From the NCBI GenBank assembly GCA_030041075.1, contig JASHOP010000010.1, positions 1 through 35,107 on the forward strand: a stretch of 35,107 bases of DNA, written 5' to 3'. Source of the DNA: Thermoplasmata archaeon (lineage in GTDB: Archaea > Thermoplasmatota > Thermoplasmata > Lutacidiplasmatales > UBA184). Below the pieces are notes generated by a model. It searched no databases and was not told the DNA's origin. It saw only the letters and a list, made by a program, of their open reading frames with translations. The position numbers and the translations under genes were made by a program. Shown one piece after another: positions 1 to 35,107 of this stretch; within the stretch, counting starts at the first letter, position 1, and every line of letters begins with the position of its first letter.

Positions 1-1
1 C

Positions 2-190
2 GCGGGGCCGATCGTGGCGACCTCCGCGAACCGCCACGGCGAGCCGCCCGCGTCCGACCTCGCGGCCGCGCGCCACGCGCTGGGCCGCGCGGTCGCCGTC
101 TACCTCGTGGGGGGCCCGCGTCCGAGGGGCACCCCGTCGACGCTCGTCGACCTGACGGGTCCGCGCGCGAGGACGAGGCGGCGTCCGTGA
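2..190 (+). CDS. C-terminal fragment of Sua5/YciO/YrdC-family threonylcarbamoyl-AMP synthase (truncated by window start)
   Basis: Frame 2 reads AGPIVATSANRHGEPPASDLAAARHALGRAVAVYLVGGPRPRGTPSTLVDLTG...stop; PIVATSAN.HGEPP and STLVDLTG are Sua5/YrdC motifs. Confidence 0.8.
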   Translation, partial: AGPIVATSANRHGEPPASDLAAARHALGRAVAVYLVGGPRPRGTPSTLVDLTGPRARTRRRP

Positions 191-1089
191 CCCCCGCTTC
201 CCGCTACCCCCCCGACCTCGACCGCTGGCGCGAGGCGGCCCGGATCGCCGCCCGGGCCCGGGAGCTCGGGATCCGCCTCGCGGTGCCGGGCGCCCGGCGG
301 CGCGACGTCGCGGAAGCGATCGAGACGTACGTCCGGGAGCACGGGGCCCAGCCCGCCTTCCCCGCGAACCTCTCGAGGAACGACGAGGCGGCGCACTACA
401 CCCCCGACGCGGACGACGTGGCCGAGCTCGCGGACGGCGACCTCCTGAAGGTCGACGTCGGCGCACACCTCGACGGCGCGGTCGCGGACACCGCCGACAC
501 CGTCGAGGTAGGCGGCGGGCGCCGTCACGTCCACCTGATCCGTGCCGTCCACGACGCGCTCGCCGCCGGCATCGCCGCGGTGCGTCCCGACGGGCGCGTC
601 GACGACGTGAGCCGGGCGATCGCGGAGGCGATCCGCGCCCGCGGGCTGAAGCCGGTCGTCGACCTCACGGGCCACACGATCGACCGGTACGTCCTCCACG
701 CCGGCAAGTCAATCCCGAACGTTCCGGGGATGTCGGACGCGACGTTCGTCGAGGGCGAGATCGTCGCGATCGAGCCGTTCGCCACGAACGGCGCGGGCCG
801 CATCGGCAACGGGGCGTTCGGCCACATCCAGCGGTTCCGCCGGCCCCCTCCGGCCGGCGACCCCGTGCTCGCCGAATTGTTCGCGCGGTTCCGCACGCTG
901 CCGTTCACCGCGCGGTGGGCCCGCTCCCCCGAGGAACGGCAGGCGCTCGACCGGGCCCGCCGCACCCTCCAGGCCTACCCCGTCTTCGTCGAGGCGGCGG
1001 GAGGGCTCGTCGCCCAGGCGGAGCACACCGTCCTCGTCGGCCCCTCCGGCGCCGAGGTCCTGTCGCTCGCGCCGGCCCCGGATCGCTAG
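187..1089 (+). CDS. map: Type II methionyl aminopeptidase
   Basis: FPANLSRNDEAAHYTPD, LKVDVGAHLDGAVADTADTV, HTIDRYVLHAGKSIPN, EGEIVAIEPFATNG, AQAEHTVLV; GTG start overlaps the upstream stop (GTGA). Confidence 0.93.
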   Translation: MTPASRYPPDLDRWREAARIAARARELGIRLAVPGARRRDVAEAIETYVREHGAQPAFPANLSRNDEAAHYTPDADDVAELADGDLLKVDVGAHLDGAVADTADTVEVGGGRRHVHLIRAVHDALAAGIAAVRPDGRVDDVSRAIAEAIRARGLKPVVDLTGHTIDRYVLHAGKSIPNVPGMSDATFVEGEIVAIEPFATNGAGRIGNGAFGHIQRFRRPPPAGDPVLAELFARFRTLPFTARWARSPEERQALDRARRTLQAYPVFVEAAGGLVAQAEHTVLVGPSGAEVLSLAPAPDR

Positions 1090-2228
1090 CGGCGGGGCGA
1101 GCCGAGCTCCGCCCGGGCGAGCGCCGCCCCCTCGACCAGCGCGCGTAGCTTCGCGTGCGCGACCTCGAGGCTCCGGGTGCGGAGGCCGCAGTCCGGGTTC
1201 ACCCAGATCCGCGCCGGGTCCCCCAGATGCTTCGCCGCGCGCCGGATCCGGTCCGCGACGATCGCGGGGGTCTCGACCGGATCGCGGTGGACGTCCACGA
1301 CCCCGAGGCCGACCGACCGCGTGTCGCCGTACTCCCGGAGCGCGCCGAGGACCTCGTAGGCGTCGTGCCCCTCCGAGTCGCGGTTCGCGAACTCCCACGC
1401 CCACTGCGAGCACCGCTTCGCCTCGAGCAGGGCGGGGAGGAGGGCCCGGTAGTCAGAGAAGCAGACGTGCATGATGAACTCGGCGTCGAGCCCGTCGGTC
1501 GCCGCGTTGAACCCTTCGACGACGAGCTCCGCCTCGTCCGGGTGCGTCCCCGCCGCCGGCTCGTCGATCTGGACGACCTTGCACCCGCGGTCGATGAGCG
1601 CCTTCAGCGTCGGGCGGATCGCGCGACGCGCGAGGTCGACGACGAACTCGCGCTGGGCGGCCCGGCGGGCCGCCCGGCCCTTCCACCCCCGCTGGCGTCC
1701 GAGATAGTACTCGTTGTACGACCAGTCGGCGAGGGTGTACGGGCCGGTGACGGGGACCTTCGGCTCGGCGCGCGCGAGCCGCCGGACGAACTCGAACTCC
1801 TCCACGTCGTACGGCCGGTCGAGCCGCACCTCGCCCACGACCGCGGCCTTGCGGTAGTACTTCGAGTCGAACGACCGCACGTGGCCCTGGAACTCGAACC
1901 CGTCCATCTGGCGCACGGGGTGCTCGTACATCTCGACGCGGCGCGCCTCGCCGTCGTACACGCGGTCCAGCCCCGCCGCCTCGAGGTACCGCAGGGCGAA
2001 CAGCGCGGCGAGGTCGCGAACCCCGTCGCCGCTCGCCCCGTCGGGCCGGCCCGCGAGCAGCGCGTCGCGGTCGTCCGGCAGTTCGCCCGCGAAGCCGAGG
2101 CGCCGGTCCCACGACTCAAACTCGGAGCGGGCGGCGGCATCGAGCGGCTCCCCCCGCTGGCCGAGCAGCTGCCAGCGGGGTCGCGCGAGGCTGCCGATCT
2201 CCTGGGCGGGGAACAGCCGGTCGCTCAC
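1086..2228 (-). CDS. Core (C-terminal catalytic domain) cobalamin-independent methionine synthase, MetE-type
   Basis: EIGSLARP start, VQIDEPA, zinc ligand pattern HVC...WEFANRDS...NPDCGLRTRS; GTG start overlaps stop of the upstream gene. Confidence 0.88.
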   Translation of the reverse strand: MSDRLFPAQEIGSLARPRWQLLGQRGEPLDAAARSEFESWDRRLGFAGELPDDRDALLAGRPDGASGDGVRDLAALFALRYLEAAGLDRVYDGEARRVEMYEHPVRQMDGFEFQGHVRSFDSKYYRKAAVVGEVRLDRPYDVEEFEFVRRLARAEPKVPVTGPYTLADWSYNEYYLGRQRGWKGRAARRAAQREFVVDLARRAIRPTLKALIDRGCKVVQIDEPAAGTHPDEAELVVEGFNAATDGLDAEFIMHVCFSDYRALLPALLEAKRCSQWAWEFANRDSEGHDAYEVLGALREYGDTRSVGLGVVDVHRDPVETPAIVADRIRRAAKHLGDPARIWVNPDCGLRTRSLEVAHAKLRALVEGAALARAELGSPRR

Positions 2229-3196
2229 CGCTCGCCTCCGGTCCGGAGCCGGCGCTGGACGTCGGGGAGGACCTCGAGCTTGCGGACCGCCGGGGCGGGC
2301 GGGAGGAGGTCGAGCGACGCGCCCGGGCCCAGCCAGACCGTACGGGCCCCCCGGCGCTCGGCGGCGGCCCGGACGACCCGCACGACGTCGGTCGGGTCCT
2401 CGGCGAGCGTGGTCCGCGGGTCGAGCACGCCGAGCCCGATCGTCGTCCGCTCGCCGTCGCGCGGGATCCTCTCGACGTCGGTCTCGGCGAGGTCGATCCC
2501 GACGACGGAGGCCGGGAGCCGGTCGAGGAGGCGGATCGCGGGGACCGCATCCCCGCCGAACGTCCAGACGATCGATGTGCCGCCGTCGCACGCCCGGCCG
2601 ATCGACCCGTAGGCCTCCACGACCGCCTCCGCCCGGGGGCCCTCGGGCGGGCGGGCGACCAGGAGCGGGTCGGTGAACTGGAACGTGGCGAAGCCCCGGC
2701 CGCGGAGCTCGCGCACCTCGTCCGCGAGGAGTCGCCCGAGGCGGTGCACGAGCGCGAAATCGGTCTCGCCGGAGCGGTTGTCGAGGATTCCGGCGAACGT
2801 GTACGGTCCCGGGAGGAGGATGCGGGCCCCGGCGGGGTCGGCCGCGAGCGGCGGGGGCAGCCTCGCCGCGAACGCTCCGGGCACCCGGATCGGCGGCGCG
2901 AGCAGGATCGGCTGCCGGTAGAACGTGTTCGTCTCGAACCACCGGGTGAGGGGGCCGACCGAGAACCCCTCCCAGGTCTCGGCGAACGCCCGGAACAGGT
3001 CGGGCCAGCGCAGGTACCCCGCGGTCCGCGTGGAGCAACCGAGCCGCCGCTCCAGCGCGGCGACCTCGAGCTCGGCCGACCGGTACACGGCCTCGACGGC
3101 GTCGGGGGTCGCCCGGCCGCGGTCCAGGTCGCGGGTCGCCTTCACGAGCGCCTCGGACCGGGGGAAGGGGCTCGTCAGCCCGGTGAGGACATCCAT
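2225..3196 (-). CDS. MetE-like TIM-barrel companion protein, lacking the zinc ligand motifs
   Basis: LLPGPYTFAGILDN, FATFQFTDPLLV resemble the MetE/UroD fold; no HxC or NPDCG; upstream TATA-like tttaaa near 3218 on the minus strand. Confidence 0.75.
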   Translation of the reverse strand: MDVLTGLTSPFPRSEALVKATRDLDRGRATPDAVEAVYRSAELEVAALERRLGCSTRTAGYLRWPDLFRAFAETWEGFSVGPLTRWFETNTFYRQPILLAPPIRVPGAFAARLPPPLAADPAGARILLPGPYTFAGILDNRSGETDFALVHRLGRLLADEVRELRGRGFATFQFTDPLLVARPPEGPRAEAVVEAYGSIGRACDGGTSIVWTFGGDAVPAIRLLDRLPASVVGIDLAETDVERIPRDGERTTIGLGVLDPRTTLAEDPTDVVRVVRAAAERRGARTVWLGPGASLDLLPPAPAVRKLEVLPDVQRRLRTGGER

Positions 3197-3441
3197 CGGG
3201 CGGCGTCGAGCGGGGCGGGGTCTTTAAACGTCGCGCTCCACGGGGAGCGTGCAGCGACCGAAACGCCGTTGCACGCTGAACAACCGCGCGCGAGAGCGCC
3301 GGGCGCGGGCGCCGCGCGAACTCGCGTAGTCTCGCGAGGGCCGGGACGGCGCGGGCCCCGCGATCCGTCCGGCGATTGCCGAACCCGTCCTACGTTATCG
3401 ACGAAGGGTAAATAGCCCGAGGCGCGCTCCGACGCGCGTCG

Positions 3442-4881
3442 ATGGCGGAGAGCGCGACGGCCCCCGGTCCTCCCGCGCGCGTCGGGCGGCGGCGGGTCGT
3501 CCCCGCCGAGGAGGCGATCGAGAAGCGACGCGAGGACCAGACGGAGGTCCTGGGCCGGCGCGCCGTCGAGCTCTCGCGGTTCTACGGTGGCAAGGTCGAG
3601 ACCGTGCCCAAGGTGCCGGTCCGGTCGATGCACGACTTCTCCCTCTGGTACACGCCGGGGGTGGCGAAGGTATCCCGGGCGATCGCGGACGACCCGGACC
3701 TCGCGTTCGAGCTGACGGGGCGGTGGAACACGGTCGCGATCGCCACGGACGGCTCGCGGGTCCTCGGTCTCGGCGACATCGGTCCCGTCGCCGCCCTGCC
3801 GGTGATGGAGGGCAAGGCGCTCCTGTTCAAGTTCCTGGGCGGGGTCGATGCGTTCCCCGTGCCGATCCGCGCGTCGACCCCCGGCGAGTTCATGGCCGCG
3901 GTCGAGGCGATCTCGCCCGCGTTCGGCGGGATCAACCTCGAGGACATCGCCTCGCCGAAGTGCTTCGCGATCCTGGAGGAGCTCACGAAGCGGCTCGACA
4001 TCCCCGTCTGGCACGACGACCAGCTCGGGACCGCGGCCGCGACGGTCGCGGGCCTGTTGAACGCCCTCGCGCTCACCGGACGGTCCGTGAAGGATACGCG
4101 GACGGTCCTCCTCGGCGCCGGCGCGGCGAACCTCGTGGCCGCCCGGATCCTGATCTCCCTCGGCCACGATCCGCACCGGCTGACGCTCGTCGACCAGAAG
4201 GGGATCCTCCACGCCGAGCGCGACGACGTCGACGAGCTGTCCGTGCGCAACCCGTGGAAGTACCGGCTCGCGCTCAAGACCGACGGCGGAGGCCGGACCG
4301 GCGACGTCGCGCGGGCCGTCGAGGGGGCCGACGTGCTCGTCGCGGCGTCCACGCCCGTTCCCGGGACCGTGCGGCCGGAGCATGTCCGCGCGATGGCACG
4401 CGACCCGATCGTCTTCGCCCTCGCGAACCCCGTCCCCGAGATCTGGCCCGAGGTCGCGCGCGGCGCCGGCGCCGCGGTCGTCGCGACGGGGCGCAGCGAC
4501 TTTCCGAACCAGGTGAACAACTCGCTGATCTTCCCGGCGGTGTTCCGCGGCGTGCTCGACGCGCGCGCCCGGTCGATCACCGACGAGATCGTCATCGCCG
4601 CCGCGCGCGAGCTCGCGCGGGGGGCCGAGCGTCGGGGGCTCGACGCCCACCACATCCTGCCCACGATGGAGGAGTCCGAGGTCTTCCCCGAGGTCGCCGC
4701 CGCCGTCGCCGACGCGACGGTCCGCGGAGGGCTCGCGCGCCGGAAGCTCTCCCACAATGAGTTCCTCGACCACGCCCGAACGCTCATGGCCCGGCCGACC
4801 CGCCTCGTCCGGACCCTCGCGCGCGCGCACCTGACCCGACCGATGCCCCGCGGCGCGATCGGTCGGCGGAGGGCGACGTGA
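3442..4881 (+). CDS. NAD(P)-dependent malic enzyme
   Basis: FSLWYTPGVAKVSRAI, GPVAALPVMEGKALLFKFLGGVDAFP, FGGINLEDIASPKCF, IPVWHDDQLGTAAAT; TATA-like gtaaatag at about -30. Confidence 0.93.
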   Translation: MAESATAPGPPARVGRRRVVPAEEAIEKRREDQTEVLGRRAVELSRFYGGKVETVPKVPVRSMHDFSLWYTPGVAKVSRAIADDPDLAFELTGRWNTVAIATDGSRVLGLGDIGPVAALPVMEGKALLFKFLGGVDAFPVPIRASTPGEFMAAVEAISPAFGGINLEDIASPKCFAILEELTKRLDIPVWHDDQLGTAAATVAGLLNALALTGRSVKDTRTVLLGAGAANLVAARILISLGHDPHRLTLVDQKGILHAERDDVDELSVRNPWKYRLALKTDGGGRTGDVARAVEGADVLVAASTPVPGTVRPEHVRAMARDPIVFALANPVPEIWPEVARGAGAAVVATGRSDFPNQVNNSLIFPAVFRGVLDARARSITDEIVIAAARELARGAERRGLDAHHILPTMEESEVFPEVAAAVADATVRGGLARRKLSHNEFLDHARTLMARPTRLVRTLARAHLTRPMPRGAIGRRRAT

Positions 4882-5417
4882 CGCCCGACGAGCCGGCCTC
4901 CCACCCCGCGGAGTCCCCGAGCCCGTCGGCGCCCGCCGCGCCGATCCACCTCCGCGCCGCGGTCGCGGGGGACATCCCGGCGCTCGTGCCCCTGCTCCTG
5001 AGGCTCAAGCGGCTCAACGAGGAGTTCGACCCCCTCCTCAAGGTGCGCGACGACGCCGACGCGCAGGCCCGCCAGGTCCTCCGCGCGCAGATCGCCGACC
5101 CGAAGGCGGTCGTCCTCGCCGCCGAGGGGATCGGCGCCGACAAGGACAAGGTCGTCGGCTTCGTGCGGGCGCTCGTCCGCGAGCGCCCGTTCTACGCGCC
5201 CGAGCACGAGGGAGTGATCCTCGACATCTACCTCCTCCCGCTCTATCGGCGGCGCGGGGTCGGCGAGTACCTCCTGCGCGAGGTGTCGCTCGCGCTGAAG
5301 GCGCGGGGCGCCGGCGTCGTCACGGCCGAGTTCCCCGCCCAGAACGAGATCGCCGCGCGCTTCTACGCGAAGCGCGGATTCCGCCCGATCACCGCGATCC
5401 ACGCCCGTTCGCTCTAG
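4878..5417 (+). CDS. GNAT-family N-acetyltransferase
   Basis: IHLRAAVAGDIPALVPLLLRL...GVILDIYLLPLYRRRGVGEYLLREVSLALKARGAGVVTAEFPAQNEIAARFYAKRGFRP; RRRGVG acetyl-CoA loop. Confidence 0.88.
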   Translation: MTPDEPASHPAESPSPSAPAAPIHLRAAVAGDIPALVPLLLRLKRLNEEFDPLLKVRDDADAQARQVLRAQIADPKAVVLAAEGIGADKDKVVGFVRALVRERPFYAPEHEGVILDIYLLPLYRRRGVGEYLLREVSLALKARGAGVVTAEFPAQNEIAARFYAKRGFRPITAIHARSL

Positions 5418-5472
5418 CCGGGCCGGTCCCGCCGTCCGCGAACCTTAAGCGGAGCCAGCCCCGTCCGCCGGC

Positions 5473-6432
5473 ATGACCCGGCCCGCCGCCACCCTGTCCC
5501 CGACGCCGCCGAAGTTCCTCCGCCGCGGCAAGGTGAAGGAGGTCTACGAGGTCTCCCCCACCGAGCTCGAGTTCCGGTTCACGAACGACATCTCGGTGTT
5601 CGACAAGCACATCCCGTCCGAGATCCCGTTCAAGGGGGAGACGCTCGCGCGGACCGCCGCCCACTGGTTCGACCGGTGCACGCGCCTGGGGGTGGCGCAC
5701 CACTTCGTGAGCCTCACCGGCCCGACGGCGATGCGAGTCCGACGGGTGCGGATCGTCCCGAACCCGCGGTCGCTCGGACCGCACCCCCGCGACTACCTGA
5801 TCCCGCTCGAGCTGATCGTCCGCTACTACCTCGCGGGTTCGATGTGGGACCGCGTCCAGGCCGGCAAGGTCACGGCGCGGGACCTCGGCTGGCGCTCGGA
5901 CCGGACCCTCACCTACGGCCTCGAGCTGCCCGAGCCCCACTTCGAGGTGACGACCAAGCTCGAGCCGGTCGACCGGCTCCTCACCGTCCCCGAGGCGCTC
6001 GAGCTCGCGGCGATCGACCGGGCCCAGCTCGACCAGATCCGGGAGACGATCCTGAAGATCGACCGGGCGATGCAGGCCGAGATCGGCCCGCGGGGCCTCC
6101 TCCACGTCGACGGCAAGAAGGAGTTCGGGATCGACGCCGACGGGGTCGTGCGCGTGGTCGACACGTTCGGCACCGCGGACGAGGACCGGTTCTGGGACAA
6201 GGGAGCGTACGAGCGGGGCCGGCAGGTCGACTTCTCGAAGGAGTTCGTCCGCCAGCACTACCGGCAGACCGGCTACTTCGACCTCCTCCAGCGCGCCCGC
6301 GCCGCGAACGCCGACGAGCCGCCGATCCCGCCGCTCCCGCCCCTCCTCGTGGACGAGGTGAGCCGGCTCTACACGACGGTCTACCAGCGGCTTACCGGCG
6401 AGCCGTTCGCGCCCGCGACACCGGGCCGCTAG
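5473..6432 (+). CDS. purC: Phosphoribosylaminoimidazole-succinocarboxamide (SAICAR) synthase
   Basis: [81 protein letters not shown]. Confidence 0.92.
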
Positions 6433-6502
6433 CGCACGCATCGCCCGCCGTTTCGCGACCCCTCCCCGCACCCTTATCTCCCCAGGCCCCGGTCGACCCG
6501 GC

Positions 6503-7501
6503 GTGCCCGCGAAGATCGCTCCCCGACCGGCCGAGACCCCCGAGCCCGAGGCCGGACCCCGCGCGACGGTCGCGCTCGAGGACCTCCCCGGGGTCGGGCC
6601 GACGATCGCCGACAAGCTGCGCGAGGCCGGCTACATCGACCTGATGGAGCTCGCCGTCGCCTCGCCCGGCGACGTCGCCGAGGCCGCGGAGATCGGGACC
6701 GCGGTCGCCCAGAAGATCATCGGCGAGGCGCGCCGGCGCGCCGACGTGGGAGGGTTCGAGAGCGGGTCGATCGTCCTCGAGCGCCGCAAGAAGCTCGGGC
6801 GGGTGACGACCAACGCCCGGGCCCTCGACGACCTCCTCGGCGGAGGCGTCGAGACCCAGGCGATCACCGAGTTCTCCGGCGAGTTCGGGACCGGCAAGAC
6901 CCAGATCGCCCACCAGGTCGCGGTCGACGTCCAGCTCCCCGTCGCCCAGGGGGGCCTCGCCGGCGAGGTCGTCTACATCGACACCGAGTCGACGTTCCGC
7001 CCCGAGCGGGTCGTCGACATGGCGAAGGGCGTCGGGATCGATCCGGGCGCGGCGCTCCAGCGGATCCACGTCGCGCGCGCCTACAACTCGAACCACCAGA
7101 TGCTCCTCGTCCAGAAGGCCCAGGAGCTCGCGCGCGAGAAGCCGATCCGTCTCCTGGTGGTCGACTCCCTGACCTCCCATTTCCGCTCGGAGTACATGGG
7201 GCGGGCCGAGCTCGCGCCCCGGCAGCAGCAGCTCAACCGGCACCTGCACGAGCTCCTCCGCTTCGCCGACACCTACAACGCGGCGATCGTCGTGACCAAC
7301 CAGGTCTCGGCCCGGCCGGACATCCTGTTCGGCGACCCGACCCGGCCGATCGGCGGCAACATCGTCGCGCACGCGGCGACGTACCGGATCTACCTGCGCA
7401 AGTCGAAGCCGCCCCGCCGGATCGCGCGGCTGATCGACTCGCCGAACCTCCCCGAGGGCGAGGCGGTGTTCTCGCTCTCGACCGAGGGGGTCAAGGACTG
7501 A
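6503..7501 (+). CDS. radA: DNA repair and recombination protein RadA
   Basis: N-terminal HhH ([20 protein letters not shown]), Walker [50 protein letters not shown]; no intein. Confidence 0.95.
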
Positions 7502-7598
7502 GCCCGGGGGCCGGGCCACGGGCCGGCTCCCTGCCGCGACCTTGGGGCGGGGAGGCTGCGGGCGACGGGATGCGGGGGCCGAGGGGACCGGGGTTCCG

Positions 7599-7952
7599 TC
7601 ACGTCACGATCCACCTCGCGACGGGACCTCGGCGGTCGGCCGGCGCGTAGCGGAACCAGACCTCCCCGACGATCGCGCGACGGGAGACGGCCCCGAACGC
7701 CCGGCTGTCGCGGCTCCGCTCGGGAGCATCCCCGAGGACGTAGAGGAGGCCGGGGGGCACGGTCGCCCCGGACGGGAGGCGCTCGCCCTCGGTCCAGGCG
7801 ACCCGCTTCACCAGGAGCCGGCCCCGGTGCTCCGGGTCCTCGACGACGACGACCTCGCCGCGGGCGGGAGCCCGGGAGACGTACGACGCCGGGTCGACGA
7901 GGAGCCGATCCCCCGGCCTAAGTTCGGGGAGCATCGATGCGTCCCGGACCAC
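7599..7952 (-). CDS. S26-type signal peptidase-like protein, probable NiSOD maturation protease (SodX-like); start uncertain
   Basis: VRDASMLPELRPGDRLLVD, GRLLVKRVAW (Ser/Lys dyad), LGDAPERSRDSRAFGAV; divergent neighbour of a NiSOD. No ATG start; GTG at 7952 is best. Confidence 0.8.
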   Translation of the reverse strand: MVRDASMLPELRPGDRLLVDPASYVSRAPARGEVVVVEDPEHRGRLLVKRVAWTEGERLPSGATVPPGLLYVLGDAPERSRDSRAFGAVSRRAIVGEVWFRYAPADRRGPVARWIVT

Positions 7953-8066
7953 GACCCGTCGGCTCCTCCACGTGCGGCGCCACGAGACCGATTCCGCGCC
8001 CTCGCCGCCGGACGACGCCTCCGCTCCCCTCGGCAACGTTATCCACCGCTCCGGGTACTGCGCGCC

Positions 8067-8600
8067 ATGCCCGCCTTCTCTCGACTCCGCGCCGGGGCCC
8101 TGCGGGCCCGGGACGCGCTCCGCCCGCCGACGCCGGTCTACGCCCATTGCGACATCCCCTGCGGTATTTACGACCCGCACGAGGCGCAGATCGCGGCCCT
8201 CACCGTCCTTAGGATGGACCAGCTGATCGGCGAGCTCGCCGGGCCGGTGACGGACGCGAAGCCCGAGGACCGCGCGGCGTACGTCGCCAAGCTCGCGCGC
8301 TACACGTCGGTGAAGGAGCTCCACGCGGAGAGGGTGAAGAGCGAGATCCGGGTCATCTGGGGCGACTACTTCACCGCCGACCACGCGAAGCAGTTCCCCC
8401 ACCTCGCCGAGCTCACGCTGAAGATCCTGAAGCAGGCGTCGAAGACCCGCCAGGGCACCGGCGTCGCGGACGCCCAGGAGCTCCTGAGCCTCGTCCAGCA
8501 GTTCGCGGAGATCTTCTGGCAGTCGAAGGGCGCGAAGACGAAGCGCCAGCCGTCCCTCCAGAAGTCCGGCGGCGAGCTCGTCGTCCCGGTGCCGGCGTAG
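8067..8600 (+). CDS. sodN: Nickel superoxide dismutase precursor
   Basis: Ni-hook HCDIPCGIY after a short basic propeptide MPAFSRLRAGALRARDALRPPTPVYA, followed by a helical Ni-SOD-like domain; TATA-like cgttatcc about 28 nt upstream. Confidence 0.9.
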   Translation: MPAFSRLRAGALRARDALRPPTPVYAHCDIPCGIYDPHEAQIAALTVLRMDQLIGELAGPVTDAKPEDRAAYVAKLARYTSVKELHAERVKSEIRVIWGDYFTADHAKQFPHLAELTLKILKQASKTRQGTGVADAQELLSLVQQFAEIFWQSKGAKTKRQPSLQKSGGELVVPVPA

Positions 8601-8636
8601 GTCCGAGGCGGCGAGCGTCCCCGACGCCCCGACCGG

Positions 8637-10166
8637 ATGACCGAGACGCTCCCGGTCGACGGTCGCTCGCTGACCCTCGAGCGGTTCCTCTCGGTCTGCC
8701 GCGGGGGCCGGGCCGTCGCGCTCGCACCCGACGCGGAGTCGGCGCTGCGCGCGAGCCGCCGGTCGCTGGAGCGGGCGATCGATTCGGGGCGGGCGATCTA
8801 CGGCGTCTCGACCGGGTTCGGGGCGCTGTCGGACCGGACCGTGCCGCGCGACCGGCTCCGCGAGCTGCAGGCGTCCCTCGTCCGGAGCCACGCGAGCGGC
8901 ACCGGCCCCCCGCTCCCCGCCGACCTCGTCCGCGGGACGATGCTCCTGCGCCTCAACTCGCTCGCCCGCGGCCTCTCGGGGGTGCGCCCCGAGGTGACCG
9001 ACCGGCTCGCGGAGCTGCTCAACCGGGGCCTGGTCCCGTGGGTCCCCGAGCAGGGGTCGGTGGGCGCCTCCGGGGACCTCGCCCCGCTCGCCCACCTCGC
9101 GCTCGCCGTGATCGGGGAAGGGGCGTTCGTCGACCCCCGCTCCGGCGCGGCGGTCCCGGCCGGGGAGGTCCTCCGCCGGGAGCGGCTCGAGCCGCTCGTC
9201 CTCGCGGAGAAGGAGGGGGTCGCGCTCCTCAACGGCACCTCGCTGATGGGGGCGTACCTCGCCCTGGGCGTCGCCGACGCCCGGGCGATCCTGGACGCGG
9301 GGACGGTCGCCGGGGCCCTCGCGTTCGACGCGCTGGAGGGCGCCCCGGAATCGCTCGACGACCGGCTCGGCGAGATCCGCGACTCGCCGGACCACCGCGC
9401 GATCGCCGGGGCGCTGCGGACCCTGCTCGGGGGAAGCCGGCTCTCGGTCCCCCACGCCACCTGGGCCGGCCAGGACCCGTACTCCCTCCGGTGCCTCCCG
9501 CAGGTGCTGGGCGCGGCCCGCCTCGGGGTCGGCTTCGCCGAGGGCGTGGCGGTCCGGGAGCTCAACGCGGTGAGCGACAACCCGGTCGTCTTCGGCGCCG
9601 ACGACTTCGTGAGCGGGGGCAACTTCCACGGCCAGCCGCTGGCGCTCGCCCTCGACACCCTCGCCCTCGCGGTGCAGTACGTCGCCGGGTTCTCCGAGCG
9701 ACGGGTCGCCCGGCTGGTCCACCCGGCGCTGAACCGCGGGCTCCCGCCGTTCCTCGCTCCCGACGCGGGCCTCTCGGCGGGGTTCATGATCCCCCAGTAC
9801 GTCGCCGCCGCCCTCGTGAACGAGAACGCGACGCTCGTCCATCCGGCGAGCGCCACGAGCCTCCCGACGTCGGCCGACCAGGAGGACTACGTGAGCATGG
9901 GGGCGTGGGCCGGGGCGAAGCTGTTCCGGGTCCTCGGCAACGCGCGCCACGTCGTCGCGATCGAGTGGCTCGTGGCCGGCCAGGCGCTCGAGCTCCGTCG
10001 CCCCCGGACGGGAGGGGTCGGCAGCGAGGCCGCCCTCAAGGCGTTGCGGACCCGGGTGGCTCCGTGGACCCGGGACCGCAGCCCCGCGCCGGACATCGAG
10101 CGGGTCGCCGCCGGGATCGCCTCGGGGGAGCTCGTCCGCGAGGTTCGCGCGGCGGTCCCGTTCTGA
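8637..10166 (+). CDS. hutH: Histidine ammonia-lyase
   Basis: MIO motif GSVGASGDLAPLAHLAL, YGVSTGFGALSD, NGTSLMGAY, AVSDNPVVF, GGNFHGQPLALALD. Confidence 0.93.
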   Translation: MTETLPVDGRSLTLERFLSVCRGGRAVALAPDAESALRASRRSLERAIDSGRAIYGVSTGFGALSDRTVPRDRLRELQASLVRSHASGTGPPLPADLVRGTMLLRLNSLARGLSGVRPEVTDRLAELLNRGLVPWVPEQGSVGASGDLAPLAHLALAVIGEGAFVDPRSGAAVPAGEVLRRERLEPLVLAEKEGVALLNGTSLMGAYLALGVADARAILDAGTVAGALAFDALEGAPESLDDRLGEIRDSPDHRAIAGALRTLLGGSRLSVPHATWAGQDPYSLRCLPQVLGAARLGVGFAEGVAVRELNAVSDNPVVFGADDFVSGGNFHGQPLALALDTLALAVQYVAGFSERRVARLVHPALNRGLPPFLAPDAGLSAGFMIPQYVAAALVNENATLVHPASATSLPTSADQEDYVSMGAWAGAKLFRVLGNARHVVAIEWLVAGQALELRRPRTGGVGSEAALKALRTRVAPWTRDRSPAPDIERVAAGIASGELVREVRAAVPF

Positions 10167-10205
10167 GCGGGCTCCCCGGTCGCGCGGGCGCCCCGGGCCC
10201 GCCGG

Positions 10206-11237
10206 TTACGGCGCGAAGCGCGGGGGTACCCGGCAGGTGGCCCGGACGCGGGGCAGGCGGTACTTCTTCGGACCGGGCGCCCGCGACGGGGCCGCGGGGG
10301 TCGGGGGCGGCGGGTAGGCGCGAGGCAGGTCGACCCTCGTCCGCGAGACCGCGGATACGGCGGGCCGTTCGGATGCCGGGAGCGGGGTCGGAGCGGCCTC
10401 GGAGGAGCGGAGCGGCGAGGTCGCGGGAGCCCCGACGGCCGGGCCCGGTTCGGGATTTTGATCGGCCGGCACGTCGATCGGCACGGGGGCGGCGGTCGAA
10501 GCGGACGCGGCCGGGGCCCGCTCCTCCCCGGTGCCCCTCGGGCCGGGGAGCGGACCATCGCTCGCGGCGGTCGTTTTGGGTTCCGCCGGGGCCACCGGCG
10601 CGGGAGGGGGCGCGGACGCGAAGCGAACGGTCTCGCCGCACGCCGGGCACGCGTACTCGCTGATCCCCTTGTGCCGGAGCGGGGTCCGGCACCGGGGGCA
10701 GGGGATCGGCTTCGCGGTGACGTAGGCCGCGAACAGCTCCTGGGAGCGGCGGTCGGCGATCGGCGACGTTCCGCGGGCCGGAGCGGAGGGCGCCTCAGCG
10801 GACCCCTCCCCGGCGGTTCCGGCGACGCGGGCGCGCACGGTGGTGAGCCGGCCGCAGGTCGGACAGACGACGATCGAACCCGTCGCCGCGGCGAGGAGCG
10901 GGACGTGACAGGATGGGCACACGGGCTTCGCCCCCGTCGGCGCGAGGGCCGTGCTCGGCCGCGGGACCCCGGCCGGGCTCTCCGCCGCTGGAGGATCGGG
11001 TCCGTCCGCCGGCGGCTCCTCGACGATCGGCGGAGCCCACCGGACGACCCGGAGCGCCGGGTCGTACGTCACCGGTGAGCCGGGGCGGGAGAGCTCATCG
11101 ATCAGGGCCTTCTCGGTCCTGCGCTCGCGCCAGGAGAGCGCGGCGGCGAGGCCGGGCACGCTCGTGGTCCCGAGCGACTCCACGGCGTCCCGGAGGGGTC
11201 CGAGGTCGTCCGGCGGTCGGCGGAACAGCGAGGGCAT
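10206..11237 (-). CDS. Zinc-ribbon protein with N-terminal winged-helix-like region and Pro/Ala-rich linker
   Basis: CPSCHVPLL...CPTCGR and CPRCRTPL...CPACGE CxxC pairs; N-terminal LRDAVESLGTTSVPGLAAALSWRERRTEKALIDEL. Confidence 0.65.
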   Translation of the reverse strand: MPSLFRRPPDDLGPLRDAVESLGTTSVPGLAAALSWRERRTEKALIDELSRPGSPVTYDPALRVVRWAPPIVEEPPADGPDPPAAESPAGVPRPSTALAPTGAKPVCPSCHVPLLAAATGSIVVCPTCGRLTTVRARVAGTAGEGSAEAPSAPARGTSPIADRRSQELFAAYVTAKPIPCPRCRTPLRHKGISEYACPACGETVRFASAPPPAPVAPAEPKTTAASDGPLPGPRGTGEERAPAASASTAAPVPIDVPADQNPEPGPAVGAPATSPLRSSEAAPTPLPASERPAVSAVSRTRVDLPRAYPPPPTPAAPSRAPGPKKYRLPRVRATCRVPPRFAP

Positions 11238-11390
11238 CGACCCCGCACGCGCGTCCCGGAGAGGAAGAACCTATCGTTCGACCGGAACGAGATGGGGAAG
11301 GCACCGACGGGGCGACGCCCGGTCTCGTGGACGGTGCCACCAGAAGTCGCACCGCCGGTGCCCGAGGCCATCCGGGATAGCGCTCCACGG

Positions 11391-11400
11391 ACTATATAGT
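11391..11400. promoter_or_regulatory. Perfectly palindromic TATA-like element ACTATATAGT
   Basis: 10-nt perfect palindrome in the divergent intergenic region between the zinc-ribbon gene (minus) and receiver-like ORF (plus). Confidence 0.5.
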
Positions 11401-11513
11401 TGACCGGACGCGCGGACGATGGAGGTTGCCGAGCGGCCAGGGAAGGGTTCATCTACTCGCGGCGACCAGTTTCCCACCCAAGGCACCCTCGGGGGAAGGG
11501 GCCGGTCCGATCC

Positions 11514-11954
11514 GTGGGGGAAGGCCAGGGCGGATCGGCATCGCCTCTCCCTGCGGCCGCGGAGGGCGTCGCCACGCGCCGGAACCGGGCCCCCATCGCC
11601 ATCGGCGCGTCGAACGACGAGATCCGGATCCTCCTCCGGGGCATCCTGCGGCTGCACCGCTACCCCGTAGCGGGGGAGGCGATGTCGCCGGCCGACCTGG
11701 CGCGCCTGCCGCCGGAGACCCGGATCCTCGTCTACGACGTGGGCGGGGACGTGGCCCGGTGGACCGACTCCGTGTCGGCCCTGACCCGGGATAACCCCGG
11801 CATCCAGGTGCTGGCGCTCCTTCCGCTCGGGAGCGACGTGGGCCACTCGGACGCGGAGCGCATCGGGGCGCTCGCGATCCTCGTGAAGCCGTTCAAGGCT
11901 CACGACCTGGTCCGCGCGCTCGACGCCCTCGTGGCGGACCCGGGCGCTCCGTAG
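11514..11954 (+). CDS. Degenerate response-regulator receiver-like domain protein; start uncertain (GTG 11514 or upstream)
   Basis: IAIGASNDEIRILLRGILRLH...ILVYDVGGD...VLALLPLGSD...ALAILVKPFKAHDLVRALDAL; in-frame open from 11400. Confidence 0.55.
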   Translation: MGEGQGGSASPLPAAAEGVATRRNRAPIAIGASNDEIRILLRGILRLHRYPVAGEAMSPADLARLPPETRILVYDVGGDVARWTDSVSALTRDNPGIQVLALLPLGSDVGHSDAERIGALAILVKPFKAHDLVRALDALVADPGAP

Positions 11955-13155
11955 GAACGCCACGCGCCCCGGGCGCGGGTTCGGGTCCGGGGGCTCGCCC
12001 GGACCCGGGCCGGCGGGGGGCGACGCCGACCCGCGGACCGGCCTGACCGTCGAGGAACCCGCCCGGCTCCTCGAGACGACGCACGATCTTCCGGGTCGCC
12101 CCGGGGATCGGAAGCCGTTCGAGCTCGGCCGGGGTCACCCAGCGGCGCGTCGAGCTCGTGGCGGGCCGGCGGGCGCCGGGTCGGCCCTGGAAGACACGGA
12201 GCTCGACCGTGAAGTGGCTGTAGGCGTGGTGGACCGACCCCAGGTCGGCGAGCCCACGCACCCGCGCCCGGGTCTCCTCGAGGAGCTCGCGTCGCGCGGC
12301 GTGCTCGGGGTCCTCCCCCGGTTCGATCTTGCCGCCCGGGAACTCCCAGAGACCCCCCAGGAGACCTCCCGCCGGCCGTCGCTGCACGAGCCAGCGACCC
12401 CGGTCGGTCAGGACCACGACCGCTCCCCTCACGTGGGGCCGAGACCGTCGCGGAGCGCGCCGTGGGACCCGGGACGGATCGGCCAGCTCGCGGTACGCGC
12501 GGCAGGCGAACGCGACGGGACAGTCGGGGCATCGGGGGGCACGGGGAAGGCAAACCGTTTCGCCGAGCTCCATCACCGCCTCGTTGAACGGCCCGGCGTC
12601 CGGCGTCGGGAGCTCCGCGGCCAGCACCGCCGCGAGGCGAGCCCGCACGCGGGCGGTCCCGAGATCCCCCGTCTCCCGGGTCCACCGGGCCGCGACGCGA
12701 AGGCCGTTCGCCTCGAGCGCGACGACCGGCTCCCCGAACGCGAGGCTCGCGATCGCGCGGGCGATGTAGCGGCCGACGCCGGGCAGCCGTTCGAGCGACC
12801 CGGCCGAGCGGGGGAGCCGTCCGCCGTTCGTGCGAACGAGGAGCCGCGCGGCGTCGTGGAGGCGCCGCGCGCGGGCGTAGTACCCCGCGCCCTCCCACGC
12901 CTTCAGCACCTCCGACCGGCTCGCGCCCGCCAGCGCGCGAACGCTCGGGAACCGGGCGACGAACCGCTCGTAGTACGGGAGCGCCTGCCGGACCCGGGTC
13001 TGCTGGAGCAGGACCTCGGCGACCCAGATCCGGTACGGATCGCGCCGCGAACGCCAGGGGAGGGGCCGACGATGGTGGCGGAACCAGGCCACGAGGACCC
13101 GCGCGCGGCGCGACGGCGCCCGCGGCGGCGAGGCGGACGCTGGCTCCGGCTCCAC
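11893..13155 (-). CDS. mutY: A/G-specific adenine glycosylase (MutY) with C-terminal Nudix-like domain
   Basis: WVAEVLLQQTRV, LPGVGRYIARAIASLAFG, [4Fe-4S] CLPRAPRCPDCPVAFAC (Cx6Cx2Cx5C), Nudix box GGKIEPGEDPEHAARRELLEET, HHAYSHFTVEL. Confidence 0.92.
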   Translation of the reverse strand: MEPEPASASPPRAPSRRARVLVAWFRHHRRPLPWRSRRDPYRIWVAEVLLQQTRVRQALPYYERFVARFPSVRALAGASRSEVLKAWEGAGYYARARRLHDAARLLVRTNGGRLPRSAGSLERLPGVGRYIARAIASLAFGEPVVALEANGLRVAARWTRETGDLGTARVRARLAAVLAAELPTPDAGPFNEAVMELGETVCLPRAPRCPDCPVAFACRAYRELADPSRVPRRAPRRSRPHVRGAVVVLTDRGRWLVQRRPAGGLLGGLWEFPGGKIEPGEDPEHAARRELLEETRARVRGLADLGSVHHAYSHFTVELRVFQGRPGARRPATSSTRRWVTPAELERLPIPGATRKIVRRLEEPGGFLDGQAGPRVGVAPRRPGSGRAPGPEPAPGARGVPTERPGPPRGRRARGPGREP

Positions 13156-13183
13156 GCCCCCCGCGCCGCGAGACGAAACGCAG

Positions 13184-13192
13184 GCTTAAAGC
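13184..13192. promoter_or_regulatory. Near-palindromic TATA-like element GCTTAAAGC between divergent mutY and thioredoxin genes
   Basis: Centre at 13188 is 33 nt from both start codons (13155 minus; 13221 plus). Confidence 0.5.
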
Positions 13193-13220
13193 GGCGGGGG
13201 TTTTCAATCCGGACGAACGC

Positions 13221-13628
13221 GTGACCGGGAGCGAGCCGAGGGACCTGATTCCCGTCGACGATTCGACGTTCGAGGCGGAAGTCATCCGCTGCCGCCTCCC
13301 GGTCGTGGTCGACTTCTACGCCAACTGGTGCGCCCCCTGCCGCGTCGTCGAGCCCACGCTCCGGGAGCTCTCCATCCGCCTGGCGGGCCGGATCAAGTTC
13401 ACGAAAGTGAACGTGGATGAGGCCGAGGTCGTCACCCGCTCGTACGGAATCCACGCGATCCCGACGTACCTGTTCGTCGAATCCGGCACGGAACGGGGAC
13501 GGGAGATCGGACCGATCGACCCGGTGGCGTTCCGGGTCATCCTGCGGAAGTACTTCGCCGTGGGCGGCGCCGCGGGAGGCGGCCGCTCCGCGGCCCCCGG
13601 GGCGGCCAAGCCGGCCCCGGACCCGTAG
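13221..13628 (+). CDS. Thioredoxin-family protein
   Basis: VVVDFYANWCAPCRVVEPTLREL...KVNVDEAEVVTRSYGIHAIPTYLFVESG; WCAPC and cis-Pro motif. Confidence 0.92.
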   Translation: MTGSEPRDLIPVDDSTFEAEVIRCRLPVVVDFYANWCAPCRVVEPTLRELSIRLAGRIKFTKVNVDEAEVVTRSYGIHAIPTYLFVESGTERGREIGPIDPVAFRVILRKYFAVGGAAGGGRSAAPGAAKPAPDP

Positions 13629-13711
13629 CCAGGGCCGGCGGCGGTTCCGATCCCCGGCGCCTCGCCGGCCCCGGGAGCCCCGTTCTGCCACTCGCGTAGG
13701 GGGGACGGGTG

Positions 13712-15280
13712 CTAGTGACGGAACACCCGCCAACCGGTGAAGTACATCGACATGCCGTAGCGCTCGGCGGCGGCGATCACCTCGCGATCGCGAACGCTCC
13801 CCCCCGGCTGGATGATCGCGCGCACGCCCGCGCGTCCCGCGGCCTCGACCCCGTCGGGGAACGGGAAGAACGCGTCCGACGCGAGCACCGCGCCCCGGGC
13901 CCGCTCGCCGGCGACCTCGCAGGCGAGCTCGACCGCCTTGACGCGGGTCGGCTGGCCGGAGCCGATCCCCACCGTCGAGCTCCCGGACGCGAGGACGATA
14001 GCGTTCGACTTCGCGTGGCGAACGACCCTCCACGAGAACTCCAACGACGCCAGCACGGCGGCCTCCGGCGCGGACCCCGAGACGCGCGTGAGGTCGGACG
14101 GCACGATATCCCGCCGGTCGGCCTCCTGGACGAGGAGGCGGCCCAGGGCGCTCTTCGCCTCCCAGCGCGGGCGCGCGGCCGGGGACGGGTCGAGCCGGAC
14201 CAGCTTGATCTTGGGGCGCTGGCCGAGCCGGGCCAGGGCGGCCGGGTCGAACTCCGGCGCGCTCAGCAGGTCGACGAAGACCCCCGCCAGCGAGCCCGGG
14301 TCTGCCGCGCCGAACGGACGGTTGACGGCGATCGCGCATCCGTACCGGGCGACCGGGTCGGTGGCGACCGCGCGCGCGAGCGCTGCGTCGATCGTCGGGG
14401 CCCAGGCCGCGCCGCACGGGGTCGCGTGCTTCACGACCGCGGCGGCGGGCTCGCGGAACTCGGCAACGACCGCGGCGGCGGTCTCGAGGTCGAGGAGGTT
14501 GGTGTACGAGAGGGAGTCGCCCTTCACGAGCTCGATCGGCTCGGGATCGAACCCGACGCCCCCGGACCCGGTCCAGGCGTAGGCGGCCCCCCGCTGGTGC
14601 GGGTTTTCACCGTATCGGAGCGTGAGGCGGTCCCGGCGGAACCGGACCTCCCCCGGAAGGACGTCCGCGTCCCCTCCGGCCGCGGTGAGGCCCCGGGCGA
14701 TCGCGGCGTCGTACTCCGAGCACCGCTCGAACGCGCGCACGGCCAGGCGTTGGCGCGTCTCGGAGGAGACCGATCCGCGGAGGCGGCGGACCTCCTCGAG
14801 GAGCGGCCCGTACTGCTCCGGCCCGGTCACGACGGTGACGAACCGGTGGTTCTTCGCGGCGGCGCGGGCCAGGGCGACCCCGCCGATGTCGATGAACTCC
14901 TCCCGGTCGGTCGCCCGGGGCACATCCCGGAGGTGCCGCTCGAACGGGTAGAAGTTGACGACGACCAGGTCGAAGCCGAGGAGCCGCCGGTCGGCGAGCT
15001 CCGAGAGCCCCGGGGGAGTCCGGGGCGCGAGGACCCCCCCGAAGACCGCCGGGTGGAGGGTCTTGACCCGACCCCCGAACCACGACCCGACACCGGTCAG
15101 CTCCTCGACCGGCCGCGTCGGGACCCCCGCGTCCGTGAGACAACGGCCGGTGCCCTGCGTGGCCCACAGCTCCACGCCGAGCGCCGAGAGACCCCGCCCG
15201 AGATCGGGCAGACCGGTCTTGTCGTCCGTCGCGAGGACGGCCCGCCGGATCGGCTCGGCCGCCGGGGTTTCCGAATCCAC
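13712..15280 (-). CDS. purH: Bifunctional AICAR formyltransferase / IMP cyclohydrolase (GTG start proposed)
   Basis: MGS-like DDKTGLPDLGRGL, GRVKTLHPAVFGGVLA, VVVNFYPFE, RYGENPHQ, VVKHATPCGAA, HAKSNAIVLA; TATA-like ccttatc about 35 nt upstream. Confidence 0.92.
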   Translation of the reverse strand: MDSETPAAEPIRRAVLATDDKTGLPDLGRGLSALGVELWATQGTGRCLTDAGVPTRPVEELTGVGSWFGGRVKTLHPAVFGGVLAPRTPPGLSELADRRLLGFDLVVVNFYPFERHLRDVPRATDREEFIDIGGVALARAAAKNHRFVTVVTGPEQYGPLLEEVRRLRGSVSSETRQRLAVRAFERCSEYDAAIARGLTAAGGDADVLPGEVRFRRDRLTLRYGENPHQRGAAYAWTGSGGVGFDPEPIELVKGDSLSYTNLLDLETAAAVVAEFREPAAAVVKHATPCGAAWAPTIDAALARAVATDPVARYGCAIAVNRPFGAADPGSLAGVFVDLLSAPEFDPAALARLGQRPKIKLVRLDPSPAARPRWEAKSALGRLLVQEADRRDIVPSDLTRVSGSAPEAAVLASLEFSWRVVRHAKSNAIVLASGSSTVGIGSGQPTRVKAVELACEVAGERARGAVLASDAFFPFPDGVEAAGRAGVRAIIQPGGSVRDREVIAAAERYGMSMYFTGWRVFRH

Positions 15281-15506
15281 CCGCCTTACCCCGAACGGGG
15301 AGGGAGGCAGCGAGATAAGGTTCGCGGCCGATCGAACGGGTCGCCGCGCGGGGCCCGGCCGACGGGGCGTGTCGACCCAAGCCGGCGCGACCGATCGGGA
15401 GCGTCGGGCCGGGGTTTCGCCGGCCGCCCCGGGCCGACCCCGGATCTCGGCGGATCCACGAGACAACGAATAAATAGCGAGTCCCTGCCTAGTTGTTCCC
15501 TCCGGA

Positions 15507-17273
15507 GTGGTCGTGCATCGGATGCGTGGGGCTCGCCCGGCTCCGGGAGAGGTCGCGTCGCGGGTCCGCCCGTTGCCCCCGGCGACGCTCCGATCCGTCC
15601 GGGGCGGTGCCCGTACGGGGGGAGTCGGGTTCCCGGGCGCCGGGCGGCCGGGACCCCGCGCCCGCGCGCGGGCGTGGCGACGCCGGGGCCGACGGGGCCA
15701 AGCGTCCGCGATCGCGGTCCTGTTCGGGCTCCTGATCCTCGTGTCGATGATCGCGAACTACCTGATCACCCAGCTGCCCGGCCAGATGCAGTCGAACGAC
15801 CTCCAGCACGGCCTCGAGGTCGAGGACCAGGTCGGCCGGCTCGCCACCCTGATCCAGGACGACCTCGAGGGAGGGACGGTGGGAACCGAGGTCTCCCAGC
15901 CGATTTCGCTCGGATCCAACGGGGAGCCGCCGTTCGCCGGGCCGGACGGTGCGTCGATCCTCGGGGCGACCGCCGGCTCGGGCATGGCGATCTCGTTCAC
16001 CCTGGCGGGCCCGTCCACCTATTCGCCGCCCCAGGGATCCCCCGAAGGCGGCTCGGCGTCGGGCTGCTCGCTCACTCCCTCGGGCTCGAACCCGTCGAGC
16101 ATCAGCTGCTCCGCCGCGTCGAAGAACGCCTACAATTTCGCCGGGAACTCCCGCTCGTTCACCGCCTCGCTCACCGGTAGCGGGACGACGTGGCTCAACT
16201 ACACCACGAACAAGTCGACCGCCACCCTGGGCCTCACCGGCACGGGGACGCCGGAGATCCGGATCATCGGGAGCAACGATACCGTGTACCTCAACGGGAT
16301 CGGCTCGGGCAAGTCGTTCATCACCATCGTCGGAAGCTACGACAAGGTCACGGCGAACACCTCGGGGGGCCAGCCGGTCGCGATCACCTTCGTGGGGAAC
16401 CACGACACGATCACGTTCCCCACCGGGACCCAATCGGGGACGGTCACCACCGTGTTCTACGGCTCGAACGACGCGGGCTCGCTGTCGGCGGCCCCGACGA
16501 CCGGCATCTTCGACGTCTACTTCGTCGGATTCAACGCCACGAACGCGACCAGCCCGAACTGTCCGTACGACAACCTCACGCACAGCGACTCGTTCACCGG
16601 TGTGAACCCGACGGGCACGACGGGGGAGATCTACGTCTATCTCAACAACTCCGCGGGATACAACGCGGTCGCGCACAACGGCTCGAAGTGGACGACGACC
16701 TACGAGAGCGTCGCGGCGACGACATGCCCGTACTTCGCCCCCCTGAGCCTCGCGTTCGAGAACTCGGCGGTCTCGAGCGGGTCGTTCGTCGTCTCCCTCC
16801 ACAACCTCTACACCGCTGCGGCCAGCGTAGCGTTCGACTCGGGGGCCGTGATCTACTCGGTCGCCGGAGGGGTGCCCGAGATGGTCGACCCTCCGCTGAT
16901 CTCGGACGCGGGAGGCCTCCTGTCGATCACCATCCCCCGCTTCGAGGGCCCGTTGACGGGCGTGAGCGGCACGTCGACCACGATCCTGTCGTTCCGCCTC
17001 GTTTCCGTGGAGCAGATCGCGTTCCCCTCGAACGAATTCTCCCTGGCGTCGGCGGTCGACCTGACGATCAGCAGCCAGTACGCGGCGGCGTGGGTGAACT
17101 ACTTCGCCTCCCTGCCGACGGCGTGGGGGACCGTGACGTGCACGCCCACCGCCGTCTGCACCGGGCCGTACTCGTACACCGGCCCGCTCGGGACGGTGAC
17201 GCTCGCCATCCCGGCGAGCTCGGTGTCAGAGTTCGCGCTGACCGTCGGCACGCTCGCCGTCGCTACCGTCTGA
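15507..17273 (+). CDS. Archaeal pilin-like N-terminal hydrophobic segment followed by extracellular beta-solenoid-like repeats; secreted/surface protein
   Basis: RRGQASAIAVLFGLLILVSMIANYLITQL hydrophobic segment; repeats IRIIGSNDTVYLNG / ITIVGSYDKVTANT / ITFVGNHDTITFPT / TVFYGSNDAG; Ser/Thr-rich; TATA aataaatag near 15470. Confidence 0.7.
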   Translation: MVVHRMRGARPAPGEVASRVRPLPPATLRSVRGGARTGGVGFPGAGRPGPRARARAWRRRGRRGQASAIAVLFGLLILVSMIANYLITQLPGQMQSNDLQHGLEVEDQVGRLATLIQDDLEGGTVGTEVSQPISLGSNGEPPFAGPDGASILGATAGSGMAISFTLAGPSTYSPPQGSPEGGSASGCSLTPSGSNPSSISCSAASKNAYNFAGNSRSFTASLTGSGTTWLNYTTNKSTATLGLTGTGTPEIRIIGSNDTVYLNGIGSGKSFITIVGSYDKVTANTSGGQPVAITFVGNHDTITFPTGTQSGTVTTVFYGSNDAGSLSAAPTTGIFDVYFVGFNATNATSPNCPYDNLTHSDSFTGVNPTGTTGEIYVYLNNSAGYNAVAHNGSKWTTTYESVAATTCPYFAPLSLAFENSAVSSGSFVVSLHNLYTAAASVAFDSGAVIYSVAGGVPEMVDPPLISDAGGLLSITIPRFEGPLTGVSGTSTTILSFRLVSVEQIAFPSNEFSLASAVDLTISSQYAAAWVNYFASLPTAWGTVTCTPTAVCTGPYSYTGPLGTVTLAIPASSVSEFALTVGTLAVATV

Positions 17274-17610
17274 GCGGGACCGGATCCCGCGGACGGTCGT
17301 CAGCGCGGGGTCCCCGCCACCACCGCTTCGCCCCGACCAGCGTCCCCCAGGTCCGCCGGGTCGCGAACGGGTTCGCCCCATCCCCCGCCGCGCCGCCCCA
17401 CGCGGCGCGGACCGAGGCGAGGTCGGTATGCCCGACCTCCACGATCGCCCGGAACCGGTCGGCCCGGACCACCCGGAAGCGGACGCCGGCAGCGCCGTAC
17501 CGCTCGAGCGCCTCCGTCAGGAGGCGTTCCCAGGCGGGCGGCGCCGACGCCGCCGTGGATCCGGCGGTGCGCTCGACGCCGAGGTAGCGGGCCCGGGGCG
17601 GTCGGGTCCT
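17263..17610 (-). CDS. RNase P protein component 2 (Pop5/Rnp2)-like reading frame; no canonical start in the homologous N-terminal part (tool ORF begins GTG 17472)
   Basis: Reverse frame reads RTRPPRARYLGVERTAGSTAASAPPAWERLLTEALERYGAAGVRFRVVRADRFRAIVEVGHTDLASVRAAWGG...FATRRTWGTLVGAKRWW, similar to archaeal Pop5 (RYIAF..., GIIRC, RTLGVSGTIKRLKRKFL). Confidence 0.5.
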   Translation of the reverse strand, partial: RTRPPRARYLGVERTAGSTAASAPPAWERLLTEALERYGAAGVRFRVVRADRFRAIVEVGHTDLASVRAAWGGAAGDGANPFATRRTWGTLVGAKRWWRGPRADDRPRDPVPLRR

Positions 17611-18742
17611 ACCGGACGAGGTCGATGACTTCCTCGGACTCGCCGGCAGCGTAGCCTCCCTTCTGGCCGAGGAGGCCCGCCGCGCGGACGCCCGTGATGA
17701 TCAGGAGGACCTTGATCGTGTTCTCCATGTCGGGGGAGTTCTCGACGGAGCACCCCCAGATGATGCGGGCCCTCTTCGAGATCTTCCCGCCGACGAGCGC
17801 GGCCGCCTTCTCCGCCTCGCTGACGGTCATCGTCGGGCCGCCGATCACGCGGACGAGCGCCCCCGTCGCGTCCTTCAACTCCACGGAGCCGAGCAGCGGG
17901 GAGGTGAGCGCCTCGGTGACGGCTTCGGTGACGCGGTCGGTCGCGCTCTCGCTCTCCCCGAGTCCGATCAGGGCGACGCCGCCGTCCTTCATGACGGTCA
18001 GGATGTCGGCGTAATCGAGGTTCACGAGGCCGGGCCGTGTGACGATCTCGGTGATCCCCTTGATCGCGGTCATCAGGACCGCGTCCGCGAGCTTGAACGC
18101 CGAGTCGAGGGGCATGCGCGGCACGAGCTCGAGCAGCTTGTCGTTCTGGATCACGATCGTCGTGTCGCAGACGCGGCGGAGGCGCTCGAGCCCGTCGCGC
18201 GCCTGTTCCATCCGCGCCGCCCCCTCGCCCGCGAACGGCAGGGTGACGACGCCCATCGTGAGGGCTCCCGCTTCCTTGGCGACGCGGGCGACCAGGTGGG
18301 CGGAGCCGGTTCCGGTCCCGCCTCCCATGCCGGCGGTGACGAAGACGATGTGGGCGCCGTTGAGGAACTGCCGGAGCTCCTCCTCGTTCTCGCGGGCCGC
18401 CTCCTCCCCGATCTCGGGGCGGGCGCCCGCGCCCAGGCCCTTGGTCGCGCGTCGGCCGATGAGGATCTTGCGGGGGGAGTGGATCGTCAGTAGGTGCTTC
18501 GCGTCGGTGTTGATGGCGCACATCTCGGCGCCCTGGATCCCTTCCTCCACGCAGCGGTTGATCGTGTTCGAGCCCCCGCCTCCGCATCCGATGATCCGGA
18601 TGTTGACCTTGAGCGTCTCGGCGAGCTTCGCGAGCTCCTGGTCGTCGGCGCTCCCGAACTCCGCGGCGGCCGGCTTCTTCTCCTCTACCAGGCTCTGGTT
18701 CTCCTGATGCTTCGCGATAGCTTCCTGAATGATGGACTTCAT
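17609..18742 (-). CDS. ftsZ: Cell division GTPase FtsZ
   Basis: IRIIGCGGGGSNTINRC, AINTDAKHL, tubulin signature AGMGGGTGTGSAHLVA, ENSPDMENTIKVLLIITG. Confidence 0.96.
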   Translation of the reverse strand: MKSIIQEAIAKHQENQSLVEEKKPAAAEFGSADDQELAKLAETLKVNIRIIGCGGGGSNTINRCVEEGIQGAEMCAINTDAKHLLTIHSPRKILIGRRATKGLGAGARPEIGEEAARENEEELRQFLNGAHIVFVTAGMGGGTGTGSAHLVARVAKEAGALTMGVVTLPFAGEGAARMEQARDGLERLRRVCDTTIVIQNDKLLELVPRMPLDSAFKLADAVLMTAIKGITEIVTRPGLVNLDYADILTVMKDGGVALIGLGESESATDRVTEAVTEALTSPLLGSVELKDATGALVRVIGGPTMTVSEAEKAAALVGGKISKRARIIWGCSVENSPDMENTIKVLLIITGVRAAGLLGQKGGYAAGESEEVIDLVR

Positions 18743-18764
18743 GCTCGTTTCCCCAACCCTGTTT

Positions 18765-18790
18765 GTCAGACGAGCGTCATACGCTCTGAC
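18765..18790 (-). promoter_or_regulatory. Inverted repeat in ftsZ 5' region (GTCAGA-cga-GCGT-cat-ACGC-TCTGAC)
   Basis: 10-bp stem with 3-nt bulge and 3-nt loop between a TATA-like tacataaa (18811) and the ftsZ ATG (18742). Confidence 0.5.
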
Positions 18791-18972
18791 GTAGGATTCA
18801 GGGTAGTCGCTACATAAACATTTGCGTTTAGCGGAACTGCAACGTCAGCACGGCTGCGCGACTGACGGTGCTCGGGTGAGACAGTTCGCGGCCGGCTTCC
18901 CCCCCGGAATCTTGAGGCGCAACGGGCACAGCCTCGCTCCACGCCGCCATCGGCTCCTTGGGGCCGGGAGGC

Positions 18973-19524
18973 TCAAGCGTCCGAAGGGCCGGGAGCCCAC
19001 CCCGTAGCCTGGGACCACGCATGAGCCCGGCGCAAGAGCGACCAGACCGTCGGCGCCTTAGCCTGCACATACCCTTCAAGGTCGTTCCGGCACGTCGCGG
19101 ACAGCCCCCACTTCGCCTCAGCATACTCGCACGCGGCGTCCGAGTGTGTCCGAAGGAAGTCACGGAAGAGGAGATTGAGCTGTTCGTCGAACGATCCCTC
19201 GGCCCGGGCATCGAGATCGGTACGCCGCTGCCCCGTGGGCCGCCGGAACGAACGCCTCGTCCGGTCCGGATTCCCGGGCCGGAACGTGTAACCGAGGAGT
19301 TCCAACGGGCGTCGGTACGGGTCCATGGGGTCGAGGGAGCGGACCGAGACCTGGATGTCGATGACCGGTTTGGCATCGAGCCCGGGAACTGCGGTCGAAC
19401 CGACGTGGTCAATGCGCAGGGCCACGGGCCCGAGGACCTCGCGAAGGCGGCCGGCGATCTCCCGAAACTCCACCGCCCGACGGAGATCCGCCGGCACGAT
19501 GGTTATGGGGTCCGGGAGGGCCAT
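18973..19524 (-). CDS. GrpB/UPF0157 family protein (nucleotidyltransferase-like fold)
   Basis: RIDHVGSTAVPGLDAKPVIDIQVSV, LNLLFRDFLRTHSDAACEYAEAKWGL. Confidence 0.85.
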   Translation of the reverse strand: MALPDPITIVPADLRRAVEFREIAGRLREVLGPVALRIDHVGSTAVPGLDAKPVIDIQVSVRSLDPMDPYRRPLELLGYTFRPGNPDRTRRSFRRPTGQRRTDLDARAEGSFDEQLNLLFRDFLRTHSDAACEYAEAKWGLSATCRNDLEGYVQAKAPTVWSLLRRAHAWSQATGWAPGPSDA

Positions 19525-19859
19525 CTCCGGACGCAAGGCCTAACCCCACTCAAGAGGTAGTCTTCCAGATTCGGGTCAAACGCTGGGAGCCCACGCTGGT
19601 TCTTGCGTCGGGGGACGGTTCGGTCACCGGCCCCGAAGGCCGGACCGACCTTTGGCCCTGTACCCGGCCGCGACCCGTTACGGCCGGATCCAGAGCGCGG
19701 ATCGGTCCGGCATGTGTTATGGAAACCGCGTTTGGCGTACGTTGCAGCGCGCTTGCCTCGATCCCTCTTCCCTCCAGGAGCACGCGTCGCCCCCGGAAGG
19801 GTTCATGTAACCGGTCCCGGTCGCCCAGCGCGGCGAGCCGGTCCCCGGAGGAGAGAGTC

Positions 19860-20276
19860 GTGGAAGGAACGATCATCCAGATCACGCTCGTCGTGTCGGA
19901 CCAGGCTCGCTCGCTCGAGTTCTTCACCGAGAAGGTAGGCTTCGAGAAGAAGACGGACGTTACCCCGCCCGGCGGATACCGCTGGGTGACGGTGGGCCCC
20001 AAGGGGCAGGATCTGGAGATGGCGCTGTTCGAGCTCGGCTCGCCGGTCGACCCGTCCCAGAAGGCGTGGTCGAGGGACTGGGCGCCCGGGAGGGCCCCGC
20101 CGATCGTTCTGCGCGTCGCGGACTGCCGGAAGTCCCACCAGGAGCTGAGCGCGCGCGGGGTCGAGTTCGTCCAGGCGCCCCGGGAATACCCGTGGGGCAC
20201 GGCCGCGACCTTCAAGGACCCCGACGGGAACCTGTTCTCGATGAACCAGCCTCCCGGCGCCGGGCCGAGGAAGTAA
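19860..20276 (+). CDS. VOC/glyoxalase-family protein
   Basis: IIQITLVVSDQARSLEFFTEKVGFEKKTDV...RWVTVGPKGQDLEMALFE...GTAATFKDPDGNLFSM; SD-like ggagg before GTG. Confidence 0.87.
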   Translation: MEGTIIQITLVVSDQARSLEFFTEKVGFEKKTDVTPPGGYRWVTVGPKGQDLEMALFELGSPVDPSQKAWSRDWAPGRAPPIVLRVADCRKSHQELSARGVEFVQAPREYPWGTAATFKDPDGNLFSMNQPPGAGPRK

Positions 20277-20298
20277 GCACCTCGCGCGGATCGGGCCG

Positions 20299-21135
20299 CT
20301 ACCGGGCGGCCACGACCACGCGAAACGCGCCCTCCTGCCAGACCACCTCGGTGCGACGGAACCCGGCCGCCCGTAGGGCCCGTTCGTGAGCCTCGATCGA
20401 TACGGCGACCTTCGGTCCCGTCGTCCTTCTCGGCGGGAACTCGCCGGGCATCCGGCGTCGTCGTTCGTCCAGCGCGTCGCGCAGGGACGACTCCCCCGCC
20501 ACCGCGGCCCACCAGTTGCCCCACGCGACCCGGAACGCTCGCCGGTCGCTCCTACGTCGAGCCGAGCTCCGGGGATTACCCGTGGAGCGTCCCGCACCGT
20601 CTCCGGGCGGCGGTCGTCGGTCGGAGGGAAGGTAGTCGGCTTCGATCAGGACCCCGTCGGGCCGCAGGAGGCTTCGAGCCCGGGCGTACAGCCGCCGGAT
20701 CTCGTTCTCTTCGAGCCAGTGCAGGGTGAGCGACGTGACGACCAGGTCGAAGCGGCGAACCGGAAGCGTCGCGGCCCAGCGGCTCTGCCGCACGTCGGCC
20801 AGGACCCAGCGGGTCCGCCTCCGATATCGACGCAGGGCCTCCGCCGCGATACGGAGCAGCACCGGGTCCGTGTCCACCGCCACGATCCGACACCGCGGGT
20901 AACGTCGGAGCAGCCGCTGCGCAAACCTTCCCGGTCCGCTCCCGATCTCGAGAACGCGAAACGCCCCGCGAGCGTGGATCCCGATCGCCACCAGCGTCGC
21001 CTCGGTCCGTCTCGGACGGGTCGGGTCGATCGATCCGGAGAACATCGGGTCCCAGCGCCGGAGAAGGCTCGCGCAAAGGTCGGCGGAGCGGGCGGACGAC
21101 TCGGTGGAACGTCGTCGGCTCGCGCTCACCGTCAT
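20299..21135 (-). CDS. Class I SAM-dependent methyltransferase
   Basis: RVLEIGSGPGRFAQRLLRRYP, IVAVDTDPVLL, FDLVVTSLTLHWLEE, LLRPDGVLIEADYL. Confidence 0.85.
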   Translation of the reverse strand: MTVSASRRRSTESSARSADLCASLLRRWDPMFSGSIDPTRPRRTEATLVAIGIHARGAFRVLEIGSGPGRFAQRLLRRYPRCRIVAVDTDPVLLRIAAEALRRYRRRTRWVLADVRQSRWAATLPVRRFDLVVTSLTLHWLEENEIRRLYARARSLLRPDGVLIEADYLPSDRRPPPGDGAGRSTGNPRSSARRRSDRRAFRVAWGNWWAAVAGESSLRDALDERRRRMPGEFPPRRTTGPKVAVSIEAHERALRAAGFRRTEVVWQEGAFRVVVAAR

Positions 21136-21610
21136 ACCCCACCCTGTGCGACCGCGCCGGGCCCGTCCGAGGTCTCCGTTACGTCGAGCGTCCGGCGAGG
21201 CCCGGTTCGCCACCGGATCCTCGTAGCGAACGCAACGGAGCCCCGTCGTCCCGTCTCGGACCCACCGAAGCGGCGATTGGGAGGACTCCTGCCGAGCGAT
21301 GACACCCCGATCGGGGAGCTCGACCGCGGGAGAGCGAGCGGAGGGGCGTGGTCCACGGAGGAGACCGGTCCGGCATCGACCGGGCTCACGCGCCGTCTCG
21401 CGTGTCTCCGTTCGCTCATCGCCGGACCGTGGAGAATCGTCCTCGGCCCACGGTACCGTTGGGGGCCGGGGAATTTAGCCCTGTGTCTCCCCGCGGTACC
21501 ACCCCGGAGTACGTTCGGGGACGGGACGAGCGCGTCGGCGAGCCGGCGGACGATGCCGCCGCAACCGGCATGTGCGACCGCGGCTTTTATATCGGCCCCC
21601 CTCGCATGGA

Positions 21611-22036
21611 ATGACCGTAGTTACCGAAGCCATGCCCGACCGAAGACACGGCATACGCGTCGTCCCGCTCGCGCTCGCGGCGGGCATGCTCGCGGTGGTC
21701 ATCGCCGCGGGACTCGGCCCCAACGCGGCGGTCGTTCAGGCGTCGTCGAACTGCGCGTACGGTCCGTGCCCGGCGGTCTCCTCCGTACCCCCGTGGGAAA
21801 TCGGGGGTCTGGTCGCCATCGCCGTGCTGGTCCTCGTCGCCGGCGTTCTCCTGCTGGTCGTCCGTCGGCGCCGCAACCGCAAGGGTGGCGGGGGGACGCC
21901 GCCGGCTGCGGTATCCGCTCCCGACACGGGCTCGGACCCCGAACCCGCGCCGCCGGCGGAGGACGCTTCCTGGTCCGAGTCGACGATACCCGAGAGCGAG
22001 GGAGAACCGAACCCGGAGAGCTACCGCGAGTCGTGA
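21611..22036 (+). CDS. Small membrane protein, two hydrophobic segments
   Basis: VPLALAAGMLAVVIAAGLG and IGGLVAIAVLVLVAGVLLLVVRRRR; TATA cttttatat at 21584 gives a leaderless start at 21611. Confidence 0.55.
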   Translation: MTVVTEAMPDRRHGIRVVPLALAAGMLAVVIAAGLGPNAAVVQASSNCAYGPCPAVSSVPPWEIGGLVAIAVLVLVAGVLLLVVRRRRNRKGGGGTPPAAVSAPDTGSDPEPAPPAEDASWSESTIPESEGEPNPESYRES

Positions 22037-22531
22037 TCCTGTCGCCGGACCCGACGGTCTGCGGTCGATCTGGGCGGAGCTCGCAGGGGGTTGGAGACGC
22101 GGTCGGCGGAACTCCCGACCCCGGAAGGTGGCGAGCGGCCGCCGTCGATCCTCGCGCTTCGCGGCGGCCCTCCATAAGGGGGATCGCGAGCGTGGGTGCT
22201 GTGCCGGTCAAAGTATAAGCGGGGCGTCGCGTCCTAGGAGGGCGGCCCTCCCACCTTGGGCCAGGGGGCCGGTGCGCCGGCCCCCTCAGATCGTTTTCCA
22301 CTGTTCTGGTCGGGCCGCGTTCCCTCGGCCGTTCCCCGTCCGCCGGCTCGCCACCCCCGGCGTGAGTCCGGCGGCCGGTCACCCTGCGGAAGCTCCCGGC
22401 CGCCCGCCCCGCGGAGCTCGGGCGCCGACAGGACCGCTCCGTCGCTCGCGAACCGCCCGACCGTCGGTCGCACCCCCGCCTGCGTGGGGGTGGGTTAGGC
22501 TCAAGTCTCGAGCCGACTTCACGCCCGTCCT

Positions 22532-24262
22532 ATGATCGCGACCGGGGCGCGACTTCGTCTCAGGACAGGGGTGTTCGGTGCGGCTGTGCTAGTCATCGTG
22601 TCGGCGCTGGGTCTGGTATCCGTTCTCGGAGGTGGGGTGTCCGGGTCCGCCGGATCGGGGTTCCTGTCGTTCTCTCTGCACGCCCCGGACCGGGGGACGG
22701 AGTCCGGCGGGGGCCTCGCCTCGTCCCCGGGCTCGCTGACGCCGTTCTCGACGGACTCGGACCCTTCGCTCGAGGTCGTGGCGACCGTACCGGTCGGGTC
22801 GAACCCGGCGTTCCCCGTCTACGACGCAGCGGACGGGTACGTCTACGTCCCGAACTACGGGTCGGGGACCGTGAGCATCCTCGGCGGGACGGGCCTCGTC
22901 ACGTCGGTGCCGGTGGGCGGCGGTCCGTTCGCCGCCGCCTACGACAGCTTCCACGAGCTCGTCTTCGTCGCGGACGAGAGGACGGGGAACGTCAGCGTGT
23001 TCAACGGCACGACCCTGGTCACCAACCTCACGGCCGGTCTCGCCCCGATCTGGGTCACGTACGACCCCGGGAACCAGCTGACCTACGTGGTGAACTCGGG
23101 CTCCGGCTCCGTCTCCGTGTTCAACGGGACCTCCCCCCTCGGGAACGTCAGCGTCGGCGTCTATCCGGACGCGGCGACGTACGACCCGTCGTACGGGCCC
23201 GTCGTCGACGTGCTCAACGGGGACACCGGCACGGTCTCCGTGATCAACGGCACCACGGTCGTCGGCACCGTCAACGTCGGCTCGTACCCGAACTTCGCGG
23301 CCTACGATCCCCAGAACGGCTACGTCTACGTCACCAACAACAACTCCGATAACGTGAGCCTGATCGACGGGATCTCGGTCGCGGGAACCGTGGCGGTCGG
23401 CAACTATCCGGTCTCGGCGACGTACGACGCCTCGAACGGGCTCGTCTACATCGCGAACTACGGCTCCGGCAACGTGAGCGTCCTCAACGGGGCGGAGCTC
23501 GTCGGCGCCGTCGCGGTCGGTCCGGACCCCCTGTACGGCGTCTACGACCCGGGCACGGGCGACGTGCTGGTCGCGAACTCCGGCGCGAACACGACGACGG
23601 AGCTGTCCGGCACCTCGGTGGCGGCGACCCTCACCGTGGGCCGGGGACCGTACATGTTCTCGTACGACCCGACGAACGGCCTCACCTACCTCACGGACTA
23701 CCTGGAGGGCGAGGTGAGCGTCCTCGGCACCGCGACCCCGGTCCCCACCGCCACGTACCCGGTGACGTTCGTCGCCCGCGGGTTCGCGTGCGACAGCCAC
23801 CCCGTCTGGGGGGTCACGCTCGCGAACGCGACCGAGTCGAGTTCGAACCGGACGATCGCCTTCGTCGAGCCCAACGGGACGTACGTCTACACGATCCTCC
23901 CGCCGTCGGGGTACGCCGTCGCGTCGGTCTCGACCCCGTCGCCCGTGACCGTCGCGGGAGGTGGGGTCACGGTCGAGGTGACGTTCGAGAAGGCCCGGAC
24001 GCTCTCGATCACCTTCGTGGAGCGGGGCCTTTCGACCGGGACGCTCTGGTGCGTGTCGGCGGGGACGACGCTCTGCTCCACCTCCTCCGAGATCGAGTTC
24101 CCGGACGTCGCCCCGGGAACCTACGACTACGCGGTCTCGCCCGTGGCGGGCTACACGGCCGAGCCGAGCGCGGGCTCCGTCACCGTGACTGACCACAGCA
24201 TCACGGTCCGGGTGGACTTCCTCGCGGCGCAACGCCACGGCGGCGGTTGCATGGAGATGTGA
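22532..24262 (+). CDS. Secreted YVTN-type beta-propeller protein with C-terminal Ig-like repeats
   Basis: About 8 repeats of ~40 aa (VGxxPxxxxYDxxNGxVYVxNxxSxNVSVxNGT); then tandem VTFVARGF.../ITFVERGLSTGTLWCVS domains; N-terminal signal-like segment. Confidence 0.82.
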   Translation: MIATGARLRLRTGVFGAAVLVIVSALGLVSVLGGGVSGSAGSGFLSFSLHAPDRGTESGGGLASSPGSLTPFSTDSDPSLEVVATVPVGSNPAFPVYDAADGYVYVPNYGSGTVSILGGTGLVTSVPVGGGPFAAAYDSFHELVFVADERTGNVSVFNGTTLVTNLTAGLAPIWVTYDPGNQLTYVVNSGSGSVSVFNGTSPLGNVSVGVYPDAATYDPSYGPVVDVLNGDTGTVSVINGTTVVGTVNVGSYPNFAAYDPQNGYVYVTNNNSDNVSLIDGISVAGTVAVGNYPVSATYDASNGLVYIANYGSGNVSVLNGAELVGAVAVGPDPLYGVYDPGTGDVLVANSGANTTTELSGTSVAATLTVGRGPYMFSYDPTNGLTYLTDYLEGEVSVLGTATPVPTATYPVTFVARGFACDSHPVWGVTLANATESSSNRTIAFVEPNGTYVYTILPPSGYAVASVSTPSPVTVAGGGVTVEVTFEKARTLSITFVERGLSTGTLWCVSAGTTLCSTSSEIEFPDVAPGTYDYAVSPVAGYTAEPSAGSVTVTDHSITVRVDFLAAQRHGGGCMEM

Positions 24263-24371
24263 CGGGTCCCCGGTCCTCCCGCCGCGATCGCCGACCGAGC
24301 GGACCGGGCCCCGCGCCCGGTCGTACGTACGACGGGGCCGCCGCCCCCACCCACGGCTCGGTGGGGCCGAG

Positions 24372-25070
24372 TCAGTCGGCGCTTCGACGGGCGCGCGGCC
24401 CGCTCGCGCGGGACGGCATGCCGAAGGCGTCCAGGAACGACCACCAGGCGCCCATCGTTTGACGAGCCGCCCAGAACGCCTCGCGCGGCGAGGCCGGGGC
24501 GCGCCGGAGCTCCCGGGCGAGCAGCGCGCGCTCGGCGCGCGAGTGCTCCACGTCCGCTCCCTCGTGGACGCGGAAGAACGCATGGGCCTTCGGGTCGTGG
24601 ACCCCGTAGTGGGCCCGGAGGCCCCGGGACTTCTCGGCTGCCACCTCCGGGAAGATCGACTCGTACGCGTACAGGGACGCCAGCGCCGGAGCCGCTCCCT
24701 GGGCCCCGAACCGCTCGTACCGGTCGAGGAGATGCTGCGTCGCGGGGAGCGGAGCCGTGGATCGGACCGATCGCCGCGACACCCCGATCCCCTCCGCGAA
24801 GTCGAGCCAGAGCTCGGGATGGGTGGGCGGGCGCCCCTCCTCGTCGTTCAGGTTCTCGAGGAGCATGCGCCGGTCCGCGGGCCGATCCAAGTGGGCGTAC
24901 GCCGCCGCGACGAAGCGCGGAAAGTTCACCTCGAACCGGTAGTACTGGGCGGCGTAGGACCGGAGGGTCGGCATCGGGAGCTCGCCGTTCGACCACGCCA
25001 CGTAGAACGGGTGCTTGAGCAGGTGGCGTTCCTTCAGCATCGCGTCGATCGCCGCGACCGAACCGGGCAT
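24372..25070 (-). CDS. CADD-family (heme-oxygenase-like di-metal) protein, putative self-sacrificing 4-aminobenzoate synthase
   Basis: KERHLLKHPFYVAWSNGELP, LLENLNDEEGRPPTHPELWLDFAEG, YAYESIFPEVAAEKSRGL, FFRVHEGADVEHS. Confidence 0.82.
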   Translation of the reverse strand: MPGSVAAIDAMLKERHLLKHPFYVAWSNGELPMPTLRSYAAQYYRFEVNFPRFVAAAYAHLDRPADRRMLLENLNDEEGRPPTHPELWLDFAEGIGVSRRSVRSTAPLPATQHLLDRYERFGAQGAAPALASLYAYESIFPEVAAEKSRGLRAHYGVHDPKAHAFFRVHEGADVEHSRAERALLARELRRAPASPREAFWAARQTMGAWWSFLDAFGMPSRASGPRARRSAD

Positions 25071-25219
25071 GGCGATGCCAGAGCCGGAGCCCTTAACAGC
25101 GTATCGCTCCCCGCGCGCGGCGACGACGCCGTCGCGGGGCGGAGGGTCCTCCGCGGGCCGGGCTCGCGCGAGCGTTCCCGGCGCGGTCCCGTTAAGTCCG
25201 TGACCCTCCTCCCAACCGC

Positions 25220-28200
25220 GTGGAAACGTACTTTCGGGGCATCGAGGCGAGCGTCGACCGCGCGTACGAGGTCGCGGAGCGCGCTCGCCAGGAGGGTCTC
25301 GACCCGCAGATCGCCACCGAGATCCCCCGCGCCCAGGACATGGCGTCCCGCGTGGAGAAGCTCCTCGCGCACCTGCGGATCGACGGGATCTCCTCCGAGA
25401 TCCGCGCGCTCGCCGCGACGATGCCCCGGGAGGAGGTCGCCGTCGCGGTCGCCCGGCGCCTCGCGAACGACACGAGCCGGGGCGGGTCGATCGCCTCCCG
25501 GGTCGACGCCGCGCTCCGGGTCGGCCTCGCGATCCTGACCGAAGGGATCCTGGTCGCGCCGCTCGAGGGCCTCGCCGAGGTCCGGCTCCACGAGGGACGC
25601 GACGGCGGGCCGTACATCGAGCTCTACTACGCCGGGCCGATCCGCGCGGCCGGCGGGACGGCCCAGGCGCTCAGCGTGCTGCTCGCGGACATCGTCCGGC
25701 GGGATCTCGGCCTCGCGGCGTTCCGCGCGGGCGACGACGAGGTCGAGCGCTACAAGGAGGAGATCCCGCTCTACAAGTTCCACCAGCACCTCCAGTACGT
25801 CCCGACCCCCGAGGAGATCGAGCGGGTCGTCTCCCACGTCCCCGTCGCGATCTCCGGCGAGGCGACCGAGGGCGACGCGGAGGTGAGCGCGTTCCGCGAT
25901 CTTCCCCGGGTCCCGACGAACGGGATCCGGGGCGGAGCGTGCCTGGTCATCGCCGAGGGGCTCTGCCAGAAGTCCGCCAAGCTGCGGAAGATCGTCGAGA
26001 AGCTCGGCCTCACGGGGTGGGAGTTCCTCGCGGACTTGGGGCACCGGCCCACCGAGGACGACGACCCGGGGATCCCGAAGTACCTCCAGGAGGCGGTCGG
26101 GGGCCGGCCGGTCCTCGCCGACCCGAACCGCCCCGGGGGGTTCCGCCTCGTCTACGGCCGGGTGCGCACCTCCGGTCTCGCGGCGTGCGCGGTCAACCCC
26201 GCCTCGATGGTCGTCCTCCAGCACTTCGTCGCGATCGGCACGCAAGTGAAGCTCGAGCTCCCGGGCAAGGCGTCCGCGATGGGGGTCTGCGACACCGTCG
26301 AGGGACCGATCGTCGAGCTTGAGGACGGGACGGTCACCGCGGCCCACGAGGTCGAGCGCGCGGAGGCGCTGCTCCCGTTCGTCCGGAGGATCGTCGATCT
26401 CGGGGAGATCCTGGTCGGCTTCGGGGAGTTCCTCGAGAACAACCGGCCGCTCGCCCCCGGGGCGTACTCGCTTCCCTGGCACGTCGAGGAACTTCGGGCC
26501 GCGGGGGCCGATCCCGAGGCGGGAGCGTCGGTCGCCACGTACGACGAGGCCGTCCGCTTCGCCGTCGCCCACCGGGTCCCGCTCCACCCGCGCTGGCTCC
26601 TGTTCTGGCACGACCTCGCGCCGGCGGAGATCCGGGCGCTCGCCGAGTTCGTCGAGCGGTCCGGGCGTTGGCACGAGGGCGCCCTCGAGCTTCCCGCCGA
26701 CGCCGCGTGGCGCGAGCTCCTGGCCCAGCTCGGGGTGCTCTCGCGCCCGCTCGGGGCCGAGCGCATCCGCCTCGAGACCGACTCGAGCGCCGCGCTGGTC
26801 GGGGGCCTGGGCCTCGAGGCCGCCGGGGACGCCCTCGTCCGGACCGTCCCGCTCGACCCGATGGCGGTCGACCCGCTCGAGTACGCGAGCCGGCTCGCCG
26901 GGGTCCCGATCCGGGCCCGGGGACCGACCCGGATCGGCGGGAGGGTCGGCCGGCCCGAGAAGGCCCACCTCCGCGCGATGCAGCCGAACGTGCACGCCCT
27001 GTTCCCGGTCGGCGACGCGGGGGGACCGAAGCGGTCGCTGCCGGACGCGGCCCGGCGGACGATCGCCGGGGGGAGCCGCGTCGAGCTCGGCGTGCGACGC
27101 TGCCCCTCGTGCAGCCGCCTCTCGGTCTGGTGCCGCTGCGCGTGCGGGGCGCACACCGACGCGACCGGGGAGGTCCGGACCCATGCGCTGCCGATCGCCC
27201 CGCTCTGGAGCGAGGCGCTCGCCCGGCTCAACCTCGCGAAGGCGCCGGCGGTCAAGGGAGTCAAGGGGCTCGTCTCCCCGGGGAAGGTGCCCGAGCCGCT
27301 CGAGAAGGGGATCCTCCGGGCCGCCCACCAGGTCTCCGTCTACCAGGACGGGACGGCCCGGTTCGACCTCACGAACCTGCCCCTCACCCACTTCCGGCCG
27401 GTCGAGGTCGGGACGGACCTCGCGACCCTCCGCCGACTCGGCTACGCGCGCGACGTGAACGGGGAGGAGCTCACCGACCCCGAGCAGCTGCTCGAGCTGA
27501 AGCCGCAGGACCTGGTCGTCGCGCGGTCGTGCGGCGCGTACCTGACCCGGCTGGCGCAGTTCGTCGACGACGAGCTCGTCCGCCTGTACTCCGGGACGCC
27601 GTTCTACCGGGCCGAGCGGCCCGAGGACCTGGTCGGGGCGGTCGTGGTCGCCCTGGCGCCGCACACCTCGGGAGGCGTCGCCGGCCGATTGCTCGGGTTC
27701 ACCTCGGCGGAGGCGTGCTTCGCGCATCCGGTCTTCCACGCCGCCAAGCGACGCAACTGCGACGGGGACGAGGACTCGGTCACGCTCCTCCTCGACGCGC
27801 TCCTCAACTTCTCCCGGGCGTACCTCCCCGACTCGCGCGGCGCGCTCATGGACAAGCCCCTCGTCCTGACGACCCGGCTCGAGGCGATGGAGGTCGACAA
27901 GGAGGCCCACAACGTCGACGTCGGGACCCGCTACCCGCTCGCGCTGTTCCGGGCGGCGTCCGCGGGGAAGCCCTCGAAGGAGGTCGAGCCGCTCATCGAC
28001 CTGGTCGGGAAGCGCCTCGGGACCGAGCGGTCGCTCGCGGGCTACGGCTTCACCCACGACACGCGGCGAATCGCGGGAGGGCCGGTCCGGTCCGCGTACC
28101 GGGACGGCCGGTCGATGGCCGATATCGTCGAGCGGTCGGTCGTCCTGACGACCCAGATCCGCGCGGTCGACGTCGGCCGGGCCGTGGGGCTCGTGCTCAA

Positions 28201-28600
28201 CGCCCACTTCCTCCCGGACGTGATGGGGAACCTCAAGGGCTACGCGACGCAGAAGTTCCGGTGCCGGGTCTGCGGGGCCGACTACCGGCGTCCCCCCCTC
28301 TCGGGACGGTGCGTCGCGCCCGCCGCCGGGGGGAACGCGTGCGGGGGCGAGCTCCTGTCGACGGTCTACGAGGCGTCGGTCCGCAAGTACCTCCCGCTCG
28401 CCCAGCGGCTCGGGGCGATGGACGGGATCACCCCGTACCTCCGCCAGCGGATCCGGGTCCTCGCCGACTCCCTGGCGTCGTTGTTCCCCGGCTCGACCGC
28501 GCAGACCACGCTCGACGGCTTTGGGCGCGGGCCGGGCCGGCCCGCGCCCCCGGGGGGGGATCGACCCGTGAGCCCGCCCGGGCTCGGAACGGCCAAATAG
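25220..28600 (+). CDS. polC: Archaeal DNA polymerase II (PolD) large subunit DP2, intein-free
   Basis: [84 protein letters not shown], C-terminal zinc cysteines and PIP-like QTTLDGF. Confidence 0.96.
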   Translation: [1126 protein letters not shown]

Positions 28601-28624
28601 ACCGCGCCCTCTCGAGCGCCCGTC

Positions 28625-28724
28625 GGGCTTGTGGGGTAGTCTGGACTATCCTGTCGGCCTTCGAAGCCGACGACCTGGGTTCGAAATCGTGGGACCGCCC
28701 GCGGCGGAACTCCCAGCAAGCCCG
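28625..28724 (+). tRNA. tRNA-Arg(UCG), split by T-loop intron; exons 28625-28685 and 28711-28724
   Basis: Acceptor GGGCTTG/CAAGCCC+G73; D-arm GGGT..TCCT; anticodon stem TCGGC/GCCGA with loop CTTCGAA; T-arm CTGGG-TTCGAA|T-CCCAG after removing 25 nt. Confidence 0.88.
28686..28710 (+). other. 25-nt tRNA intron at position 59/60 (atcgtgggaccgcccgcggcggaac)
   Basis: BHB fold: outer CTGGG/CCCAG, central TTCG/CGGA (one U-G), 3-nt bulges AAA and ACT, inner TCGTGGG/CCCGCGG with ACCG loop. Confidence 0.82.
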
Positions 28725-28736
28725 CTCCCCGTCGAT

Positions 28737-29063
28737 CTACCGGAAGTACCCGGGGGACTGGGCCGGCTCCGAGCGCTTCTCTTCCTCGGCCTTCGCCGCC
28801 TCGACGATGTCGATCGCGAGGAGGGCCGAGATCGGGACGAGCCGGATGCGGCCCTTCTCCTCCTTCGGGGCCTCCGCGAGCGGCGGGTCGGTGCCGTCGA
28901 GCTCGATCGCGAGGACGTTGTCCCCGCCGATCGACACGAGACCCCGGAACAGCCCCGTCGACACGATCGCCTTGTCCTCGGGTCCGGCGGACCGGACGCG
29001 CACCCGCGAGCTCGGGGTGAGCGTGATCGCGGGCCGCTTCGCCCCGGCGCTCTCGGCGGTCAC
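28737..29063 (-). CDS. Small uncharacterized protein, probable beta-rich fold
   Basis: ITLTPSSRVRVRSAGPEDKAIVSTGLFRGLVSIGGDNVLAIELDG...GRIRLVPISALLAIDIVEAAKAEEEKR; GTG start overlaps stop of upstream wHTH gene. Confidence 0.6.
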   Translation of the reverse strand: MTAESAGAKRPAITLTPSSRVRVRSAGPEDKAIVSTGLFRGLVSIGGDNVLAIELDGTDPPLAEAPKEEKGRIRLVPISALLAIDIVEAAKAEEEKRSEPAQSPGYFR

Positions 29064-29590
29064 CGCGGGCCTCGCTCGCGCCCGGCGGCGCGGACGGTGG
29101 GAGCGACCTTGGGGGCGATCTTCGGAGGCGGGTCGGACGCGGCCCGCTCGATCAGCGTCTGGAGGTGGTTGACCGTCTCGCGGTACCGCCGCAGCGCGTT
29201 CTGCGCGTTCGCCTCCGTGAAGTCCCATGCCCGCGCCACGTTCCCGTAGCGGAAACGGTAACCCTTGCGCCCCTTGCCCTCGCCCATCCCCACGACCTCC
29301 TCTAGCAAGTCGAGGGCCTTCAACTTGTTGATGTGCCGGTAGATCGTCGGCTTCGAGGTCTGGAGCACCGCCGTCAGCTCGTCGGCGTACCACGGCCGGG
29401 TCGGATCCCGCAGGAGACAGTCGCGGACGAGGCGGAAGGCGAGGCTCTGCGCGATCGGCCCCTCCGCGCCCCGCCCCTCCTCGCCGTCCGGCAGGTAGCC
29501 GACCATCCGGAGGAACTCGCGCAGCACCTCGTCGAGGTCCGAGACCGGCGTCAGGGGCGTGCTGTAACGCAACGCGAGTTCGAAAGGCAT
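29060..29590 (-). CDS. Winged-helix transcriptional regulator (ArsR-like HTH)
   Basis: ADELTAVLQTSKPTIYRHINKLKALDLLEEVVGMGEGKGRKGYRFRYGNV; TATA ctttttatcc about 30 nt upstream on minus strand. Confidence 0.75.
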   Translation of the reverse strand: MPFELALRYSTPLTPVSDLDEVLREFLRMVGYLPDGEEGRGAEGPIAQSLAFRLVRDCLLRDPTRPWYADELTAVLQTSKPTIYRHINKLKALDLLEEVVGMGEGKGRKGYRFRYGNVARAWDFTEANAQNALRRYRETVNHLQTLIERAASDPPPKIAPKVAPTVRAAGRERGPR

Positions 29591-29760
29591 GCCCCGCCGG
29601 GGCTCGGGATGCCTTTTCGGATAAAAAGGCGGATGCACTCGGGCGCCCCGCCGACGCGACTCGGGCGCCTTCGGGAGCCGGACCCTCGGGACGGTCGGAG
29701 CGGACGCCGGCCGGGCGCGTCCCGCGAGCCCTTATGCGGGCCGGACCGTCCCGGCGGTCG

Positions 29761-30918
29761 ATGCCGCTCGACCTCGCGGAGGTCCGGTCGCTCCTCGACG
29801 CGTACCCGGCCGCTCCCGTGGTCGCCACCGTCGGCTCGCACTCGGCCCTCGACATCGCCGACGGCGCGGCGAGCGAACGGCTCGCGACCCTGGTCCTGGC
29901 CGAAGCCGGGCGGGAGGCGACGTATGCCCGGTACTTCCGGACATCCTCCGGGCCGCCCGGGTTCCCCCGGCGCGGGTGCGTCGACGAGGTCTGGACGTAT
30001 CCCAAGTTCTCGGGCCTGGCCGCAGCCGAGGAGCAGGAGCGACTCCGGCGCAAGGGGGCGCTCCTGGTGCCGAACCGCGCGTTCAGTTCGTACGTCCCGA
30101 TCGCGACGATCGAGGACCGGTTCCGCGTCCCGATCGTCGGGAGCCGCTCGCTCCTCAAGATCGAGGAGCGGACGGAGCGGGAGAACTACTACACCCTCCT
30201 CGAGCGCGCGGGGATCCCGACGCCCGCGGTCCTCCACGGGCCGGAGTCGATCGACCAGCTCGCGATCGTCAAGCTCCCGCACGCGACGCGGCGCCTCGAG
30301 CGGGGGTTCTTCACCGCGGCGAGCCCGAAGGAGTACCGGGAGAAGAGCGATCAGCTGGTCGCCCGGGGGACGATCGCCCCCGACGACCTGCGCTCCGCCC
30401 GGATCGAGGCGTACGTCCTCGGTCCGGTGTTCAACTTCAACTTCTTCTTCTCCCCCCTGGTCGCGCGGGCCGACGGGCTCGAGCTCCTCGGGGTCGACGA
30501 ACGGCGCGAGAGCGACCTGGACGGGCTCGTCCGCCTGCCCGCCGCGCAGCAGCTCGCGCTCTCGGAATCGGCCCGGATCCCCGAGTACACCGTGGTCGGG
30601 CACGGGATGCTGACCGTGCGGGAGTCGATCCTCGAGGAGGTGTTCCGGCTGGGGGAGAAGTTCGTGGATGCGGCGCGCGAGCGCTACCCTCCCGGCATCC
30701 TCGGCCCGTTCTGCCTCCAGACGTGCCTCGACCGCAACGGCCACGCGACCGTCTTCGACGTCGCGGCCCGGATCGGGGGCGGGACGAACGTCCATCTCGG
30801 CCTGGGCCACCCGTACGGCAACGCGCTCTGGCGGGGGCCGATGAGCACCGGCCGGCGGATCGCGCTCGAGATCCGGCGCGCGGTGGCCGACGGCCGGCTC
30901 GGGGAGATCGTCTCGTGA
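29761..30918 (+). CDS. purP: Formate-dependent FAICAR synthetase (PurP family)
   Basis: GSHSALDIADGA, LLVPNRAFSSYVPIATIEDRFRVPIVGSRSLLKIEER, NYYTLLERAGIPTP, GPVFNFNFFFSP, LELLGVDERRESDLDGL, RIGGGTNVHLG; TATA-like cttatg at -29. Confidence 0.93.
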   Translation: MPLDLAEVRSLLDAYPAAPVVATVGSHSALDIADGAASERLATLVLAEAGREATYARYFRTSSGPPGFPRRGCVDEVWTYPKFSGLAAAEEQERLRRKGALLVPNRAFSSYVPIATIEDRFRVPIVGSRSLLKIEERTERENYYTLLERAGIPTPAVLHGPESIDQLAIVKLPHATRRLERGFFTAASPKEYREKSDQLVARGTIAPDDLRSARIEAYVLGPVFNFNFFFSPLVARADGLELLGVDERRESDLDGLVRLPAAQQLALSESARIPEYTVVGHGMLTVRESILEEVFRLGEKFVDAARERYPPGILGPFCLQTCLDRNGHATVFDVAARIGGGTNVHLGLGHPYGNALWRGPMSTGRRIALEIRRAVADGRLGEIVS

Positions 30919-32096
30919 CCCCGGACCCTCCCGCGTCCCCCCCGCTGCGCCGGACCGCGCTCTACGACTTTCACCGCGCGCACGGGGCCCACCTCGTGCC
31001 GTTCGCGGGCTGGGAGATGCCCCTCTACTACGCGAGCATCCTCGCCGAGCACCGGGCGGTCCGCGGGGCGGTCGGGCTGTTCGACGTCTCCCACATGGGG
31101 ATCCTCACCGTCGACGGCGCTCGCGCCGCGGAGCTCCTATCCCGCCGCACGACCGCGAACGTCGAGCGGCTCGAGCCCGGCCGGGTCCGCTACACGTTCC
31201 TGCTCGAGGGGACCGGCGGCATCGTGGACGACCTCCTGGTGAGCCGCATCGACTCGGGCGAGGAGCTCGCGCGCCGCTTCGTGGTCGTCCCGAACGCCGC
31301 GCGCGCGGCCGAGGTCGAGGAGATCCTGCGGCAGCACCGGACGCCGGACACGACGATCGGCCGGTGGAACGGTGAGGTGTCGCTGCTCGCGGTCCAGGGC
31401 CCCGGTTCGCGCGCGCTGCTCGAGAAGCAGTTCGGCTGGGACCTCGGCTCGCTCGCCTCCTACCACGCTGCGTTCTTCCCCGCAGCCCCCGGCGGGGCGG
31501 GGCGGGACGGGGGGCTGGGGGCCGCGTTCCCGGCCGACCTCGCCCGCCGACTGTTCGTCAGCCGCACCGGCTACACGGGGGAGCTCGGCTACGAGGTGTT
31601 CGTCCGCTCCGACGCCGCGGCCGCCCTCGCCGAGCGGCTCGTCTCGCTCGGGGCCCAGCCCGCGGGTCTCGCGGCCCGGGACATGCTCCGACTCGAGAAG
31701 GGCTACCTCCTCTCGGGCCAGGAGTTCCACCGCGACCGGACGCCGCTCGAAGCCGGCCAGGATAGGTTCGTCGACTTCGACCACCCGTTCGTCGGACGGG
31801 ACGCGCTCGAGAAGGAGCGGGCCGGCGGCCCGCCGGTCCGGCTCGCGGGCATCGAGGTCGACGTTCCGGACGCGATCCCGCGTCACGGTACGCCGGTCCT
31901 CGCGAACGGGGCGAAGGTCGCCGACGCGACGAGCGGCGGGCTGTCGCCCGGCCTCGGACGGGGGGTGGCGCTCGCCTACCTGCCGACGGCGCTCGCCTCA
32001 CCCGGCGCCGAGGTCGCGTTCGAGATCCGGGGCCGCACGGTTCCCGGCCGGGTCGTCCGGCTGCCGTTCGTCCGGGCCGCGCCGCCGCGACCGTAA
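30915..32096 (+). CDS. gcvT: Glycine cleavage system T protein (aminomethyltransferase)
   Basis: LVPFAGWEMPLYYASILAEHRAVRGAVGLFDVSHMG, GGIVDDLLVSR, SRTGYTGELGYEVFV, ARDMLRLEKGYLLSGQEF; GTGA overlap with purP. Confidence 0.92.
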   Translation: MTPDPPASPPLRRTALYDFHRAHGAHLVPFAGWEMPLYYASILAEHRAVRGAVGLFDVSHMGILTVDGARAAELLSRRTTANVERLEPGRVRYTFLLEGTGGIVDDLLVSRIDSGEELARRFVVVPNAARAAEVEEILRQHRTPDTTIGRWNGEVSLLAVQGPGSRALLEKQFGWDLGSLASYHAAFFPAAPGGAGRDGGLGAAFPADLARRLFVSRTGYTGELGYEVFVRSDAAAALAERLVSLGAQPAGLAARDMLRLEKGYLLSGQEFHRDRTPLEAGQDRFVDFDHPFVGRDALEKERAGGPPVRLAGIEVDVPDAIPRHGTPVLANGAKVADATSGGLSPGLGRGVALAYLPTALASPGAEVAFEIRGRTVPGRVVRLPFVRAAPPRP

Positions 32097-32129
32097 ATAG
32101 GCGGGGCCCCCCATTCCTACCGGACGACG

Positions 32130-34547
32130 ATGGCCGTCGAGGTCGGGAATCGCCCCTTCGTCGGCCGCGTGGAGACCGTCGAGGCCCTCCACCGCCGCTT
32201 CGAGGACGCCCGAGCCGGGAGCGGCGGCGTCACGCTCCTCGTGGGCGACACGGGGGTCGGGAAGTCGCGGCTTGTCGCCGGGCTGGTCCGCGACATGCGG
32301 TCCCGGGGGGCGCGGGTCCTCGAAGGGACGTCGGTCCCGGCGGACGAGCCGCCGCCGTTCGGCCTCCTGCGTTCCGCGCTCGAGAGCGTCCCGCCGCCCG
32401 CCGCCGGCGGGGATCGGGCGGTCCCCGCGCCGCCCTCGGTCGGGGTGATCATCGGGTTCGCGCCCGGACTCGACGACCGGTCGTTCGGGGGGTCGTTACG
32501 CATCGAGGAACGCCTCCTCGCGACCCTGGGCGAGGCGAACGACCGGGAGGAGGGGCTCCGCGGACCGCTCGGTCTCGGGATCGTGGAGCAGTTCTTCGAG
32601 CTCACCCGCCACGGCCCCGCGGTGCTGGTGCTCGAGGACATCCACCGCGCGGACGAACCGTCGCTCGAGGCGATCGAGATCGTCGCCCGGCAGATCGTCA
32701 ACCGGCCTCTCTGGATCCTCGCGACCGTCCGCCCCTACCCGGCCCTCACGCCATCGCGCCGCGCCCGCCTCGAGGCGTTCGAGCGATCGACCCAAGCGTC
32801 GCGGATCACGCTCGGACCCCTCACCTCGAGCGAGGTCGCCGAGTTCCTCCGGAACCGCGAGCCCGAGCGGGAGTTCTCCGACGAGGAGATCGCACGCCGC
32901 TACTCCGAGACCGGCGGGAACCCCCTGCTCCTCGAGCAGCTCGACCGCCGCCTTCCCGACCCCGCGGGGGGCGCGCAGGCCGGTTCCGCCCCCGACCTCC
33001 CGGTCGCGGCCGAGGTCGACCGCCCGGCGCTCGACGACGACGAGGAGCGGACCCTGGCGGTCGCCGCCGCGATCGGACCGGAAGTCCCGTTCGAGCTCCT
33101 CCTGAAGTCGAGCGGCGAGGACGAGGAGCGGCTCGCCGAATCGGTCGACGGCCTCGTCGCCCGGGGCCTCCTCCTCGAGCGGGAAGGGGAGGTCCTCACG
33201 TTCTCGGACGATCGGGTCCGCGCCGAGATCTACGACGAGCTCTCGGAGAGCCGGCGCCGCGTACTCCACCGTCGCGTCGGCGAGGCGCTCGAGGCGATGG
33301 GCGGCGCCGACCTCGCGACGATCTTCGCCCTCGCGCGCCACTTCTACCTCGGGAAGATCGACGAACGGGCGTACGCGACGAACCGGGTCGCCGCCGAAAT
33401 CGCGGCCCGGCTCTACGCCCCGGGGATCGCCCGGGAGCATCTCGAGCGGGCGCTCGAGTGCTTCCGGCGCCTTCGCCCCGACGACCTGACCGTCGACACC
33501 GAGCTCGTCGTCGAGCTCGCGCAGCAGGTCGACGCGATCGGGGAGCTCGAGGAGGCGGAGCGGCTCCTCAAGCGGCAGCTCGGCCGCCCGGGCCTCCCCG
33601 CCCGAATCCCCCGCCCGCTGCTCGCGCTCTCGGAGCTGTACCTCGCGCGGATCCAGGCGAACCGGGGCAACTGGGCGGCCGCGGAGGAGGCGGCGACGCG
33701 CATCCTGGGCCGGCCCGAGCTCCTCAGCCACCCGCTCGTCCTCCTCGCGCTGCGACGCCTGCGCGGCGAGTCGCTCTACTACCAGGGTCGCTACGCGGAC
33801 GCGCTCGCGGAGCACACCGAGGGGCTCCGCCTCGCCCGCGAGGCGGGCAACCGCCGCGAGACCGCCCTCGGGCAGGCACGACGGGCGAGGGTCCTCGCGA
33901 TGATCGGCCGGGCGGACGAGGCGCTGGCCGAGGGAGGCGAGGCGGCACGCGAGCTCGAGAAGATCGGCGACCTGCGCGAGGCGTCGCACGCCCACCTGTT
34001 CCTCGGCGTCGTGACCGCGAACCGGGGCTCGGGACCGGGGCGGATCGACGGGGCGATCGCCGAGTTCCTCGAGTCGACGCGGCTCGCGGAGAAGGCCCAC
34101 GACCTGCGCCGGGTCGGCTGGGGCCAGTTCAACACCGCCGACATCCTCCGCGAGGCCGGGCGGCTCGACGAGGCGGCGGAGCTCAACCGCCGCGCGCGCG
34201 AGGTCCTGGAGCGCGTCGGCGACCGGTTCGGCCTCGTCCAGTCGATGGTCGTCTCCGGCAAGATCGCGCTCGACCGCCGGCAGTACGACCTCGCGGAGGC
34301 GGATCTCCTCGACGCCTACCGGCTCGTGCGCGAGCTGCGGGCCCCGGCGGACGAGGTCGACGTGGTCCTGCGCCTCGCCCAGCTGTCGCTCGCGCGGGGG
34401 GACCGGGCGAGCGCGCGCCGGCGCGCCGGGGATCTCGAGCGGCAGGGCCTGGCGGCGCTGCGCCCGGATCTCGCCGCCGACTTCGAGATCCTCCGGCGCG
34501 CGCTCGCGACCGAGGGCCGGGACGGGACCGATGGCGCGCCGAGGTGA
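32130..34547 (+). CDS. AAA/STAND-type ATPase with C-terminal TPR-like repeats
   Basis: PFVGRVETVEALHRRFEDA, Walker A GDTGVGKS, Walker B VLVLEDIHRAD, helical repeats in C-terminal half; TATA gtaaatagg about 30 nt upstream. Confidence 0.8.
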   Translation: MAVEVGNRPFVGRVETVEALHRRFEDARAGSGGVTLLVGDTGVGKSRLVAGLVRDMRSRGARVLEGTSVPADEPPPFGLLRSALESVPPPAAGGDRAVPAPPSVGVIIGFAPGLDDRSFGGSLRIEERLLATLGEANDREEGLRGPLGLGIVEQFFELTRHGPAVLVLEDIHRADEPSLEAIEIVARQIVNRPLWILATVRPYPALTPSRRARLEAFERSTQASRITLGPLTSSEVAEFLRNREPEREFSDEEIARRYSETGGNPLLLEQLDRRLPDPAGGAQAGSAPDLPVAAEVDRPALDDDEERTLAVAAAIGPEVPFELLLKSSGEDEERLAESVDGLVARGLLLEREGEVLTFSDDRVRAEIYDELSESRRRVLHRRVGEALEAMGGADLATIFALARHFYLGKIDERAYATNRVAAEIAARLYAPGIAREHLERALECFRRLRPDDLTVDTELVVELAQQVDAIGELEEAERLLKRQLGRPGLPARIPRPLLALSELYLARIQANRGNWAAAEEAATRILGRPELLSHPLVLLALRRLRGESLYYQGRYADALAEHTEGLRLAREAGNRRETALGQARRARVLAMIGRADEALAEGGEAARELEKIGDLREASHAHLFLGVVTANRGSGPGRIDGAIAEFLESTRLAEKAHDLRRVGWGQFNTADILREAGRLDEAAELNRRAREVLERVGDRFGLVQSMVVSGKIALDRRQYDLAEADLLDAYRLVRELRAPADEVDVVLRLAQLSLARGDRASARRRAGDLERQGLAALRPDLAADFEILRRALATEGRDGTDGAPR

Positions 34548-35107
34548 GCGCGCGCCGGCGGCGCTGGTCGGCCTCGTCCGCCGCGCGCTCGCCGAGGACC
34601 GCGTGCGCCGCGACCGGACCACGCGCGCCGTCGTGCCGGGTCGCGTCCCCGCGCGCGGGACCGTCTCGGCGCAGTCGGCCGGGGTCCTCTCGGGGATCGT
34701 CGCGGCCCGGGCCGTCGCCGCCGAGTGCGGGATCGCGGTGCGGTTCGCGCTCCCCGACGGCGCCCGGCTCCGCCCCGGCACGGTCGTCCTGGTCGTGGCC
34801 GGCGACGCCCGCCGCATCCTCGCCGCCGAGCGGACGCTCGTGAACTTCCTGATGCATGCGAGCGGCGTCGCGACGGCCGCCGACCGGGCGGTCCGGGCGG
34901 TCCGGATCGCCCCTCGCCCGCCGGCGGTCCTCGCGACGCGCAAGACCCTGCCCGGCCTGCGCGACCTCGAGAAGGCCGCGGTGGTGCACGGGGGCGGCCG
35001 GAGCCACCGCCGGGACCTCGCGGACGCGTTCCTCGTCAAGAACAACCACCTCGCCCTCGTCCCGATCGAGGAGGCGGTCCGCCGGGCGCGTCGCGCGGCG
35101 CGCGGGG
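34531..35107 (+). CDS. nadC: Nicotinate-nucleotide pyrophosphorylase (quinolinate phosphoribosyltransferase), truncated by window end
   Basis: Open frame from ATG 34531: GVLSGIVAARAV, AERTLVNFLMHASGVAT, ATRKTLPGLRDLEKAAVVHGGGRSHRRDLADAFLVKNNHL. Confidence 0.9.
   Translation, partial: MARRGERAPAALVGLVRRALAEDRVRRDRTTRAVVPGRVPARGTVSAQSAGVLSGIVAARAVAAECGIAVRFALPDGARLRPGTVVLVVAGDARRILAAERTLVNFLMHASGVATAADRAVRAVRIAPRPPAVLATRKTLPGLRDLEKAAVVHGGGRSHRRDLADAFLVKNNHLALVPIEEAVRRARRAARG

Follow-up and report, generated by a model that had tools for sequence, protein, structure and literature searches.

A soil archaeon that we place in the Thermoplasmatota carries an arginine tRNA gene that is broken within its T-loop by a 25-nt intron. 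The gene, tRNA-Arg(UCG), occupies positions 28625-28724 (+) of the window (the whole stretch of DNA analysed, 35,107 nucleotides), and the intron occupies 28686-28710, at tRNA position 59/60. We are highly confident that this tRNA-Arg(UCG) gene is functional and present in one copy, and that its insert is a true archaeal intron, one that an alpha-prime-2 splicing endonuclease would excise before RtcB joins the exons. The cutting enzyme of this lineage had been thought too simple for such introns, and about four in ten of the tRNA genes identified in the genome carry them. We consider it likely that Thermoplasmatota break the rule tying loop-bearing endonucleases to non-canonical introns: an ordinary alpha-prime-2 enzyme would suffice, with the T-arm as a universal landing site.

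Judging from the upstream polC/DP2 gene, the host is a member of the Thermoplasmatota lineage that includes Candidatus Lutacidiplasma. A search with DP2 gave, as its top 80 matches, Thermoplasmata MAGs or close relatives of these, among them UBA184, UBA61, and Candidatus Lutacidiplasma silvani, and the window falls within the Thermoplasmata/Lutacidiplasma clade of the DP2 tree. Both results bear out the host suggested in a preliminary description made from the sequence alone. The host group, UBA184 included, bears the order name Lutacidiplasmatales (PMC9287336). The stop of polC/DP2 lies 24 nt 5' of the tRNA gene, and the pair is retained in most relatives within the clade; co-transcription of the two genes is possible.

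Table 1. Features of the interrupted tRNA-Arg(UCG) gene and of the gene upstream, in window coordinates.
Feature	Position	Strand	Evidence
polC/DP2 (DNA polymerase II large subunit), upstream gene	25220..28600	+	Pfam; synteny
Exon 1, tRNA-Arg(UCG)	28625..28685	+	Direct reading; 100% identity across 18 family genomes; fold
Exon 1 content: acceptor 5' strand 28625-28631, D-arm, anticodon arm, T-stem 5' strand 28675-28679, T-loop 54-59 (TTCGAA)			
Anticodon TCG (34-36), loop CTTCGAA	28661..28663	+	Direct reading; ARAGORN, unspliced and spliced form
Central helix 5' strand TTCG (exon), partner 28705-28708	28680..28683	+	Fold; covariation; covariation of base 57 with intron base -6
5' bulge AA/A, cut after 28685	28684..28686	+	Fold; cut place inferred from the known BHB rule
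Intron, 25 nt, site 59/60	28686..28710	+	BHB fold; covariation among relatives; exact absence in L118
Inner helix 5' strand, partner 28698-28704; loop 28694-28697	28687..28693	+	Fold; covariation
Central helix 3' strand CGGA (intron)	28705..28708	+	Fold; covariation
3' bulge AC/T, cut after 28710	28709..28711	+	Fold; cut place inferred from the known BHB rule
Exon 2: T60, T-stem 3' strand 28712-28716, acceptor 3' strand 28717-28723, discriminator G28724	28711..28724	+	Direct reading; alignment

The tRNA-Arg(UCG) precursor is predicted to form a complete bulge-helix-bulge (BHB). The acceptor stem is GGGCTTG/CAAGCCC, the anticodon arm TCGGC-CTTCGAA-GCCGA, and the T-stem CTGGG/CCCAG; the discriminator is G, and CCA is not encoded. 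The intron, ATCGTGGGACCGCCCGCGGCGGAAC, sits between TTCGAA (54-59) and T60. The minimum free energy structure of the 100-nt precursor (RNAfold) is a cloverleaf with an exact BHB (-50.6 kcal/mol, z = -3.8), comprising the T-stem, a 4-bp UUCG/CGGA helix, two 3-nt bulges, a 7-bp inner helix, and an ACCG loop. This is the full BHB drawn in the preliminary description, and covariation agrees with it. A T-arm-anchored search for the architecture (a tRNA interrupted at 59/60, with a central helix of 4 bp) found a single match in the window, at 28625-28724, and one match over the 30 dinucleotide shuffles of the window that served as control (~0.03 expected). The orthologues exclude a chance origin of this architecture.

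Removal of the intron restores a standard tRNA. The spliced 75-mer is called a clean tRNA-Arg(tcg), 1-75, by ARAGORN, and the anticodon can be read directly, in line with the identity first proposed. The unspliced gene scores 20.4 bits with the Rfam tRNA model, against a cut-off of 29. The expectation that simple finders would miss the gene thus holds for Rfam but not quite for ARAGORN, which reports it at 28624-28700 with a wrong 3' end.

The intron lies at 59/60 in 57 of the 58 orthologues scored beside DP2 (window counted). Their exons are nearly fixed, while the intron varies in sequence and length (about 23-38 nt) at a constant site. Among 30 aligned orthologues, 97.6% of structure cells are paired, and every one of the seven inner-helix pairs is altered on both sides in some orthologue. 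Double-sided changes number 71, compared with 21 in shuffles, and shifting the partner by 1-3 columns lowers pairing to 36-52%. These compensatory changes in the intron helix, together with an exon 1 that is identical in 18 genomes, argue against a tRNA pseudogene in decay whose T-loop took up an insertion by chance, a reading that could draw on the source being a MAG and on the unspliced form falling under the Rfam cut-off. No other tRNA-Arg(UCG) was found, and 12 more tRNAs share the design. We therefore give virtually no credence to a pseudogene, which the conservation already refutes. An intact tRNA-Arg(UCG) elsewhere, which the preliminary description had named as the observation that would tell against this gene, did not appear when exon 1 was searched against the 89% complete MAG assembly: exon 1 matches this locus, weakly tRNA-Arg(GCG), and nothing else. 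A second copy could lie in an assembly gap, although all relatives argue otherwise.

The sole intronless orthologue among the 58, L118, provides a natural record of the spliced form. Its sequence runs straight through TTCGAATCCCGG, i.e., TTCGAA/TCCC, which is exactly the predicted spliced junction. Since L118 is nested among intron-bearing lineages in the DP2 tree, exact loss is the simpler reading. This precise loss at the predicted junctions also bears on whether the mature tRNA might keep the insert as a lengthened T-loop arm tolerated by the ribosome, as the stacking of the intron hairpin on the T-stem in the predicted fold could suggest. However, the tertiary contacts between T-loop and D-loop are invariant, and conservation falls precisely on the BHB elements. 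Furthermore, the genome has an RtcB gene alongside EndA. Retention is thus very improbable, and we infer that the tRNA-Arg(UCG) intron is excised in vivo.

Exon base 57 predicts intron base -6. Within the window's family, G57 occurs with C in 106 of 111 cases, and in families f22/f36, 12 of 15 A57 cases have T. The A57 tRNAs of the window's family instead have G opposite in 33 of 38 cases and lack the fourth Watson-Crick pair in the central helix. Some sister introns are therefore not BHBs in the strict sense; the fourth pair may be non-Watson-Crick there, or the helix may be shifted by one. The window's own tRNA-Arg(UCG) intron is a strict BHB.

The genome contains many more such introns. Where the preliminary description treated a single T-loop intron, that intron proves real but is one of 13, and the scale had been underestimated. 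We searched for tRNAs with Rfam and with a model built from seven of the genome's own T-loop-intron tRNAs, and read the sequences with a T-arm-anchored script; the counts, which rest on searches and sequence stretches of an assembly ~89% complete, are provisional. Among 40 tRNA genes identified, 17 are interrupted, with 19 introns in all: 13 at 59/60, five in the D-arm, and one at 37/38. Non-canonical positions thus account for 18 of the 19. The 59/60 introns are in Arg(TCG), Arg(TCT), Asn, Asp, Gln(CTG), Glu(CTC), Gly(TCC), His, Leu(TAG), Lys(TTT), Ser(GCT), Ser(GGA), and Ser(CGA). The D-arm introns, whose junctions are approximate, are in Arg(GCG), Met(CAT), and Pro(TGG), and occur as second introns in Leu(TAG) and Lys(TTT) (G000 loci L025, L030, L187, L066, and L067). 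The lone 37/38 intron is in Leu(TAA). The tRNAs absent from this census of a ~89% complete assembly include tRNA-Trp and tRNA-Tyr. Once spliced, the other 12 T-loop-intron tRNAs are full tRNAs according to ARAGORN, except Lys(TTT) and Leu(TAG), which still hold a D-arm intron; several of the genes were undetected by ARAGORN before splicing. G004, a relative whose genome is listed as 100% complete, shares most of this intron-bearing set and adds Ala(GGC). Counts of covariance-model matches were rejected as a tally of intron-bearing tRNAs because the model scores intronless tRNAs too; sequences were read instead. For these clades, tRNA counts used to gauge MAG completeness can run too low.

The splicing endonuclease is, by sequence, of the euryarchaeal two-repeat alpha-prime-2 type, without a CSL or ASL. 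There is one endonuclease gene per genome, the window's included, with two adjacent PF01974 matches in one frame. Its C-terminal repeat retains the catalytic Tyr, His, and Lys (GFKYGAHFRAY, EHAHARYLV, and GVRKDFL). We infer the dimeric state and the specificity of the enzyme. The nearest PDB sequences are those of enzymes that we take to be from Archaeoglobus (1r0v/2gjw among them), Methanocaldococcus, and Methanopyrus. The loop before LSLIEAAYL aligns without gaps to the wild-type Archaeoglobus enzyme 1r0v; it is gapped against 3p1y, where the loop is longer, and which is presumably the Archaeoglobus enzyme with a grafted A. pernix loop, its sequence differing in that loop. Such a graft has been described (PMC6379350). 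In alignments of the f1, f22, and f36 endonucleases, we found no insertion corresponding to a CSL/ASL (an inserted loop with a conserved Lys before the LSLxEAxYL helix). An insert in the N-terminal repeat (PRGG...KTP) was dropped as a candidate substitute loop because it is common to families where T-loop introns were not seen.

These features leave little room for an acquired broad-specificity enzyme of the crenarchaeal or ARMAN kind, (alpha-beta)2 or epsilon-2 with a CSL/ASL, as the agent of removal. Such enzymes do accompany unusual introns elsewhere (PMC4033280, PMC12397907), but the single gene per genome, with two PF01974 matches in one frame, and the loop that is gapless against wild-type Archaeoglobus, gapped against 3p1y, and free of insertion in all three families make their involvement here highly unlikely. 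The preliminary description reasoned, correctly, that a Thermoplasmatota endonuclease must accept a T-loop BHB, and the enzyme that would do so is an alpha-prime-2 enzyme without special loops.

We propose that the tRNA itself supplies most of the splicing motif. In the precursor BHB, the tRNA's own T-stem would form the outer helix, and its near-universal TTCG would be one of the two central-helix strands. The single endonuclease of this genome (two-repeat alpha-prime-2, no CSL/ASL) would cut both bulges, and RtcB would join the exons into a 75-nt tRNA reading CGA. The exon would thus give the T-stem and TTCR; from the intron would come only a complement to TTCR, such as CGRA, along with two bulge bases and a hairpin. 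Because every tRNA has a T-stem and TTCR, the same intron design fits any tRNA, which would explain both the 13 introns here and the spread of one f36 intron among six tRNAs. T-arms would then be interchangeable intron targets, as the covariation of bases 57 and -6 and the introns of genome G120 suggest. On the same reading, since the T-arm supplies most of a near-canonical BHB, it would be a universal landing site, and entire families would have a large fraction of their tRNA genes interrupted in the T-loop or D-arm. This offers a simple reason why T-loops are good intron targets.

Taken singly, the intron belongs to a known kind and is unremarkable within it. Introns at 59/60 are known in Thermoproteales/Crenarchaeota (PMC4090602), and those described here resemble them in position, BHB, short length, and number, with several per genome and more than one in some tRNAs. 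They differ in phylum and in enzyme, which is (alpha-beta)2 with a CSL there and alpha-prime-2 without one here, and the T-loop site is dominant here (13/19), unlike in those taxa. Atabeyarchaeia and Freyarchaeia (Asgard; PMC11291895) also have many introns, often non-canonical, outside the classical Crenarchaeota; they too belong to another phylum, and the likeness is drawn from introns alone.

What is new is the lineage, the density, and the endonuclease type, a combination that, as far as shown, had not been described in the open literature searched. Euryarchaeota with alpha-4 or alpha-2 enzymes are reviewed as having few tRNA introns, all at 37/38 (PMC4090602), and euryarchaeal alpha-2 (also alpha-4) enzymes are said to cut canonical BHBs only (PMC4033280). 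The Archaeoglobus alpha-prime-2 enzyme is described as narrow in specificity (PMC6379350), and unusual introns are tied to loop-bearing (alpha-beta)2 or epsilon-2 enzymes (PMC4033280, PMC12397907, PMC6379350). Homodimers have also been held to cut BHL-like motifs (PMC8707768). According to a 2014 review, Korarchaeum cryptofilum was the only archaeon to pair a two-repeat homodimeric endonuclease with non-canonical introns (PMC4033280). Its alpha-2 enzyme is likewise two-repeat and homodimeric, a dimer being predicted here, but it has a specific loop, unlike the enzymes described here. A text search of the Lutacidiplasmatales paper (PMC9287336) found no mention of introns or splicing, and no open-access paper on non-canonical introns in Thermoplasmatota was found.

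The 17 interrupted genes among 40 in a genome with a euryarchaeal-type enzyme separate intron position from enzyme loop. The data fit either a narrow enzyme served mostly with canonical BHBs built from the T-arm, or an enzyme broader than supposed. If real, the three-pair (A57) introns would mean that the enzyme is broader than the alpha-prime-2 type is said to be. The idea that enzyme and introns co-evolve thus becomes testable with one protein and a few RNAs.

T-loop introns also occur in at least five families of the phylum besides the window's own. We read them in families f1 (that of the window), f2, f3, f15, f22, and f36, and once in f37; the remaining families were searched less deeply. 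In genome G120 (f36), one near-identical intron occurs in the T-loops of Asp, Glu, Arg(CCT), Ala(TGC), Leu(CAA), and Gly(GCC) (loci L215, L257, L370, L371, L375, and L379). The first five are similar at z = 8-12, and Gly(GCC), whose copy is enlarged by an inner insert, was recognised by its core sequence. All five exact matches of the 17-nt intron core in this genome lie within tRNA T-loops, and no exact copy was found elsewhere in it. This set is best read, from its sequences, as intron transposition into one site. It recalls Thermoproteales-type transposition, in which near-identical introns sit in different isoacceptors of one genome, whereas the 13 introns of the window's genome are not recognisably related: across 78 pairs, none are near-identical (against shuffles, the best z is 3.0 and the mean z 0.5). 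On this basis, we rejected recent transposition in that genome. With likeness hardly above shuffles, any transposition there must be old, although introns presumably did spread by this route within the window's own lineage.

In a sister family of the same order (f3, genome G399), several tRNAs, including Arg(TCG), have two introns, one in the anticodon loop and a very short one of 13-14 nt in the T-loop; the dual-intron loci are L307, L310, L312, L320, L324, and L332. The f37 case, a single reading (L254, genome G122), is an 85-nt T-loop intron with a long AT-rich hairpin in tRNA-Glu(CTC).
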